Positions 1-64,000 of a DNA stretch of 64,000 nt are shown here, in pieces (position 1 is the stretch's first letter; every line of letters starts with the position of its first letter). The translations under genes were made by a program, and so were the position numbers. The stretch comes from Nitrospirota bacterium (GTDB lineage Bacteria > Nitrospirota > Thermodesulfovibrionia > Thermodesulfovibrionales > Dissulfurispiraceae): contig JAMCVZ010000038.1 of the NCBI GenBank assembly GCA_023476565.1, forward strand, positions 1 through 64,000. The letters are read 5' to 3'. Below the pieces are notes generated by a model. It was not told where the DNA came from. It did no database searches and saw nothing but the letters and a program-made list of their open reading frames with translations.

Positions 1-338
1 ACTTCGGTATTATGACATATTGTGAGAGGCTAAGCAAAATCGCTCTGCGCTTATCCAGAGAGAACAGATACTTGCATGCTCATCACTAAGTTCCTTACAC
101 AACAATTTTCATGCCGAACAGTGTTGGAACCGTCCCATTTAATCATGATGCCTGTTGAGATTGAAAAGGATGATGACAAGGACGAGCATGAGAAAGGTGA
201 AAAGCACGACAAGCATTCTCAGAATAGCCTCATACTGCCGTATGTGCAAGATAAGGTGGGGTCAGGCATATATGCATATAAATCAAGGACAGGGCGCAAT
301 GAAGAAAATACTGAAAAAGCTAAATGCATGAATGCAAG

Positions 339-370
339 CCTGACCCCATTCTCCTGACCCCATTCTCCTG
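339..370. repeat. Tandem 14-bp repeat CCTGACCCCATTCT
   Basis: Two exact adjacent copies (339-352, 353-366) are followed by the first four bases of a third. The reverse complement of the core occurs at 258-267, so the stretch 258-347 could fold as a long hairpin. Function unknown. It looks like a fragment of a small dispersed element. Confidence 0.7.
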
Positions 371-415
371 GTGGGATTAGACTATTTCGTATTTCGGAAA
401 TGCATGGTCAATTAT

Positions 416-444
416 TTGACAGCAGGGACGTTTAACTGTTAACC
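416..444 (+). promoter_or_regulatory. Possible promoter for the gsp operon
   Basis: A perfect -35 hexamer TTGACA lies at 416-421. At a 17-base spacing the -10 would be TTAACC (439-444), a poor match. The placement, about 155 bases before gspG and in the only non-coding stretch ahead of the operon, is the main support. Confidence 0.25.
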
Positions 445-599
445 TTAAGAGATTTCATTTTTGCAGTGTGTTAAAATGTTTTTGAAGAACCACATTTTTC
501 AGTCGTTTGCTTCCGGTATAAATCGGTTTTCACCGGTCTCATTTTTTTCATTTACGAAGGCTTTTTTTAGGGCTATGATTTTTTTTGGGGAGTGTGAAA

Positions 600-1028
600 A
601 TGAAGAGGAACCTCTATCTCACGGATAAAAAAGGTTTTACCCTTGTCGAGCTGCTCGTTGTCCTCGTGATCCTGGGACTGCTGGCAGCGCTGGTAGGCCC
701 GAAGCTTTTCCCGAAACTCGGCAAAGGCAAGCAGGCTGCGGCAAAGGCCCAGATCGAATTGCTGGAACAGGCCATGGACCAGTACCGGCTCGATGTCGGG
801 ACATATCCAAACACGCAGGACGGGTTGAATGCCCTGGTGGCGAATCCGGGGGGACTTGAGAGATGGGAAGGGCCGTATCTCAAGAAGGGCCTGCCGAATG
901 ATCCGTGGGGCAAGCCGTACCACTACCAGATGCCAGGACAGCACGGCGAGTATGATCTCTTCTCCTACGGCAGGGACGGTTCGCCCGGGGGCGAGGGGGA
1001 GGACAAGGATGTTACGAACTGGGAGTGA
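600..1028 (+). CDS. gspG: Type II secretion major pseudopilin GspG
   Basis: Major pseudopilin, which assembles into the periplasmic pseudopilus that pushes substrates through the secretin. The 142-residue protein has a short basic leader, the prepilin peptidase site KKG|FTLVE after Gly12 with Glu at +5, and a hydrophobic helix (LLVVLVILGLLAALV). Its C-terminal part has the GspG-type pattern TYPNTQDGLNALV, GPYLKKGLPNDPWGKPY and the Asp/Gly-rich calcium-site region DLFSYGRDGSPGGEGED. The ATG at 600 is preferred over a TTG at 585 because GGGGAG at 587-592 is well spaced for it. First gene of an operon running to gspC. Confidence 0.96.
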   Translation: MKRNLYLTDKKGFTLVELLVVLVILGLLAALVGPKLFPKLGKGKQAAAKAQIELLEQAMDQYRLDVGTYPNTQDGLNALVANPGGLERWEGPYLKKGLPNDPWGKPYHYQMPGQHGEYDLFSYGRDGSPGGEGEDKDVTNWE

Positions 1029-1075
1029 GAGGCAGCACCGCTCATAGCCGGGTTTTAAGGGACGTGTGATATTTT

Positions 1076-2605
1076 ATGAGTAAAAAACCGGACTGCTTGA
1101 AAGTGGAGGATCTGCCGAAGGTCCCCTTTGTTGTGGACGGCATATCCTTCCGCTTTATCAGGGAGAACAAAATTATCCCAATAGAACTGAAGAACAATGT
1201 CCTGAGCGTGGTCATGCCGGACTGCGGCGACAACGAGGACGCCATCGATGCGCTCAAAGTGGCGACATCGGCGGAGGTTAAAGTATTCAGCGCCGATGCC
1301 CACATGATCGATGAGTACCTGTCGAAGTTTTACGGCCAGGAGCCGCAGAATATAAACAGGATAATCGAGGAGATAGGCGACAGCGAGGGGCTCGAATTCC
1401 TGCACGAGGATGAAGAGGATATAGGCCATCTCAAAGACCTTGCCTCCGAAGCGCCCATTATCAAGCTCGTGAACATGCTCATTGTGAGGGCTGTCGAGAG
1501 CAGGGCGAGCGATATCCATATAGAGCCCTTTGAGGATGAGCTGAAGGTCAGATACCGTATAGACGGCATACTGCATGATATCGAATCGGTGCCCAAGAAG
1601 CTGCAGGCCGCGATCGTCTCCAGGATCAAGCTTACCGCAAAATTGAATATCGCGGAGCGGAGATTGCCGCAGGACGGTAGAATCAGGCTCAAGGTCGCTG
1701 AAAAGGAGATAGACCTGAGAGTCTCGACCATACCGGTGCTCTACGGCGAGAGCGTGGTCATGAGGATTCTCGACAAGAAGGGCATTGTCATAGACCTCGA
1801 CCGCCTGGGCTTTTCCCACGAGACGCTCTCTCAATTCAAGCAGTTGATAACCAAACCGAACGGCATCATATTCGTCACCGGACCTACCGGAAGCGGCAAG
1901 ACCACAACACTGTACGGCGCGTTAGACAGGATAAACTCGCCCGACAAAAAAATAATCACGGTCGAAGACCCGGTGGAGTACCAGCTCAAAGGGGTCAACC
2001 AGATACAGGTGAAGCCGAAGATAGGCCTCAATTTCGCAAACACGCTGAGGCACATTGTCAGGCAGGACCCCGATGTCATTATGATCGGAGAGATCAGGGA
2101 CCTTGAGACAGCGGAGATAGCCATACAGTCGGCCCTTACCGGGCACCTTGTGTTTTCTACGTTGCATACCAACGACGCCGCCGGCGCGATCACAAGGCTC
2201 CTCGATATGGGAGTCGAGAACTTCCTCCTCTCCTCCACGGTACGGGGAATCCTCGCCCAAAGGCTTGTGCGGGTTATCTGTCCCGGATGCAAAGAGGTGG
2301 ACGCCTCGGTTGCGGACAAAGAGGAACTGCGCCTGCTGGGAATCAGCAACGGCAAACCCTTTTACCGGGGAACGGGATGCGAGGAATGCGCCTTCACCGG
2401 CTACCACGGCAGGCTGGGGATATACGAGCTCATCGCTATCGACGACGATATGCGCAGGCTGATCCTCAAGAGCGCCGATGCGAACGAGATCAGGGAAGTT
2501 GCGCGGAAGAACGGCATGAAGACCCTCCTTGAAGACGGGGCCGGGAAGATAAAGGAGGGCATAACAACCCTCAATGAGTTGCTCAGAGTGACGCAGGAGG
2601 CATAA
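1076..2605 (+). CDS. gspE: Type II secretion ATPase GspE
   Basis: Cytoplasmic hexameric ATPase that powers pseudopilus assembly. The 509-residue protein has an N-terminal domain (about 1-120), then the GspE/PilB core. Walker A GPTGSGKT is at 269-276, the Asp box around EDPVEY is near 297, and the Walker B-type stretch DPDVIMIGEI is at 331-340, followed by a His box (STLHTND). Zinc-site cysteines are seen as C402-x2-C405 and C435-x2-C438, as in GspE rather than in PilT. Length is normal for the family. The gene lies 47 bases after gspG and 6 before gspF. Confidence 0.97.
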   Translation: MSKKPDCLKVEDLPKVPFVVDGISFRFIRENKIIPIELKNNVLSVVMPDCGDNEDAIDALKVATSAEVKVFSADAHMIDEYLSKFYGQEPQNINRIIEEIGDSEGLEFLHEDEEDIGHLKDLASEAPIIKLVNMLIVRAVESRASDIHIEPFEDELKVRYRIDGILHDIESVPKKLQAAIVSRIKLTAKLNIAERRLPQDGRIRLKVAEKEIDLRVSTIPVLYGESVVMRILDKKGIVIDLDRLGFSHETLSQFKQLITKPNGIIFVTGPTGSGKTTTLYGALDRINSPDKKIITVEDPVEYQLKGVNQIQVKPKIGLNFANTLRHIVRQDPDVIMIGEIRDLETAEIAIQSALTGHLVFSTLHTNDAAGAITRLLDMGVENFLLSSTVRGILAQRLVRVICPGCKEVDASVADKEELRLLGISNGKPFYRGTGCEECAFTGYHGRLGIYELIAIDDDMRRLILKSADANEIREVARKNGMKTLLEDGAGKIKEGITTLNELLRVTQEA

Positions 2606-2611
2606 GCATAA

Positions 2612-3805
2612 GTGGCGATATTCTCATACAGGGCGACCTCCATGGACGGCACGATCGTCGATGGATTTATCGAGGCGGCGGACGAGACGGCTGCTGTCGA
2701 CAGGATCAAGGCCTCGGGCGTTATCCCCCTGAAGGTCGGCGCTCAAAAAAAGGGCCGCGCGAAGCGGTTTTCCCTGAGGTCTTCAAAAGGCGATCTGCTG
2801 ACCTTTACCATGGAACTTTCCGCGCTCCTCAGCGCGGGCTTGCCGTTGGACAGGAGCCTGGGCATACTTGCCGATATATCCGAAAACAGGGAAATGAAGC
2901 AGGTGACTCAATCGATATTGCGGGCCATTCGGGAGGGCAGCTCATTCTCCGACGCGCTCCAGAGGCAGCCGAAGATCTTCCCGAAGCTGTACGTGAATAT
3001 GGTCAGGGCCGGGGAGACCGGCGGCGTACTGGATACGGTGCTGGACAAGCTGAATGAATTCCTGGAATCCTCAAAGGAATTGAGGGAGCATATCTTCTCC
3101 GCAATGATATATCCCGTCATACTGATCGTGACCGGCGGCATATCGGTGATCGTCCTCCTCACCTACGTGCTCCCGAAATTCACGGTCATATTCGCCGAGC
3201 TCGGGACGTCCCTGCCGCTTCCGACGAAGATACTGCTTATGGTCAGCGATGCCCTTAAAGCATACTGGTGGATATTCCTGGGGCTTATGGCGGCGGGATG
3301 GGCAACTTTTAAAAACTACGCCAGATCCGAAGCGGGCAGGTACAAGCTGGACGGGATAAAGCTCAAGGTGATGGGTGATGTTATCGCAAAGGTAGAGACA
3401 GCGCGGTTTTGCAGGACTCTGGGCACGCTGCTCAGAAGCGGTGTGCCCCTGATCCAGGCATTGAATAATTCACGGGATGTTATCAGTAACCAGGTCATAG
3501 CCTCGGCTGTCAATAAGGTTTCCAAAGGGGCAAAAGAGGGAAAGGGGATAGCTGCTCCGCTTTCCCAGGCGGGGGTATTCCCGAAACTGGCGCTCTCCAT
3601 GATCAAGGTCGGGGAGGAAACAGGGCAACTGGATACGATGCTGCTGAAAGTTGCCTCCACGTATGAGAAGAGCCTGAGGGCGGCAATAAAGAAGCTTATC
3701 AGCTTCCTGGAGCCGGCCATGATTCTCGGCATGGGACTGGTCATCGGGTTTATCGTGATCTCGATGCTGATGGCCATATTTAGCATAACGGATATACCGT
3801 TTTAA
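2612..3805 (+). CDS. gspF: Type II secretion inner-membrane platform protein GspF
   Basis: Polytopic inner-membrane platform protein that links GspE to pseudopilin assembly. The 397-residue protein starts MAIFSYRA as GspF proteins do. It has two repeated GspF domains: about 68-190, and 270-395 with a TLLRSGVPLIQAL motif. Membrane segments lie near 165-190, 215-235 and 370-395. Start is GTG 2612 with GGAGG at 2596-2600. The closing hydrophobic segment MILGMGLVIGFIVISMLM is typical. Confidence 0.96.
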   Translation: MAIFSYRATSMDGTIVDGFIEAADETAAVDRIKASGVIPLKVGAQKKGRAKRFSLRSSKGDLLTFTMELSALLSAGLPLDRSLGILADISENREMKQVTQSILRAIREGSSFSDALQRQPKIFPKLYVNMVRAGETGGVLDTVLDKLNEFLESSKELREHIFSAMIYPVILIVTGGISVIVLLTYVLPKFTVIFAELGTSLPLPTKILLMVSDALKAYWWIFLGLMAAGWATFKNYARSEAGRYKLDGIKLKVMGDVIAKVETARFCRTLGTLLRSGVPLIQALNNSRDVISNQVIASAVNKVSKGAKEGKGIAAPLSQAGVFPKLALSMIKVGEETGQLDTMLLKVASTYEKSLRAAIKKLISFLEPAMILGMGLVIGFIVISMLMAIFSITDIPF

Positions 3806-3808
3806 AGA

Positions 3809-3934
3809 CCGTAATCCGTGCTCCATAATGAGTAAAAGATGTGAAAGACTGTTCAAAGCTCAAGGAACCATGATTGAGAAGAGCATGGGTTATAGGATTA
3901 AAAATAAACTCTCATCACGGATCACGGATTACGG
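3809..3934. repeat. Imperfect inverted repeat at the gspF/gspH junction
   Basis: Left arm 3809-3832 and right arm 3911-3934 are 24 bases each and complementary at 21 positions. The loop is about 78 bases. The left arm spans the first possible gspH start codon. The right arm is translated as part of the gspH leader, just before the prepilin cleavage site. Confidence 0.85.
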
Positions 3935-4367
3935 GTCGCGGAATCATGGATTTACTCTCCTTGAGCTGACGATCGTGCTGTTCCTGATTACGCTTATACT
4001 GGGGTTGTCCGCCGTCTTTTTTGCAGGCACGCTGCCCACGAACAGGCTCAATGCGGCAGCCAGGGAAATATCCGCGACTATACGGTATGCACGATCACTT
4101 TCGATGATCAGCGGACAGCATCAAACTCTATCGATAGACCTTGGTTCGAAGCGGTACGGCATAGAAGGCCGCGGGCATAAGGACATCCCTTCGGATATAG
4201 ATATAAAGGTGATCGACCCCTTGTACGGCGAGATGCGCAATGGGAGCTATCGTCTTGAGTTCCAGCCGTCGGGCGGAGGGCAGGGAGGGACGATTGTTTT
4301 ATGGAACAAAAAGAGGGAAATAAGAATAGAGCTCGATCCTGTAATCGGAGCGGCGGTGATCAAATAA
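3828..4367 (+). CDS. gspH: Type II secretion minor pseudopilin GspH
   Basis: Minor pseudopilin of the type II system. The prepilin site NHG|FTLLE is followed by the hydrophobic helix LTIVLFLITLILGLSAVFF. The body contains NRLNAAAREISATIRYARS, as in GspH/FimT proteins, where the first helix leads into a small beta domain. The frame opens at ATG 3828, which would give an unusually long 41-residue leader. Later in-frame starts at 3870 and 3885 (GAGAAGAG upstream) would give 27 or 22 residues. All of these leaders read through the right arm of an inverted repeat. Gene order G-E-F-H-I-J-K supports the call. Confidence 0.9.
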   Translation: MSKRCERLFKAQGTMIEKSMGYRIKNKLSSRITDYGSRNHGFTLLELTIVLFLITLILGLSAVFFAGTLPTNRLNAAAREISATIRYARSLSMISGQHQTLSIDLGSKRYGIEGRGHKDIPSDIDIKVIDPLYGEMRNGSYRLEFQPSGGGQGGTIVLWNKKREIRIELDPVIGAAVIK

Positions 4368-4820
4368 ATGCAAAATTCAAAATGCAAAATGCAAAATTGT
4401 GGAAATTCATTATTTTTTCATTTTAAACTTTTCCTTTTGAATTTACGAAGTGCGGGGTTCACCCTCCTTGAGGTGCTTGTGGCCCTTGCGCTGCTCGGCA
4501 TTGCGCTCCTGGTGGTAATCCAGCTCTTCTCCGCCGGTCTGAGAGGGATCTCCTCATCCGGTGATTACGTTGCTGCTGCTGCAAAGGCCGAGACCAGGAT
4601 GAGAGAGGCGCTGGATGACGATGCCCTTGCTGAAAAAACGTCGAGCGAGCAATCTGACGGATACAGGATTGAAACGTCAATAAAGGAAACCCTTAAAGAG
4701 AGGACGGATAATCTGCAGGTAAAGCTCCTTGAAATAGGAGTGACAATCTACTGGAACAGGGGAGCACGGGAGAGGTCGCTGGCGCTGAAGACCATGAAGG
4801 TTGTGAATAAACAAATATAA
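4368..4820 (+). CDS. gspI: Type II secretion minor pseudopilin GspI
   Basis: Minor pseudopilin. A 30-residue leader ends in RSAG|FTLLE and is followed by VLVALALLGIALLVVIQLFSAG, the GspI pattern. The 150-residue length fits. The ATG abuts the gspH stop. The leader is encoded by A/T-rich repeated words (AAAATTC/AAAATGC), part of which are complementary to sequence just before the cleavage site (4373-4382 with 4435-4444). Confidence 0.9.
   Translation: MQNSKCKMQNCGNSLFFHFKLFLLNLRSAGFTLLEVLVALALLGIALLVVIQLFSAGLRGISSSGDYVAAAAKAETRMREALDDDALAEKTSSEQSDGYRIETSIKETLKERTDNLQVKLLEIGVTIYWNRGARERSLALKTMKVVNKQI
4373..4444. repeat. AT-rich repeat and inverted repeat inside the gspI leader
   Basis: Repeated words AAAATTC and AAAATGC lie at about 4371-4397. 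The 10-base arms AAATTCAAAA (4373-4382) and TTTTGAATTT (4435-4444) are perfectly complementary. The whole element is translated as the prepilin leader. Confidence 0.7.
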
Positions 4821-4909
4821 GTAACGAGTAACAACAAAGGACAGTTTAAAGGCAGAATGGAAGAAATAATAAATCATAAAACAGCAAATAAGAACTCGTT
4901 GCTCGTTAC
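4821..4909. repeat. Imperfect inverted repeat at the gspI/gspJ junction
   Basis: GTAACGAG at 4821-4828 pairs exactly with CTCGTTAC at 4902-4909. Pairing extends to 14 bases with two mismatches. The right arm encodes part of the gspJ leader. Confidence 0.7.
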
Positions 4910-5552
4910 CCGTCACCCGTTGCTTAATAGGGGCGGTTACACGCTCCTTGAGCTGCTGCTGTCCATCTTCCTGATAGGGCTTATTCTCCTGATCGTAGGC
5001 GGCGCCATGAGACTCGGATTCCGTTCCGTGGATTCGGGAGAAAGGAGGATAGAATCTCTTGAAAGATTCAAGTCATCCCTGAACATTATCAATTCCCAGA
5101 TACAATCCGCAATCCTCATTACTCTTAAAGAAGATAAAGAGGGTGATCTCGATACCGGAGAGAAAAGGTATCTTTTCAAGGGAGACCGGGAATCGATGCA
5201 GTTTCCGACCAACTATTCACTGTGGGGCAACCGGAGGGGATACGTTATAGTCACCTATCAGGTCGAATCCGGCGGTCAGGGGAAATGGATGCTCCGCGCA
5301 ACCGAAGGCCTCATCGGCGCGGAAAAAGGCAAGGAGACGAAGCTTTTTGATCTGCTCGACGGGATACATTTCGAATACTTCTTCAAGGACCCCCTGGAAG
5401 AGAAAGGCAGATGGGTCGAGCAGTGGACGGACAAAGCCTCCATACCGGAAAAGGTGAAGGTGCATCTTGCTGAAGGGACGAGGAAGCTATCTCTTATTAT
5501 CCCGGTGAGGGCACGGGGCTCGCTCTTAACAACCGTAACGCGTAATGAGTGA
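4857..5552 (+). CDS. gspJ: Type II secretion minor pseudopilin GspJ
   Basis: Minor pseudopilin of 231 residues, the normal size for GspJ. A 27-residue leader ends RGG|YTLLE, then LLLSIFLIGLILLIVGGAM. The body includes RRIESLERFKSSLNIINSQ and a beta-rich region with LFDLLDGIHFEYF, as in GspJ. ATG 4857 follows AAAGG at 4848-4852. The leader residues around LLVTRHPLL are encoded by the right arm of the junction inverted repeat. Confidence 0.9.
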   Translation: MEEIINHKTANKNSLLVTRHPLLNRGGYTLLELLLSIFLIGLILLIVGGAMRLGFRSVDSGERRIESLERFKSSLNIINSQIQSAILITLKEDKEGDLDTGEKRYLFKGDRESMQFPTNYSLWGNRRGYVIVTYQVESGGQGKWMLRATEGLIGAEKGKETKLFDLLDGIHFEYFFKDPLEEKGRWVEQWTDKASIPEKVKVHLAEGTRKLSLIIPVRARGSLLTTVTRNE

Positions 5553-5651
5553 TGCGTGATGCGTAAAAGACAAAAGACAAGACCGAAAGACACAAGAAGT
5601 TCTTGTGTTTCGTGCCGTTACCCATTACGCATTACGCATCACTCATCACGC
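5540..5651. repeat. Long imperfect inverted repeat at the gspJ/gspK junction
   Basis: Arms 5540-5566 and 5625-5651 are 27 bases each and complementary at 25 positions. Inside the loop a second small palindrome, CACAAGAA-G-TTCTTGTG, spans 5591-5607. The left arm covers the gspJ stop and the gspK start. The right arm is translated as the end of the gspK leader. Confidence 0.9.
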
Positions 5652-6587
5652 AAAGAGGGCATCGCCCTTCTGATAGTGATATGGGTCGTGACCGTTCTTA
5701 TGGTTACGGTCCTTTCATTCTCCCTCATGGCAAGGACCGAGGCCCATTCCACGCTGTCGTTCAAAGAGGGGATCGAGAAGAATTTTCTGGCCGAGGCCGG
5801 GATAGAAAGGGCGATAATGGAACTCTTTTATATGAGACAGAACATGAATGCCGCGGTAACCACCAAAGATACCGAAGCGTGGAAAGCGGACGGCACGTCC
5901 TACAGCGGACAGGTAGGCGATGGGTCATATACGGTACGTATCAGGGGCGAATCCGGGAAATTGGACATAAACACCGTCCCCGAAATCCTCTTGAAGAACC
6001 TGCTGCTGAATTCCGGAGTAAAAGACGACGATGCGGACACTATTGTGGATTCCATAATGGACTGGAAGGACCCCGATGACCTGCACAGGCTCCACGGCGC
6101 TGAAAGTGATTACTATATGTCGCTGCCGAATCCCTACAAGGCAAAAAACGCGGATTTCGACACCCTCGAAGAGCTTCTGCTCGTCAAGGGCGTAACTCCC
6201 GAGCTGCTCTACGGGAGCACCGAGGCAAAGGGCCTCATCGATTTTCTCACGGTTAATTCAAAAAGCGGCACGGTAAACCTGAACTATGCGCCGAAAGAGG
6301 TCCTGACGGCTATTCCGGGCATCGGCGCCGATACAGCAGACAGGATCATACAATACAGGCAGGACAAGAGCATAAGCGGTCTTCAGGAGATTCAGCAACT
6401 GCTGGGGGAAAATTACAGTGCAGCGGCCCCCTATATAGGCGTTATTGATACGAACGCCTATACTATCGAAGCGAGAGGGTACAGGGGCGGAGAGAAAACG
6501 GGATATCCCGTCAGGGCAATAGTCGCACTGGATAACAATACCAAATACCGGTATCTCTACTACAGGAGTCCGGCATACGTGAGATGA
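5559..6587 (+). CDS. gspK: Type II secretion minor pseudopilin GspK
   Basis: Large minor pseudopilin thought to sit at the tip of the pseudopilus. After a long leader comes KEG|IALLIVIWVVTVLMVTVLSF, with no Glu at +5, which is the GspK hallmark. The large periplasmic part contains ESGKLDINTV, a calcium-site-like DSIMDWKDPDD, and a helix-hairpin-helix-like VLTAIPGIGADTADRIIQYR. ATG 5559 and GTG 5556 are both possible and there is no clear ribosome binding site. It overlaps gspL by 4 bases. Confidence 0.9.
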   Translation: MRKRQKTRPKDTRSSCVSCRYPLRITHHSSRKEGIALLIVIWVVTVLMVTVLSFSLMARTEAHSTLSFKEGIEKNFLAEAGIERAIMELFYMRQNMNAAVTTKDTEAWKADGTSYSGQVGDGSYTVRIRGESGKLDINTVPEILLKNLLLNSGVKDDDADTIVDSIMDWKDPDDLHRLHGAESDYYMSLPNPYKAKNADFDTLEELLLVKGVTPELLYGSTEAKGLIDFLTVNSKSGTVNLNYAPKEVLTAIPGIGADTADRIIQYRQDKSISGLQEIQQLLGENYSAAAPYIGVIDTNAYTIEARGYRGGEKTGYPVRAIVALDNNTKYRYLYYRSPAYVR

Positions 6588-8128
6588 TGAGAGAAATAGC
6601 AGCAATAAAAAACTTGAATTCAATGGCCTTGCATTCGGCGGCACGACTGCATGAGTTGAGCAGGTCCTTATGGAAGGTGCTCACCTTCAGTGCGGCGGAT
6701 GAGAGGATTGCGCCCAAAAAAGACCTCTGTATCGCGATCGAGAAATCAGGATTGTCCGTCGCATACGGGACGAGATGCATGTCGCGTATAAGCATAAGGG
6801 GCGCACGGAATTACCGGCCCGAAGGGCCCGGCTATCCGCAGCCTAAAGATGTGGCGTCGTCGGCAGTCCTTGCCGTCAAAGAGTTCGGGGCAGCCGGAGC
6901 GGGCATTACGCTGAGCATCCCGAAGGCGTGGGCAATAATAAAGATCGCGGAGTTCCCCCCTACGGTCAGGGAAAACCTTCCGGATGTCGTTGCCTACGAG
7001 CTTGACAGGCTGATGCCGTTCAGCCCTGAAGAAGCGTTATATGATTTCAAGGCGCTTACGGAGGGCACGGAGCGGGTAGCCATTGCGGTCGTCGCCGCGA
7101 AGGCCGATCTGGTGAATACCTATATTGAAGCGCTCAGGGATGAGGGCATCCCCGTAAGCAGGCTAACCGTCAACCTTTCCGGTATCGGCGCCCTGTGCCG
7201 TTTTATGGGTAAAGGCGGCAAGGCGCTGTTTGTGGAAGTAAGGGAAGACGGGTACGAGGGGGCTTTGTACTTTGACGGCGTCCTGGCAGGCGCTTTCAAC
7301 CGTATATTCACTGCGGTTGACGAAAGGGCAAAAGCTGAAGAGATAGAGACGGAAATCAGGACCCTCCTGGCTACCGCACAAGAACAGGACCCGTCGCCGC
7401 ATGTTATCGCCCTCATGAGGAACAGGAGCGCTGCCTTGAAAGAGATGCTCCAGGGGAGAATAAACCAGCCGGTGACATTTCTCGGAGAGACGTATACAAA
7501 GCTCAGAGTGCCTGGAAACCAGAAGGGCATACCCTATGCTGCCGTAGGCGGAGTGGTGGAATCGTTGTGGCCGAAGGCGCGGGGGCTGGACCTGCTTAAG
7601 AAAGGCCGGCACAGGAGTCCTGGAACGCCGAAGGTCCTGACCGCGGCGCTTGTGCTTTCAGTGCTTGTCCTGTGGGGCGTTTACCTGGTCGCTCCCCTCA
7701 AGGTGGAGGAGGAGAAGCTCGGGGATATCGAGCGCCAGATAAAGCTCAGGAAGAGCGGGATCAGGGAGGTGGAGGCCCTCAGGAAGGAGGTAGACGCGAT
7801 TGGTGGAGCAGTCGCTTCCATAGACGATTTCAAGGAAAAGGGGCCTATGTCGGTCACCATCCTCAAGGAACTTACGACCATACTCCCGAAATCCGCGTGG
7901 CTGACGAGGGTGAGGATAACCGGCTCAACAGTGGAAATCGAAGGCTATGCAAGCTCTGCGACAGAGCTTCTGCCGCGGCTTGAGGCATCGAAAGTTTTCA
8001 GAAAGGCCGAGTTCACCTCTCCGACCTTCAGGGATGCACGGATGAATTCGGACAGGTTCAACATAAAAATGGAAATCAAAAGATCAAAGGAACACAAAGG
8101 AGCACCGCTTAAAGATGCCGAAAAATAA
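6584..8128 (+). CDS. gspL: Type II secretion GspL-like protein, PilM-like domain fused to PilN-like domain
   Basis: Inner-membrane assembly protein that connects the ATPase to the periplasmic parts. Residues about 45-330 look like the actin-like PilM/GspL cytoplasmic fold (KKDLCIAIEKSGLSVAY, then LPDVVAYELDRLMPFSPEEALYDF). A single membrane helix lies near 347-365 (VLTAALVLSVLVLWGVYLV), followed by a PilN-like periplasmic domain (ILKELTTILPKSAWLTRV, VEIEGYASSATELLPRLE). At 514 residues it equals PilM plus PilN in one chain. ATG 6584 overlaps the gspK stop (ATGA). Confidence 0.85.
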   Translation: MMREIAAIKNLNSMALHSAARLHELSRSLWKVLTFSAADERIAPKKDLCIAIEKSGLSVAYGTRCMSRISIRGARNYRPEGPGYPQPKDVASSAVLAVKEFGAAGAGITLSIPKAWAIIKIAEFPPTVRENLPDVVAYELDRLMPFSPEEALYDFKALTEGTERVAIAVVAAKADLVNTYIEALRDEGIPVSRLTVNLSGIGALCRFMGKGGKALFVEVREDGYEGALYFDGVLAGAFNRIFTAVDERAKAEEIETEIRTLLATAQEQDPSPHVIALMRNRSAALKEMLQGRINQPVTFLGETYTKLRVPGNQKGIPYAAVGGVVESLWPKARGLDLLKKGRHRSPGTPKVLTAALVLSVLVLWGVYLVAPLKVEEEKLGDIERQIKLRKSGIREVEALRKEVDAIGGAVASIDDFKEKGPMSVTILKELTTILPKSAWLTRVRITGSTVEIEGYASSATELLPRLEASKVFRKAEFTSPTFRDARMNSDRFNIKMEIKRSKEHKGAPLKDAEK

Positions 8129-8669
8129 GATGTTGCTGTTTTTGATGCCCGTAATGGCGCTCCTGCTTATTGCCGTCGTCTACCAGTACGGTTACCGGGG
8201 AGTGCAGGCCGAGGTCGCCTCTTTGAAAGAGGCGCAGAACGCAAAGATAAAGACCCTCACGAAATACATGGCCTTTATTGCCGAAAAAGCCGGGATGGAG
8301 AAGAAGCTGGCCTCGCTGAAAGAGGCGAGGAAGGCCGGTGATTCCAAACTCTTCGAGGGGAAGACCCTTTCTATCGCGACCGCATCGCTGCAGGAGACCG
8401 TCAAGGGCATCGTGACAGGCAGGGGAGGAAAGATAATCAGCGAACGGGTCGGCAAGCCGGAGGATTTCGGAAAGTTTACGGTCATAACAGCCAGTATAGA
8501 CGCGACCCTGCCTGATACGAGGGCCCTGGGAGATATCCTGAATTCCATAGAAACGCGGACCCCGTATCTTGTTGTAAAAGAGCTCGATGTAAGGGTCAGG
8601 ACATTCAAGGACCCCAGGGAGCTGTCGGTAAAGCTGGATGTATCGGCGCTTACGGGAGGGAGAAAATAA
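8115..8669 (+). CDS. gspM: Type II secretion GspM/PilO-like protein
   Basis: Small bitopic inner-membrane protein of 184 residues that partners GspL. One membrane helix (LLFLMPVMALLLIAVVYQY, about 7-25) is followed by a coiled-coil-prone stretch rich in Lys, Glu and Ala. Next comes a ferredoxin-like C-terminal half (GGKIISERVG, LGDILNSIETRTPYLVVKEL), the GspM/PilO pattern. It overlaps gspL by 14 bases and gspC by 1. Named mainly by position and topology. Confidence 0.8.
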   Translation: MPKNKMLLFLMPVMALLLIAVVYQYGYRGVQAEVASLKEAQNAKIKTLTKYMAFIAEKAGMEKKLASLKEARKAGDSKLFEGKTLSIATASLQETVKGIVTGRGGKIISERVGKPEDFGKFTVITASIDATLPDTRALGDILNSIETRTPYLVVKELDVRVRTFKDPRELSVKLDVSALTGGRK

Positions 8670-9202
8670 TGGGCTATTTTCTGAGGAGCATTAATGTTTT
8701 GAACATAATCCTGTTCGGAGTTTTTGCTGTATCGGCATGCTACCTGATCTCGCCGTTGCTCCATATGGACACGGGATACGTAGTGCCGTCTGCGGTAAAA
8801 GGGGCTGTCCGCGCCGGACAGGAAGCGCCTGCTCAGAGCTGGGCGCCGGCGGCCCCGGACTTTACGATAATAGCCGAACAGAACCTTTTCAACCCCGAAA
8901 GAAAAATTCCTGTTGAAAAACCGGCAAATGCGGCAGAGGGTAAGCCTTTGCCGAAACCTGAATTTGTGCTTTACGGGACGCTGATAACGGATGAGGGGGG
9001 GCTTGCCTACATTGAAGATAAAAAGTCCCCCCTCAGTACACCCGGAAGGGGAAAGAGGGTGAGCGTCCTCAGAAAGGGAGATTCGTTAAGCGGTTTTGTG
9101 CTCAGGAGTATTGAACCGGACAGGGTTGTTCTATCCAGGGGGGATGAGAATGTTGCCGTATCGTTGAATGACCCGAAAGCGAGGTCCCAAAATCTTTTTT
9201 GA
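8669..9202 (+). CDS. gspC: Type II secretion GspC-like protein
   Basis: Inner-membrane protein that would contact the secretin through its periplasmic homology region. The 177-residue protein has one N-terminal membrane helix (NIILFGVFAVSACYLI), a proline/alanine-rich linker and the IIAEQNLFNPERK motif typical of GspC/PulC. A beta-rich HR domain follows (PEFVLYGTLITDEGGLAYIED, LRKGDSLSGFVL). It has no PDZ or coiled-coil end, as in short GspC forms. Last gene of the plus-strand operon. It converges on gspD with a 10-base gap. Confidence 0.85.
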   Translation: MGYFLRSINVLNIILFGVFAVSACYLISPLLHMDTGYVVPSAVKGAVRAGQEAPAQSWAPAAPDFTIIAEQNLFNPERKIPVEKPANAAEGKPLPKPEFVLYGTLITDEGGLAYIEDKKSPLSTPGRGKRVSVLRKGDSLSGFVLRSIEPDRVVLSRGDENVAVSLNDPKARSQNLF

Positions 9203-9212
9203 TAAGCGGCGC

Positions 9213-10868
9213 TTAATATTTGGGATGCGACGCCCCCGGTTCAGGCTTTTGCGCCTTTTGTCCGCTGTCTTTTACGAATTCCTCGATCCTCTGATCTTTG
9301 CTGACGCTTTTAAGCCTGCCGAGGTATTCGGACGTCATGTCCGCGGCCTCCTGCTGGTTCCTGACGACATGGGGGGTGAGCAGGACTATAAGCTCTGTCC
9401 TTGCTTTCGTGCTGTTTGTCGAGCCGAAGAGATAGCCGAGTATCGGGATCTTGCTCAGAAGCGGGATGCCCGATTTTGTTTTGTTGGCACTGTTTCTTAT
9501 TAGACCCCCGATGACTATTGTCTGCCCGTCCTGTGCAACGAGATTGGTTGTGGTCTCGCGTTTGGATATGACGAACTGATCAGTGCCGAGCACTTTCTGG
9601 GGAGAGAAATCGGAAACTTCCTGCGCTACCTCGAGGGCGACAAGACCGCTCTCATTGATCTGCGGCTTTACTCTGAGAATCGTACCCGTATCTTTGTACT
9701 GGATCGTAGTCAGAATGCTGTTGGATGTCCCCACCGCAGTTGCCTGCGAGGTCGCGATAGGGACCTGGTCCCCTATCTGGATGCGCGCCTCCCGGTTATC
9801 GGCCGCAAGGATATGAGGGGAGGCGAGCACATTGAGCTTCGATTCCGACGCAAGGGCCTGAAGCAGCGCTTTCACTTTGCCTGCGGCATCGGTGGCAATG
9901 TAGGAAAAACCGGAAAGCCCTTTTGTCGGGTCTGTCGACAGGAGAGTACCGGTATTCTGCCCTATAAAACCGCCAAGGTTAATGTCCCTCTTGAAGGGGT
10001 CCATCCTGAGCTTCGTATCGTTTGATATCAGCCATTCCAGTCCGAATTGGAGCTGGTCCTGAAGCGTGACTTCGGCGATGAGCACCTCTATCATGACCTG
10101 GCGGGGAACGGTATCGAGCTTTTTCACCGTTTCTTCTATAAAGCCGTAATCCGCCGGCGTTGCGAGCACGATCAGCGAATTGGTTATTTCATCCGCAAGC
10201 ACCCTTGTTTCGGGCGCGACCAGAAAGCCCGTTCCCGCGGTATATGACGCTGCGCCGGGCCTGGAGCCGGCGGCTCTTGTCGTTGCAGCAGGACCGCCGG
10301 GTGTTCTTTGGGGCGCGGGCTGACCAGGAGGGGGCGTTGCGCCGCTGAGTATTGTCTGGAGCAGTCCGGCTATATGCGCCGCCTTGCTGTTCTGGAGCGG
10401 ATAGACGAAGATGCTCGGAGTCGTCCCGGGGATTTCATTCAGGGGCAGAATCTTGTATATGCCGTTTTCCTCTACGAATCCTGCTCCATCAAGCCTTAAA
10501 AGCACTTCCATTATAGGGAGCACCTCCTCTCTCGGAACAGGGGCCACTGTTCTGAAATTTACCCTTCCTTTGACTCTCGGATCAATCATGTAGTTGAGCT
10601 TCAGGATTTCTCCGAAGACTGTCTGAATGACTTCGTAAATGTCCGCGTCATCGAAATTAAAGCTGACCTCGCCTTTCCTGACGGTTGCCCGGGCCTTGGG
10701 CGGCGACTGAAACTCCGGCGAGGGTTGAACGGACCGGGGCTGCTGTACGGGCGGCGCCGTCATGTCCGGCGGCTGCGCAAAAAGCGGGATCTCCGGTAAC
10801 GCAACTAAAGCGGGCGCTAAAAGGACGACAAGAGACAGCCGCACAATTACACTTCTTTTGCTATGCAC
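9213..10868 (-). CDS. gspD: Type II secretion outer-membrane secretin GspD
   Basis: Forms the multimeric outer-membrane channel of the type II system. The 551-residue protein has a signal peptide (KRSVIVRLSLVVLLAPALVAL ending near LFAQ) and an N0 domain (VSFNFDDADIYEVIQTVFGE). N-domains follow with a Pro/Gly/Thr-rich insert, then a secretin core with VPRQVMIEVLIAEV and the secretin signature GIPLLSKIPILGYLFGS. GTG 10868 is chosen because GGGGGAGG lies at 10873-10880. It lies on the opposite strand to the other gsp genes, 46 bases after the Crp/Fnr gene, so the two may be co-transcribed. Confidence 0.95.
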   Translation of the reverse strand: MHSKRSVIVRLSLVVLLAPALVALPEIPLFAQPPDMTAPPVQQPRSVQPSPEFQSPPKARATVRKGEVSFNFDDADIYEVIQTVFGEILKLNYMIDPRVKGRVNFRTVAPVPREEVLPIMEVLLRLDGAGFVEENGIYKILPLNEIPGTTPSIFVYPLQNSKAAHIAGLLQTILSGATPPPGQPAPQRTPGGPAATTRAAGSRPGAASYTAGTGFLVAPETRVLADEITNSLIVLATPADYGFIEETVKKLDTVPRQVMIEVLIAEVTLQDQLQFGLEWLISNDTKLRMDPFKRDINLGGFIGQNTGTLLSTDPTKGLSGFSYIATDAAGKVKALLQALASESKLNVLASPHILAADNREARIQIGDQVPIATSQATAVGTSNSILTTIQYKDTGTILRVKPQINESGLVALEVAQEVSDFSPQKVLGTDQFVISKRETTTNLVAQDGQTIVIGGLIRNSANKTKSGIPLLSKIPILGYLFGSTNSTKARTELIVLLTPHVVRNQQEAADMTSEYLGRLKSVSKDQRIEEFVKDSGQKAQKPEPGASHPKY

Positions 10869-10893
10869 TGTACCTCCCCCGGGAAGCGTATTC

Positions 10894-10914
10894 CATGCAT
10901 ATTCCCAATGCATG
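10894..10914. promoter_or_regulatory. Inverted repeat CATGCAT-N7-ATGCATG before gspD
   Basis: A perfect 7-base inverted repeat with a 7-base spacer fills most of the gap between the Crp/Fnr gene and gspD. It is shaped like an operator, but no factor is identified. Confidence 0.35.
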
Positions 10915-11610
10915 TTACAGCGTGTATTCGAGCTCTTTCGTAAAGTCAGGGTTGAGCATTATCGATTTATCTTTGAGAATCGAGATCTCCCCGGTTCGCT
11001 GCAACTCGTCGATTACCCTTGTAACGGTCTCACGGGCCATCCCTGTCATTTCCGCTATGTCCTGGTGCGTGAATTTGATGCTGAGCACGATTCTTCCCTC
11101 TACCTTCCTGCCGTATTTGCCCGACAGCATCAGCAGCAGGCATTTGATCCGCTGCGCGGCGTTGTTGAAGCTCAGCATCTGGACGGTCTTCCAGGAGTCG
11201 CGGAGTCGATTGGCCAGTATCCGGAGCAATTTTTCGAGCACCTTGTGCTGTCTGACAATCGATGAGTAGAAAATATCTTTTGATACGAGGGCGACTGTGG
11301 AATCCTCTTTCGCTATGACCGTGGCAGGAACCGTGCTGTTGTCGATCAGGCTCATCTCGCCGAAGAACTCTCCCGCCCGATGTATGGCGAGTATCATCTC
11401 TTTCCCTTCCTCCGTCCTCTGAACGACCTTGACCTCTCCTTCCAGGATTATATACATGAACTTATTGGTGTTCTCTTCGTGGAGGATGGTCTCGTTCCTC
11501 TTAAAGGTTTGAACCGTTATATCGTCTGTGATCTTCCGCAGCTCGTTATCGGAAAGCGAGGAAAACAGCTCGATGTGTTTCAAGAATTCAAGCCCGGCGT
11601 CTTTCTTCAT
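10915..11610 (-). CDS. Crp/Fnr-family transcription regulator
   Basis: A 231-residue regulator with an N-terminal cyclic-nucleotide-binding beta roll (FSSLSDNELRKI, GEFFGEMSLIDNS), a dimer helix (RLRDSWKTVQMLSFNNAAQRI) and a C-terminal winged helix. The recognition helix ARETVTRVIDEL keeps the Arg, Glu and Arg that E. coli CRP uses to read TGTGA. In the pocket, the Arg-Ser pair that holds cAMP in CRP is replaced by Pro-Ala (STVPATV), so cAMP binding is doubtful. ATG 11610 is chosen because of a strong purine-rich binding site just upstream (11617-11630). The frame continues open to 12288 without a stop, but that extension is described separately. Confidence 0.9.
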   Translation of the reverse strand: MKKDAGLEFLKHIELFSSLSDNELRKITDDITVQTFKRNETILHEENTNKFMYIILEGEVKVVQRTEEGKEMILAIHRAGEFFGEMSLIDNSTVPATVIAKEDSTVALVSKDIFYSSIVRQHKVLEKLLRILANRLRDSWKTVQMLSFNNAAQRIKCLLLMLSGKYGRKVEGRIVLSIKFTHQDIAEMTGMARETVTRVIDELQRTGEISILKDKSIMLNPDFTKELEYTL

Positions 11611-12288
11611 GATTATTCCTTTCCCTCCTCCTCTTTGGCCGTGAATTATTACAGGGGAGTTCCTATCAGTCTTAACAGAATCAACATATAAAACCATCTT
11701 CTTTTCGGGGTGCCCGGCAAAGATTAAAAGCCTGTGAATCTTTTTAAAATCGAGACTTCTGCCGGTCCCGGAAGTGACCAGCAGTGCAAGCGGAATCCGC
11801 AGATGCTGCTGCCCGGGGCTGATACTGAATCTCCTGTTGAACCTGCCGATGTAATCCGGGCCGCTCTCAACATCATCGATCCGGACGGTCAATTGCACTG
11901 CGTCATCCTGCGGATTGAAGATATCGAGGTGGAGTTCCCGGTAGTCGCTCCAGTCATGTTCTCTGAGCATGGGAGATAGTCCCGGATAGTCGGAGGGGTA
12001 GAGTTCCACCTTCAATGACCGTGCCCCATGGGCGACATGTTTATCGGACTGGGAATATAGCGTATGGCAGTTCCAGTACAGCCGGTCCAGTTCCGCGTCG
12101 GACTCGAAATCGAAAAGCACAAGCTGGTCGCGGCTGACCGTCCGGCAGCTTAAAAGAAAAAGCAGGCAGAGCGCGGTGAGTGTGACAGGCCCAGTACGTG
12201 CCGCGACAAACCCCAGGGGACTGTCCCTATTTACGGACGGAGTCGTAGAATGGGGACTGTACCCGACGCAAGGAAACCACAATTTCAA
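11611..12288 (-). pseudogene. Lipoprotein-like reading frame running in frame into the Crp/Fnr gene
   Basis: The frame upstream of the regulator encodes a lipobox-like LCLLFLLSC followed by a beta-rich domain (LVLFDFESDAELDRLYWN, ARSLKVELYPSDYPGL, LHLDIFNPQDDAVQLTVRID). It resembles galactose-binding or CBM-like jelly-roll domains. It has no stop of its own before the regulator ATG. The 5' end (12216-12264) is made of a dispersed GGGACTGTCCC repeat, and no convincing start codon lies between it and the signal sequence. Most likely this is a gene that lost its start to the repeat and its stop to mutation. A true 457-residue fusion would join an exported lipoprotein to a DNA-binding protein, which is implausible. 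Confidence 0.6.
12216..12264 (+). repeat. Dispersed GGGACTGTCCC element, copy A
   Basis: A 49-base copy begins GGGGACTGTCCCTATT, contains TTTACGGACG and GAGTCGTAGAAT, and ends GGGGACTGTACCC. It matches copies at 49495-49553 and 53986-54065. It overlaps the start of the lipoprotein-like frame. Confidence 0.85.
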
Positions 12289-12309
12289 ATTTGAAGACCC
12301 AATAGTAGT

Positions 12310-12716
12310 CTACGGCGAAAAGTGAAGGACTGCGATCTCCGGCTTTCTGAAAAGGCGTATCGGAATGTGGCTCGTGCCGATCCCGCGGCTGACGAACATC
12401 TTTTTGTCTCTTTTTTCAAAGAGCCCCTGACTGTAAAGGGCGTTCTTTTTATATCCGGCGATCTTCAGCAGCCATGACGGAAGCGGCACCTGCCCGCCGT
12501 GCGTATCGCCGGCAAGCACGAATGCCTGCCGGTTTTCATCAAGGCGGTCGAACAGCAGAGGACTATGGCTGAGGATGATCGTAGGGAATGCGTTGTCAAA
12601 TCCCTGAGCATTCCCACAGGACGTATGGCTATGCTTTCCTTTCATGTCCACTCCTGCGATTCTGAGTGTTCCCCCCGGCAGGGACACCAGTTCCGCCGAA
12701 TCTGCCGGGTTTCGAT
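12310..12716 (-). pseudogene. 5'-truncated metallophosphoesterase
   Basis: Only the C-terminal part remains. It includes IILSHSP and the metal-site AGDTHGGQVPLPSW, then a tail (MFVSRGIGTSHIPIRLF, PEIAVLHF) like YkuE-type phosphoesterases. The N-terminal metal-binding half (D-x-H and GNHD motifs) is absent. Upstream in frame the sequence merges, around 12710-12720, into the end of a discoidin domain in another frame, which marks a recombination junction. An in-frame GTG at 12687 could start a 125-residue product, but it would lack half the active site. Confidence 0.75.
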
Positions 12717-13136
12717 ATCTTGGGGGCCATATATTTCCAATTCTGTCAGCCAGATGACCGTTGGATACGTAGCCGGTCCCATGTTAGCGGGCTGATATAT
12801 CCTGATCCTTGAAGTGGTGACCGGAGAGAATGTCGTCTCGGTTATAGTGCTGCTGCCCGAGTTATTGACTGTTGCCGCATCAACATAATCGGTGCCGTCC
12901 CAATACTGAATCTTGTACTGGGTAGAAGTCATCAACAGAGATTGGTAGGCATTCCATGCCCAATGAATCTTGACCCTGTCAACAGTCTTGCTTTGGCCGA
13001 AATCAATCACGATCCAGTGAGGATCAGTTGAGCTTGCAGCCGAAGCCCAGGTCGTAGCCGTGCCGCCGTAAGCATCGATAACGCTGTCGGTTATCGGAGC
13101 GGTGCAGGCTCCTGATGTAAGGATAGGACCGCAATT
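12642..13136 (-). pseudogene. Discoidin (F5/8 type C) domain fragment after an in-frame TGA
   Basis: Translated in the same frame as the preceding lyase-like gene, the sequence gives an essentially complete discoidin domain. It runs from ITDSVIDAYGG through DPHWIVIDFGQSKTVDRVKI, YKIQYWDGTDYVD and TSRIRIYQP to LTELEIYGP. Such domains bind carbohydrates or surfaces. It lacks its own start codon and is separated from the upstream gene only by the TGA at 13137-13139, with no frameshift. Past IYGP the frame runs into the metallophosphoesterase remnant. Confidence 0.7.
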
Positions 13137-14087
13137 TCATTGAATTGCTAAGCTTCCCGGCGGATTGGGAGAAACCGTGCCGACGCAGCCGATAGGCTGG
13201 GTGGAAACAACGATATTGTCAAAATATCTCTCCTGGAGCTGTGGAGCCCCGCCATTCCAGTAGTTCTCGAAAAAGACGGCATTTATCCCATAGCTTTTAT
13301 AGGATCCGACAAAGTTTATGCCGGTCTTTCTCGTCTGGAGCTGTTTGTCTATCCAGAATTCCTGTATGCCGTTCGCCAGACCGGGATCGTTTAATTTGAC
13401 ATGGGCTTCGACGCAATACCAGCGGTCGTCGTGCTGAGAGTCATAGATAGGGGTGACGCCGCTCTGGGCTCCAAGCCAGACCATGTGTGAAAAATCATTA
13501 TATCCGCTGCAGAGCACATTGCCACTGGTGTCGGTACACCGTACGGGATCTATTATCAGGGGGTACTGATTGGGATTGCCCCAGATATGCGCTATCATCG
13601 CCTGAGACCAGTTGCTATCGGCGATGACCGTGGCTCTCGACAGTTTTATGGGATTTCCCTGCCAGCCGCTCTGCATTTTAAGATACATGCGATAATAAAT
13701 TTCCCTGAAGTCCTGGCCGGATTTTATCCCGGTGTTCATGCGCCTGCTCGGATTCCTTCCGAAACCCAGCTTGATGCTGCCTGCATTTACCTCGCCCTTC
13801 TGCCATAAATTCCTCATGCCCTTTGAGTTGTTCAGTCCCACTCCGTTCAGTACTATGAAGTCTCCATTGTTGTTTTCGTGTTCGAAATACCTGCCCGGCC
13901 CGACCAGAGGCGCGCTGCTTTCAAAATCATCGCAGAATATCCATTCCGGGTGGAGCGTCTGCCAGTTGTCACACTCACCTGCGTGAGAGAATGCCGGCAT
14001 GGCGGTCAGGAAAAGGGCCGCGAGGGCAATGGGGACAAGGGACATGCCAAGCGCTTTTGTGAGGGCGTTGATCATATGCTTTTTCAT
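13137..14087 (-). CDS. Secreted polysaccharide-lyase-like protein
   Basis: A 316-residue exported protein. It has a signal peptide (LVPIALAALFLTAMPAFSHA, about 17-36), then an all-beta domain with WIFCDDFES, REIYYRMYLKMQSGW, RWYCVEAHVKLND, IQEFWIDKQ and ENYWNGG near the end. This layout is common in concanavalin-like lyase or carbohydrate-binding proteins near EPS loci. Cys pairs suggest disulfides. Catalytic residues cannot be assigned. AGGAGG upstream supports ATG 14087. An in-frame discoidin domain follows the TGA stop. Divergent from a related gene at 14387, with a CRP-like site between them. Confidence 0.75.
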   Translation of the reverse strand: MKKHMINALTKALGMSLVPIALAALFLTAMPAFSHAGECDNWQTLHPEWIFCDDFESSAPLVGPGRYFEHENNNGDFIVLNGVGLNNSKGMRNLWQKGEVNAGSIKLGFGRNPSRRMNTGIKSGQDFREIYYRMYLKMQSGWQGNPIKLSRATVIADSNWSQAMIAHIWGNPNQYPLIIDPVRCTDTSGNVLCSGYNDFSHMVWLGAQSGVTPIYDSQHDDRWYCVEAHVKLNDPGLANGIQEFWIDKQLQTRKTGINFVGSYKSYGINAVFFENYWNGGAPQLQERYFDNIVVSTQPIGCVGTVSPNPPGSLAIQ

Positions 14088-14225
14088 ACTGTCTGATCCT
14101 CCTGAAACATTGTGCTATGGAAGCTTATTCCATCCGTTAGTGAGAGAGGTGTTTCCGAACTCCTCTGCCGGACTGGGGTCACCTCTCCCGAGAGCTTTAG
14201 GATAAAGGAAAGTTCAGGAGAACGC

Positions 14226-14241
14226 TGTGATTTGGATTACA
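14226..14241. promoter_or_regulatory. CRP-like binding site TGTGA-N6-TTACA
   Basis: TGTGATTTGGATTACA differs from the perfect CRP palindrome at one base. It lies near the middle of the 299-base gap between two divergent secreted-protein genes. The Crp/Fnr gene 2.6 kb away encodes the matching type of recognition helix. Confidence 0.5.
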
Positions 14242-14331
14242 GATAAATACAGCATGTAAATTTAAACTAAAGGCACATTTGCAGCGGCGAAGTTGGCCTC
14301 GCGTGCCTTGGCCTCAAGTGCCAATGCTGTA

Positions 14332-14360
14332 TTGCACGGTTAACTTTCAAGACTTAAATC
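14332..14360 (+). promoter_or_regulatory. Candidate promoter of the 14387 gene
   Basis: TTGCAC (14332-14337), a 17-base spacer, then TAAATC (14355-14360). The position, 27 bases before the start codon, fits a short leader containing AAGGAG. The -10 match is weak. Confidence 0.3.
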
Positions 14361-14386
14361 TGTTAAGGTAAAAAGGAGTTGTTGAT

Positions 14387-15211
14387 ATGAAGAACAAGGT
14401 ATTTTCGGCAATAATGGTTTTTGTTGTTTTGTGTTCATTCATTGTGGCCTCACAGGCATACGCATGGACTATATCGGCTGATTTCGAAAAAGGGACTGCA
14501 GGCACGAAGGCCCAGGGCCTTTCGGGCTTTGAATGGGCGGGATCAACTACGATGTTCAGCAAGGAAAACGCTGAATCGGGATCCCAAAGTGCGAAGCTGT
14601 CCTGGCAGCAGGGAACCAGCGGTTATGCCACCGCAAACGGCGAATTCTATTATCCGACTGTTGTAGGAAAGGGAAGCGAGCTCTGGATACGGGCATATTA
14701 TTATTTTAAATCACCCTGGTCGTGGTCGACCCCCGGCGGGTCAGTGATAAAAATATTGAGAAGCGCCGTTAAAACGTCAGGCGGAGCCAACGCCGGCATG
14801 CTGTCGGTATTTTCAAATACGAGAGGCCAAATAACGCTTTCCGACGAATTGCTCACTACAAACATCACGGAATTCCCGACAGGAACTTACTTCGACATAG
14901 ATAAATGGCAGTGCATAGAAATGTATATCTATTTCTCTGACACCAACCCTATATTCCGGATATGGAAAAACGGCGTTCTTGTCGTCGAGGACAGAACCAA
15001 AAGGACACTTCGCAGCTCAACCGACGTGGCCCATATGACAACCATGCATTACTGGAACGGCATGGCGCCCCAGAACCAGACCGAGTACGTAGACAACTTT
15101 ATAATTACTACGGACCGGCCTGCCAAAAGAGATGCCAACGGAAATTACATGATAGGGCCTGTAGATGGAACGGTTGCTCCCGGCACCCCGCAAGCCCTCA
15201 TGGTCCGCTAA
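14387..15211 (+). CDS. Secreted lyase-like protein, relative of the 13137-14087 product
   Basis: A 274-residue exported protein with a signal peptide ending near ASQAYA and a beta-rich domain: ISADFEKGTAG, GSQSAKLSWQQG, ELWIRAYYYFKSPW, KWQCIEMYIYF, IFRIWKNGVLV. Its end (HYWNGMAPQNQTEYVDNFII) aligns with YWNGGAPQLQERYFDN in the divergent neighbour, and both stop shortly after GTV-x-P. This suggests a shared fold and ancestry. It may act on or bind the polysaccharide made by the adjacent locus. The enzyme class is not established. ATG 14387 follows AAGGAG with good spacing. Confidence 0.75.
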   Translation: MKNKVFSAIMVFVVLCSFIVASQAYAWTISADFEKGTAGTKAQGLSGFEWAGSTTMFSKENAESGSQSAKLSWQQGTSGYATANGEFYYPTVVGKGSELWIRAYYYFKSPWSWSTPGGSVIKILRSAVKTSGGANAGMLSVFSNTRGQITLSDELLTTNITEFPTGTYFDIDKWQCIEMYIYFSDTNPIFRIWKNGVLVVEDRTKRTLRSSTDVAHMTTMHYWNGMAPQNQTEYVDNFIITTDRPAKRDANGNYMIGPVDGTVAPGTPQALMVR

Positions 15212-15228
15212 TCAGCTTTTTGCATATC

Positions 15229-15262
15229 GGGGGGCCTTGCTGCCCCCCTCTTTTATTTTTTT
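15229..15262 (+). terminator. Rho-independent terminator after the 14387 gene
   Basis: Perfect stem GGGGGGC (15229-15235) and GCCCCCC (15242-15248) with a 6-base loop, followed by TCTTTTATTTTTTT. It overlaps the end of the convergent glycosyltransferase gene by 10 bases. Confidence 0.88.
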
Positions 15263-16245
15263 CGGCCGAAGGGCCTTCCGCTCAAACGGTAAATAAAAGA
15301 TATTGATCTGCCGAGGTAATAGAAGTAATACAGCAGGAACAATTGCAGGCCCTGCTTGAATGAAGTTATGTTTTTTCTTCGCCAGGCGACCGTCAAAAGC
15401 AGCAGGAGCACTATCCCCGCGCTCGAATAGGCAAGTGCCGTAAAGGGATAAAAGAAAAGGCCGGCTATCTGGCAGACGGTCAGGAGGGCGAAAACAAAGG
15501 TGCCGATCAGGGGTTTGTCGAGCCAGTTGTGTGCAACTGATCCAAACGAGCCCAAACCGTGCCATATCTCCCTCTCCAGAAACTTGCGGAGTGTTTTCGG
15601 ATTCCCGAGATGGGTCACTCTGAGCGAGTCGTCAGATATTATTTTCGCATTCTTTTTGGCCCTTAAGCAGAACTCGTAGTCCTCTCCGGTAATGAGTGAC
15701 GTGTTGAACCCCCCCGTTTTTCTGAATATCTCCGCCGGGACGATCAGATTGCCTGAGTTGATGTAGGTGACCTCGCATCTTCCCTGGGGCTTCCGGGAAA
15801 ACCAGGCCTTCTCTATCCAGGTGCCGTCGGGAGGGGGCATGTATTTCGAGCCGGTTATGCAGCGTTCTCTGATTACCGGCCCTATCGAGTTTCTGAGCCA
15901 ATCGCGATCGGCTGTGCAGTCGGCATCAATAAAGGCGTATATCGAACCCTTGCTTCTCTCCGCTCCGTAGTTCCTGAGGGCTGAAATAGTGACGCCGCGG
16001 AGCACGTATATGGATTCGGTAAACTCTCTGCATATCTCCACTGTCCTGTCGGCTGAGCCATTATCGACCACGATTATTTCGAATCGGTCGGAGGGGTAAT
16101 CCAGATGCTTTATTGATTGGAGACACCGGCCGATGAACCTGGCTTCATTATAGGCCGGAATAATGATGGATACAAATGGCAGACGGGTTGCTTCAGAGCC
16201 GGATGATTTTATCCGGGTATTCCCCGGTGGTGCTGTAGTTTTCAA
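15253..16245 (-). CDS. Family 2 glycosyltransferase with C-terminal membrane helices
   Basis: A 330-residue GT-A enzyme that would add a sugar to the lipid-linked EPS intermediate at the inner membrane. Seen: the nucleotide-sugar entry VSIIIPAYNE, IIVVDNGSADRT, the metal-binding AFIDADCTAD (DxD-type) and the GEDYEFCLRA acceptor-site motif. Two or more membrane helices lie near the end (GTFVFALLTVCQIAGLFF, SSAGIVLLLLLTVAW). The TTG start at 16245 is supported by GGGAGGG upstream. Last gene of the minus-strand EPS array. Confidence 0.9.
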   Translation of the reverse strand: MKTTAPPGNTRIKSSGSEATRLPFVSIIIPAYNEARFIGRCLQSIKHLDYPSDRFEIIVVDNGSADRTVEICREFTESIYVLRGVTISALRNYGAERSKGSIYAFIDADCTADRDWLRNSIGPVIRERCITGSKYMPPPDGTWIEKAWFSRKPQGRCEVTYINSGNLIVPAEIFRKTGGFNTSLITGEDYEFCLRAKKNAKIISDDSLRVTHLGNPKTLRKFLEREIWHGLGSFGSVAHNWLDKPLIGTFVFALLTVCQIAGLFFYPFTALAYSSAGIVLLLLLTVAWRRKNITSFKQGLQLFLLYYFYYLGRSISFIYRLSGRPFGRKK

Positions 16246-16260
16246 AGAATACCCTCCCTG

Positions 16261-17007
16261 TCAGACTGGCAGGCTGTGTTTCCTGTACCGGGCGATAATC
16301 ACACCCCGGAGGAATTTCAGGTTGTCATATCTGTTGATAAAGCGATAATACCGGATTACAAGCCTGCATATGACGGCGGAAAACACGAAGGCATACGGAG
16401 GAGGCTGATACATGATCAGGTCTTCCTCGACGAGGTGGTTTTCCCGCAAAGTTTTCCTCAGTCTTCCGATCGAGTTCGCCCGGTAGAAGGTCGGAAAAAC
16501 ATCGGACTCATCCTGGCCGGTCAGGAGCTTGCTGACTTTCTTATGGAGGCGGTTGGGTATCAATCTGTTTATAAAGGTTACAATGTTGTAAATGCAAGGG
16601 GTCATAAAGATGAGGCGACCGTTTTCTTTCAGAACCCTGTTGAACTCGGCAAATACCGCTTCAGGCTTGTCGAGATGCTCAAACACCATATTGCATACGA
16701 TTATATTCACTGAATTGCTCTTCAGCGGGATATGGTTCATGTTGGCGCAGAGGCCCGCATCTATGGATTTATTATCTTTGATGTCCTCAAGGACGAGATC
16801 CATGCCGATTTTTTTTATCCTGAGGTGTTTTGCCTCGGGGATAACTGATTTATGTCCGCATCCGGCATCAAGGATGATGTCCCCGTCACGTGCTGAGTGC
16901 GCAATGATGTTGCCGATTATTGCATACTTGTCCTTTCCTTCCGGGTATTCCCGGTCTATGATCTTCCAGCACTTCTTTTTTACTTTCTGGAAATAGCTTC
17001 CGATCAC
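16261..17007 (-). CDS. Class I SAM-dependent methyltransferase
   Basis: A 248-residue methyltransferase. The SAM-binding motif I is IILDAGCGHKS, followed by GMDLVLEDI (motif II region), NIIVCNMVFEHLDKP (motif IV/post II) and LKENGRLIFMTPC (motif V region). This is the UbiE/Methyltransf_11 pattern. In this setting it probably methylates a sugar or a terminal group of the EPS repeat unit, which would be chain capping if at the end. GTG 17007 is preferred to an ATG at 17049 because GGGAGGTG precedes it and it avoids overlap with the upstream gene. Confidence 0.88.
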   Translation of the reverse strand: MIGSYFQKVKKKCWKIIDREYPEGKDKYAIIGNIIAHSARDGDIILDAGCGHKSVIPEAKHLRIKKIGMDLVLEDIKDNKSIDAGLCANMNHIPLKSNSVNIIVCNMVFEHLDKPEAVFAEFNRVLKENGRLIFMTPCIYNIVTFINRLIPNRLHKKVSKLLTGQDESDVFPTFYRANSIGRLRKTLRENHLVEEDLIMYQPPPYAFVFSAVICRLVIRYYRFINRYDNLKFLRGVIIARYRKHSLPV

Positions 17008-17041
17008 TCTTGCACCTCCCGGATATATTCGTATGCGGGGG

Positions 17042-18298
17042 CTAAGCACTGCTTCCGCCGGCCCTTTCCGTAATCCGCCTCATTGAGACAATGAACCCTG
17101 TAAGCAGCCAGAAATTGGGGTAGTAGGTAACGGTAATGAAGATGCCGCTTGCCAGATATCCGATGAGAGAGGCTTCCAGGGCGTAACTCAGGTAAAGGAG
17201 CCTGGTCTTCCCCCTGCCGGATACGGCGCTATCGGCCGGGCCGCGCAATGCGTTCCGAATAGAAAAGGTATCTTTGTAGTTGGAATACAGCATTGCGAAA
17301 AACAGCAGGGCGCCGGTGAGCCCCAGCTCGGAGAGTAAGGTTATATAGAGCGAATGGGCCACTTTCCCCGATCTTGATGTTCCGTCAAGCCCCTCCTCGA
17401 AGCCGGCCGCGATTTCATATTCCCTGCTTCTGAAAGGAAAGTTCCCCTGGCCGATCCCGATGACCGGGTTGTCCAGGAAGATATCCAGGCCGAGTTTCCA
17501 CAGGAAGACCCTGCTCTCCCCTGTCGAGTCGCCTGTCCCTTTCTGGATGGACTGTATCCTGTCCCAGTACTTTTCCGGGGCGTATTGCAAGACGGAGAAG
17601 ATAAGCAGGGTGACCAGAACGGCCGAAACAAGTTTCCTGGGCGACCTGATCAGGCAGTATATACACACCGCAGCCAGTCCGATGAAGCCGCCCCTTGAGA
17701 AGGTCATCACATTTGTCAGTATAAAAAGAATCGTCAGGAGGACATAGACAGCCTTTTTTATTGCGCTCTTTTCAGCCATGACGGAAAAAAATGCAAAAGG
17801 TATGATCATATTCATTGTCATGCAGAGGTCATTCTCATCGAAAAGGAAGCCCCCGATTCCTTTCCCGCCCCTTATAATGCCGATAACCGCAAGATAAAAA
17901 TGGACGGCGAGCCATACGTTGATCATGGTCATAAACCTCTGGAGCGAATTTATGAAGGTTATAACGGAAAGGTACGCAACAAAGGTCAGGAGCATCGCCC
18001 TGAAATTCTGAAGGGCCCAATAGTTGTTGGAGGCAAGAGGGATGTGGAGCGCCATGAGCGCCAGTAAGGAAATAAATAATCCGGTCTGCCTGTCGGAAAG
18101 GCTTATTCCCCTGGAAAATACAAGGGCGACGGTAAGGATTATCACCATAACGGCCGGCAGGTGCAGATGGCTGACATCTGTTATGGATTGGGGTCTCGCG
18201 TACTCGAAAAGAAGGTAGAGCAGGGTCAGATAAAAGCACGGAGAGCCCGTCGTCCTTTGTTTCGATCCGTATGTCTCAAGTATATTGGTATTGTGCAT
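17042..18298 (-). CDS. O-antigen ligase/polymerase-family membrane protein
   Basis: A 418-residue polytopic protein with about 10-12 hydrophobic helices and the Wzy_C-type loop. That loop holds SRGGFIGLAAVCIYCL, then RVFLWKLGLDIFLDNPVIGIGQGNF, the conserved H/R-G-N-F region. It would polymerise EPS repeat units or transfer glycan to an acceptor on the periplasmic side. Start ATG 18298 lies 2 bases after the flippase stop, with GAGAAAGG upstream. Ligase and polymerase cannot be told apart by sequence alone. Confidence 0.82.
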   Translation of the reverse strand: MHNTNILETYGSKQRTTGSPCFYLTLLYLLFEYARPQSITDVSHLHLPAVMVIILTVALVFSRGISLSDRQTGLFISLLALMALHIPLASNNYWALQNFRAMLLTFVAYLSVITFINSLQRFMTMINVWLAVHFYLAVIGIIRGGKGIGGFLFDENDLCMTMNMIIPFAFFSVMAEKSAIKKAVYVLLTILFILTNVMTFSRGGFIGLAAVCIYCLIRSPRKLVSAVLVTLLIFSVLQYAPEKYWDRIQSIQKGTGDSTGESRVFLWKLGLDIFLDNPVIGIGQGNFPFRSREYEIAAGFEEGLDGTSRSGKVAHSLYITLLSELGLTGALLFFAMLYSNYKDTFSIRNALRGPADSAVSGRGKTRLLYLSYALEASLIGYLASGIFITVTYYPNFWLLTGFIVSMRRITERAGGSSA

Positions 18299-18300
18299 GG

Positions 18301-19740
18301 TCAGGCCTTTCTCAGATCCCATATCTCGTTGAGGGATTTCTTTTCGAAGATGAATAAATAGGTGAGGTATAAGATGCCCCCTACCGCTATTTCCTGAAGT
18401 AAAAGCATTTTAAAATTCCGGATGGTGAACTGCATTATGAATACTTGAACGGCCTCGATGCCGGTGATCATGAAAACCGTGGCCATGAGCGGCGTGCAAA
18501 AGGCTTTCAGGTACCGGCGCATGTCGATACCCTGTTCCTTTAAGGTAATCCAGGTCCATGTGATGCAGATCGCGGGGTAGACCGAGATCCACGGGATTGC
18601 CAGGGCGCGGAACCCGCTCATGGCTGCAATGAAGATGGAAAGGGATACCAGGATCGCGTTCACGAGGTTGAAGCTCAGGGTCCATTTGGGCTTGCCCTGC
18701 GCATTGTGGATGATATTGTTGAATACGTTGAGAGAGAGGAAAAACTGCGCTATGCAGAGTATCCTGAAGATAAATATTGCCGGGGCCCACTTCTCCCCCA
18801 GGAGGGCGAGGATTATCTCCTTGCCGAAAAAGGCCCCGCCGAAAAACAGGGGGAAGGTGATAATGGCTATGTGCTTTGTGACTTTCAAATACAGTTCCCG
18901 GCTTTTCGGCTTATCCTCCTGATATCTGGATAACACCGGGAAAAAGACCTGCTGAAAGATGGAAAGTATCTTGTCGTTCGGGATGCTGGCCATCTGCATG
19001 GCAAAGGAGTAATACCCGAGCATCTGAGCATTGAACAGTTTGCCGATTATGAATTTGTCGGCGTTTTGGAAAACGAAGAAGAGTGACCTTGACCCGGCTA
19101 TGGTAAGGCCGAATTTCAGCAGCGGCCCGGCCTCTTTGAAACGAAAATAGAATCCCGGCCTCCACTTTGACGATATGCATATCAGTACGGCCATTATAAG
19201 TTTCAGGATAAGCGTGCCCCACACCAGGGTCCATACGCCGAAATGCGCCCGGGCCATACCGAGCATCGAGAGATTGGCCGTGATGAGTGCAAGCAATTCG
19301 ATGGTTCCGATTTCCTTGAATCTGGCCTCTCTGTTTAAGATGCTGTAAGGCACGATACTCAATCCGCTGAATACGAATGCCACAGATGTCAGCTGGGTGA
19401 TGGGTATGATCCTCGGCTCCTTAAAAATCCATGCAGCCGGATATGCCAGGAGAAAGCAGATTGCCGCGAACAGGCCCCCGGTCATAAACGAGAACCAGAA
19501 GGCGTTCGAGAGCTCACCCTGCGTTATCTCCTTTTTCTGGATAATTGCCGAACCCAGCCCGAGCTCGCTGAACAGGGCGGCATAACCGGTAAATATGCCC
19601 GCCATTGCCATCAACCCGTAATCCTCGGGAGCGAGTATCCTGGCAATGGTTACGGTGACGACCCAGGACAGGGTCTGGGATATAAGCCTGAATGCGGCGA
19701 GCCACAGTCCGCTTTTCAGCGCTTTTTTTGCGAATGACAA
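18301..19740 (-). CDS. Wzx-type polysaccharide flippase
   Basis: A 479-residue MOP-superfamily membrane protein, about 12-14 helices, that would flip lipid-linked repeat units across the inner membrane. The N-terminus (KSGLWLAAFRLISQTLSWVV, ARILAPEDYGLMAMAGIF) is typical of the polysaccharide synthesis (RfbX/Wzx) family. SRSLFFVFQNADKFIIGKLF is the usual second repeat. The start appears to be TTG 19740 with GGGG upstream. Its partner polymerase/ligase follows directly. Confidence 0.93.
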   Translation of the reverse strand: MSFAKKALKSGLWLAAFRLISQTLSWVVTVTIARILAPEDYGLMAMAGIFTGYAALFSELGLGSAIIQKKEITQGELSNAFWFSFMTGGLFAAICFLLAYPAAWIFKEPRIIPITQLTSVAFVFSGLSIVPYSILNREARFKEIGTIELLALITANLSMLGMARAHFGVWTLVWGTLILKLIMAVLICISSKWRPGFYFRFKEAGPLLKFGLTIAGSRSLFFVFQNADKFIIGKLFNAQMLGYYSFAMQMASIPNDKILSIFQQVFFPVLSRYQEDKPKSRELYLKVTKHIAIITFPLFFGGAFFGKEIILALLGEKWAPAIFIFRILCIAQFFLSLNVFNNIIHNAQGKPKWTLSFNLVNAILVSLSIFIAAMSGFRALAIPWISVYPAICITWTWITLKEQGIDMRRYLKAFCTPLMATVFMITGIEAVQVFIMQFTIRNFKMLLLQEIAVGGILYLTYLFIFEKKSLNEIWDLRKA

Positions 19741-19744
19741 TTAA

Positions 19745-20890
19745 TTACCCCGTCTTGAGGGCCAGGTATTTTTTATATAACCTGTCATATTCTGAAATCA
19801 TCCTCGCGATGGTGTAATTCTCCGTGAATATCTGCAATGATTTTCGCGCGAACTCCTTCCTTATGTTCTCGTGTCTTATCAGATTTTTAATCGTGCTGCA
19901 GAGCGCTTGCGCATCGCGGGGCCTTACGAGGAACCCGTTTACCCCGTTCCTGACGGCCTGCCCGTTGCCGCCCACATCGGTTGCGACGAGCGGAAGGGAT
20001 GCAGCCATCGCTTCGAGCAGAACGAGGGGGAGTCCCTCCCTCAGGGACGGGAGAACGAGCATGTCCATTATTCCCATGATCTCATTTACATCTGAACGGG
20101 GGCCGAGGAAGATGACGTTTTGTGTGATGCCGAGCTCTCCGGTCTTTTCCCCCAACTCTTCAGACAGGTCCCCTTCACCTGCGATAAGCAGAAGGATGTC
20201 GGGGATGTCCCTGACGAGGAGCTTCATAGCCTCCAGCAGGTAGATCAATCCCTTTTCCGGGGAAAGCCTGCCTGCGAACCCGAGGATGGTACTGTTTCCG
20301 CTGCGTATGCCAAGCTCCTTGAGCTTGTCGGCCCTGTTCACCTTCCTCCGGTATTTGGCGCCGTCGATTCCATTGGGAATTACCGCGATCCCGCGGGGAT
20401 CCAGCTTTTCGTATGAGGAGAGGTCCTTTTTTGCCTTTTCGGAGACAGCGACAATCTGATCGGTGAAGTGCGCTAAAGTCCTTTCCGCGAACATATAGCG
20501 TTTCTTGTCCGGGAACTGCCGGCCGTGATCGGTATGTATGCGCACGGGAACGCGGGCCATTACCGCTGCGGTGACCCCGTCGATCAGGGGATGCGTGTTG
20601 TGAGTGTGAATAATATCGGGTCTCTCTTTTCTGAGAATCCTGAACAGCTTGAGAAAGCTGAGGTAGTCGACGCCGTTTCCCGCCGCCGGGATTTTGAAGG
20701 TTTTGACCCCGCTGTCGAGCAACTCTCCCTTGAGGGGGCCCTCCTCCCTCAGGGCACATACCGAAACCCGGTACTCCGATTTCTCGAGCGATGTTGCAAT
20801 GTCCACCACCACACGCTGCAGGCCCCCGATATTGAGGTCATGGGTGATGTGCATTACCTTTATCTTTTCTCTCTTTCTATCTCTGCGCAT
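19745..20890 (-). CDS. Family 4 glycosyltransferase
   Basis: A 381-residue GT-B retaining glycosyltransferase. The N-terminal acceptor domain opens VMHITHDLNIGGLQRVVVD, and the donor domain has LGFAGRLSPEKGLIYLLEA. The diphosphate-binding E-x7-E motif is LREGLPLVLLEAMA. The GGLQR opening is shared by transferases linked to exosortase EPS clusters. The start is not certain: ATG 20890 lacks a clear binding site, and ATG 20854 also fits. Confidence 0.92.
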   Translation of the reverse strand: MRRDRKREKIKVMHITHDLNIGGLQRVVVDIATSLEKSEYRVSVCALREEGPLKGELLDSGVKTFKIPAAGNGVDYLSFLKLFRILRKERPDIIHTHNTHPLIDGVTAAVMARVPVRIHTDHGRQFPDKKRYMFAERTLAHFTDQIVAVSEKAKKDLSSYEKLDPRGIAVIPNGIDGAKYRRKVNRADKLKELGIRSGNSTILGFAGRLSPEKGLIYLLEAMKLLVRDIPDILLLIAGEGDLSEELGEKTGELGITQNVIFLGPRSDVNEIMGIMDMLVLPSLREGLPLVLLEAMAASLPLVATDVGGNGQAVRNGVNGFLVRPRDAQALCSTIKNLIRHENIRKEFARKSLQIFTENYTIARMISEYDRLYKKYLALKTG

Positions 20891-20913
20891 GGAGGTGGAA
20901 GTGAGCGGCCAAA

Positions 20914-22425
20914 CTAAAAATTTACCGCCCGGTCGCCGGAAGAGCGCCCCCGGCTTTTGAGAATTGGCCTGCCGTCGACGCCATGGGGTATGTCTATATT
21001 AAAAATGTCGAGAATTGTCGCAAATACATCGGTAATATTGATATCCCTTTTCATTGCCGTACCTGCGGTGTCCTTTCCGTTCATGATGAAAATGCCCGAG
21101 CGCCTGTGGCCCCCCGTGAAAAAAGAGGTTTCTTCCGCGTCCATATACCGGAATATCCGATCGTCCCCCGGCGGCATATCGGAACTTACGATATAGGATT
21201 CGTTGGACTCAAATATTATTTCGGGCGCCCCCTTTACGTTCATGGCGTGGCTATTCTCTTTCAGATAGGCTTTTTCAATGACCTTGTCGTTTGTACGCGG
21301 ATCCCTGAAATCCCTGAGGCATTTTATAATGTCCCTTTTGACCTTTTCCGGGTTCTTGAGAAAAGGTGACTGCCTGTTGAGATTTACGCCGAACAGCACA
21401 TCGGAAGAGGCGAGGGTTTTCCTTTTGTCTACCGGGAGGTCCATTCCGTTTATTTCCGTTCTGATGCGGTTCAATCTTCTGAAGAACCCGTAGTTTGCCA
21501 GGGCATTTCTGTATATGGATTTTAACGCCGACCTGCCTAAACGGTAGGGGGTTGCCATACTCCTGCCGCCGCCTTCGTGCAGCCTGGAAAGAAAGCCGCG
21601 TTCGGCCAGGTAGTGGTTAAGGTGAACTATTGCCTTGACCGGACCGAAGCCGTGGTCCGAAACGATGATATTCGTTGAATCATGGTACTGCGCGAATATC
21701 CTGGCGATACAACCGTCGAGCTTCCGGTAGTATGATTCTATGAGGCTTTGCAGGGGCCTGTTCCCCTCCGACACTTTAAAGCCCTGCTCCAGAAGATTCC
21801 AGTAGCAGTGCTGGATAAGGTCAGCCCCTCTGAATACATTCAGCACAAATTCGGGCGAGTGCTTTTCCATAATGTACAGGCATGCTTTTGTCCTGTATTC
21901 GGTCATGCGTATTATTTTTTCAATCAGACGCAGATGGTCATCCGTAGTGCCTTCCTTGTAATCACACGCCGGTATGTAATCACCGGCGCTGCTCTTTACC
22001 TCTTCCAGCAGGCCTTCCGGGTAGGATAATTCCAATTTGTCCGACGCATTCAGCCCCGAGCCCAATCCCGATATCATATAACCGTTGAACGGTTTGGGAG
22101 GATAGGTGTAAGACATGTTTATGACGCAGGACCTGATCCCCTGTTCCCCCATAATTTCCCACAGCACTTTGTCCTTGAAGGAGCCTGAATTTACCAGTCT
22201 GGCATACAGGTTCCAATAGAAAACGCCGTGCTTTTCAGGTGACTTCCCCGTTATGAAGGACGCCCACCCCTGGCCGTGTCCTTTCACGGAGGTGTCGATG
22301 TCTTCTGCGCAGCCCGTTTTCATGATGCTGTCCAGGTTGGGCATGAGGCCTTTCCCGATCATTCTTTTCAGGACACTGAACTCCCCTCCGTCGATACCCG
22401 CTACGACAACTCTTCTCTTCTCCAT
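20914..22425 (-). CDS. Alkaline-phosphatase-superfamily (type I phosphodiesterase-like) protein
   Basis: A 503-residue protein with the metal-binding core of the phosphodiesterase/phosphatase superfamily. VVVAGIDGGEF carries the first Asp, ASFITGKSPEKHGVFYW the nucleophile region, and IIVSDHGFGP the SDHGF metal motif. There is no signal peptide with the chosen start, so it is probably cytoplasmic. It may add or remove phosphate-containing substituents on the glycan or hydrolyse nucleotide sugars, but the substrate is unknown. ATG 22425 is chosen over an earlier ATG for its AGGAAG site and the family's N-terminus. Confidence 0.82.
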   Translation of the reverse strand: MEKRRVVVAGIDGGEFSVLKRMIGKGLMPNLDSIMKTGCAEDIDTSVKGHGQGWASFITGKSPEKHGVFYWNLYARLVNSGSFKDKVLWEIMGEQGIRSCVINMSYTYPPKPFNGYMISGLGSGLNASDKLELSYPEGLLEEVKSSAGDYIPACDYKEGTTDDHLRLIEKIIRMTEYRTKACLYIMEKHSPEFVLNVFRGADLIQHCYWNLLEQGFKVSEGNRPLQSLIESYYRKLDGCIARIFAQYHDSTNIIVSDHGFGPVKAIVHLNHYLAERGFLSRLHEGGGRSMATPYRLGRSALKSIYRNALANYGFFRRLNRIRTEINGMDLPVDKRKTLASSDVLFGVNLNRQSPFLKNPEKVKRDIIKCLRDFRDPRTNDKVIEKAYLKENSHAMNVKGAPEIIFESNESYIVSSDMPPGDDRIFRYMDAEETSFFTGGHRRSGIFIMNGKDTAGTAMKRDINITDVFATILDIFNIDIPHGVDGRPILKSRGRSSGDRAVNF

Positions 22426-22477
22426 AACCCACTTCCTGCCGATAGGTTTCTCAATTATATTTACAGAGTTCTTCTCA

Positions 22478-23848
22478 TTACAGCTCGCCTGCCTGTTTGC
22501 TTGCGGCAACACGAACGCCATTAGTTGATCGCGCAGCCTTTGCGTAGTATTGCTCAATGCTCTCCTTCAGCAGCTCTGCCGACCGGAGGGCCTCTTTCTG
22601 GATGCGGACCGCCTCGACGGCCATCTCCGCTGCAATTGCCTTCCGCTGTTTCCATCCTCTGGTCAGATCTTTTTTCAGACCCTCGACGTCGGGATTGTTC
22701 AGGTTGATCACCTTTCTCTTGAACATCCTGCTAATAATGTTGTGCATCCTGATATCTTCCTTCACGCTCAACGCAATGCAGGGCGTCCCGACCGAAACCG
22801 CACCTATCAGCGCGTGGGCCCGCTCGCCGAGCACGAAGGCGCATCTCTTCATCAGACCTTTATATTCGCCTTCGGAATACTCTTTCGCAATGAGGGTGAC
22901 CCTGTCGATGTCTCTCGGAATCGCCCTGTATATATCCTGCATCATGCGCCTGTCGTCAAAAACTCTGCCCGGTCCGATACAATGCGGAATCAGGACGAGA
23001 TGGGCGTCTGTCGTGTCCAGGAGGTGCAGGATCGTGTCGACCCACAATTTGATCCTGAGCTCATGTTTTCTGCCCGCATCTTTCTCGCTCGAGAAGGACT
23101 TCTCATAGACAATGCCCCCGATTACAGGGATCAGTCCGTACAGGGGCTTGTCCGGCCGGTCGGGGATTCTCTCTTTCTTCAATATTTCATGGACCCTTTC
23201 ATCCCTGCAGGGTTTCAAAAGCACGGCCGGATCGGGGAAGAGATGAACTTTCCCGGGGGGGATGTCATTGGCGAGCAGCGAGTTCCTGGTATTCTCGTCG
23301 CGCACTGTGCAGATTATCGCATTCCGTATTGCCGATTGCAGAAGCATCCGGTTTCTCAGCGAAGGTATGCGGCCGTTAAAATCATTCCCCCCTCCATAAA
23401 GGGCCACGGGCTTGTTCATGAGTTTGCCGGCAAGCACTATCCAGAAATGATCGTAACTCAACATGCCGTCGTGTCCGGCTATGATCAGATCCGAATCGGC
23501 CAACGATTGGAGGAAATCGTCTTTTATGAGAAGTCCGGCCAATTTTTTAGAGATCCTCGTCGCGAGGGAAAAAGCGAGAAACTTCATCAGCAGAAGCAGA
23601 TAATACATTCTGCCGTGATGGACGGGATTATCCGAATATGCGTTGGCAGCGCCCCATATGTCGAGCCCTGCAGCCAGATTTATTTCGGTCCCATACCTTT
23701 TCCTGTCGTTGTCGATCCATTCATGGGGCGAAAAGAGCGTCAGCTTCACATCGCCGCACACTTTGAGGGCTTCCTGTATCCCCCTGAGAATAGCAGCTTC
23801 ACCCTTATTCAAGGACGGTATGGGCTCTGCTATGGTTACTTTGAGCAT
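22478..23848 (-). CDS. Polysaccharide pyruvyl transferase family protein
   Basis: A 456-residue protein with the pyruvyl-transferase pattern. The N-terminal VTIAEPIPSLNKGEAAILRG matches the N-x-G-[DE]-x-A-x5 opening. A central GHDGMLSYDHF, IPHCIGPG and the C-terminal GERAHALIGAVSVGTPCIAL follow, with the usual E-R/H-x-H motif. It would add ketal pyruvate from PEP to a sugar, making the EPS acidic. ATG 23848 follows GGAGGAA. Confidence 0.88.
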   Translation of the reverse strand: MLKVTIAEPIPSLNKGEAAILRGIQEALKVCGDVKLTLFSPHEWIDNDRKRYGTEINLAAGLDIWGAANAYSDNPVHHGRMYYLLLLMKFLAFSLATRISKKLAGLLIKDDFLQSLADSDLIIAGHDGMLSYDHFWIVLAGKLMNKPVALYGGGNDFNGRIPSLRNRMLLQSAIRNAIICTVRDENTRNSLLANDIPPGKVHLFPDPAVLLKPCRDERVHEILKKERIPDRPDKPLYGLIPVIGGIVYEKSFSSEKDAGRKHELRIKLWVDTILHLLDTTDAHLVLIPHCIGPGRVFDDRRMMQDIYRAIPRDIDRVTLIAKEYSEGEYKGLMKRCAFVLGERAHALIGAVSVGTPCIALSVKEDIRMHNIISRMFKRKVINLNNPDVEGLKKDLTRGWKQRKAIAAEMAVEAVRIQKEALRSAELLKESIEQYYAKAARSTNGVRVAASKQAGEL

Positions 23849-23929
23849 TATGTTTGTTCCTCCTCTGTTCTTTTGGTGCACGGCCGCCTGCCGGGCGGTC
23901 ACGTGTCTTTTCCATTATGGATGCGAGAC

Positions 23930-25105
23930 TCAGACGGCCTGAAAAAATGCGCCCTGTCCGGTTTGGTTCTCAGTACAGGACTGCGCATACAGCTTGCGAT
24001 AGGACTGCGCGGTTTTTGAGCTTATGAAAGATGATGCAATCCTCTTCGAGGCATTATCGCCTACCTTCGTGCGCAGCCTGCCGCTTCTCACAAGTTCCAT
24101 GCAGGAGCTGATGAAGTCTTCCGGCCTCCGCCCGTCGACGAGGAAACCGTGTTTCCCATGGAGAATGATCTCCGGTATGCCCCCTACATTCGGCGCTACC
24201 ACCGGTCTCTTGCAGGCCATTGCCTCCAATATGCTCATGGGAATACCCTCATGGACCGAGGTGCTCAGATAAAGGTCGAGCGACCGGTAGTAGGGGAGCG
24301 GATCATGCCGCGGGGGCAGGAATTCAATACAGTCCTTAATCCCCAGTTCGCCGGCCCTTTTTATCAGATGACCGCTTAAGGGGCCGTCCCCCAGAATGCT
24401 GAAACGGACATTGCCCGTATGCTTTCTTATCCCGGCCGCCACATTAAGGAAAAGGTCGAACCCTTTTACCGGCGCCAATCGCCCGACAGTGCCTATGTGA
24501 AAGGAGCGGGAAGATGTGCGGCCCGGGTTGCCGGACGGCGGGGCGGTGTGCCGGTCGGTTTCCGGAATGGGTATCCCGTTATAGATGACATCGAGCTTGT
24601 GCGGGGCCAGCTTGTAATTGCGGATTAGAAGCGTTCTCATATCTTGTGAGACCGCCACGATACGGGTAAAGAATTTATTCAAGATATAATAATTCAATCG
24701 TGCTTTCAGGCTTGCAGGATTCCTTTTGTCCAATGGATGGAGCGCGGATTCGGACAGCCCGTGGACCGTGGAGATCATCTGTTTTACCCCCAGGGACTTT
24801 CCCAGAGGAAGGGCCAGGAGGTTTTCCTTGTACCGGTGTGAATGGATGATATCAATCCTCTTCGTCTTCAGAAGGCTGAGGGCCTTTCCATAGATTTTCA
24901 ACATGGAATTGCAATCTTCCGGAATGACGTGGGTTTCGATCCCGGCGTTCCGGAGCCTGCCGGCCAGGACCCCTTCATTTAAAGACAGGGCGATAATCCT
25001 CAGGCTGTCATCTTCCTTGAGCGAGGAGAGGAGATTGAAAAGCATAACCTCGGCGCCTGCCCACAGGTCCCCCGAGAAGAGGTAAAGGACGCTTAAAGGC
25101 GTCAC
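23930..25105 (-). CDS. Family 4 glycosyltransferase
   Basis: A 391-residue GT-B enzyme. N-terminal LYLFSGDLWAGAEVMLFNLL, a central IDIIHSHRYKENLL, donor-site IGTVGRLAPVKGFDLFL, and E-x7-E motif VHEGIPMSILEAMA are all visible. GTG 25105 is chosen because it overlaps the upstream stop as GTGA and has GGAG 8 bases before it. An ATG at 25144 would overlap by 43 bases. Confidence 0.92.
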   Translation of the reverse strand: MTPLSVLYLFSGDLWAGAEVMLFNLLSSLKEDDSLRIIALSLNEGVLAGRLRNAGIETHVIPEDCNSMLKIYGKALSLLKTKRIDIIHSHRYKENLLALPLGKSLGVKQMISTVHGLSESALHPLDKRNPASLKARLNYYILNKFFTRIVAVSQDMRTLLIRNYKLAPHKLDVIYNGIPIPETDRHTAPPSGNPGRTSSRSFHIGTVGRLAPVKGFDLFLNVAAGIRKHTGNVRFSILGDGPLSGHLIKRAGELGIKDCIEFLPPRHDPLPYYRSLDLYLSTSVHEGIPMSILEAMACKRPVVAPNVGGIPEIILHGKHGFLVDGRRPEDFISSCMELVRSGRLRTKVGDNASKRIASSFISSKTAQSYRKLYAQSCTENQTGQGAFFQAV

Positions 25106-26199
25106 GGCAGTGCTCCGGGAGCGGATTCCCCGGCGATGCCGCATGCGCTCCGGCGCGGCAATCCCCTGTAAGGGAGGGAGATATGATTAAGGCCGGAGAT
25201 ATGCCATGCAAAGAGGGGGACCGTTGGGCTGATATCGTTGTGAACACCGATTCTCCTGAGGGCGAAGATTTCCATGGGCAGGACGTTTTCGAACCCGGGG
25301 CGCGTACTCACCGCCGCCAGGTAACCTGAGGAATTCACCAGCTTTGTGATTTCCCGGTCATGGTTCCCATTGGGATAACAGAATACCGGTACATGGTTCA
25401 CTCCTCTTTTTTGAAGTGCGCTGAACGAATCTTCCACCTCTTTTTTGAGCTCGCCCGGAGAGAGTTTTGTGAGCATTCTATGCGTTGACGAGTGTGACCC
25501 GAAGGAGATACCGTCCTTTGACATCTCCTTTATTTCCTCCCAATTGAGGAGCACCCGCTCCCCGGGGGGCTTTTCCCCCAGGGCCTTTTCCATCTTTGCG
25601 ATGAGACTGTAAACTTCCGTATCGGATAGTTCTTTGCATTGCTCGATAGCCGAATCTATCCGCCCGACGTCCCTTTCACCTTTAAAGTCCGATATCCAGG
25701 GATGGCGCTTCAGAAGGGGGGCAAGTTTTTTCCTTCGGCCGGCGCCGGAGACGCAGCAATGCTTCAGCAGGCAGGCGAGCCTGTCCTGCCAAAACCACTG
25801 ATTGGTGCCGATGAGTCCGGTCGGCAGGAATATGGTGGCGGGTACATTGTATCCCTTCAAAACAGGGTATGCGTAAACATAATTGTCCAGCCAGCCGTCG
25901 TCGAGGGTGAGCACGCAGTAGCGCTGGTCGCGGTCCAGATCCCTTCTCTTCCAGTGGTCAAGCAGGGCTGAGAACGAGAGTATGCGGAAGTGCTCCGACA
26001 GGAACCTCACCTGCATTTCGAATACGTCACTCCGTACATACATTCCCGGCTGGATGAAGTGCCGGTTAAGTTCTCTTTCCGGCAGAACCCTGTGGTACAT
26101 CAAAATCGCGACCTTGCCCCGGAGGCGGGACAGAAGAGGGTCGGCAGCGTAATACAGTGAGGCCACGGCCCGGCGGATTGCGGACTTTATGTGCTGCAT
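25102..26199 (-). CDS. Polysaccharide deacetylase (NodB-like, carbohydrate esterase 4)
   Basis: A 365-residue protein with the carbohydrate esterase family 4 signature. The metal and catalytic motif 1 is VLTLDDGWLDN, motif 2 is SFGSHSSTHRML (H-x3-H), and GERVLLNWEEI and VFCYPNGNHD lie at positions expected for later motifs. It removes N- or O-acetyl groups from the glycan or a precursor. Start ATG 26199 has only a weak binding site (GTAGAGCG), and a GTG at 26211 is possible. It overlaps the next gene by 4 bases. Confidence 0.9.
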   Translation of the reverse strand: MQHIKSAIRRAVASLYYAADPLLSRLRGKVAILMYHRVLPERELNRHFIQPGMYVRSDVFEMQVRFLSEHFRILSFSALLDHWKRRDLDRDQRYCVLTLDDGWLDNYVYAYPVLKGYNVPATIFLPTGLIGTNQWFWQDRLACLLKHCCVSGAGRRKKLAPLLKRHPWISDFKGERDVGRIDSAIEQCKELSDTEVYSLIAKMEKALGEKPPGERVLLNWEEIKEMSKDGISFGSHSSTHRMLTKLSPGELKKEVEDSFSALQKRGVNHVPVFCYPNGNHDREITKLVNSSGYLAAVSTRPGFENVLPMEIFALRRIGVHNDISPTVPLFAWHISGLNHISLPYRGLPRRSACGIAGESAPGALP

Positions 26200-26213
26200 C
26201 GCTCTACGCACGT

Positions 26214-27350
26214 TCAGCGTTTGGAAGGTGTCCAGCTTACCATCCGGTCGCCCTTGGCATAGCGGAGCCAGGCGTTTAAAATGGACAGGTTGACCAGAAC
26301 AAAAAATGAGGGAATCTTCAGGATATTCCTCTTTGAAAAGATGTCGGTCCATGCCCCCCCGAAAGCGATTGTGTAGAATGCGGCCTGGAGAATGAAGGCA
26401 TACAGGTAAAAGGTCGAATAGGTGATTATGAGGGCGTTGCTGACAAAAGCCAGGATCATTGTAAAGGGGACGAGCCACCGGCAAAGCTTATGGCTTGCAA
26501 GCTGCCAGGAGAGGAGACCGTACTTGAAGATGTTCAACAGGGGAAGGCTCCTCATAAAAACGGAGATGCCCCTTACTACCGTCCTCACCTTGCGGTCGAA
26601 CTCCTTCTGTTCATGCAGGATGTTCTTATAAAACCCGACGCTTTCGGTGTCCGATACGCCCCTCAACCCCGATTTCACGGAATTGAGCAGCGTGTTGAAA
26701 TCACTTTGCAGGTCGGCGGCCCAGTTCCGGCAGACCTCTTTGCGGGCTGCAAAAAAAGAGCCGCTCAGGCCGACAAGGGTGTTGACCCTTGATTCAAGAG
26801 AGCGGAGAAACATCTCATACCTGACATATGCTCCCTCGCCGCTCAGCTTTCCATCCCTGTCTATAAACTTATCGGTGCTGCTGACGCACCCGACCGTCGG
26901 GTCATTGAAATTTTTGACGACCTTCGAAATCCCATCGGGCTGGAGGATGGCGGCTGCATCGGAGAATACCAGGATCTCGCCTGACGCTGCGTCAACAGCG
27001 TGCTTCTGCGCGTTCTCCTTGCCTTTTCTTTCAGCGGCCCGTACGAGTCTTACCCCTCTGTGCCGGAATGATTTTACAATCTCGTCGGTCCTGTCGGTCG
27101 AGCAATCCGATGCCACTATGATCTCCAGTTTATCTTCGGGGTAATCCTGTTCAAACGTATTTTCGATTTTCGCCTTGATCCGGTCTTCCTCGTTGTAAGC
27201 AGTGACGATAAAAGATACCGAGGGGGTAATGTCCCCCTTTTTAACCGGCCTGCTCCTGAAGAGCGATAGTGCCAGGAGCAGCAGGGGATAGCCGAAATAG
27301 GCGTAAAGTATGAAGGCGATGGACGACCAGAAGACGGACTGAGCGATCAT
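26214..27350 (-). CDS. Processive-type family 2 glycosyltransferase with membrane helices
   Basis: A 378-residue protein with an N-terminal membrane helix (VFWSSIAFILYAYFGYPLLL). The GT-A domain shows SFIVTAYNEEDRI, IIVASDCSTDRT, ILVFSDAAAIL for DxD, and a less typical acceptor region around SDTESVG. At least three C-terminal helices follow. This layout is like cellulose-synthase or chitin-synthase-like GT2 enzymes. ATG 27350 overlaps the deacetylase stop as ATGA. Confidence 0.9.
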   Translation of the reverse strand: MIAQSVFWSSIAFILYAYFGYPLLLLALSLFRSRPVKKGDITPSVSFIVTAYNEEDRIKAKIENTFEQDYPEDKLEIIVASDCSTDRTDEIVKSFRHRGVRLVRAAERKGKENAQKHAVDAASGEILVFSDAAAILQPDGISKVVKNFNDPTVGCVSSTDKFIDRDGKLSGEGAYVRYEMFLRSLESRVNTLVGLSGSFFAARKEVCRNWAADLQSDFNTLLNSVKSGLRGVSDTESVGFYKNILHEQKEFDRKVRTVVRGISVFMRSLPLLNIFKYGLLSWQLASHKLCRWLVPFTMILAFVSNALIITYSTFYLYAFILQAAFYTIAFGGAWTDIFSKRNILKIPSFFVLVNLSILNAWLRYAKGDRMVSWTPSKR

Positions 27351-28303
27351 GTTGTTTTTAAAATCTCCGACAGTGTCATGGAGTCGATCCCTGCATCCTT
27401 TGCAAATACCAGGAACTCCTTTATATGTCTGAGGAACCGCCCCTCATCCTCCTCTGTCTTTACAAACGGGGTCAGGCCCGCCTTGAGGGCAGGTGAATGA
27501 AAGACCAGATTGATAACGGGATAATTGTTCTTCATCATCCGCTGCGCCAGCTTTGCCATTGTTTTGCCGTCGGTGACTTCCGGTGAAAGCCATACCTTAT
27601 TCACAAGGCAGAGCCTGTAGAGAATGCCCGCGGGTCTCAGGTATTTGATAGGGAACCGTTTAGCCGTTTCCAGGATTGAATTGCACAGGGCGAAGTTCTG
27701 CTGGAGGAACCCTATGGTCGCCGGGATCTCTAGCATGGCTCCGTCCGCCGATTCCCTGCGGATATCGCTGCTCGAGAACCTGAAAGGTTGCGGAGAGACC
27801 TTTGTAAAATCGGGGCCGCAGTGATTCGACCAATTTATATAAGGGGTTATCGAAGTATCTATCCTGTAGCCCAGCTTTTGGAGGTTTCGGGCGACATCCG
27901 TGCCGTACCCCCACCTCCCGGCCCTGAAAGATACGGGGGTAATGCCGAACGAGCCGGCAATGGCATTGTGGAGGGCGCCGAGCTTCCTGTACTGCAAATC
28001 TGCGGGGAGGTTGCACAACATGCTGTTCCTTTCGCCGGGCTCCTCCTCAAACGGCGGTGTGTTCCAGGGATGGCAGTGTGTGCCGATCTCGCAGCGGCCG
28101 CTGTCCAGTATGTCTTTCAATATGGTTACGGACCTCATGTCCGTTGCAACAAGATAGGTGACGAGGTACGTGGGTCTTACATGGAACGCGTCGAACAGCT
28201 CCTGCAGGGCGGGTATTCTCCCGGTATTGCCGAGGGTGGCGCCCGTCGGGCTGTAACTCCCCCAATTATCTTCTTCGGTGTCTATGGTGATGATGAGTTT
28301 CAT
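27347..28303 (-). CDS. Second polysaccharide-deacetylase-like protein
   Basis: A 318-residue NodB-type protein of a divergent kind. Motif 1 reads IITIDTEEDNW, with DTEED in place of the usual T-F-D-D-G. Motif 2 is IGTHCHPWNTPPF, which supplies the two metal-binding His. RAGRWGYGTDVARNL and LVFHSPAL follow. It lies 1.2 kb from a more canonical deacetylase, so the two may act on different sugars or positions. ATG 28303 is the usual family start, though it overlaps the upstream gene by 38 bases. Confidence 0.82.
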   Translation of the reverse strand: MKLIITIDTEEDNWGSYSPTGATLGNTGRIPALQELFDAFHVRPTYLVTYLVATDMRSVTILKDILDSGRCEIGTHCHPWNTPPFEEEPGERNSMLCNLPADLQYRKLGALHNAIAGSFGITPVSFRAGRWGYGTDVARNLQKLGYRIDTSITPYINWSNHCGPDFTKVSPQPFRFSSSDIRRESADGAMLEIPATIGFLQQNFALCNSILETAKRFPIKYLRPAGILYRLCLVNKVWLSPEVTDGKTMAKLAQRMMKNNYPVINLVFHSPALKAGLTPFVKTEEDEGRFLRHIKEFLVFAKDAGIDSMTLSEILKTT

Positions 28304-29549
28304 GTCTCGAAATCCTGATATGCCGGCGGACGCCGGCCCCCGGGTTGCCCGCAATAGCGGCATCCTCGAAGAGCGCACGTATGTTTTTTTTATCTCTCTC
28401 TGAAAGCAGGTGGTGAGTCGGGATGGTAAGCAAGTTTTCCGCTACCCTGCTCGCAGAAGGGAACGACCTGCCTTCGAATTGCTCTCTGAGCCCCCCCATC
28501 TCGTTGACGGGGCATGCATACATACGGGTTATACCAAGGCCCTTTCCGGAGGAGAGGCCGGATATTCTGTCCCGCGCCTCCTTTGTTTTCATTATGACGG
28601 GCAGCCTGAGCAAAGGGATTGGAGCGCTGCCGTATGATCTCATCTGCAACTGCCCGGTAAAATACCGGGCGTTTGCACTGCGGATACGGTTTGACTTTTC
28701 GAGCTGGTCCCGCCAGATATTCAAAAGCCCGGCCTGCATTCCTGAAAGCCTTTTGATCGGGAAATCATCGCACGATCCCGCTGCCCCCAGCTTCAGAGAG
28801 GGCATTCCCGACGGCATCCAGAACAGCGACGGATGGATGAACAGGCTGAGGGCTAGCGCTTTAAGGAATTCCCGTGCGGTTTCCATGGTTCCGGGATTCC
28901 CGATGGACGAATATGCTTTAGAGATTGCGCCGGCAATATGCCCGGAACCGGTTATGATAATCCCGCCTGACCCGCACGTTATATTTTTCCCCCTGCTCAG
29001 ACTGAAGAGCCCGGCGTCGCCTACCGTTCCGAGCATCCTTCCTTTATATTCCCCGTGCAGTACCCGGCCTCCCATCGCCTGGGCGGCGTCTTCAACGACG
29101 AATATTCCCCTGTCCTTACAAATTCCGTTTATTCTGTCCGTATCCGATGGAATGCCGAAGAGGTGGGTGGAAAGTACACACAGGGTCTCCTTGTCCATGG
29201 CATCCTCAAGGGACGTATAGTCAAAATCGAAAGTCGAAGGATCGATATCACAGAGCGAGACCTTCAGCCCGGCCGTTACAATAGCCGACGGGACTGAAAA
29301 GCAGGTGTATGCGGGAATAAGCACCGTCTCCCTTCCGGGGGACAGTGACTTCAACGCTTTCAGTATGACCGTCAACGCCGCTTTCCCCGATGATACGAAA
29401 AAAACATGGTTAGTGCCGAAATGCTCTTTCACTTCTTCTTCCAGTTTTTTCAAATATTTCCTGCCCATAAAGAGCCCGGCCAGACCATGCAGCAGGCTGC
29501 TCGGGCCTATCGGTGTTGCGGTGGGAGGTATGGTGCGCCGGATTTTCAC
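28266..29549 (-). CDS. DegT/DnrJ/EryC1/StrS-family aminotransferase-like protein
   Basis: A 427-residue PLP-fold protein. VFFVSSGKAALTVILKALK binds the cofactor phosphate, and VLIPAYTCFSVPSAIV and GIFVVEDAAQAMGG (Asp of the cofactor site) follow. The Schiff-base Lys is K188 in LFSLSRGKNITCGSGG. It would make an amino sugar for the EPS by transamination of a keto sugar. GTG 29549 overlaps the previous stop as GTGA. The end overlaps the deacetylase gene out of frame, giving a His-rich tail (HETHHHHRHRRR) that is probably just a by-product. Confidence 0.85.
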   Translation of the reverse strand: MKIRRTIPPTATPIGPSSLLHGLAGLFMGRKYLKKLEEEVKEHFGTNHVFFVSSGKAALTVILKALKSLSPGRETVLIPAYTCFSVPSAIVTAGLKVSLCDIDPSTFDFDYTSLEDAMDKETLCVLSTHLFGIPSDTDRINGICKDRGIFVVEDAAQAMGGRVLHGEYKGRMLGTVGDAGLFSLSRGKNITCGSGGIIITGSGHIAGAISKAYSSIGNPGTMETAREFLKALALSLFIHPSLFWMPSGMPSLKLGAAGSCDDFPIKRLSGMQAGLLNIWRDQLEKSNRIRSANARYFTGQLQMRSYGSAPIPLLRLPVIMKTKEARDRISGLSSGKGLGITRMYACPVNEMGGLREQFEGRSFPSASRVAENLLTIPTHHLLSERDKKNIRALFEDAAIAGNPGAGVRRHIRISRHETHHHHRHRRR

Positions 29550-30577
29550 GGCAAATTTTTTACGATGAAGGGCCCGATAAGTTTGGTCAGGCGGACAGGC
29601 AGCTTTCTCCAGATCACGATTGCCATCCTGTATTTGGGGTTTTTCGGATTCAGTTCCGGAAGCATGCCCTTGCTCCTCAGCCAATAGTGCCAGTAAAGCT
29701 GTACGGGCCGCGCCCCCCACTGCTCCTTGAATTTGCAGGTCCCTTCCCCCGGGGTGGAACGACCGAAATCGAAGGTCCTGTAACCGCTTTCACAGGCAAA
29801 TTTAAGAGAGGCCCAGTAAAGAAGCATATTAGGGCTGTGGCGGTTGTAAGCTTTCAGGGATGACGCCCACGGGATTTCGAGCATCGTCTTGAACCCTGCG
29901 AGAAACCCCGAGGCCGCAGGCTGGCCGCTCCTGGTATACACCGTACATATTCGCGTTGTATCCGGGAACTCCCTCAGGATGTTCCTGAAAAATTCTTTTG
30001 AATAGACCGGGGTCCCGAGGTCCCTCATGTTCAATGAGAAGGCCCTGTAAAAGCTGTCCAGCTCATCTTCCCTGCCGAACTGCGTATACATGCCCTCTTT
30101 TATGGGCCTTCGTATCTGGCTCCTGAGCTTTGATGTAAAGGAGCCCCATAGACCCTTGACATCCCCGCGCATCTCCAGGCGCATGGAGACCTTGGCGGTC
30201 TTTACCGGGAGCCTGCTGTTGATGAGGGAGGTATGCCTTAATTCTATATGTTCGACATGCTCTCTTTTGGCGATATGAACGGCCTCTTCGAGCAGTTGAT
30301 TCCCGACTTCTTCGTTGTCGGCGCAGATCCCGCCGTAATTGAAATAGGGGAGGGATATCATGAAATTTCCGAAGAGGACACTTTTCAGATGGGCCAGCGG
30401 CAGTATTCCGTTTATCGCACCGCTTTTATCCTCCGACATCAGATAATAGGCTTTATGTCCGAAACCCCTTTCAATGACATTTTTCCAGCCTACCCGGTGG
30501 TAATTCGATGCATCCGACTCCACTACATATCTGTCCCACCGGCTCCCATCATCCTTTCTCAACAGATGGATGCTCAT
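29546..30577 (-). CDS. FemAB-family protein of exosortase-linked EPS loci
   Basis: A 343-residue FemAB/GNAT-fold protein. Features include MISLPYFNYGGICADNEEV, KLRSQIRRPIKEGM, SLNMRDLGTPVYSKEFF, AASGFLAGFKTMLEIPWASS and YRTFDFGRSTPGEGTCKFK. These are strongly like the FemAB-related proteins found with XrtA. FemAB proteins transfer amino acids or acyl groups to sugars or peptides. ATG 30577 follows GGGAGGG. It overlaps the aminotransferase by 4 bases. Confidence 0.88.
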   Translation of the reverse strand: MSIHLLRKDDGSRWDRYVVESDASNYHRVGWKNVIERGFGHKAYYLMSEDKSGAINGILPLAHLKSVLFGNFMISLPYFNYGGICADNEEVGNQLLEEAVHIAKREHVEHIELRHTSLINSRLPVKTAKVSMRLEMRGDVKGLWGSFTSKLRSQIRRPIKEGMYTQFGREDELDSFYRAFSLNMRDLGTPVYSKEFFRNILREFPDTTRICTVYTRSGQPAASGFLAGFKTMLEIPWASSLKAYNRHSPNMLLYWASLKFACESGYRTFDFGRSTPGEGTCKFKEQWGARPVQLYWHYWLRSKGMLPELNPKNPKYRMAIVIWRKLPVRLTKLIGPFIVKNLP

Positions 30578-30658
30578 AGGCTCCCTCCCTTCCGGAGCTG
30601 CAGGCGGCAAATGAAAGATAAGGGTTCCCCGGGAACGGGCCGCATGCCCGTGATCGCC

Positions 30659-31870
30659 CTAAACGTACAGCGCAAACAGTTTCTCCAGTTTTCTGATGTT
30701 TTTCTCGATGTCAAAATTCTCTTCGATACGTTTCCGTGCGTTCTTCCCGAGCCGCATGGCCAATTCCCCATCCTCGAGAAGTTTCAGTATCGCCTTCGAC
30801 AGCCTTTCTGTATCGCCGGGGGGTACTATGAAACCTGTAATAGTATCAAGAACGGCATCAGTCAACCCGCCGCTGTCTGAAACGACCGACGGCTTGCCCA
30901 TGGCCATTGCTTCGAGATTGGCGATTCCCAATCCCTCAATCGCCGTCGGGCAGTGCACAAAGATATCGGTTATGGAAAGGATCTCCGCGATATCGTTCCG
31001 CCATCCTGTAAAGAGGACATAATCGGTAATGTTCAGTATTCTCGCCCTTTCCTGGAGCTCGCGCCTCAACTCGCCATCCCCCACCATGAGGAAGACGACT
31101 TCCGGATACTTTCCTGTTATCAGCGCCGCCGCGTTCAGGAGTTCGGTCTGTCCCTTTCCCCTGTCAAAACGGGAGATATTGCCAACCACCTTTTTGGAGG
31201 CCGGAATGCCGAGTTCATCCCTCTTTCCGTAGTACTGCGTTTTTGAATGATACATCTGCAAATCTATGCCCTCGGAGATGGTTACAAGCCTCTTCGTCGC
31301 CGGATTGTTTCGCACCTGGTCTTCAGCGGTTGCTCTGGACACCGCTATGAACACGTCCACGTGCCGGGTTAAAAATTTTTTCATCCCCCTGCCTTCCCCG
31401 ATCCCTCCGGCCTTCCGGCAAATGCAGGGAGCTCCGGCTATCTTTGCTCCAAGTGTTCCTATGAGGTGGTAATGGACGTCGTTGTTAAGAATTACAAGGT
31501 TTATCGCCTCGTGCTCAATCAGTTTTTTTAACTTGCAAATCAGGGGGGACTCTATGACGGACAGCCGCACCAGGAACCTGAGCGCCACCTTTGCCCTGTG
31601 TATATGCCTTGATCTGGAATGTCCCAGCAGCCATTTGACGGGAACATATCCAGCAGGCTCCCTGGTGTCTTTAAGGAAGAATACAGGAACCCCCAGGTTT
31701 TTTATTCTTGAGGTATCCGGGCCGTCGTTATAAAAATAGAAGACGACCGCGGGATCAAACTTGCTCCTGTCAAGATACTTGAGCAGGTAATAGAGGAATT
31801 TCGATGGGCCGCCGTAACCACCCCCGCTGTCAATGAAAAGGACTTTCTGTTTTCTGTGCTCCCTCTTCAA
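30659..31870 (-). CDS. Family 4 glycosyltransferase
   Basis: A 403-residue GT-B enzyme. N-terminal VLFIDSGGGYGGPSKFLYYL, a hinge, VGNISRFDRGKGQTELLNAA in the donor domain, VFLMVGDGELRRELQERA, and E-x7-E region TAIEGLGIANLEAMA. The start is TTG 31870, chosen for the AGGAGG just upstream. That binding site can pair with a CCTCC 7 bases further upstream. A 160-base non-coding gap precedes the gene, and it may hold an internal promoter. Confidence 0.9.
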   Translation of the reverse strand: MKREHRKQKVLFIDSGGGYGGPSKFLYYLLKYLDRSKFDPAVVFYFYNDGPDTSRIKNLGVPVFFLKDTREPAGYVPVKWLLGHSRSRHIHRAKVALRFLVRLSVIESPLICKLKKLIEHEAINLVILNNDVHYHLIGTLGAKIAGAPCICRKAGGIGEGRGMKKFLTRHVDVFIAVSRATAEDQVRNNPATKRLVTISEGIDLQMYHSKTQYYGKRDELGIPASKKVVGNISRFDRGKGQTELLNAAALITGKYPEVVFLMVGDGELRRELQERARILNITDYVLFTGWRNDIAEILSITDIFVHCPTAIEGLGIANLEAMAMGKPSVVSDSGGLTDAVLDTITGFIVPPGDTERLSKAILKLLEDGELAMRLGKNARKRIEENFDIEKNIRKLEKLFALYV

Positions 31871-32030
31871 GGTTGCCGCCTCCTGCGGAAGGAGGATTCC
31901 CTCAACTGATAGATTGCCTGTACCACAAGCAAGAAGGGATGCAGGCTGAGTGGATCATGAGCCCTGAAACAGGTGGCGGAGCATGATATATTCCCTTACT
32001 GCTTGAATATCACAGCAGATGTATATATGT
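31871..32030 (-). promoter_or_regulatory. Non-coding gap with a possible binding-site hairpin
   Basis: The widest gap inside the EPS array. On the minus-strand transcript, CCTCC (31891-31895) can pair with the GGAGG ribosome binding site (31879-31883) of the downstream TTG gene, across a 7-base loop. No clear promoter hexamers were found. Confidence 0.3.
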
Positions 32031-33122
32031 TCAGCGCAGGATGATCTTTGCCGTGTTCTTTAAAAACTTTTTTATGACAAACAGAATGGGAATTATTTTT
32101 TTCTGCGGGAAAGAGATGCTGATCGAGCTCCGCCCGCCGTTCGCCCAGTGGAATTTATAATGCTCACTCCCTTTCAGGAAATCGTAAGTGGAAAGCCCGA
32201 GGCTTTTCGCCCTTTCGATACAAAGCCCGACCAGAATGTTCCCTATGCTGACTTTGTTATTAAAGCTTTTATCCGTGGCCATGAGGTACAGCGACAGCGT
32301 ATCCCGGTACCGGAGGTGAAGGAGACCGGCGAGCGTCTTTTCTTGAGATTTGAGCAGATCGATTTCGACCGCCTCTTCATCACCGCACCTGGACAAGAAT
32401 TTTTCGAGCAGCAGATAGAGCTTATCATCGGGAAGCTCTTTCTTTTCCTTGTAGAAGGAGAAAAAGCCGGCGAGGGTCGTGCCGATATCTTTTTTGAGGG
32501 GCAGATAGCGGTGTTCTATCTCGCCGTTCCTGTTAAGTATTTTCAAATCGCGGCTGAACCGCTGCCTGCGGTGTGAGGAGATCTGCGAGAGGAAAGAATC
32601 GTGCTTCTCTTTGAGAGATACGATAGGGCAGAAAGATTCCTTTCGGATTTCGACGTATTTGCCTTCATCTTCAATATGCGTTAAAAAGTGCAGGAGAAAG
32701 AGGGAATCGGAAGGAATATCGCGCAGCATCAGCCGGTCCCAGCGTGCCGGGACCCCGTTCATGAGGAAATCGTAAATGCATAAGGTGACCTCTTTCTCCT
32801 TGCCCCTTTTTATGATGATATCAAGATAGTCCGACCCAGCCTCAGGTCCTCCTAAAAACTCGATCTGTTTGAAAGTGAAAAATTTTAACGGTATGTGATG
32901 GATGCACCAGGGCGCAATCCCGATCAGTTCATCCTTGCAGTAGACAGCAAGGATAAACAGTTTCCGCCTCTCGTTCAGGTAGCATTCGGCCCATGAAGAG
33001 AGCCATTTCCAGGTAAGGAATATTGTGGCGGAGCTCGATTTCTCGAGGAGGTCTTTCCAGGGCCCGGATAATTTCTCCCATTCACCGGGGGAGTCTATAA
33101 CGGTTATTCTGTAATCACTCAT
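32031..33122 (-). CDS. CelD/BcsL-type GNAT acyltransferase
   Basis: A 363-residue protein of the GNAT fold type found in EPS and cellulose loci. Visible parts are ATIFLTWKWLSSWAECY near the start, ELIGIAPWCIHH, FLGGPEAGSDYLDII, SSHRRQRFSRDLKIL, LAGLLHLRYRDTLSLYLMATD and LSTYDFLKGSEHYKFHWANG near the end. The F-L-x-G-x-E-x-Y-K-x-x-W ending is typical of the group and likely supports transfer of an acyl or aminoacyl group to the glycan. It overlaps the next gene by 8 bases. Confidence 0.82.
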   Translation of the reverse strand: MSDYRITVIDSPGEWEKLSGPWKDLLEKSSSATIFLTWKWLSSWAECYLNERRKLFILAVYCKDELIGIAPWCIHHIPLKFFTFKQIEFLGGPEAGSDYLDIIIKRGKEKEVTLCIYDFLMNGVPARWDRLMLRDIPSDSLFLLHFLTHIEDEGKYVEIRKESFCPIVSLKEKHDSFLSQISSHRRQRFSRDLKILNRNGEIEHRYLPLKKDIGTTLAGFFSFYKEKKELPDDKLYLLLEKFLSRCGDEEAVEIDLLKSQEKTLAGLLHLRYRDTLSLYLMATDKSFNNKVSIGNILVGLCIERAKSLGLSTYDFLKGSEHYKFHWANGGRSSISISFPQKKIIPILFVIKKFLKNTAKIILR

Positions 33123-33786
33123 GAGACAGGAGGCGCTGTTGCCCGCTGTACAGCTTGTTATTCTCCCTGAAGAAACTTTTTCCCAAAATCCTGATGACGA
33201 ATATGCGTTTAAAAGGGGTGAACCCGAAACGCAGATGGGTATTCATTGAAAGGCTGTTCTCATAATCGATCATGGTAATAATCCTGTATCTCCTGAGATC
33301 TTTCATCGATCCCGCCATATGCCCTTTGAATTTCAGCCAGAAACCGCACATCCGATACCGGGGCAGGATATAGGCATCGTAAGCATATATGGAGTCGGCG
33401 GGAATGTTTATCCTGTAACTATAGCGCTCTTCGAGGTGATAGGGCTTGTCGGTAAACCATTCGTAGCCGACGATTTCCCCATTGATAACGGCGACCATAC
33501 AATGCTCCTTAGTCGAGAACCTCCTCGAAAAGATGTCCCTCTTGTTCTCGAGGGCCGCCAGTCCGTCGATATCGGCTGATGTCCCTTTGCGGACCTCGCC
33601 GGGGCCCCGCAGATTCTTTACCGTCGGGATACCGTTATAAAGCAGAAAGAAGGAGCGACTTATTTGCAGAGAGCGTAACGTGGCCTTATCAAGTATGGTC
33701 TGGAAGATAATAAAAGGGGAGTCTTTTCTAAGATTTCTTATCCTGCTCATCAGCCTGTAATCGGTTATCTGACTGAGATACCTCAT
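33115..33786 (-). CDS. Small GNAT-type acyltransferase
   Basis: A 223-residue protein with a GNAT-like core: TSADIDGLAALENKRDIFSRRF, HCMVAVINGEIVGYEWF, YAYDAYILPRYRMCGFWLKF (acetyl-CoA region) and ITMIDYENSLSMNTHLRFGFTPF near the end. The N in xNxxSxxxxxxFGF matches the last GNAT motif. ATG 33786 follows GAGG. Substrate unknown, presumably an EPS sugar or precursor. Confidence 0.75.
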   Translation of the reverse strand: MRYLSQITDYRLMSRIRNLRKDSPFIIFQTILDKATLRSLQISRSFFLLYNGIPTVKNLRGPGEVRKGTSADIDGLAALENKRDIFSRRFSTKEHCMVAVINGEIVGYEWFTDKPYHLEERYSYRINIPADSIYAYDAYILPRYRMCGFWLKFKGHMAGSMKDLRRYRIITMIDYENSLSMNTHLRFGFTPFKRIFVIRILGKSFFRENNKLYSGQQRLLSHE

Positions 33787-33876
33787 ATGGTGCACCTCGC
33801 TTTCCTTTCTCTCACGGGATCAGATGAAAGACATCCGTATTAACCCATCACGATATCTTTGAAATATACAGTGCTC

Positions 33877-35034
33877 TTAATTCCCGCCTATGCCTCGGGC
33901 ACGCACGCCGTTATGGATGCAATCCCCGAAGGAAACTTCAACCGGCATATCCGAATGGGGCGATAGTACCAACAGGCTCTCGATCCCGGGGGCATAAAAC
34001 TGTCCCATCAGGTCTCTCCTGGCTTCATCCGGGAGCTTGATACCGCTGTTTATCCCCACCACGCCCTTCAACCCGTTTTCCGTGTGTATGATTACGGGGT
34101 TGCTTTCAAAAAAGCTTGCAGCCTTCCTGGAGGCGCGGGGAATAAAAAAATAAACCCAGGATTCCGATTCATCGTCCGGATAGACCGTGGCCCCCCATTC
34201 CCTCTTGTGCCTGTAGACGCCGTCATCAAGGAAAGAGCGGCTTTTCATCAAATCGACTTTTTGAAGGTTGTTGTCCTTTGCAAGGCGTATGATGAAATAA
34301 TAGAGGGCCGATTGAGCGCCCTTTCTGAGATAACGCTCCTCACCGTGGAGGACTCCCAGCCTGCTGAAGGTCAAGGCGCCATCACAAGCAAAGCAGATAC
34401 CGCCCGATATTGCCTTATCCCCATCCATAACCAGCAGCAGAAAGCCCCTTGAAAATACGCTCCTCATATACTCGTATGTGCTGACATTTGAAAGGGAACC
34501 GAACTGCTTGAGGGTATGCGGCAGGTACATCTGATAAAAGAATGAATCAAAGTCCCCGGTATCATTGGATACCCTGATCGAGAGGGAATGCTTCCTGATT
34601 TTGCGCTCTGTTTCTTTGGGGTTCTTATGGAACCGTCGCCTGATGCTGTCCCACGGGTCCGAAATATCGAGGACCTGTCTGACCCACTCGCGGCATTTAA
34701 AGTTATACAGCCCCCTGAAATTGGATTCATAGCGCTGGGGGAGCACGGCGATGCACATATCCAGGTCAAGGGGCGGTTCCCCGATCAATCTTTTCAGCGC
34801 CGGGATCCAGATTTTCCATTTTTTTGCGATATGCGCCGGCTCCGCGAAGGCCTTGTGCAGCAGGTATTCGGTAAACGGGGAGTTGTCGATAAGGAGGCAC
34901 CGGAAGGGCTGGTCCGTCTTCCCGAGCACGCCCTCAACCAGCGCCGCCCTGCTGAAATACTTCGATGCCGTGGGATAAATCCAGTGTTTGAGAGCTTTCA
35001 ATAAATTCAGATTTCCCTCCGGACCCCTGCGCAT
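33877..35034 (-). CDS. FemAB/GNAT-like protein, paralogue A
   Basis: A 385-residue soluble protein with no signal peptide. Shared with the next gene: YPTASKYFSRAALVEGVL, DNSPFTEYLLHKAFAEP, WIPALKRLI, LDLDMCIAVLPQRYE, FHKNPKETERKIRKHSL, FLDDGVYRHKREWGATVYPDDES and a conserved tail. The middle (FSRGFLLLVMDGDKAISGGI, ALYYFIIRLAKDNNL) looks like the second GNAT half of FemAB proteins. It would modify an EPS component, exact role unknown. ATG 35034 follows AAGGGAG. Tandem duplicate of 35062-36201. Confidence 0.7.
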   Translation of the reverse strand: MRRGPEGNLNLLKALKHWIYPTASKYFSRAALVEGVLGKTDQPFRCLLIDNSPFTEYLLHKAFAEPAHIAKKWKIWIPALKRLIGEPPLDLDMCIAVLPQRYESNFRGLYNFKCREWVRQVLDISDPWDSIRRRFHKNPKETERKIRKHSLSIRVSNDTGDFDSFFYQMYLPHTLKQFGSLSNVSTYEYMRSVFSRGFLLLVMDGDKAISGGICFACDGALTFSRLGVLHGEERYLRKGAQSALYYFIIRLAKDNNLQKVDLMKSRSFLDDGVYRHKREWGATVYPDDESESWVYFFIPRASRKAASFFESNPVIIHTENGLKGVVGINSGIKLPDEARRDLMGQFYAPGIESLLVLSPHSDMPVEVSFGDCIHNGVRARGIGGN

Positions 35035-35061
35035 GGATGTGGAACTCCCTTCTCTTTAAAG

Positions 35062-36201
35062 TCAATGGTTTGACGGTTTGTAATCTTTAAAGGGAAATAC
35101 AACCGGCGGTGATGGATACGGCGAAAGAAGCAGGAGCCCCTCCAGTCCCGGAGCATAGAACCGCTTGACCAGGTCTTTTCTGGTTTGGTCCGAGGGCTCC
35201 GTGCAGCCGTTGCTTCCCACTACTCCTATGAGACCATCTCCTGATTGGACAATTGCGGGGCTGCTTTCAAAAAAACTTACTACCCTCTTTGAGCGGCGTG
35301 GAATGAAGTAATAGACCCAGCAATTTGAGTCGTGGTCCGGATAAACCGCAGCCCCCCATTCCCGCTTGGTCCTGTAAACGCCGTCGTCAAGAAAGGGACG
35401 GCTGCTCATCGCGTCCATCCTGCCAAGATTGTACTCTTTCGCAAGGCGGAGCTGGAAATAATAGATGGCCATCTGGGCGCCGCCCTTGATGTAGTCGTCA
35501 TTTCCATCAAGCACCCCGGCCCTGCGGAACACCAATGCAAGGTCCTTTACCAGGCAGAGCGAGCCCGCAACGGCCTGATCCCCGCTCATAATCAGCAGGA
35601 GAAATCCTTTCGCAAAGAAATGCTTCATCTCTTCATATGAATCGATAACGGAAAAATCCCTGAAGCGTTTTTTAATGTGCGGCAGGAACATCCGATGGTA
35701 AAAGAAATCGAAGTCCTTCTCGTCGGTGGAGATCCGGCTGCTGAGCCCGTATTTTCCGGCAAGGTTGTTTGAGATCTCCCTCTTTTTCCTGTGGAACCGC
35801 TTTCTCACGTCATCCCATGTGCCCGAGGTGTCGATGATTTGCCGCACAAACTCCTGTCCCCTGAAGGTGTACAGGCCCCGGAATTCCGGTTCATACCTCC
35901 GGGGGAGGACCGCAATGCAGAGGTCCATGTCTTCCGCGGAGGAGTGAAGCATCTTCTTCAGGGCCGGAATCCAGATCCTCCGTTTTTTGATGATACGCAC
36001 AGGTTCTGCAAATATCTTGCGCAGCAGATAGTGCGTGAAAGGGGAATTGTCGGCAAAGAGGCACCGGAAGGGCTTATCCGTGTTTTTAAGTACCCCTTCG
36101 ACCAGTTCCGCCCGGATTATGTATTGGGACGCTGTCGGGTAAACCCGGCGTTTGATCGTTTTTAATAAGCTCACTTTCAATTCCCTCTTCGGTCCAACCA
36201 T
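35062..36201 (-). CDS. FemAB/GNAT-like protein, paralogue B
   Basis: A 379-residue protein aligned throughout with its downstream neighbour: YPTASQYIIRAELVEGVL, DNSPFTHYLLRKIFAEP, WIPALKKML, MDLCIAVLPRRYEPEFRGLY, FLDDGVYRTKREWGAAVYPDHDS, RKDLVKRFYAPGLEGLLLLS. Sequence identity is moderate, so the duplication is old. The start is not sure: ATG 36201 overlaps the upstream gene by 25 bases, but TTG 36180 (TTGA overlap) is also possible. Confidence 0.68.
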   Translation of the reverse strand: MVGPKRELKVSLLKTIKRRVYPTASQYIIRAELVEGVLKNTDKPFRCLFADNSPFTHYLLRKIFAEPVRIIKKRRIWIPALKKMLHSSAEDMDLCIAVLPRRYEPEFRGLYTFRGQEFVRQIIDTSGTWDDVRKRFHRKKREISNNLAGKYGLSSRISTDEKDFDFFYHRMFLPHIKKRFRDFSVIDSYEEMKHFFAKGFLLLIMSGDQAVAGSLCLVKDLALVFRRAGVLDGNDDYIKGGAQMAIYYFQLRLAKEYNLGRMDAMSSRPFLDDGVYRTKREWGAAVYPDHDSNCWVYYFIPRRSKRVVSFFESSPAIVQSGDGLIGVVGSNGCTEPSDQTRKDLVKRFYAPGLEGLLLLSPYPSPPVVFPFKDYKPSNH

Positions 36202-37364
36202 GACTTGACCTGCCGGAGGGTGTGAAATTTTTTCAGAAAATCTTTCCAGCCGTAACGGAGCATATAACGGCTCCATCCTTTCAGGGATTTCGGGTAAACC
36301 ACCAGGTAGCCGTATTCGTGGGAATTTTGAGTCCACTCCATCTTCCACGGCTCGCAGGCGCCGAGGAAATTGTACACCGAAAGTTCGGGATGACGGTAGA
36401 GATACTTGAACACTTCGAGCCGGAGCAGGTTCCCCGGGGAAAGATGGTGAAAAGACTCGTCATATCCGGGTTTGAGCAGGAAAACCGTATGCCCCAAGCG
36501 CAGACAGAAGTCGGATGCGACAGGAATCCCATTCAGTTTCAGCAGGAATAAAAGGAGATGATTCTGCTCCATTGCCCAATGGGCAAGCTGCCTGTAGAAC
36601 TTCTCCACCTCTTCCCGGCATTTGATCGCGGTCCCTGCTCTCCCTTTCCAATTGCGGTATTCGGTATCGAATACGGTATCCAGTATTTTGTCCAGATGTC
36701 CGCTTCTCTCTATTATTTCAAAATGGAATTCCCCACGGGCCTCGGCTTTCTTGCGGTTCCTTTTTAAAGTATTCCTGAGCCTGCCGGGCAGGCTGTTACA
36801 GAACGCGGCCCAGTCTTCCGTCCTCTCCAACCATGGCGCCCAGGGCTGGCTGTAGTGGTGAAAGGGAATTCTCCTGCAGCTCAATTCGGAGGTGAAGGAG
36901 ATCACGTTATCGCCTGATTTGGATAAATATTCAAAATGCATCAGTGCCTGAGGTTTGCGCTGATGCAGGATCTCCAGGAAGTGTGACAGGGCCCTCCGGC
37001 GCATGTCGGGATCGATGATAAAATCGAAATAGCAGGTGTGCGCATTGCTCAGAGAGGAGATAAAGTCACTTCCGTTTCCTGGAGAGGGTTTAATGCAGCA
37101 GGGGAAGATTGCTTTTATTTCCCCGCAGCTTTTAAGGACCACCACGAAGAGAGTGCTCTCTTTGCCGAAAGCTTTCCACCACAGGCGGAACCAGCCGTAG
37201 CTGATAAAGATGCTCAAGTCGCCGTAATTGAGGGACAGTGCATCCCATCTCTCGATAACCTCCCGGGGGAAATCCCAGCTGCTGTAGATCCAGCCCTCCC
37301 ATCCGCCATACATATCTATATGGTCCGGCATATGATGTGCCGCCGTACCGGATAGGCTGCCCAT
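36177..37364 (-). CDS. CelD/BcsL-type GNAT acyltransferase
   Basis: A 395-residue protein of the same broad class as the 32031 gene. FISYGWFRLWWKAFG comes early, then AHTCYFDFIIDPDMRRRAL, the basic linker LPGRLRNTLKRNRKKAEARG, LLLFLLKLNGIPVASDFCLRLG, and the closing YNFLGACEPWKMEWTQ. The last motif is the CelD-type F-L-G-x-E-x-W-K-x-x-W. Likely cytoplasmic, acting on lipid-linked intermediates or activated sugars. Confidence 0.8.
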   Translation of the reverse strand: MGSLSGTAAHHMPDHIDMYGGWEGWIYSSWDFPREVIERWDALSLNYGDLSIFISYGWFRLWWKAFGKESTLFVVVLKSCGEIKAIFPCCIKPSPGNGSDFISSLSNAHTCYFDFIIDPDMRRRALSHFLEILHQRKPQALMHFEYLSKSGDNVISFTSELSCRRIPFHHYSQPWAPWLERTEDWAAFCNSLPGRLRNTLKRNRKKAEARGEFHFEIIERSGHLDKILDTVFDTEYRNWKGRAGTAIKCREEVEKFYRQLAHWAMEQNHLLLFLLKLNGIPVASDFCLRLGHTVFLLKPGYDESFHHLSPGNLLRLEVFKYLYRHPELSVYNFLGACEPWKMEWTQNSHEYGYLVVYPKSLKGWSRYMLRYGWKDFLKKFHTLRQVKSWLDRRGN

Positions 37365-37410
37365 GCTTATGACCCGGATCGCCGGGGCCTGTTTGCCGGG
37401 GGAATAATTC

Positions 37411-38457
37411 TCATATGTCGTTATCCCCCGGAAGGAGATACCAATTCTTCTTGTCCAGCAGGAAGGAGAGGTGAGGGGAGTCCGGAGGCAGGTAGATGAT
37501 AACCCTTCCTTCCTTGCTCCTGAGGAAAAAACCGTATCTCTTGAGCTTTTTTAAAAAATACCTGTTTCCCGTAAAGCTGATGGATATCGAATCGATCCCC
37601 TCTTTTCTTTGAAAGGTGATGAATCCGGACAGTAAGGCGCTCAGGGTGGCCTGCAAATCCAGAGAAAGGAGATCGACTATAACGGTTTTGTTCTCGCTGG
37701 TGGAGAAGACGATATACCCGCTCATGTCCCCGTTATCCTGTACCAGTGTGAATACGGCGTACTTCCTGTGCGGAGAGCGGGTGAACCTCCAGAGCAAGTA
37801 TGCGCTGCTCCTCTCGCCGATAATCGGGAAATGGACCGATGCTTTCTCCCACAGGTCGTCGAACCTCCTGTCGAAGGAGGGAAGGATCTCAAAAGAATTT
37901 TCGCGTATCCTTCCGGAGTATTTTTCCATTGATGAATATTCCATAATGATATCCACCGGCTTGGCGATCATCTTTGCAAGGAGCGGCATGCTGTGGTATT
38001 TCTTGAGATGATAGTGGGATCTCAGGGGTTTGGTAAGCGTAAAGATCTCGCCGAGCATTTTACATCCCGCCCTGCTGGTCACGGGAACGGCCTGTTTGCT
38101 CGGGAACCCGTAGAGTATATCGAACTTTCTTGAAGCGCAGAAGGAGAGGGCCATCTTCTGTAATGAAGCGGCCGGACCGAACCCCCTGTGCTTTCTGTCT
38201 ATAGCGAAATCCCCGGCTATCCCTGCGATAAAACACTTTCCGTTGACGAGTATGCGCCTCGGGAACAATGAGGCGGCCCCGATTACCGAGCCTGTTTCGG
38301 GGTCCCTTGCAATGCAGCACGCCGCTGACCCGGCCGGGTTGCCTTCATATATCCATGAATATCTTTCTTCCGGCATGTCCTGGAAATTCCTTTCCCAGAG
38401 TCCGAGAATGGCTTCTCTATGTTCTTTAATATCAGCTTGAATAATTGAGTATGTCAT
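37411..38457 (-). CDS. GNAT-family acyltransferase
   Basis: A 348-residue protein. The N-terminal half is a clear GNAT domain: ILGLWERNFQDMPEERYSWI, AACCIARDPETGSVIGAASL, GDFAIDRKHRGFGPAASLQK for the R/Q-x-x-G-x-G/A acetyl-CoA loop, and ILYGFPSKQAVPVTSRAGC. The second half (FDDLWEKASVHFPIIGERSSAYLLWRF) is seen in GNAT proteins from EPS loci. It sits directly downstream of the exosortase gene. Confidence 0.8.
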   Translation of the reverse strand: MTYSIIQADIKEHREAILGLWERNFQDMPEERYSWIYEGNPAGSAACCIARDPETGSVIGAASLFPRRILVNGKCFIAGIAGDFAIDRKHRGFGPAASLQKMALSFCASRKFDILYGFPSKQAVPVTSRAGCKMLGEIFTLTKPLRSHYHLKKYHSMPLLAKMIAKPVDIIMEYSSMEKYSGRIRENSFEILPSFDRRFDDLWEKASVHFPIIGERSSAYLLWRFTRSPHRKYAVFTLVQDNGDMSGYIVFSTSENKTVIVDLLSLDLQATLSALLSGFITFQRKEGIDSISISFTGNRYFLKKLKRYGFFLRSKEGRVIIYLPPDSPHLSFLLDKKNWYLLPGDNDI

Positions 38458-38500
38458 GCCTGTCCCCCGATCACCGGAACAAAGACCCCGGACTTTTTTG

Positions 38501-40054
38501 TCAGGGCAGATAATTTCTCAGGACAGGAAGAAGCAGTTGAGCGAACTCTATTGCATCATGCAATGTCCTTTGGGCAGTATCAGGACTTTCCAGGCCGCAG
38601 GAGATTATTACGGTAGCGCCGTTCGTCCGTCTGTGGATGAGACCGTTAATGATTGTAATAAGCTTCTCCTTATATCTGTTTGCCGTAATCCGCCCTCCCA
38701 GATCATGCCAGTAGAGGAAGAGTGAGTTGCGCCCCCGCTCTTCAAGAATTGTTTTGTTGATCCGGGCAGGGGTGGCGGCATTCGCTGTGATTGCGATCTC
38801 CTCTGCCTTGCCGTAGAGTCTTTGCAGGCTGTAATGGGCGAGCTTTTTGTCCCGCCTCTGGAATTCAAAATACCCGATGTGAAGCCTTATTTCCCGCCCG
38901 CTGCCGTTTCTATAAGTCCTGTCAAGGTTGTAATCGGCGACTTGAGCTCTGAACGGCGCCGGACCGGAGACTGAGTCATCGCATTCCCAGTCTCCGATCA
39001 CGCGGGGAAGCGTGCTCAAAGGTGATTTCAAGGGAACGGGTTCGGGGGAGTACAGATTCAAGAAAACTCCCGCTATTAAGAGGATGCCTGTTGCAATAAA
39101 CCATACTTTGTTAAGGCGCGCCGGATTTGCCGTAATAAGACCGCCCCCGGCGGTGTTTTCCATGCTTCCGGCTTTTGGGCCTTGACGTGCAGGAATCCCG
39201 GCAAGAAACCAGGCCCCTGCTATGAGGAAAACAAATCCGATTACAGATACGAAGAATCCCTGGAAGATATGGAGGGGGCCGTGGACATCCTGCCCGGTGT
39301 AATACGTCCACATCCCTATCAAGGCTATCCGTACCGGATTCGCAAGGATCCCGATGATAACGGCAAGGATCACCAATCCGGCTCTCCGCATCCAGGTCCT
39401 CTGGGTAAAATATGCCAGCGGTACGCCCAGTGCAATGATCGATAAAAGATAGCGGACCCCGCTGCACGCATTAGCGACTTCGAGGATAGTGCCCGGCAAT
39501 TCAAGATACTGGGCATGCCGGAAAACCGGGATGTTGACGAGCCTCAATAATTCTGCGGAAACGGCCGCTGCAAAAAGCTGAAACGGCCAGTGCAGTCTGT
39601 CCATAACCGGATCCAGCAGTGCGGGGATCATCAGGACGAGATAGGCCAGGGGAAGGGAAAGGGCCTTCAGGTATCTCATGCCCGAAAGAATAACGACGAG
39701 CCCGGATAGGGTGACAATAAGGGAAATTTGCTGAATCATGGACACGCTGCCTATGTCCCCGAGGAGAAGCATGAGACAGCCCCCCAGCAGCAGGGCCATG
39801 CCGCCCGGGATATTGGGAAGAACCGGTATCTGCTTAAGCCTGTTCCTGTCGGCGTATATGAAATAGAGGCTGATGAAGGGCACGAGAAAGCCGTGGGAGT
39901 AGCCGTCGCGGTGCAGCCATATCCGGACAATAAACGACAGGGTATCGAAATAGGCGAATATAAGAACTGACGCAAGGAGGGCTGCTTTGGGCCATATCTT
40001 CACCGGCAGGAGCGAAGCGCAGGGCAGCGCCTGGTTTTTTGTATTGTTGTTCAT
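38501..40054 (-). CDS. Exosortase with fused EpsI domain
   Basis: A 517-residue inner-membrane cysteine transpeptidase-like protein that would cleave sorting signals of exported proteins. About eight helices carry the exosortase active-site residues: Cys197 in NACSGVRYL, Arg242 in NPVRIALIG and His262 in LHIFQG. From about residue 320 a periplasmic EpsI-like domain follows (LPRVIGDWECDD, HIGYFEFQRRDKKLAHYS). XrtA is usually separate from EpsI, so the fused form may be a different subtype. No protein ending in a PEP-CTERM-type sorting signal was seen in this window. Confidence 0.92.
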   Translation of the reverse strand: MNNNTKNQALPCASLLPVKIWPKAALLASVLIFAYFDTLSFIVRIWLHRDGYSHGFLVPFISLYFIYADRNRLKQIPVLPNIPGGMALLLGGCLMLLLGDIGSVSMIQQISLIVTLSGLVVILSGMRYLKALSLPLAYLVLMIPALLDPVMDRLHWPFQLFAAAVSAELLRLVNIPVFRHAQYLELPGTILEVANACSGVRYLLSIIALGVPLAYFTQRTWMRRAGLVILAVIIGILANPVRIALIGMWTYYTGQDVHGPLHIFQGFFVSVIGFVFLIAGAWFLAGIPARQGPKAGSMENTAGGGLITANPARLNKVWFIATGILLIAGVFLNLYSPEPVPLKSPLSTLPRVIGDWECDDSVSGPAPFRAQVADYNLDRTYRNGSGREIRLHIGYFEFQRRDKKLAHYSLQRLYGKAEEIAITANAATPARINKTILEERGRNSLFLYWHDLGGRITANRYKEKLITIINGLIHRRTNGATVIISCGLESPDTAQRTLHDAIEFAQLLLPVLRNYLP

Positions 40055-40070
40055 GATGGGTTCCGGCGCT

Positions 40071-41084
40071 TCAGGCTTCCAGTTTTTCCCGTGCTTTTTT
40101 TACCAGGCGCGCAGGTTGTTCCGCGTATATCTTTTTAAAGCCCTCGTCTCTCGTCATTACCCCCTCTCTTACCATGTTGGATATTTCCCAGGCGTAGGGG
40201 TGAAAGCGGTGCTTTTTTATATGCTCCTCATTGGCAAATGCATTGAGAAGGCAATTGGTGGAGTTGCTGTCGGTGTCCTCCGGAGACACCCATCCCAACT
40301 TCTGTATCTCATGCACGATCATACCCTCGTTGTAATATTCCCACGCCATCGGGTGAACATTATACGGGAACCTCCCGGGATCCGCATAATGCCTGTCCTG
40401 GAGGAAATAGGCGTCTATTTCGCCGCCGGCTATTTCTCTGAGGGGGGTCAGGATCGCCTGCTGGGTCATTCTGATGAAGGCCGGATTATTCCTCATTATC
40501 GAGGACTGCACAGGCGCCTGGCCGGGAGACCAGCCGTAGCCTATCATGGGAATGTGCAGCTCTATGGATGTCTTCAGGCAGAGCGACTTTACAATCCCCA
40601 TGCATGAGGTGCATATCGTACTCGCCCTCTCAAGGGTTTTTCGAGTATAGAGTTCCCGCCCGGAAGCAGCTTTGAAAATGCTTTTCAGGAGCTCCCAGCG
40701 CGGCTTGAATACTATATGGTCGATGCCGAGTCTGTCCGTTACCTTTTTGATATTGCCGGCTGCGGTTTCGGACAGAAAGCCGTTGTCGAAGCTCAGCGCC
40801 AGGATTCTCAGGTTGTATTTGTTTTTGAGCAGGCTCATCGTGTATGTCGAATCCTTACCGCCGCTGTAAGCCATAAGTATATCGTATGAATAGGTGCGCA
40901 GCCGGTCGGATTTATTGAGCTGATCGAGCAGCAGCTCGAAAAAGCCCTTGCTGGCTCTCTTTTTTTCCGCAGCGCTGTGCTCCCCCTTGCCGTTGAATTT
41001 CTGGCAGTGGCGGCAGACCCCGTCGGCGTTAAAGCTGATGCCGGGAAAGGTCTCCGGCAGGATGCATTTGGAGCAGATCTTCAT
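40071..41084 (-). CDS. N-acetyl sugar amidotransferase-like ATP-pyrophosphatase
   Basis: A 337-residue protein of the WbpG/PseA-like group. Four Cys near the start (C4, C7, C24, C27) look like a zinc site. The PP-loop SGGKDS at 74-79 binds ATP, and Cys pairs in STICTSCMG follow. Such proteins convert an acetamido group of a sugar to an acetamidino group using ammonia from a partner glutaminase. No hisH-like partner was seen, but the asparagine-synthase-like gene nearby could feed ammonia (inference). Confidence 0.82.
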   Translation of the reverse strand: MKICSKCILPETFPGISFNADGVCRHCQKFNGKGEHSAAEKKRASKGFFELLLDQLNKSDRLRTYSYDILMAYSGGKDSTYTMSLLKNKYNLRILALSFDNGFLSETAAGNIKKVTDRLGIDHIVFKPRWELLKSIFKAASGRELYTRKTLERASTICTSCMGIVKSLCLKTSIELHIPMIGYGWSPGQAPVQSSIMRNNPAFIRMTQQAILTPLREIAGGEIDAYFLQDRHYADPGRFPYNVHPMAWEYYNEGMIVHEIQKLGWVSPEDTDSNSTNCLLNAFANEEHIKKHRFHPYAWEISNMVREGVMTRDEGFKKIYAEQPARLVKKAREKLEA

Positions 41085-41088
41085 CGTG

Positions 41089-42624
41089 TCAGGCTGTTTT
41101 AAGCTCAGTTTTGCTTATCTTTCCGTTCGTTGTTTTAGGCAGGCAATCCCGTATCTCAACATATTTCGGGACCATGAAGGTTTCGAGGCGCTGCGAGCAG
41201 TACCGCAGGATATCCCTTTCGGACAGCCTTGCATTGCTTTCCAGCACTACATATGCTTTTACCGCCCGGCCCAGTATTTCATCGGGCACTCCTATAACGG
41301 CCGCTTCCAGAACGCCGTCAAGACTGTAGAGTGCGTTTTCGATTTCCCGGGGGCTCACTTTTTCTCCCTTGCATTTGATGATATCGTCCTTTCTGGCTAC
41401 GAAATAGAGATAACCCTCCTCATCCATTCTGAACAGGTCCCCGGTAAAGAGGGCTCTCTCCCCTGGATATGCGCCGGGCCTCAGACACCGGGTCGTCTCT
41501 TCAGGCATGCCCCAATAGCCGATCATTACGTGTGACCCCCTGATGACCAGTTCGCCGATCTCATCCGGGCCGGCCTTTTCACCTTTTTCGTTGACAAGAT
41601 AGACCTCCTCGTTCGGCATGCCCTTTCCGACGGAGTCGGGTCTCCTCTCGATCTCCCCGGGGGGGAGATAAGAGACCCGCTTGCATTCCGTAAGGCCGTA
41701 CATCGAGTAGAGCTTCGCATGCGGAAAAAGCTCCCTCAACCTCCTGATATGACTTAACGGCAAAGCAGCCGCCGTATTCGTTATGTATCTCAAAGACCTG
41801 AAATCGCGCTTCTCCATGTCTTTCAGCCTGAGCAGGAGTGCGAAGATCGTGGGGACGCCGGGGAACCCCGTGGCCTTCTCCCTTACCATTGTCTCCACCA
41901 CCTGGTAGGGGTAGGTGAAGGATTTTTCGAGTATGACTGTCCCGCCTATCTTGAATCCCATCAGTACCTGGTAAAGGCCGTAATCGAAAGACAGGGGAAG
42001 CACGGTAATGATCCTGTCGTTTTCATCGTTTTCAAGATACGTCGTTATCGAGTGCGCCGCTGAAACCATATTGAGGTGGGAGAGCATGACCCCTTTGGGA
42101 TGACCTGTAGAGCCCGACGTATAGATTATCGAGGCCAGGTCAAGGTCGATGCACGCGGGTCCTGCCGCCCTGCCAAGCCCGGCGCTGATTGCATCCTCGT
42201 AGCGTATGCACGGCGTCCCTCCGTTGTGGGCGCCGGCCATGACTACCGTCTGCAGGTGCGGGCACCCGAGCCCGCTCACTATGTCGGTCCTGCTCCCCTG
42301 CGTTGCCATTACTTTCGCCCTGCTGTTGTTCATTATGTACTCGAGCTTTTCTGCTTTTGTCGTAGGGTTTATCACCATGAATGCGGCGCCTGCTTTTAAT
42401 GCGGCAAATATCGTTACGACCGCCTCTGATGAATTGTCCATGAAGATTGCGACCCTGTCGCCGCGCCTGACGCCGCTCTCCATGAAAACAGCCGCGAGAG
42501 AGCTCGCCAGCGCATCGATTTCAGCATAGGTGAGGCCCTTCCCCTGGTGGATAAGGGCAACCTTGTCGGGGAATCTTCCGGCGCTGTGTTCAAGAAAGTT
42601 GTTGACTAATGTGTGCCGGAGCAT
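41089..42624 (-). CDS. Acyl-CoA ligase-like AMP-forming enzyme of exosortase EPS loci
   Basis: A 511-residue ANL-family adenylating enzyme. The ATP motif SIIYTSGSTGHPKG spans about 165-178. SMYGLTECKRVSYLPPG is motif A5, FTGDLFRMDEEGYLYFVARKDDIIKCKG covers A7-A8, and the C-terminal Lys is in TTNGKIS. It would activate a carboxylic or amino acid and load it on the acyl carrier protein encoded just upstream. It overlaps the carrier gene by 19 bases. Confidence 0.9.
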   Translation of the reverse strand: MLRHTLVNNFLEHSAGRFPDKVALIHQGKGLTYAEIDALASSLAAVFMESGVRRGDRVAIFMDNSSEAVVTIFAALKAGAAFMVINPTTKAEKLEYIMNNSRAKVMATQGSRTDIVSGLGCPHLQTVVMAGAHNGGTPCIRYEDAISAGLGRAAGPACIDLDLASIIYTSGSTGHPKGVMLSHLNMVSAAHSITTYLENDENDRIITVLPLSFDYGLYQVLMGFKIGGTVILEKSFTYPYQVVETMVREKATGFPGVPTIFALLLRLKDMEKRDFRSLRYITNTAAALPLSHIRRLRELFPHAKLYSMYGLTECKRVSYLPPGEIERRPDSVGKGMPNEEVYLVNEKGEKAGPDEIGELVIRGSHVMIGYWGMPEETTRCLRPGAYPGERALFTGDLFRMDEEGYLYFVARKDDIIKCKGEKVSPREIENALYSLDGVLEAAVIGVPDEILGRAVKAYVVLESNARLSERDILRYCSQRLETFMVPKYVEIRDCLPKTTNGKISKTELKTA

Positions 42625-42881
42625 AATTGTTTGCTGTCCTTTCTCTTCTTCACAATAAAAGCGGAGAGTTTGTTTATGGAATCGAAGTTGTCGGGGACCA
42701 GTTCGTCATCCGCGACAAGAATACCGAAGGCCCCTTCTACAAAAGATACCAGTTCGAGAACCCCTGTTGAGTCTATTATTCCTTTTCCCAGGAATGAGGC
42801 ATCATCGTTAAAATCATTGTCCCTCTGTCCGTAGAGGAAATTCTGCACAATGAAGCCCTTGATTTCAGACTTTAACTGCAT
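42606..42881 (-). CDS. Acyl carrier protein
   Basis: A 91-residue carrier protein, the size expected. The phosphopantetheine site is IIDSTGVLELVSFVE with Ser38. Its charged helices and FGILVADDELVPDNFDSINKL match dedicated carriers in EPS or ligase loci rather than fatty-acid AcpP. ATG 42881 follows GGGGGTGG. An in-frame GTG at 42890 is less likely. It overlaps the amidotransferase gene and the ligase, suggesting coupled translation. Confidence 0.9.
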   Translation of the reverse strand: MQLKSEIKGFIVQNFLYGQRDNDFNDDASFLGKGIIDSTGVLELVSFVEGAFGILVADDELVPDNFDSINKLSAFIVKKRKDSKQLCSGTH

Positions 42882-44844
42882 AACATCCACCCCCTATTGT
42901 TCGGTCTATTGCGGTCCCGCCCCTCAAGTCGAAATTAGCCACAAACAGGTCATGTAAAAGCAGCGTCGAGAGTATGCCGACAATAGCCATATTATCCTTG
43001 AAGCCGAGGACCGGGCTCTGCCTGCATTTTTTAACCAGCAGCGTAACGAGTTCAGGATTGAAATACCCTGTGCTCCGTACATATTCCTCTGAAAGGAGCT
43101 CCTCCACGTAACCGAAAGATTTTCCGTTGAAAAAACTTTTTGAATCAGGCGCCATGTAAGGCTGTTTTGTCCTCCGTATAATGGAATCCGGCAGCAGGTC
43201 TCTCATGCTTTCCTTGAGGATGTATTTCTCCGTAAGGGCGCTCATTCTCATGTTCGGCGGCAGCTTGGCGCAAAATTCCATGACCCTGTGGTCGAGGAAG
43301 GGGTACCTGCTTTCTATAGAGTGCGCCATAGCAACCCTGTCCCCCTGGGAGCTGAGGAGATAGCCGGAGAGGAGGGTTTTTATCTCGATGTACTGCGCCC
43401 GGGACAGATCGTCATAGCCGCAGAAGCTGCCGGGGAGGAGTGCGGATAACTCATCTGTGCTCCTGTGGCCGTTCAGTATGTTTTTACATGAGTCGGAGAA
43501 AAAGGGTTTTATTTTCGAGGTCGTATTCCACCGTGGAATATGGGAGTAATATTCGCCGGGATAGCCGGACGTATCTGCTGCGAAGAAGGCCTCCGCGTAA
43601 GCGAGTGACCTTACCGGGGAATGGGCGAGGTAGGGATAGAGCCGTTTAAGAATGAGCGGCCTCAGCCCGGAGCCCGGGCCCTTCTCAAGAAATCTGCGGA
43701 CCTTCAATTCTTTGAAGATATCGTATCCCGCGAGTATCTCATCCGCCCCCTCTCCGGTCAGGACGACCTTGTACCCGCTTTCCCTTACCAGCCTTGAAAG
43801 CAGGTAGAGGGGCGCCGGCGCCGTCCTTACTACAGGTTTCTCCGCATGCCAGACGACTTCCGGGAATATCCTGCCGATATCCGAATAGGAACAGTTGACC
43901 GTGCTGTGGTCCGTCTTCAGGTGGTCGATCATCTGTTCCTGGTATCTGCTCTCGTCGTATGTCTTATCGTCGAAGTTCACCGAAAAGGTGCGCAAGGGAG
44001 TAGCGGTAAATTTTTTGGTAAGCGCCGTTATTACCGAGGAATCGATCCCGCCGCTCAGGTAAGCCCCTACCGGGACATCCGCCCTGAGCTGGAGCCTTAC
44101 GGAATCGAGCAGCAGTTCCTTTAATTCCTCCGCGTAATCCGACTCTTTCCCGGCTGCCCTGTCCTGTGTAAAATCCAGGTCCCAGTATTTCTCTACCGTC
44201 ACCTTCCCGCCCTTGACGACCATGTGGTGTCCGGCAGGGAGCTCGAGAATGTCCTTGAACGCGGTTCTCGGGGGAACGGTCATCCAGAAGGTGAATACGT
44301 GGTCCAGGGCATGTATGTCGATCTCCCTGGCCACCCTCCTGTCGGTGAACAGGGATTTTATCTCAGAGGCAAAGAGCAGGGCGCCGCCGGCAAGCGTATA
44401 GAATAAGGGTCTTATGCCGACCCTGTCACGCGCGATAAAGAGCGCTTCTTCCTTGCCGTCCCATAAGGCGAATGCGAACTGGCCGTTCAGATATTCAAGG
44501 CACTTTGTGCCGAAGTCCTCGTAAAGGTGTATGATTACCTCCGTGTCGGATTTCGTGTGGAATCTGTGTCCCCTCTTATTGAGCCCCTCGATGAGCTCCT
44601 TGTAATTGAAGATTTCACCGTTGAACGTTATCCATACGGTACTGTCTTCGTTGTGGATCGGCTGGCGGCCGCCTTCGATGTCGATGATGCTCAGCCTGGC
44701 GTGCGCAAGGCCTATCGCGCGGTCCGTGTGGAAGCCGAAGCCGTCAGGACCGCGATGGCGCAGGACGGAAATCATGCTCTCCAGCGCATCAGGCGCTACC
44801 TCGCCACCGCCCCTGAAATTGTATATGCCCGCTATGCCGCACAC
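42865..44844 (-). CDS. Asparagine-synthase-like amidotransferase of exosortase EPS loci
   Basis: A 659-residue two-domain enzyme. The N-terminal glutaminase has nucleophile Cys2 (MCGIAGIYNF) with RHRGPDGFG and FNGEIFNY. The ATP-pyrophosphatase domain has LSGGIDSS at 263-270. The protein is typical in length of AsnB-type amidotransferases in XrtA EPS loci. It would amidate a carboxylate, perhaps a uronic acid or an acyl substituent, or supply ammonia to its neighbour. Confidence 0.9.
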   Translation of the reverse strand: MCGIAGIYNFRGGGEVAPDALESMISVLRHRGPDGFGFHTDRAIGLAHARLSIIDIEGGRQPIHNEDSTVWITFNGEIFNYKELIEGLNKRGHRFHTKSDTEVIIHLYEDFGTKCLEYLNGQFAFALWDGKEEALFIARDRVGIRPLFYTLAGGALLFASEIKSLFTDRRVAREIDIHALDHVFTFWMTVPPRTAFKDILELPAGHHMVVKGGKVTVEKYWDLDFTQDRAAGKESDYAEELKELLLDSVRLQLRADVPVGAYLSGGIDSSVITALTKKFTATPLRTFSVNFDDKTYDESRYQEQMIDHLKTDHSTVNCSYSDIGRIFPEVVWHAEKPVVRTAPAPLYLLSRLVRESGYKVVLTGEGADEILAGYDIFKELKVRRFLEKGPGSGLRPLILKRLYPYLAHSPVRSLAYAEAFFAADTSGYPGEYYSHIPRWNTTSKIKPFFSDSCKNILNGHRSTDELSALLPGSFCGYDDLSRAQYIEIKTLLSGYLLSSQGDRVAMAHSIESRYPFLDHRVMEFCAKLPPNMRMSALTEKYILKESMRDLLPDSIIRRTKQPYMAPDSKSFFNGKSFGYVEELLSEEYVRSTGYFNPELVTLLVKKCRQSPVLGFKDNMAIVGILSTLLLHDLFVANFDLRGGTAIDRTIGGGCYAVKV

Positions 44845-44845
44845 A

Positions 44846-46021
44846 CTAGTTGAATATTCTTTCCCATATATTTCTTTTTTTCCTGTTGTTTATTTTGGAT
44901 TCTCCGGGCTCTTTTTTTTCGAGCCCGGCAATCTTTTCCTTGAGGCTATCCAGTTCCTTTATGACATAAATGAGCCTGGTATCGCTGTTTCCGGCGCTCA
45001 TGCCGGACAATTTGGCATGCAATTCCGCTGCGGTTTTTTTCAGGAGTTCCTCTGCAGCAGAGAGCCTCTCTAATATCTCTCTCCTTTCCGCCTGGGCGAG
45101 GTCTCCCTTAAGCGGCGACCTCTCAAGCCTGTTTAAACGGGCAAGTATCTCTTTGACGGCGCCCGGCTCGCCGCCGGAGTATTTTGCGGAAGTCTCATCC
45201 TGCCAGTACCTGTTTTCCGTCTCAATCTGGCCTATGAGCTCTTTGACCAGGGCCAGGGAAACTTCCTTTTTTTTCTCGATGAAGGCCGACAGCATGAGAA
45301 AATCGCAGATGATATTTATGAGTCTCGGGGTTCCCCTGCTGAAGCTGTGGATGGCTTCAAAGGCCCCGCTTTCAAAACCTACGGCCTTGCGGTTCCCGGC
45401 GACCTCGAGCCTGTGGAATATATATTCTTCCGTTTCCTCCGGTGTAAGGGGCTGGATATGGCAACTTATGTTTATGCGCTGCCGCAGTTGCCTGAGCTCC
45501 GGGATGGCGAGTATGTTCCTCAGCTCAGGCTGGCCCACCAGTATTATCTGGAGGAGTTTTGATTTGTCCGTTTCGAGATTGGAAAGGAGCCTTACCTCTT
45601 CGAGCATATCAGGGGTGAGATTTTGCGCTTCATCTATGATAATCATGGAACGCCTTCCCCGGGCATACTCGTTTATAAGGAAGTCCGTAAGTTCGCTCAG
45701 CATCCGGGTCTTGTCCTTGCCTTTTACGATAAGACCGAAATCCTCGTTTATCATTGAAATGAGCTGTTCCGAGGTCACCTTCGTATTGTCGATCCGCGCG
45801 AGTTTTACATCTCCCCTCAGCTCTCTTATCAAGTTTCTGATAATGGTGGTCTTGCCGGTTCCCACCTCTCCCGTAACGAGGACGAATCCCGTGTTGCTGT
45901 CTCTGATCCCGTAATTAAGGTAGGTAAGGGCCCTCTTGTGGACCTTGCTCATAAAGAGAAATTCCGGGTCGGGGGTGAGCTGGAACGGCTTGCACCTGAG
46001 ATCAAAAAATGATGTATACAC
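44846..46021 (-). CDS. XrtA/PEP-CTERM system-associated AAA ATPase
   Basis: A 391-residue ExeA/GspA-like ATPase that begins YTSFFDLRCKPFQLTPDPEF, as this family does. Walker A is GEVGTGKT at 51-58, Walker B MIIIDEAQNL, then ISCHIQPLTPEETEEYIFHRL and SRGTPRLINIICD. The C-terminal part (after about 290) is charged and coiled-coil-prone. GTG 46021 is chosen, with GGAG upstream. It likely energises assembly or regulation of the EPS machine at the inner membrane. Confidence 0.92.
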   Translation of the reverse strand: MYTSFFDLRCKPFQLTPDPEFLFMSKVHKRALTYLNYGIRDSNTGFVLVTGEVGTGKTTIIRNLIRELRGDVKLARIDNTKVTSEQLISMINEDFGLIVKGKDKTRMLSELTDFLINEYARGRRSMIIIDEAQNLTPDMLEEVRLLSNLETDKSKLLQIILVGQPELRNILAIPELRQLRQRINISCHIQPLTPEETEEYIFHRLEVAGNRKAVGFESGAFEAIHSFSRGTPRLINIICDFLMLSAFIEKKKEVSLALVKELIGQIETENRYWQDETSAKYSGGEPGAVKEILARLNRLERSPLKGDLAQAERREILERLSAAEELLKKTAAELHAKLSGMSAGNSDTRLIYVIKELDSLKEKIAGLEKKEPGESKINNRKKRNIWERIFN

Positions 46022-46033
46022 AAAAGCTCCTTG

Positions 46034-46118
46034 AATCCCAAATTCCAAGGCGCGAACCACGAAACTCCCTTATTGCCGGGGTCTTATATCTGGAATTTGT
46101 CATGTGGCGGTTGGGATT
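46034..46118. repeat. Interrupted inverted repeat between ATPase and kinase genes
   Basis: AATCCCAAATTCCA at 46034-46047 pairs with TGGAATTT (46091-46098) and TGGGATT (46112-46118), with a short insert between the two right-hand pieces. It resembles the junction repeats in the gsp operon. Confidence 0.5.
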
Positions 46119-46133
46119 TGATTATCTGTCTGC

Positions 46134-47003
46134 CTATGCCCTCTTCCCGTACGGATATTTTTTTACAGTCCCCTGCTTGCCGTCCTGATAGTAGTACGAG
46201 TAAAAGTTTCTTTCGAGATAGTGCGGCACATTATTAAATACTGTGCCGAGGAGCGTGAAGTCCTTCAGGAGCGAGATCGCCTGGGCCGCGGCTTTGGAAG
46301 AGGTATACGCCGCCTGAATCAGCAGGACGATGCCGTCCATATAGCCGCCCAGCGAAAGGGGATCGGCTGTGACGAGTACAGGCGATGAGTCGAAGATTAT
46401 ATACCTGTCCTTATACCTGAGCTTCATCTCCTGTACAAGCAGCCGCATCCTTTCCGAGGAGAGGAGCTCCGCCGGGTTGTCCGGGGGCTTGCCGCCGGGG
46501 AGGATGACGAGCTTGCCGATGCCCGTTTTGATGAGGACGTCGGGAAGCTTTACCCTGCCCATGAGATAATCGCCGAGTCCGTATTCCGGCTCGATGCCGA
46601 GATAGCGATGCACGGAAGGATTTCTTAAATCGGCATCCACGAGAAGTACGGTATAGTCAATCTCGTTTGCCATGGTAACGGCAAGGTTGAGCGCCGTTAT
46701 CGTTTTTCCCTCGCCCATGTCCGGGCTTGTTATCATGATCGTGTTGAGGAAATCCTTTACGGTGCTTTTGAGAATTCGCGCGCGAATTCTTTTATACTGT
46801 TCGGCCGCATGGGAATGGGGCTCGGTTATGCAGACAACATGCTTGTTGACCCTTGCGAAGTCCACTAGTATCTCCCCGATATCGAATCTGGGCAGATCGG
46901 GCTGTTTGACAGCGGCTTCTGCAATGCCGCCTGCCGGAACGGTTTCTTTTGTCGCTTCCCTGATCTTGAGCGCTTCCTCCAGCGCCGACTCTCTTCTGCT
47001 CAT
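46134..47003 (-). CDS. Bacterial tyrosine autokinase (BY-kinase)
   Basis: A 289-residue cytoplasmic tyrosine kinase partner of the chain-length protein. Walker A' region SPDMGEGKT is at 93-101, the second Asp motif LLVDADLRNPSVH near 120-132, and YIIFDSSPVL is Walker B. A Tyr-rich end (NFYSYYYQDGK) probably carries the autophosphorylated tyrosines. It cycles with the Wzz protein to control polymer length. It lacks its own membrane helices, so the kinase is split from Wzz as in firmicute and XrtA systems. Confidence 0.93.
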   Translation of the reverse strand: MSRRESALEEALKIREATKETVPAGGIAEAAVKQPDLPRFDIGEILVDFARVNKHVVCITEPHSHAAEQYKRIRARILKSTVKDFLNTIMITSPDMGEGKTITALNLAVTMANEIDYTVLLVDADLRNPSVHRYLGIEPEYGLGDYLMGRVKLPDVLIKTGIGKLVILPGGKPPDNPAELLSSERMRLLVQEMKLRYKDRYIIFDSSPVLVTADPLSLGGYMDGIVLLIQAAYTSSKAAAQAISLLKDFTLLGTVFNNVPHYLERNFYSYYYQDGKQGTVKKYPYGKRA

Positions 47004-47023
47004 AATTGTCCCTCCGCCTGAAA

Positions 47024-48589
47024 TTAAATGATCCTGATTCCCATATATTTGTAGAGCAGTTCTTCTGCCAGTACCATGCCTATAATGAGAAGATAAGCGC
47101 CTGTAAAGGTGTAGACCTTCCTGTCGAGCCTCTTCTCTGAAGCTATATCCTCAGCCGTAACTATTCTGGGAATTGAAGCCAGCACGGGCAGCTTGAGCTC
47201 GGATTCGATGGATTCCTCATCTTTGTAGGAACGGTCAAGGTATTCAATCCCGAAGGCCGCGCCTATCCCCGACGTGATGCCCAGTACCAGCCCAAGCATA
47301 ATCAGCAGGACGCTGTCCGGTTTGACGGGGGCGTGGGGGAGTATGGCAGGATCTATTACCCTGAACGTTGCGGCCTTATCCGTGACTTCAAGGTCTTTAG
47401 ATACCCTCGCGTTTTCGAGCTTCTGCAGCAGGTCGTCATAGATTTTCTGGTAAACGGTTCTGTCCCTCTGGAGCTTTGACCATTCCTCCTGCTCTTTGGG
47501 CACGCGCCCCAGGGCGCCCTGCACTTCCTGGCGCTGTCTCGAAAGCTCGGACGTCCTTGCCCTGAGAGATTCTATCTCGGCCTCGGTCCTTACCAGTTCC
47601 TCCTTGAACTGCTGGTAGATCGGGTTCATGGCGGCGGTTTCAGCGCCCGGGCTGTTTTTCTGCGCTTCCTTTGCCTGGGTGAGCTGCTTTTTCAGTTCCT
47701 CTATCTCCATCTTCACTTTTATGATTTCAGGGTGCTTGTCCGTAAACTTGGTCATAAGGACAATAAGCTGGTTGTTAAGATAGTCGAGCCGCGCCTGGGG
47801 TGATCCCTCTCTTGTCACAAACGCAACGGTGAGCTCCTTTTCGCCTGAGAGCTGTTTCTTGAGGCTGTCCCGCTTTCTCAATACCTCCTTAAGCTTTATC
47901 TCCGACTCGATCCTGGCAGTCTGGAAAGTCTCGAGCCTGCCGAGCAGCGTGGTTTCACTCTGCGGGATCATCTGGGGGTTTTTTTCCCGGAACTCTCTTA
48001 TGGCCTTATCGGAGTCCTCGAGCCTGGCCTTGTATTCCAAAAGCTGGCTCTGGATGAATTCTACGGCCCCGTATGCGTCTGTCCTCCGGTAGCTGGCGTT
48101 CTCCTCGATATATTCGCTTACGAGAGCATTGACGATGTCCTTTACGGTTTTGGGGTCGCTCCCCTTGAACGAGATGGTAAACAGGTCCGTCTCTGCTTCC
48201 CCTCTCGATCCTTTCACGGTCACCGTGAGCCTCTTCCTTAACCCGTCTATAAGGTCATTGTATTGGTCGGCGTTCTTGCCCTTTGTATCGAGATCGAGTT
48301 TCTTTATGACCCTCTCGATAATGTTCCTGCTCGTAATGCTGTTCCTGAGATTTTTCAGCCGCTCCTCGATACTGCCTGAAACGCCGACCCCCTTGATGAG
48401 GGGGTTGATGAGGGAGCTCCTCTCGATAAACACTGTTGAGCTTGCCTCGTAAGTCTTCGGCCAGAACAGGCTTCCCCATGTCAGGAGCGAGATAACCGCA
48501 AGTGCTACCGCGATGGCCGCATATCTCCGCCTGTGCAGTATCCCTGCATAACGCTTAAAGTCAAATTCAGGTAATCCGCCTTCCGGCAT
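47024..48589 (-). CDS. Wzz-type chain-length determinant of XrtA EPS loci
   Basis: A 521-residue inner-membrane protein. Helix 1 lies near 24-44 (AAIAVALAVISLLTWGSLFW), then VFIERSSLINPLIKG. A long periplasmic coiled-coil part runs about 160-390, with charged heptads and PIYQQFKEELVRTEAEIESL. A second helix is in the segment PVKPDSVLLIMLGLVLGITS, and a third hydrophobic segment is near the end. It sets polymer length and partners the kinase and Wza. Confidence 0.93.
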   Translation of the reverse strand: MPEGGLPEFDFKRYAGILHRRRYAAIAVALAVISLLTWGSLFWPKTYEASSTVFIERSSLINPLIKGVGVSGSIEERLKNLRNSITSRNIIERVIKKLDLDTKGKNADQYNDLIDGLRKRLTVTVKGSRGEAETDLFTISFKGSDPKTVKDIVNALVSEYIEENASYRRTDAYGAVEFIQSQLLEYKARLEDSDKAIREFREKNPQMIPQSETTLLGRLETFQTARIESEIKLKEVLRKRDSLKKQLSGEKELTVAFVTREGSPQARLDYLNNQLIVLMTKFTDKHPEIIKVKMEIEELKKQLTQAKEAQKNSPGAETAAMNPIYQQFKEELVRTEAEIESLRARTSELSRQRQEVQGALGRVPKEQEEWSKLQRDRTVYQKIYDDLLQKLENARVSKDLEVTDKAATFRVIDPAILPHAPVKPDSVLLIMLGLVLGITSGIGAAFGIEYLDRSYKDEESIESELKLPVLASIPRIVTAEDIASEKRLDRKVYTFTGAYLLIIGMVLAEELLYKYMGIRII

Positions 48590-48598
48590 ACGTTCCTC

Positions 48599-49414
48599 CT
48601 AAAAGATGCCGGTCTTGACCGAAACGAGGTCACCCGGCTTTAAAGATAAATTCTTGCTCGAATCCTTGTTCTCTATGACATCCTTGAGCCTTACCTCTAT
48701 GCTCTTCACCCCGCTGCCCTCTTTTCTCATAACCACCACTTTGTTCTGGCTTGCAAACTCGGTAAAGCCGCCCGCGCTCAGCACTGCATCGAGCGCGGTC
48801 ATTCCTTCCGTATACGGGATAATGCTCGGGGTCCTGACAGCTCCCACCACCCTGATGCGCTGCTCGAAATTATCGGGGATGAATATGACGTCATTGCGCT
48901 GGAGCGGCATGTCCAGGGCTACCTCTCCCTTGACCAGGAGCTTGAAGAAATCGACATCGAGCCGTTTGCCGTCCCTCATGATATATGCATCATGCAGGTT
49001 GGCGTATTTGAAAGAGCCCAGTTGCGCAAGCAACTGGACAAGGGAAGTTTCCCTCCTCAATGTTATGGCGCCGGACGCTGCTATCCCGTCCCCAAGGATG
49101 TAGATTTTAAAGCTGTTGACCGCTGTTACGATCACGCTTACGGTCGGCGATTTGATATACTGGGTAAGCGCTTTTTCCAACACTCCCTTGAGCTCCTGCG
49201 GCGAGAGCCCCGCCGCTTTTATATCGCCTACCAGGGGAACGGTTATCATGCCGTCAGGTTCTACAGGGATGAGGCTGCTGAGCTCGGGATTGCCCCATAC
49301 CGATATCTGGAGCATATCCTCCTCTCCGATAACATAGCCCTCGCTGGGTGAAATGCCTCCGAGGGCAAGGATTATCGCAACCGCCGATGATACAAAAATG
49401 CCCTTATTTTTCAT
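48599..49414 (-). CDS. Polysaccharide export protein (Wza-like)
   Basis: A 271-residue outer-membrane exporter. A signal peptide (IFVSSAVAIILALGGIS) is followed by GYVIGEEDMLQISVWGNPEL, the polysaccharide-export domain opening. DGMITVPLVGDIKAAGLSP, VYILGDG-type SLBB domains (FKIYILGDGIAASGA) and RVVGAVRTPSIIPYTEGMT come next. No lipobox Cys is visible. First gene of the EPS array, with an untranslated region upstream that contains a dispersed repeat. Confidence 0.94.
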   Translation of the reverse strand: MKNKGIFVSSAVAIILALGGISPSEGYVIGEEDMLQISVWGNPELSSLIPVEPDGMITVPLVGDIKAAGLSPQELKGVLEKALTQYIKSPTVSVIVTAVNSFKIYILGDGIAASGAITLRRETSLVQLLAQLGSFKYANLHDAYIMRDGKRLDVDFFKLLVKGEVALDMPLQRNDVIFIPDNFEQRIRVVGAVRTPSIIPYTEGMTALDAVLSAGGFTEFASQNKVVVMRKEGSGVKSIEVRLKDVIENKDSSKNLSLKPGDLVSVKTGIF

Positions 49415-50319
49415 TTTCTCTCCTCGCTCCTATCGTTTTCAGGGTTTAGCCGCAATCCCGGCGCTCTGCCCTGTTTGATTTTCCTCTTGAGTAAGGGGAC
49501 AGTCCCTATTCTACGACTTCGCTTCGCTTCGTCCGTAAATAGGGACAGTCCCCAGCGTACGTAGAATAGGGACTGTCCCCAGCGCACCTATGCGTAAGTC
49601 GTGTTAATGAATAAAGCTTCGCCCTCTCAGTTACATGAGATGTGATTGAATAAAACCTCCCACACCTTCGGACTGATTGCCGGGGTTTGTTGAGTATGGA
49701 CTTGAATGCCGGTTTGTGTTATTCCTGATGACTTCCTATCTGACCGGGAACATACCGCAATTTATAAAAGCAATGATTATGCCAGGGGCGAAGTTCTTTT
49801 CCAACGGGAACTATCCCCCCTTAACGCGGGACACTAAAAGGCGCTGTATCAGTCTTTCAGGATAAATTGCAATATTATCAAGCAGCGCGTGACAGGCAAG
49901 GGTGGGTCTGTTGTGAGCATGCCGGCTTTTTTTCACGGCCCGGATGCGCTGAGGTGTGTACCCTTTGGAAACACTTTTGCCGGATCGCCGATAGAAATCA
50001 CAAGGCTTGTAACTGTACGGGTGAAGTGAAAGGGAGAAAATGTGTATTTTGGATACACTTAAAAAGGGAAAGTGTGTCCCCTGGCTACAAACAGCCCCCC
50101 GCAGGGGACGTAAAGACCCCCGCCGACAACCTGAAATCCTTCTGTGCGATCGTTTTTCATTAATAATAGAGCTTTTTAAGAACGCGCGGGTGCGGCCCGC
50201 ATAAAGCCTGCTTCCGGGTACGGGATTTGCTTTTAGTCCGTGGGTCTTTATGAAGGCAGTCAATGGATTTCCCGGGAGTTGCGGGAGAAGGCGGGGACTA
50301 ATGTATATAAGGAGGCGCT
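49415..50319. other. 905-base gap between the EPS array and the beta-barrel gene
   Basis: No gene is supported. A minus-strand open frame (49811-50263) has no family likeness. The gap holds a dispersed repeat (49495-49580), a shorter hairpin GTCCCCTG/CAGGGGAC (50076-50083 with 50102-50109), and a strong ribosome binding site for the barrel gene at its end (AAGGAGG, 50308-50314). The promoters of both divergent units must lie here, but convincing hexamers were not found. Confidence 0.6.
49495..49580 (-). repeat. Dispersed GGGACTGTCCC element, copy B plus a partial copy
   Basis: 49495-49553 (59 bases) is the reverse orientation of the element: ends GGGGACAGTCCCT and AGGGACAGTCCCC, with CTACGACTTCGCTTCGCTTC between. 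Immediately after, 49560-49580 repeats the right end in the other orientation (CGTAGAATAGGGACTGTCCCC, written 5' to 3' as two pieces CGTAGAATA and GGGACTGTCCCC). The GTCCCCAGCG ends are duplicated. Confidence 0.85.
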
Positions 50320-51501
50320 GTGAGAAGGCATAGAATAGTGGCGATTGCTGTTTTCATATTTTTCCAGGCTGCCGCGGTTATGGCGTACGAATTCAATCCT
50401 GGAATCTCCCTTTCACTTTCCGAAGAATACAATGATAATATCTTTCTCGGGCATTCGGACAGGAAGAGCGATTTCATTACGTATGTCTCTCCGGGCGTAT
50501 ACCTCTCTCTGAGGTCGGCAGGCGGCTCCGAATTCAGGGTAGACTACTCTCCGAGTTTCAATTATTACGCCTCGCAGAGCGGCCAGAATAATACCTCGCA
50601 TAATGCTTCCGCCCGGGGTTCCTTTATTTTGTCGGAAAAGACGAATCTCAGAATATCCGATGCGTTCATCCTCTCAAAAGAACTTAGGGATTTAAGAACC
50701 CTCACTGACTTCGGTCCCATAAGGAGCCGGACCGAAGTCAGGGTGAACACCCTGCGCGGAGATATCTCCCATAAGTTGGGGGGGCACTTCTCCCTGCTCC
50801 TCGGTGGATCCTATATCGATACTGAATTTAAGTACCCGGGATTTAATGACTTCAAGGCTTACTCAGGCACTGCGGGGCTTGGCTACAGGATAAACGAAAG
50901 GAGCAGTGTTTCCGCGAATGCGGGCTATGCAAAATACGATTACAACCTCAGCAATGACGCGGATACACAGGATTATACGCTGGCGCTTACCCATAGAATT
51001 ACTCCAACCTTGACGCTTGGAGTGACAGGCGGAGCGGCACTCACAAAAATAGAGCATGCCGGCAAGTGGAGCACCAACTTCAGCGGCGGCATCGAGCTCA
51101 GGCAACAGATCGAGAGGGGGCGCGCTGTCCTTTCGCTCAGGCAACTCGTCGAGCCGGGGCTTGAGGAAGGAAGGCCGCTCAGAACCCGGATGGCCGGTTT
51201 GCGTCTGACGGGATCGTTGACTGAATTGTGGACAGTGTCGCTCTCTTCTTCGTACAACACGTACAAGTCAATAAATACTCCTGATACCGACGCGGATATG
51301 GTCATTTTAAGTGCGGAACTGACCTACAACATCAGGCGCTGGGCAGGACTTGCCCTCTCATACAGCTATGTAGATTACAATGACCGGCGGTCCCGCACCG
51401 GGGACTACTATGATAATAGAGCGGCCCTCACCTTGAGAGTGCATTATGATAAAAGGCAAATGCAAACGCAATCGGATCAGGAACGATTGTCGGGCCCGTA
51501 A
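50320..51501 (+). CDS. Outer-membrane beta-barrel protein of the EPS locus
   Basis: A 393-residue exported protein. A signal peptide (IVAIAVFIFFQAAAVMA) is followed by FNPGISLSLSEEYNDNIFLG and a long run of alternating hydrophobic strands: FRVDYSPSFNYYAS, HFSLLLGGSYIDTEF, GLGYRINERSSVSANAGYA, WTVSLSSSYNTYKS. The opening NDNIFL is common in outer-membrane proteins of exosortase EPS loci. It could be a porin for polymer passage or a surface anchor. GTG 50320 follows AAGGAGG. A terminator lies 22 bases after its stop. Confidence 0.85.
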   Translation: MRRHRIVAIAVFIFFQAAAVMAYEFNPGISLSLSEEYNDNIFLGHSDRKSDFITYVSPGVYLSLRSAGGSEFRVDYSPSFNYYASQSGQNNTSHNASARGSFILSEKTNLRISDAFILSKELRDLRTLTDFGPIRSRTEVRVNTLRGDISHKLGGHFSLLLGGSYIDTEFKYPGFNDFKAYSGTAGLGYRINERSSVSANAGYAKYDYNLSNDADTQDYTLALTHRITPTLTLGVTGGAALTKIEHAGKWSTNFSGGIELRQQIERGRAVLSLRQLVEPGLEEGRPLRTRMAGLRLTGSLTELWTVSLSSSYNTYKSINTPDTDADMVILSAELTYNIRRWAGLALSYSYVDYNDRRSRTGDYYDNRAALTLRVHYDKRQMQTQSDQERLSGP

Positions 51502-51522
51502 TCAGCTCTCAGCAAGAACGCG

Positions 51523-51555
51523 AAAGGGATGTGCGCCATGCACATCCCTTTTTTT
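51523..51555 (+). terminator. Rho-independent terminator after the barrel gene
   Basis: Stem AAAGGGATGTGC (51523-51534) and GCACATCCCTTT (51540-51551) with a 5-base loop and a T-run through 51555. The stem is 12 bases and perfect. Confidence 0.95.
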
Positions 51556-51819
51556 GAATTGCCCGAACTTTCAAGAGATATCTTTTGCTGCCCTTATCCT
51601 CGAATTAACTTCCCTGTTTCCGGGCACTACCACCGAATTCGCATGCCTGCCCGTACGCTCCCTTTCAATATGCTCATCGGATTTGCCCTTTTGCCCTGTT
51701 CCCGGTAAATAGATTTCTACAAGCGTTGTGATTCTAATCACAGCTTTCTCGTCCCATGTTCCCCCAAAATATATCCCAACGCTTCAGGTTTTCCGGATCA
51801 ATAAAAAAAGGAGTAAGAG
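51556..51819. promoter_or_regulatory. Upstream region of the surface-protein gene
   Basis: 264 bases with no gene. It contains a perfect CRP-like palindrome (51727-51742), an AT-rich -10-like stretch (AAAATATAT, 51766-51774) about 40-47 bases downstream of the palindrome centre, and GGAG at 51811-51814 before ATG 51820. The spacing is close to that of class II CRP activation. Confidence 0.5.
51727..51742. promoter_or_regulatory. CRP-like binding site TGTGA-N6-TCACA
   Basis: TGTGATTCTAATCACA is a perfect match to both CRP half sites and is itself a near-palindrome. It lies 78 bases before the start codon of the surface protein. Confidence 0.65.
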
Positions 51820-53913
51820 ATGAGAAAAAGAAAAGGATTATCGTTTGGTAATAGGTTTTTATTTGTGGCGCTGATGTTCGCTCTGGTTTTCAATGCCGCC
51901 ATCCTCTTCGCCGGGAGTGCCCAGCTTTCCTGGACCCCTCCCACTGCAAATACTGACGGGACGCCGCTTACTGACCTCGCCGGTTATAAGGTTTATTACG
52001 GTACGGCATCGGGTAAATATTCCCAGTCCGTTAATGCCGGTAATGTAACGACTTACACGGTTCCCAACCTTACCGATGGGACCACCTACTATTTTGCGAC
52101 CACCGCATACAACACAGCGGGCGCCGAAAGCGGATATTCCAACGAAGTCAGCAAAACGACTGCTACTCAGCAATACACACTTACGGTCAGTAAGGCCGGG
52201 ACAGGGACAGGAACAGTATCAGGCACGGGAATAAGCTGTGGTACAACCTGTACGGGATCGTATAATTCCGGCACGGTTGTAACATTGACGGCGACACCTG
52301 ACACGGGTTCGACCTTTGCCGGATGGTCAGGCGGCGGCTGTTCGGGTACAGGGCAGTGCAGCACTACAATTAACACAGCCCGGACGGTTACAGCGACATT
52401 CAACCTTATTCCGATCCCATCTTATACCATAACAGCAACAGCCGGCGCCGGCGGAACGATAACCCCCTCGGGAGCAGTTACCGTCGTGAGCGGCGCAAGC
52501 CGGACATTCTCTATTGTCCCCGATACGGGCTACGGCATAGCTGATGTAATGGTGGATGGCGCCTCTGCAGGCGCGGTGAGCACGTATACTTTCAGTAGTG
52601 TAATCGCAGGGCATACGCTGGCCGCATCATTCGCTCCATCCTCATCAACCTCCGGGTCATCCGGCGCCAGGACCGGGGAATGGGGCGATACGACGACGAG
52701 CAACCATCCGAATACGGTGCAGGATACTTTCACCAACCTGGATAAAACTAATTATTCCACGAGCCCCCAGTTGAACACTTACACATGGCCGGCCAATATG
52801 CCTGCAAATACGGTACTGATGAAGTGGGATTTGTCGTCGATTCCCGCGGGCTCTACGATTGTGAGCGCAACGCTGTCGCTCTATATGCAGGGATACGACG
52901 GGACAGGCGGAAAGAGTCTCTATAACGTTTCCGTCCATAAGATACTGAACAAGAACCCGGTGATATCCCAGGCGACGGGCTACAATTACAGCAGCACGGG
53001 CGCATGGACAGCGGTTGCGGGGAAGACTTACAACAACATTCCTCTTGGAGAGGGGGATATTGCAGCGCCCGAGGCTGTCAAGGGTATTGATAAGACCCCC
53101 GGCTACAAGTCATGGAGCGTGACCAGGATGGTGCAGGACTGGGTCAATAGCGGGAGCACGAATTACGGGATGCTTTTGAACTCGGACCCTTCAGCGGCTG
53201 CGGACAGCAACCGGTACTTTGCCTCCAGCAAGAACGCAAACACAGGCCGGAGGCCGAAGCTGGTTATCACGTATATCCCTCCTGCATTTACAACCAGGAC
53301 CGGGGAATGGGGCGATACGACGACGAGCAACCATCCGAATACGGTGCAGGATACTTTCACCAACCTGGATAAAACTAATTATTCCACGAGCCCCCAGTTG
53401 AACACTTACACATGGCCGGCCAATATGCCTGCAAATACGGTACTGATGAAGTGGGATTTGTCGTCGATTCCCGCGGGCTCTACGATTGTGAGCGCAACGC
53501 TGTCGCTCTATATGCAGGGATACGACGGGACAGGCGGAAAGAGTCTCTATAACGTTTCCGTCCATAAGATACTGAACAAGAACCCGGTGATATCCCAGGC
53601 GACGGGCTACAATTACAGCAGCACGGGCGCATGGACAGCGGTTGCGGGGAAGACTTACAACAACATTCCTCTTGGAGAGGGGGATATTGCAGCGCCCGAG
53701 GCTGTCAAGGGTATTGATAAGACCCCCGGCTACAAGTCATGGAGCGTGACCAGGATGGTGCAGGACTGGGTCAATAGCGGGAGCACGAATTACGGGATGC
53801 TTTTGAACTCGGACCCTTCAGCGGCTGCGGACAGCAACCGGTACTTTGCCTCCAGCAAGAACGCAAACACAGGCCGGAGGCCGAAGCTGGTTATCACGTA
53901 TACCACACCATAG
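51820..53913 (+). CDS. Secreted surface protein: FnIII, bacterial-repeat domains, two identical DNRLRE modules
   Basis: A 697-residue exported protein with a signal peptide (LFVALMFALVFNAAILFAGS). A fibronectin III domain spans about 33-117 (AQLSWTPPTANTDGTPL, GYKVYYGTASGKY, YYFATTAYNTAGAES). Two small beta repeats follow (YTLTVSKAGTGTGTVSG, TFAGWSGGGCSGTGQCS; and YTITATAGAGGTITPSG). Then come two DNRLRE modules of about 200 residues (about 284-485 and 493-694), identical to each other. DNRLRE domains are found in extracellular fibrous or adhesion proteins. No sorting signal is seen at the end. The CRP-like site upstream suggests regulation. Confidence 0.9.
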   Translation: MRKRKGLSFGNRFLFVALMFALVFNAAILFAGSAQLSWTPPTANTDGTPLTDLAGYKVYYGTASGKYSQSVNAGNVTTYTVPNLTDGTTYYFATTAYNTAGAESGYSNEVSKTTATQQYTLTVSKAGTGTGTVSGTGISCGTTCTGSYNSGTVVTLTATPDTGSTFAGWSGGGCSGTGQCSTTINTARTVTATFNLIPIPSYTITATAGAGGTITPSGAVTVVSGASRTFSIVPDTGYGIADVMVDGASAGAVSTYTFSSVIAGHTLAASFAPSSSTSGSSGARTGEWGDTTTSNHPNTVQDTFTNLDKTNYSTSPQLNTYTWPANMPANTVLMKWDLSSIPAGSTIVSATLSLYMQGYDGTGGKSLYNVSVHKILNKNPVISQATGYNYSSTGAWTAVAGKTYNNIPLGEGDIAAPEAVKGIDKTPGYKSWSVTRMVQDWVNSGSTNYGMLLNSDPSAAADSNRYFASSKNANTGRRPKLVITYIPPAFTTRTGEWGDTTTSNHPNTVQDTFTNLDKTNYSTSPQLNTYTWPANMPANTVLMKWDLSSIPAGSTIVSATLSLYMQGYDGTGGKSLYNVSVHKILNKNPVISQATGYNYSSTGAWTAVAGKTYNNIPLGEGDIAAPEAVKGIDKTPGYKSWSVTRMVQDWVNSGSTNYGMLLNSDPSAAADSNRYFASSKNANTGRRPKLVITYTTP
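52667..53902 (+). repeat. 609-bp perfect tandem duplication, 627-bp period
   Basis: 52667-53275 and 53294-53902 are the same sequence as far as read, with an 18-base linker between. It keeps the reading frame (627 = 3 x 209) and duplicates the whole DNRLRE module. Confidence 0.93.
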
Positions 53914-53963
53914 CAAAATATGTTATTACAGGTAAGGTAAAAAGAAATATCCTGCCTGAAAGG

Positions 53964-53991
53964 GTCCCCTGCGGTGGAAGCCGCAGGGGAC
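53964..53991. repeat. Perfect hairpin GTCCCCTGCGG/CCGCAGGGGAC
   Basis: 11-base arms 53964-53974 and 53981-53991, loop TGGAAG. No T-run follows, so an intrinsic terminator is not clear. The hairpin adjoins repeat copy C, and a related shorter hairpin is at 50076-50109. Confidence 0.75.
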
Positions 53992-54065
53992 TGTCCCTGT
54001 TTACCAACAGTAGGTGGTTTACCACGGACGCAGCGAAGCGGAGTCGTAGAACAGGGACTGTCCCC
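53986..54065 (+). repeat. Dispersed GGGACTGTCCC element, copy C
   Basis: An 80-base copy: GGGGACTGTCCCTGTTT at the left, CAGCGAAGCGGAGTCGTAGA inside, AACAGGGACTGTCCCC at the right. Relative to copy B it carries an insertion of about 20 bases around ACAGTAGGTGG. Confidence 0.85.
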
Positions 54066-54324
54066 GCCGTGCGAAGCATTTCCGTATCTGCAATCCTACG
54101 GTCAAGACACTGAGTGCAAGCTTATGATATCATTAAAAGGAGGCGGGAGAACTATAAGAGCTGACAGCGCTGTGAGGGAAACGGTTCTCGTTGCCTCTGC
54201 TTCTGGTCCGGTGGGAAGTATCGCACAAGAGTATCCGGAGAGAAGGCTTTTGCATGGGCAGGAAAGGGACACTGTTGAACACCTGCAGTATTTTTACATT
54301 GTTCCGGTCCGGGAGGTAATTTCA

Positions 54325-54990
54325 TTGGATATGCAGAGGAACGTATGTGCTTCATCTGTCAGTCTGGTGATAACTATATTCTTAATTGCGTTTGCAGTGC
54401 AAGCAGGTGCAGAGGATATCGATAAGCTCATGGCTGATCTTCATGCCGGCGGTCCGGCGGTCCGCGTTTCGGCGATAGAAGAGCTTGGGAAGATGAAAAA
54501 TGACAAGGCAGTGAATGCATTGGTCGGCATCATTGAAGAAAGAGATGAAGATTGGAGAATTCAGATCAGGGCAATAAAGGCGCTGGGCGCCGCAGATAAT
54601 CCGAAGTTTGTCGAATTGCTGATGGACATGCTGAATGATCCTTTTGTGACCAACGATTGTCCGGCCTTGAAATGGAATGCTGCTTTAGCCCTGGGGAGTT
54701 TCGGAAAATATCCCCGGGTGTTTGACGCCCTTACGCATGCGCTTCAGGACAGGGATCTTTATGTAAGGGAAGCGGTTATCCAGTCTCTGGGGCAGTTGGG
54801 TGACGGGAGAGCTGTTCCTTTTTTAATTGCCGCCTTAAATGGCAGGAGTTTTGCGATCAGGGCCAGCGCAATAAGAGCCCTGGAGAAATTAGATGACCCT
54901 GAGGCGGCCTCTTATTTAAAACGAATTGCGCAGAGTGATAAGGATGCGCTTTTAAGAAATGAAGCCCTGTCGGCACTGGAAAAGAGGTAA
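54325..54990 (+). CDS. Exported HEAT-repeat protein
   Basis: A 221-residue protein. A signal peptide (ASSVSLVITIFLIAFAVQAGA) is followed by about five HEAT/PBS-lyase-type helical repeats: GPAVRVSAIEELGKMKNDKAV, DWRIQIRAIKALGAADNPKFV, ALKWNAALALGSFGKYPRVF, YVREAVIQSLGQLGDGRAVP, FAIRASAIRALEKLDDPEAA. Such repeats bind other proteins. TTG 54325 is chosen because GGGAGGT (54311-54317) is well spaced. ATG 54331 is the alternative. It is probably periplasmic. Confidence 0.82.
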   Translation: MDMQRNVCASSVSLVITIFLIAFAVQAGAEDIDKLMADLHAGGPAVRVSAIEELGKMKNDKAVNALVGIIEERDEDWRIQIRAIKALGAADNPKFVELLMDMLNDPFVTNDCPALKWNAALALGSFGKYPRVFDALTHALQDRDLYVREAVIQSLGQLGDGRAVPFLIAALNGRSFAIRASAIRALEKLDDPEAASYLKRIAQSDKDALLRNEALSALEKR

Positions 54991-55077
54991 CCGGAGTATC
55001 GGGTCATGGCAGCCTTGGTTCGACTGTCTTATATGGCGTCTGATTATCCGATATCCTGCTGGAGGGTGATTTTGTAA

Positions 55078-55107
55078 GCAGGCCCTGACCGGCAGATCAG
55101 AACCTGC
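55078..55107 (-). terminator. Possible terminator hairpin after the cold-shock gene
   Basis: On the minus-strand transcript GCAGGTTCTGATC and GGTCAGGGCCTGC form a 13-base stem with G-U pairs and a 4-base loop. No proper T-run follows. The stem is stronger on this strand than on the other, where the same positions give C-A mismatches. Confidence 0.35.
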
Positions 55108-55114
55108 GTTTGGT

Positions 55115-55315
55115 TTAGAGCTTTATTACGTTTGCTGCTTTCGGGCCCTTGGGGCCCTCGATGACATCAAAGCTCACTGTCTGACCTTCGGAAAGGGACT
55201 TAAACCCGGTATCCTGGATTGCAGAATAGTGAACAAAAACATCACCGCCGTTTTCCCTCGTAATGAATCCAAAACCTTTGGACTCATTGAACCACTTAAC
55301 AATACCATTTGTCAT
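55115..55315 (-). CDS. csp: Cold-shock protein, CspA family
   Basis: A 66-residue single cold-shock domain that binds single-stranded nucleic acid. The RNP1 motif KGFGFI and RNP2 motif DVFVHYSAI are intact. [24 protein letters not shown] and the end [10 protein letters not shown] are all standard. ATG 55315 follows GAGGAGGTG. It is monocistronic, and the preceding 310 bases may hold a leader. Confidence 0.97.
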
Positions 55316-55625
55316 GCTGCTACACCTCCTCGCTGAAATATGGAAGATTACAGAATTGCTCCTTGAAAGAGTGGCAAAGCCTGGAATCCCTGCCGCTAAA
55401 TATAGTAAGAACTCTGAATCTCAAATAAAGTATTGCATAAAAAAAAGTGGAGGTCAAGAATTTTTACCGCCCTGCCGGTACAGGTATTCGCTTGTTGTTT
55501 TATCAGCCCCAAAGGGCCGGAACTGCGCAATTCACAGGGTGTGACTGGATTTAGACAAGACCCGTACCCGTCAGCGTACCCGTGCCCTTTATTGCACAAA
55601 TTTTATTATCTGATATACTTTTATT
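55316..55625. other. 310-base divergent gap: csp leader and radical SAM gene promoter
   Basis: Contains the csp ribosome binding site (AGGAGG region, 55325-55330) and, at the other end, the promoter of the radical SAM gene. No gene seen. The middle contains an A-run (55440-55447) and ordinary sequence. Confidence 0.5.
55592..55619 (+). promoter_or_regulatory. Sigma-70-type promoter of the radical SAM gene
   Basis: TTGCAC (55592-55597), a 16-base spacer, TATACT (55614-55619). The start codon at 55626 lies 7 bases after the -10, about where transcription would begin. No ribosome binding site is present, so the message may be leaderless. Confidence 0.55.
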
Positions 55626-57023
55626 ATGCTGATTAAGGATATTTCATTTATTGAGGTCAAGTCCCCCGGCGCGCATATATTCAGTAAATTCCCGATCCCG
55701 AGGCTCGGTTCCGTTCTGCTTTCTACAATCCTGGCGAATAAGGGCTTCAAGGTAAAGGTCTTTATAGAGGATGTAGCGGAACCCGACTGGCTGTTCATCG
55801 AAAGCTCGGACCTGGTCTGCATATCGACTATAACGTCTACCGCCGTAAGGGCGTATGCGCTTGCGGACAGATTAAGAAAGCGCGGCATCCCTGTCGTTAT
55901 GGGAGGTGCGCACCCGTCCCTTATGCCCGGGGAGGCGCTCGGACATGCGGATTACGTGGTAAGAGGCGAGGGCGATTATACCCTTCCCGAACTGATCGAA
56001 TACCTGACAAGGGGAACGCCGCCGGTCAATTCCATCGAGGGCGTTTCGTACAGGGGCACATCGGCCGGAACGGTACATAACCCGCCACGACCTCTTCTTG
56101 AGAATATGGATGCCCTGCCGGGCCCCGATTTCTCGCTTATACACGGCTGGAAGCCTTCGAACACATATCCGATTTCAACCTCGAGGGGTTGTCCGTTCAG
56201 TTGCAGGTTCTGTTCCGTCATACACCTGTTCGGAAGGAAGTACAGGTTCAGATCGGTCAACGTGACACTGGCCGAAATCAGGCGTGTCATAGCGGAATAC
56301 AAGGCCACCATTTTCTTTGTCGACGATAATTTTACTGCAAACAAAAAGAGGGCGAAGGCGATACTGAAGGGCATGGTCGACGAGGGCATAAAGCACAGTT
56401 GGTCCGCACAGGTTAGAACGGATATAGCCGGGGATCCCGAACTGCTGCGCCTGATGGCCGATTCGGGGTGCAATACCCTTTACATAGGTTTTGAATCTAT
56501 AAACCCCGTAACCCTTGCCCTCTATGAAAAGAAACAGAGTATCGGCGAAATTATAAAGTGCATAAAAGTGGTCAAGGAGCATAGAATCAACATCCATGGA
56601 ATGTTCGTGCTCGGCGCTGATACGGACACTATAGATACCATCAGGCATACCGCGGATTTTGCCGTAAACCTCGGGCTGGATACCGTCCAGTTCATGCCGC
56701 TTACGCCCCTGCCGGGCACGCCCGTTTTTGCCGAGATGAAAGAGGCCGGGAGGCTCCTTCATACGGACTGGAGCAAGTACGACATGCATCATGTGGTCTT
56801 TAATCCTGCTGCAATGGGTCCCGATACTCTTCAGATCGAAACCCTGAAGGCGATGAAGAAATTCTATTCATGGAGATACATCTTAAACCACCTTGCAAGG
56901 TTCGATTTTCACTATGCCATGATAGGACTTTACGGCAACAGGACGGTTAAACAGTTGTTGGGTAAAACAAAGGAATACTTTGAAGCTATCGGATCCGCGC
57001 CCTGTAAGCCTTTAAACGTCTAA
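55626..57023 (+). CDS. B12-binding-domain radical SAM protein
   Basis: A 465-residue enzyme. An N-terminal B12-binding-like Rossmann domain (VCISTITSTAVRAYALADRL, VVMGGAHPSLMPGEAL, VVRGEGDYTLPEL) is followed by a radical SAM barrel with the cluster motif C189-x3-C193-x2-C196. FFVDDNFTANKKR, LYIGFESINPVTLALYEKK and FMPLTPLPGTP are family-typical for BchE/MiaB-like proteins. The B12 domain lacks the D-x-H-x-x-G cobalamin ligand motif, so cobalamin binding is uncertain. Substrate not known. ATG 55626 has no binding site. Confidence 0.88.
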   Translation: MLIKDISFIEVKSPGAHIFSKFPIPRLGSVLLSTILANKGFKVKVFIEDVAEPDWLFIESSDLVCISTITSTAVRAYALADRLRKRGIPVVMGGAHPSLMPGEALGHADYVVRGEGDYTLPELIEYLTRGTPPVNSIEGVSYRGTSAGTVHNPPRPLLENMDALPGPDFSLIHGWKPSNTYPISTSRGCPFSCRFCSVIHLFGRKYRFRSVNVTLAEIRRVIAEYKATIFFVDDNFTANKKRAKAILKGMVDEGIKHSWSAQVRTDIAGDPELLRLMADSGCNTLYIGFESINPVTLALYEKKQSIGEIIKCIKVVKEHRINIHGMFVLGADTDTIDTIRHTADFAVNLGLDTVQFMPLTPLPGTPVFAEMKEAGRLLHTDWSKYDMHHVVFNPAAMGPDTLQIETLKAMKKFYSWRYILNHLARFDFHYAMIGLYGNRTVKQLLGKTKEYFEAIGSAPCKPLNV

Positions 57024-57246
57024 AACGCGCCCTTGGTGTTTTAAGTCGCCGGAATTTCCGGGGTATGCAGCAATCTGAAACAATTCTCCGGCAACTTCCA
57101 GGAAAGGCATCCGGGATAATAACGGAAGATACTCCCGGGGCGCCGCTCATCTCGGGCTGGGACAGGGTTATCCCGGCAATTCCCGGCATGCTTTCCATGG
57201 TCAAAAAGGCGGCGGGAGAGGACAGTGCGCAGGAGAGGGAGGAGCA
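57024..57246. other. 223-base gap before the trehalose operon
   Basis: No clear gene. A 96-codon frame starting at 57065 overlaps the next gene and has no binding site or family likeness. GGGAGGAG at 57237-57244 serves the DUF5752 gene. Confidence 0.45.
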
Positions 57247-57939
57247 ATGGAAAAGTCGGTCTGGCCATTTGATTTCAAGCAGTGCATCACTATCCTTAAA
57301 GCAACAGGGGAAAAGGCCAAGAATTTACGTGAATTGCGCGACGTCATATCCATAGTAAGCGGGGAATCCATATTCCATCACGTTTATCAGTATTTCCTCA
57401 AGGGACATATTCTCGAGTACACAAACGATTTCGCGCAGTGGACGGGAGAAAGCCTGGAAGAGAGCGCGTTGTCGGAACACCTCTCGAATACAGACCCCTA
57501 TGCCTTTGAAAATATACATGAGCTCAGGGGCAGGCTGGTTGACGTTATAGATGAGTACCTCAAAAAAACACCGGGGCCGAAGGAGGTCCTGCCGGGCAAT
57601 GAATTCCATTTTAACCAGACGATAACACTTATATTCCCCGCGGAGATAAGGGTCAGAAACCTTGCTGAGTTTCTTATCGCTATAAAATACGTTGACGGGA
57701 GCTCGCTATATTATCACTTCTATGAGGCGCGGACGCGCCTCGGCGGAGGGAGGGACGATTTTTCTCAATGGTTTGAGGATGCGCTCGGCAAGGGGGAGCT
57801 TGCTGAAAGGATAAGGGCGATAGACCTGTTCATGCACACGACGGAAGGGATCAGGAGGCACATAGCGGATACGGTGGAGGAGGAAGTGAGGAGGGATATG
57901 TACGGCACAACGCACAACGCAACTGTTTTTTGGCAATAA
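57247..57939 (+). CDS. DUF5752-family protein of trehalose/glycogen operons
   Basis: A 230-residue helical protein resembling the DUF5752 family. Two related halves are seen: SIFHHVYQYFLKGHILEYTNDFAQW, and then SSLYYHFYEARTRLGGGRDDFSQW. They share a pattern of aromatic residues and a conserved DF-x-QW, so it looks like an internal duplication. Each is preceded by F-D/N-x and LRDV/LAEF pieces. The function is unknown. Co-occurrence with treT suggests a role in trehalose metabolism. ATG 57247 follows GGAGGAG. It lies 11 bases before treT. Confidence 0.8.
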   Translation: MEKSVWPFDFKQCITILKATGEKAKNLRELRDVISIVSGESIFHHVYQYFLKGHILEYTNDFAQWTGESLEESALSEHLSNTDPYAFENIHELRGRLVDVIDEYLKKTPGPKEVLPGNEFHFNQTITLIFPAEIRVRNLAEFLIAIKYVDGSSLYYHFYEARTRLGGGRDDFSQWFEDALGKGELAERIRAIDLFMHTTEGIRRHIADTVEEEVRRDMYGTTHNATVFWQ

Positions 57940-57950
57940 AGGAGATACCT

Positions 57951-59162
57951 ATGCTTACCCGGTATTCAGGCATATCGCCCAAGTCCGATCTGATGCTCCT
58001 GCAAAAACTCGGAGAAAAACTTAAAAACAGGTCTTTTCTTCACGTGAATTCAACCCGGGCCGGAGGCGGAGTGGCCGAGATACTGCAGAGAATGATCCCC
58101 CTGATCAACGACCTCGGCATTGATGCGCGATGGGAAGTCATGGAAGGCGATTCGAGTTTTTTCGATGTGACTAAGAAAATCCACAACGCGCTTCAGGGCA
58201 ACTTCGAGGACATCACAGAGGAGATGTGGCAGCACCATTTTGAAGTGAACAGAAGGAATGCCGAAAGGCTCGGCCTCGATGCGGATGCGGTCCTGATCCA
58301 CGACCCCCAGCCGGCCCCTCTCATCGAATACAGGAAAACAGGCACATGGATGTGGAGGTGCCATATCGATGTTTCCAATCCGGTCAGGGAGGTCAGCGAT
58401 TATCTCCTGCGGTACTGCAGGAAATATGCTGCGGCAATCTTTTCAGTCGCCAAGTTTGCTATGGCGATGGACATCGGCGAGTTCATCATATCGCCGTCAA
58501 TAGACCCGATCAGCGATAAAAACAGGGAGCTGACCCCGGACGAGATAAATAAGACGCTGGTCAAATACCGGATACCGGCCGACAGGCCGATAATACTTCA
58601 GGTGTCACGGTTTGACAGGTTCAAGGATCCTCTCGGCGTAATCGAGGCGTACAGGATCGTGAAGAAGTATAACGATTGCATACTTATCCTCGCGGGGAGT
58701 CCTGCAACGGACGACCCTGAAGGGGAAACGGTCCTGAGTGAAGTGAGGGAGTACGCGGCAAACGATCCCGATATCTATATTCTCCTTTTGCCGCCCTTCA
58801 GCGACAAGGATATAAATGCCCTGCAGCGTACAGCTACCGTTGTGCTCCAGAAGTCGCTGAAGGAGGGCTTCGGCCTTACCGTATCCGAGACTATGTGGAA
58901 GGGGAAGCCGGTGATCGGGGGCGCTGTGGGGGGGATTCCGCTCCAGATCGTGCACGGGATTACAGGGTTCCTCGTTCATTCCGTCGAGGGCGCCGCGTTC
59001 AGGATCAGGCAGTTCCTCAACAATCCGGACATGACAAAGAGAATGGGCGAGAAAAGCAGGGAGTATGTAAGGACTAATTTTCTTATAACAAGGCAGATAA
59101 GGGATTACCTGTCCGTCTGGTACACGCTTGAAAGCAAGGGGGGCTCTGTTCTTGAGCTATGA
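57951..59162 (+). CDS. treT: Trehalose synthase (TreT-type GT4)
   Basis: A 403-residue GT-B enzyme that makes trehalose from a nucleoside-diphosphate glucose and glucose. N-terminal LHVNSTRAGGGVAEILQRM, HDPQPAPLIEY, ILQVSRFDRFKDPLGVIEAY for donor binding, and E-x7-E EGFGLTVSETMWKGKP. ATG 57951 follows AAAGGAG (57938-57944). A TTG at 57930 would overlap the upstream gene. It is downstream-linked to treY and glgC, which would provide ADP-glucose. Confidence 0.9.
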   Translation: MLTRYSGISPKSDLMLLQKLGEKLKNRSFLHVNSTRAGGGVAEILQRMIPLINDLGIDARWEVMEGDSSFFDVTKKIHNALQGNFEDITEEMWQHHFEVNRRNAERLGLDADAVLIHDPQPAPLIEYRKTGTWMWRCHIDVSNPVREVSDYLLRYCRKYAAAIFSVAKFAMAMDIGEFIISPSIDPISDKNRELTPDEINKTLVKYRIPADRPIILQVSRFDRFKDPLGVIEAYRIVKKYNDCILILAGSPATDDPEGETVLSEVREYAANDPDIYILLLPPFSDKDINALQRTATVVLQKSLKEGFGLTVSETMWKGKPVIGGAVGGIPLQIVHGITGFLVHSVEGAAFRIRQFLNNPDMTKRMGEKSREYVRTNFLITRQIRDYLSVWYTLESKGGSVLEL

Positions 59163-62133
59163 AGCGAGGATTCCCGTTTCAACCTACAGGCTCCAGTTCA
59201 ACTGCCGGTTCACCTTCCGTGATGCCAGGGAGATCATCCGGTACCTGAGCGCCCTCGGCATAACCGACATATACGCGTCGCCGTATTTCAAGGCACAGCA
59301 GGGGAGCCTCCACGGGTATGATATTGTCGACCCGAACGCATTGAACCCTGAAGTCGGCACAGAAGAGGAGTACGATGAGCTCATAAACGAGCTCAGGAAA
59401 AACGGTATGGGGCAGATTCTCGATATTGTCCCGAACCATATGTGCATCACCAGCACGGATAATATCCGGTGGCTGGATATCCTCGAAAACGGACCGGGCT
59501 CGGTTTATGCCGACTTTTTCGACATAAACTGGTATCCTGTAAAGAAGGAGCTTGCCGACAAGGTGCTGCTTCCTTTCCTGGGCGCACAGTACGGAAAGGT
59601 TCTGGAAAGACAGGAGCTGGCACTGGTATTCGAAGAGGGGAGTTTTTTCATTAACTATTCCGGGCATAAATTCCCGCTGACCCCGAAGACCTATGCGGAT
59701 GTGCTGGGCCGGCGCATCGGTGAGCTTGAAAGGACCCTGACCGGCGCCGCTCCGGCTTTCATGGAGCTTCTAAGCATTATCACGGCCCTGAACAACCTGC
59801 CCTCTTACACGGAAAAGGACAGTGCGAGGATCAGCGAGATGTCCCGCGAGAAGGAGATTATAAAGAGGCGCTTGCGGGAGCTCTGCGAGCAGAGCCCCGG
59901 GATCAGGGCTTTTATAAACGAAAATGTTACTTTATTTAACGGAAGCAAGGGAGCTCCGCGGAGCTTTGATGCCCTCGATGCGCTCCTCAATAGACAGCCG
60001 CACAGGCTCTCCTACTGGCGTGTCGCAACCGACGAGATAAATTACAGGAGGTTCTTCGATATCAATCAGATCGCGGCCGTTAAAATGGAGGGCGCCGCTG
60101 TTTACAGGGAGACCCACGCATTGATATTCAGGCTTGTAGAGGAAGGGAAGGTCACCGGTTTCAGGGTTGATCATCCCGATGGGTTGTACGATCCTGCTGA
60201 ATATTTTCGATGGCTGCAGCGGGACAGTTTTTTAAGGATGAATCTCGGCAACATGAGGAGATTGAAAGGGCATATGGACCTGCCGGCTGATATCGAGGCC
60301 GGGATACTGGAGCAGTATGAGGAGTTGCTCCTGTCAGAGCCCGATTTCAAACCGTTTTATATTATCGGTGAGAAGATATTGACCAGGGGCGAGAAGATGC
60401 CCGGGAACTGGCCGATATTCGGCACAACGGGTTATGTATTTATGAACTCCTTAAACGGCATTTTTATCGATATCGGCAGCGCGGAAGAATTCGATGTCAT
60501 GTATTCGAAATTTATCGGCGCTAAAATGCTCTTCCCGGATACGGTTTATGAGAAGAAAAAGCTGATCATGCAGGTGGCCATGTCCAGCGAGATCAATACT
60601 CTCGGCCGCTATTTGAACGAGCTTTCGGAGAGGGACAGGCAGACAAGAGACTTTACCTTGAACAGCCTTACCTGCGCCATTGTGGAAGTCATCGCCTTTT
60701 TTCCCGTCTACCGGACATATATAGATGCGTCCGGCGTCAGCGATACCGACCGCCGCTATATAGAGCTCGCCGTAGCAAAGGCAAAGCGGAAAAATCCGGC
60801 AATCAGCGGAAATATTTACGACTTCCTCATGGATGTCCTCATGCTCAGGTACCCTGAGAATATAAGCGAGGATGCCAGGAGAGAATGGTTCAGTTTTGTG
60901 AAAAAATTCCAGCAGGTCACCGGGCCTGTTATGGCAAAAGGACTTGAGGATACCGCGTTTTACGTTTACAACCGCTTTATATCCCTTAACGAGGTGGGCG
61001 GCAGTCCCGACAGGTTCGGGACACCGTTGGAGACATTTCACGGACAGAATATAGAACGAAACAAATTCTGGCCCCATGCCCTTATAACCACTTCGACCCA
61101 TGATTCGAAGCGGGGCGAGGATGTAAGGGCGCGCATAAATGTCCTTTCGGAAATACCCGGCGAGTGGAGGAGGCGCCTTATCAGGTGGAGGCGCTTCAAT
61201 AAAAGAAAGAAGCCCCTTGTCGAGGGGCAGCCGGTCCCCGGCGCGAATGAGGAATATTTACTTTACCAAACCCTTGCAGGCGCCTGGCCGATCGGCGGAG
61301 CGGGCGCGGCCGAATACGACGATTTTAAAACAAGGATCAAGGACTACATGCTGAAGGCGGTGCGGGAGGCCAAGGTGAACTCGAGCTGGATAAATTCTAA
61401 CAGGGCCTATGAGGGGGCTTTCATGGCTTTTATAGAGGCGTTATTGGAAAAGACGCACGGCAACCAGTTCCTGATGGATTTCGAAGAATTCCATGAAAGG
61501 ATTTCATCCTGCGGCATGTTCAACTCGCTCTCGCAGGTGCTCCTCAAAATAGCGTCTCCGGGAGTTCCGGACTTCTATCAGGGGAATGAGGTCTGGAATT
61601 TCAGTCTCGTCGATCCCGATAATCGCAGGCAGGTTGATTACAGCATAAGGGCCGGGATGCTTGATGAGCTCCGAAAGCGCGAGGCCGTAACGGCTTTGAA
61701 AGAGCTCGCCGGGGAATTATTTGCAAAAAAATCCGACGGGAGCGTTAAACTCTACCTTACCTACAAGGCCCTCAACTTCCGCAGGGATCGCAGGGAATTG
61801 TTCGAGCGTGGAGAATATATCGCCCTTGAGGCAGGCGGGGAGAGGGCGGACAATATTTGCTCGTTTGCAAAGAGGTTAAACGGTTTCATACTGGTAATTA
61901 TCGCTGCGCGTTTTTTTACTGAGCTCATACAGCAGCCCGGGGACCTGCCTTTGGGAAGAAAGGCCTGGGGAGAATCGTATGTTGTGCTGCCGTTTGAGCG
62001 GCCGGGCTCACGGTACCGGAATGTTTTTACCGATGAGATAATAGCCGTTGCCGCCGGCAGGGGAACTGCCGTCCTTTATCTTAGTGAGGCCTTCGCGCAT
62101 TTCCCGGCGGCTCTCATGGAACGGGTGAACTGA
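59152..62133 (+). CDS. treY: Maltooligosyl trehalose synthase
   Basis: A 993-residue GH13 enzyme that converts the reducing end of maltooligosaccharides to a trehalosyl unit. N-terminal RIPVSTYRLQFNCRFTF, GH13 region I ILDIVPNHM, region II GFRVDHPDGLYDP (nucleophile Asp), region III IIGEKIL (acid Glu), region IV STHDSKRGEDVRAR. The closing FYQGNEVWNFSLVDPDNRR is typical of TreY. TTG 59152 is preferred because AAGGGGGG lies 8 bases before. TTG 59128 is another in-frame option. The usual partner treZ was not found in this window. Confidence 0.96.
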   Translation: MSYEARIPVSTYRLQFNCRFTFRDAREIIRYLSALGITDIYASPYFKAQQGSLHGYDIVDPNALNPEVGTEEEYDELINELRKNGMGQILDIVPNHMCITSTDNIRWLDILENGPGSVYADFFDINWYPVKKELADKVLLPFLGAQYGKVLERQELALVFEEGSFFINYSGHKFPLTPKTYADVLGRRIGELERTLTGAAPAFMELLSIITALNNLPSYTEKDSARISEMSREKEIIKRRLRELCEQSPGIRAFINENVTLFNGSKGAPRSFDALDALLNRQPHRLSYWRVATDEINYRRFFDINQIAAVKMEGAAVYRETHALIFRLVEEGKVTGFRVDHPDGLYDPAEYFRWLQRDSFLRMNLGNMRRLKGHMDLPADIEAGILEQYEELLLSEPDFKPFYIIGEKILTRGEKMPGNWPIFGTTGYVFMNSLNGIFIDIGSAEEFDVMYSKFIGAKMLFPDTVYEKKKLIMQVAMSSEINTLGRYLNELSERDRQTRDFTLNSLTCAIVEVIAFFPVYRTYIDASGVSDTDRRYIELAVAKAKRKNPAISGNIYDFLMDVLMLRYPENISEDARREWFSFVKKFQQVTGPVMAKGLEDTAFYVYNRFISLNEVGGSPDRFGTPLETFHGQNIERNKFWPHALITTSTHDSKRGEDVRARINVLSEIPGEWRRRLIRWRRFNKRKKPLVEGQPVPGANEEYLLYQTLAGAWPIGGAGAAEYDDFKTRIKDYMLKAVREAKVNSSWINSNRAYEGAFMAFIEALLEKTHGNQFLMDFEEFHERISSCGMFNSLSQVLLKIASPGVPDFYQGNEVWNFSLVDPDNRRQVDYSIRAGMLDELRKREAVTALKELAGELFAKKSDGSVKLYLTYKALNFRRDRRELFERGEYIALEAGGERADNICSFAKRLNGFILVIIAARFFTELIQQPGDLPLGRKAWGESYVVLPFERPGSRYRNVFTDEIIAVAAGRGTAVLYLSEAFAHFPAALMERVN

Positions 62134-63363
62134 ATGGCGCATCCCGCGATACTCGCTTTTGTTTTGGCCGGCGGCAAAGGGGAGAGGCTCTTTCCCCTTA
62201 CCGCATTCCGTTCCAAACCGTCGGTCCCGTTCGGGGGACGGTACAGGATAGTAGACTTTGCCCTGAGTAATTTCATCAATTCCCGCATATATTCCATTTA
62301 TCTTCTGGTGCAATACAAGTCACAGTCCCTCATCGAGCATGTGAGGCGGAACTGGACCCTTTCCTCGGTCATAGGGAGCCATTTTGTGACGGCCGTTCCG
62401 CCCCAGATGCGCATGGGGCCCGAGTGGTTTCAGGGCACCGCGGATGCCGTATTCCAGAATGCCAACCTTATACGCCTGCACACCCCGGAGCTGGTTGCCG
62501 TATTCGGCGCCGACCATATTTACAGGATGGACATACGGCAGATGATCGATTTTCACCTTGAAAGGGGCGCCTATGCCACTGTGGCCGCCAGGCCCGTTCC
62601 GGTTGAGCAGGCGCAATCTTTCGGGATTATTACAACAGACCATGAGAAGAGGATTGTGGGATTTCAGGAAAAGCCGAAAAAACCGGCCTCCATGCCCGAT
62701 GATCCGCACCGGACCTACGCGTCCATGGGCAATTATATATTCAACAGGGATGTGCTCCTGGATGCGCTTGTAAAGGCGCAGCGAAAAAAGCTGCATGATT
62801 TCGGGGCCCATGTCATACCTGACCTGATAGGGACGGGTAAGGTGTTTGCGTATGATTTTGCAACAAACGTCATTCCCGGCACGATGCCTTATGAGGAGAG
62901 AGGGTACTGGCGGGATGTCGGGTCCATTGCAGCATTTTACGATGCGCACATGGATATGCTGGGCGATTCTCCCGTGCTCCAGGTCTATAACAAGTTGTGG
63001 CCCATCCACCCCTCTGTTTATGAAGGGCCCGCCACAAGAATACTGAAAGGCGACATAAGGAAAAGCATCATTGCAGATGGGGTGGTCATCTGCAATGCGA
63101 AAATACGCAATTCCGTCATCCGGAGCGGAGTGATAATTGAAAAAGATGTCAGCATTGAGGATTCAATCATCATGGACGACGTGGTGCTTAAAAAGGGGTG
63201 CAGGCTCAGAAGGGTAATAGTGGATAAACTGAACGTAGTGAATGAAAACGAGCAGATCGGATTCAACCCTGATAAAGACAGGTTCAGATGCCATATAGAT
63301 CAACCTTCGGGAATAGCGGTGGTCCCGAAGGCAGGTATGATAATCAAGCCCCCGGCACAATAG
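62134..63363 (+). CDS. glgC: Glucose-1-phosphate adenylyltransferase
   Basis: A 409-residue nucleotidyltransferase that makes ADP-glucose for glycogen and for TreT. FVLAGGKGERLFPLT is the nucleotide loop, SKPSVPFGGRYRIVDFALSN the activator/glucose-1-phosphate region. GTADAVFQN, FGADHIYRMD (metal Asp), SMGNYIF and GYWRDVGSIAAFYDAHMD follow. The C-terminal part is a left-handed beta helix (IIADGVVICNAKIRNSVI). ATG directly follows the treY stop. Last gene of the operon. Confidence 0.97.
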   Translation: MAHPAILAFVLAGGKGERLFPLTAFRSKPSVPFGGRYRIVDFALSNFINSRIYSIYLLVQYKSQSLIEHVRRNWTLSSVIGSHFVTAVPPQMRMGPEWFQGTADAVFQNANLIRLHTPELVAVFGADHIYRMDIRQMIDFHLERGAYATVAARPVPVEQAQSFGIITTDHEKRIVGFQEKPKKPASMPDDPHRTYASMGNYIFNRDVLLDALVKAQRKKLHDFGAHVIPDLIGTGKVFAYDFATNVIPGTMPYEERGYWRDVGSIAAFYDAHMDMLGDSPVLQVYNKLWPIHPSVYEGPATRILKGDIRKSIIADGVVICNAKIRNSVIRSGVIIEKDVSIEDSIIMDDVVLKKGCRLRRVIVDKLNVVNENEQIGFNPDKDRFRCHIDQPSGIAVVPKAGMIIKPPAQ

Positions 63364-63470
63364 CCCCGTGCACCTGAGAGCGACCGGATGATGATACAGA
63401 GATATGGTAAGGAGAGAGATTCAGAACCGGATGCGGGAGGTATGCGGGGCTGATTTGCCGGCAGGGGACG

Positions 63471-64000
<530 letters not shown>

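Follow-up and report, generated by a model that had tools for sequence, protein, structure and literature searches.

The window analysed here, a 64,000-nt stretch of DNA, is contig C67 of the 2.67-Mb draft genome of a member of the Nitrospirota (hereafter G000), and opens with a type II secretion operon in the order gspG-E-F-H-I-J-K (Table 1). Gene models are simple open reading frame calls, and all genomes compared below are draft assemblies. Four junctions of the operon, F/H, H/I, I/J and J/K, carry the inverted repeats that we call elements H, I, J and K, with arms of 24, 25, 12 and 27 nt respectively.

Table 1. Genes of the type II secretion operon and the repeat elements at its junctions, in window coordinates.
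Feature	Coordinates	Strand	Context or remark	Arms (identity; heptamers)	Scores
gspG	600..1028	+	major pseudopilin; no element		
gspE	1076..2605	+			
gspF	2612..3805	+			
Element H, family A	3804..3941	+	gspF stop to gspH cleavage site	3809-3832/3911-3934 (88% match; right arm ATCACGG heptamers)	nhmmer E 1.1e-6; covariance model E 4e-6; RNA z -3.6
gspH	3870..4367	+	start possibly 3870 or 3828; AAGGA before ATG 3870 (read from sequence)		
Element I, family B, AT-rich	4367..4444	+	over gspH stop and gspI leader	4373-4397/4420-4444 (80% match; AAATGCA)	E 1.3e-12; RNA z -0.07
gspI	4368..4820	+	N_methyl; named by position		
Element J, family A, degenerate	4819..4924	+	gspI stop to gspJ cleavage site	4821-4832/4898-4909 (92% match; TTGCTCG TTACCCG TCACCCG)	nhmmer E 4e-6; RNA z -0.4
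gspJ	4857..5552	+	N_methyl just under cut-off; named by position		
Element K, family A	5528..5652	+	over gspJ stop and gspK leader	5540-5566/5625-5651 (93% match)	nhmmer E 1.4e-12; covariance model E 1e-10; RNA z -9.4
gspK	5556..6587	+	T2SSK		

These repeats had been described in an initial annotation of the window, and they are real. As that annotation described, the left arms lie at the upstream stop or the start region and the right arms encode the residues directly before the prepilin cleavage site (confirmed for H, J and K); gspG, gspE and gspF have no such repeats. The arms are built of degenerate tandem heptamers, such as ATCACGG ATCACGG ATTACGG or AAATTCA AAATGCA AAATGCA. Tandem Repeats Finder located 7-nt periods at three of the junctions (F/H, H/I, J/K) and hardly anywhere else in the window, and at I/J the right arm gives 16/21 matches at lag 7. 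A search of the window against Rfam returned no match above the gathering score, and a promoter and terminator scan found no excess at the junctions.

Dispersed palindromic families and their copies inside genes

Since the heptamer words differ between junctions, the repeats had been judged not to be copies of one element. This judgement fails for elements H, J and K because all three match a single family, A, a palindrome of approximately 93 nt with an A-rich loop. The H/I repeat belongs to a second family, B, an AT-rich palindrome of approximately 72 nt. The scores of element J diverge, with a profile E of 1.5e-8 on a short target and a weak covariance model match in the window (E 0.1). Family A was collected by an iterative profile seeded with a copy inside recN. 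Neither family is private to pseudopilins, as loci of both are dispersed over the genome: profile searches of 1.57 Mb of the 2.67 Mb located 109 loci of family A and 32 of family B, and a covariance model of family A recovered at least 92 unique loci in the whole genome. Element K, for example, has an inverted paralogue at C5:32966-33093 with 85.2% identity over 115 nt and the same loop. The elements have typical ends (AAAGGCAGTAAC...GTTACTGCCTTT) and contain many heptamer words arranged as inverted pairs. Copies of family B sit mostly between genes. The 7-nt period exceeds chance, an 823-kb sample of the genome having 77 arrays at lag 7 versus 1-16 at lags 5, 6, 8-11 and 13. RNAalifold assigned the family A alignment a consensus energy of nearly nil (-0.35 kcal/mol), and the stem was therefore tested by explicit pair counting, in which 77% of cells pair versus 28-48% when the arms are slid. 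Once column composition is accounted for, a modest covariation is left (score 0.165 versus 0.144 when shuffled, 2/500).

Many family A copies lie within genes. By reading of the sequence, the consensus has a single open frame out of six, and each of the 19 in-gene copies of the 823-kb sample uses it, as judged from their peptides; in-gene copies keep one frame because family A reads in no other. The inserts add approximately 15-30 residues, with peptides like DSNKLQVTSNELKDKKESENSSLVTRHSSL, and copies inside LeuS or RecN encode peptides such as SNELQVTSNELK. Hosts confirmed by Pfam include alanine racemase, chorismate synthase, RecN/SMC, HypF, TsaD, YchF, FlgH and a BadF-type activase, among others; BioD and TrpE are among the further hosts, gene names outside the Pfam set being taken from reading the sequences. 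Compared with solved structures, BioD has a clean insert of 28 aa and alanine racemase one of about 23 aa, and several insertion sites are variable-length regions in alignments.

Some of these insertions are absent in relatives. Homologues lack the inserts of RecN and BioD, and the RecN insert is common to the congener G208 and absent from five other genomes of the family. The clearest sign of recent copying is a nuclease-like gene with two near-identical copies (97.5% over 80 nt), the second of which is absent from G208, in what is a small comparison of congeners. An apparent indel in L164/L299 was a lysine-rich coding repeat and no element. A second type of in-frame palindromic insert, with peptides such as NPPLPPFVKGGRGGI / PSPPFSKGGQGGI, adjoins heptamer elements in L206 and L153 (RecN of G208). 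Furthermore, a long heptamer array of genome G210 (L174:18035-18268; words TTGACTG/CCGACTG) encodes a repeat of approximately 75 residues in a BadF-type protein, where it occupies the loop in which the BadF-type protein of G000 carries a family A element.

Distribution across the Nitrospirota

Of 296 Nitrospirota genomes, 41 contain matches to the family A consensus, representing 31 of 136 genera, and full-length copies with 77-85% identity are present in other orders and classes of the phylum. The best matches within the phylum are mostly in frame in conserved genes, among them, by reading of the sequences, leuS, valS, ileS, dxs, queC, hemC and trpE. Class I aminoacyl-tRNA synthetases are repeated hosts, with a LeuS site in L217-L229 and a ValS site in L196/L197. 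One LeuS site holds hairpins with different heptamer words in different genomes. Because the loop at this site is about as long in four genomes that show little or no heptamer pattern there, it may have been overwritten or have decayed rather than been freshly filled.

Abundance varies among genomes. Another member of the class, G158, has 25 arrays of many words in 80 kb, and G130 and G212 have no heptamer arrays in about 80 kb each. A search for heptamer patterns coupled to prepilins gave four matches only among the named genomes; the Desulfococcaceae and Chloroflexi matches contain heptamer arrays, yet no prepilin by the motif used. On a Desulfococcaceae contig, outside the Nitrospirota, two heptamer arrays of about 85 nt face each other as a hairpin (L183:4853-5049). 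In another Nitrospirae MAG, FK_Sedi_A_Bin.59 (L185:4293-5352), heptamer arrays with different, GC-richer words occupy the leaders of H, I and J.

Probable mobile DNA, the pseudopilin hot spot and competing explanations

We propose, with a probability of roughly 80%, that the four repeats are copies of two dispersed palindromic families with degenerate tandem-heptamer arms, and that these represent mobile DNA tolerated where it does least harm. They look like mobile DNA tolerated by translation because they are dispersed through the genome and lie in frame inside housekeeping genes. Such elements would be non-autonomous, probably selfish DNA that moves inside Nitrospirota genomes and from one to another, perhaps by a copying route based on single strands or hairpins; the analysis turned up neither a transposase for them nor a terminal signature or target-site duplication. 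Copies would then persist at the least harmful sites, namely junctions within operons, prepilin leaders that are cleaved off, signal peptides, and the variable loops and linkers of housekeeping proteins. The preserved frame suggests that family A copies within genes are translated as an inserted peptide. At the pseudopilin junctions, the element takes up the interval from the upstream stop to the cleavage site, and the peptide that it encodes would be cut off by prepilin peptidase.

The minor-pseudopilin junctions are a clear hot spot. Among the scored H/I/J/K junctions of G000, 7/7 have an element versus 27/534 other tandem junctions (p 2e-9), although 7/8 is the fair count because the gspK junction of the second operon (operon B) has none. 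The other prepilin genes, gspG included, have no element in any of nine cases, versus the 7/8 minor-pseudopilin junctions (p 4e-4). In G000 and G208 alike, the two pseudopilin operons have H, I and J leaders with heptamer repeats. The earlier suggestion that the cleaved leader can accommodate such sequence is supported, and insertion there should be cheap because leaders are removed. Nevertheless, leader tolerance alone fails to explain the hot spot, because the nine other prepilin genes are without elements. Since these genes leave the hot spot unexplained, we entertain co-option as a possible, if doubtful, alternative: the elements may be a class of 7-nt-periodic palindromes, found across the Nitrospirota and perhaps other phyla, in which the word can change while period, pairing and frame are kept, and whose copies at the minor-pseudopilin junctions have been co-opted to adjust the expression of these genes relative to that of the major pseudopilin.

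The initial annotation had gone further and read the repeats as RNA hairpins, present at every minor-pseudopilin junction, that could govern translation levels or shield mRNA ends. We consider this unlikely. It would account for the strong enrichment in two operons of G000 and for the absence of elements from other prepilin genes, and the J/K and F/H repeats do fold far better than shuffles, but those at H/I and I/J fold no better than shuffles (Table 1). In G208, G130 and other genomes, these junctions likewise bear hairpins that differ in sequence, and a repeat's own arms match better than swapped ones (12.4 versus 8.3, 0/2000 permutations). The expectation that such hairpins are kept at orthologous junctions holds in some related genomes and breaks down in most relatives of the same order, which have no repeats at the equivalent operon. 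The gspK of the second operon is likewise without an element. A pilin-specific RNA device is unsupported, given that the same elements occur within many unrelated genes, where those of RecN, alanine racemase and BioD, among many others, lie in frame.

Movement of the palindromes by the genome's own Y1 (RAYT-like) transposases, after the manner of REP elements, is improbable. The genome does encode nine Y1_Tnp genes, and its repeats, like REP/RAYT systems, are dispersed palindromes, some of them within genes. However, none of the nine Y1_Tnp loci has a copy at the gene (flanks up to about 1.5 kb), the lone copy in the vicinity of one lies about 1 kb from a broken Y1 transposase gene, and close RAYT linkage is thus missing. 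REP elements, which bear a GTAG or CGTC tag, are also only 20-40 bp long (PMC3733652), whereas the Nitrospirota elements are longer and made of heptamers.

Phase variation, in which slippage of 7-mers would shift the frame and toggle each pseudopilin, is very improbable. In its favour, seven is no multiple of three, the arrays overlap 5′ ends, and heptamers are described as the commonest long bacterial repeat among units of 5-11 nt (Mrazek 2007, as summarised in PMC4679880); against it, the arrays are short, imperfect and paired as inversions, their loops are common to several loci, and they lie in frame within housekeeping genes. It is just as far-fetched that in-gene copies are left untranslated, by byp-like ribosomal bypassing or by splicing, even though conserved genes contain hairpin inserts and bypassed palindromes are mentioned for yeast mitochondrial genes (cited in PMC6649704), as the 19 in-gene copies all hold the sole open frame, for which bypassing has no requirement.

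Comparison with known repeat elements

The closest likeness to our proposal of tolerated mobile DNA is found in the Rickettsia palindromic elements (RPEs; Ogata et al. 2000). These are described as dispersed palindromes of about 70-190 bp, in several families, lying in frame in unrelated housekeeping genes (PMC10969869, PMC3767692), and orthologues are reported to hold different RPE groups at one site (PMC3767692). RPE-like elements are also reported from Wolbachia and Methanocaldococcus jannaschii (PMC2996958). The Nitrospirota elements work like RPEs, in that they are many dispersed palindromes (A 93 nt and B 72 nt, slightly under the usual length of about 100-150 bp), are inserted in frame into unrelated conserved genes with a conserved peptide (family A), and have different words occupying one site. 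The likeness is one of behaviour, and common descent is not claimed. Unlike RPEs, they have a Nitrospirota host, arms of tandem heptamers and a strong preference for minor-pseudopilin leaders.

Other systems share single features. The TAACTGA heptamer repeats of Beggiatoaceae, cyanobacteria and Bacteroidetes (MacGregor 2015, PMC4679880) are likewise abundant 7-nt units, mostly intergenic and often immediately upstream of starts, but they consist of one fixed word that is almost always direct, whereas the Nitrospirota elements use many words, are palindromic and are often in frame in genes. Heptanucleotide elements of Geobacter metallireducens, described as having four heptamer repeats, are similarly dispersed between and within genes, though the heptamer words given for them differ (PMC2700814). 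PARCEL repeats (PMC2996958) are also palindromic coding repeats with horizontal spread; however, they form amphipathic protein domains in tandem, and many of these belong to membrane proteins, while the Nitrospirota elements are single inserts in housekeeping proteins.

We found no report of such elements for Nitrospirota in the literature searched, the scope of which stopped short of most subscription journals. In-frame selfish palindromes were represented in the literature found by Rickettsia, Wolbachia and one archaeon, and similar ones are now seen across a different bacterial phylum, where they have a 7-base architecture and a clear hot spot. The system opens questions of how the elements are copied, what sets the period at 7, how LeuS, RecN and similar hosts accommodate them, and whether they supply proteins with new sequence. 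It also calls for caution, as dispersed copies should be sought before hairpins in gene leaders are called regulators.

Two further repeats were noted. Between a heptamer array and the GGNTTYAC codons of the cleavage site (leader SRREGFTL) there is often a small palindrome, TTCCCGAAGGGAA / TCCCGCAGGGA, as in L003, L011, L039, L066 and L112. Another dispersed repeat, containing GGGACTGTCCC / GTAAATAGGGACAGTCCCC, is present in the window at 49517-49584 and upstream of L010.
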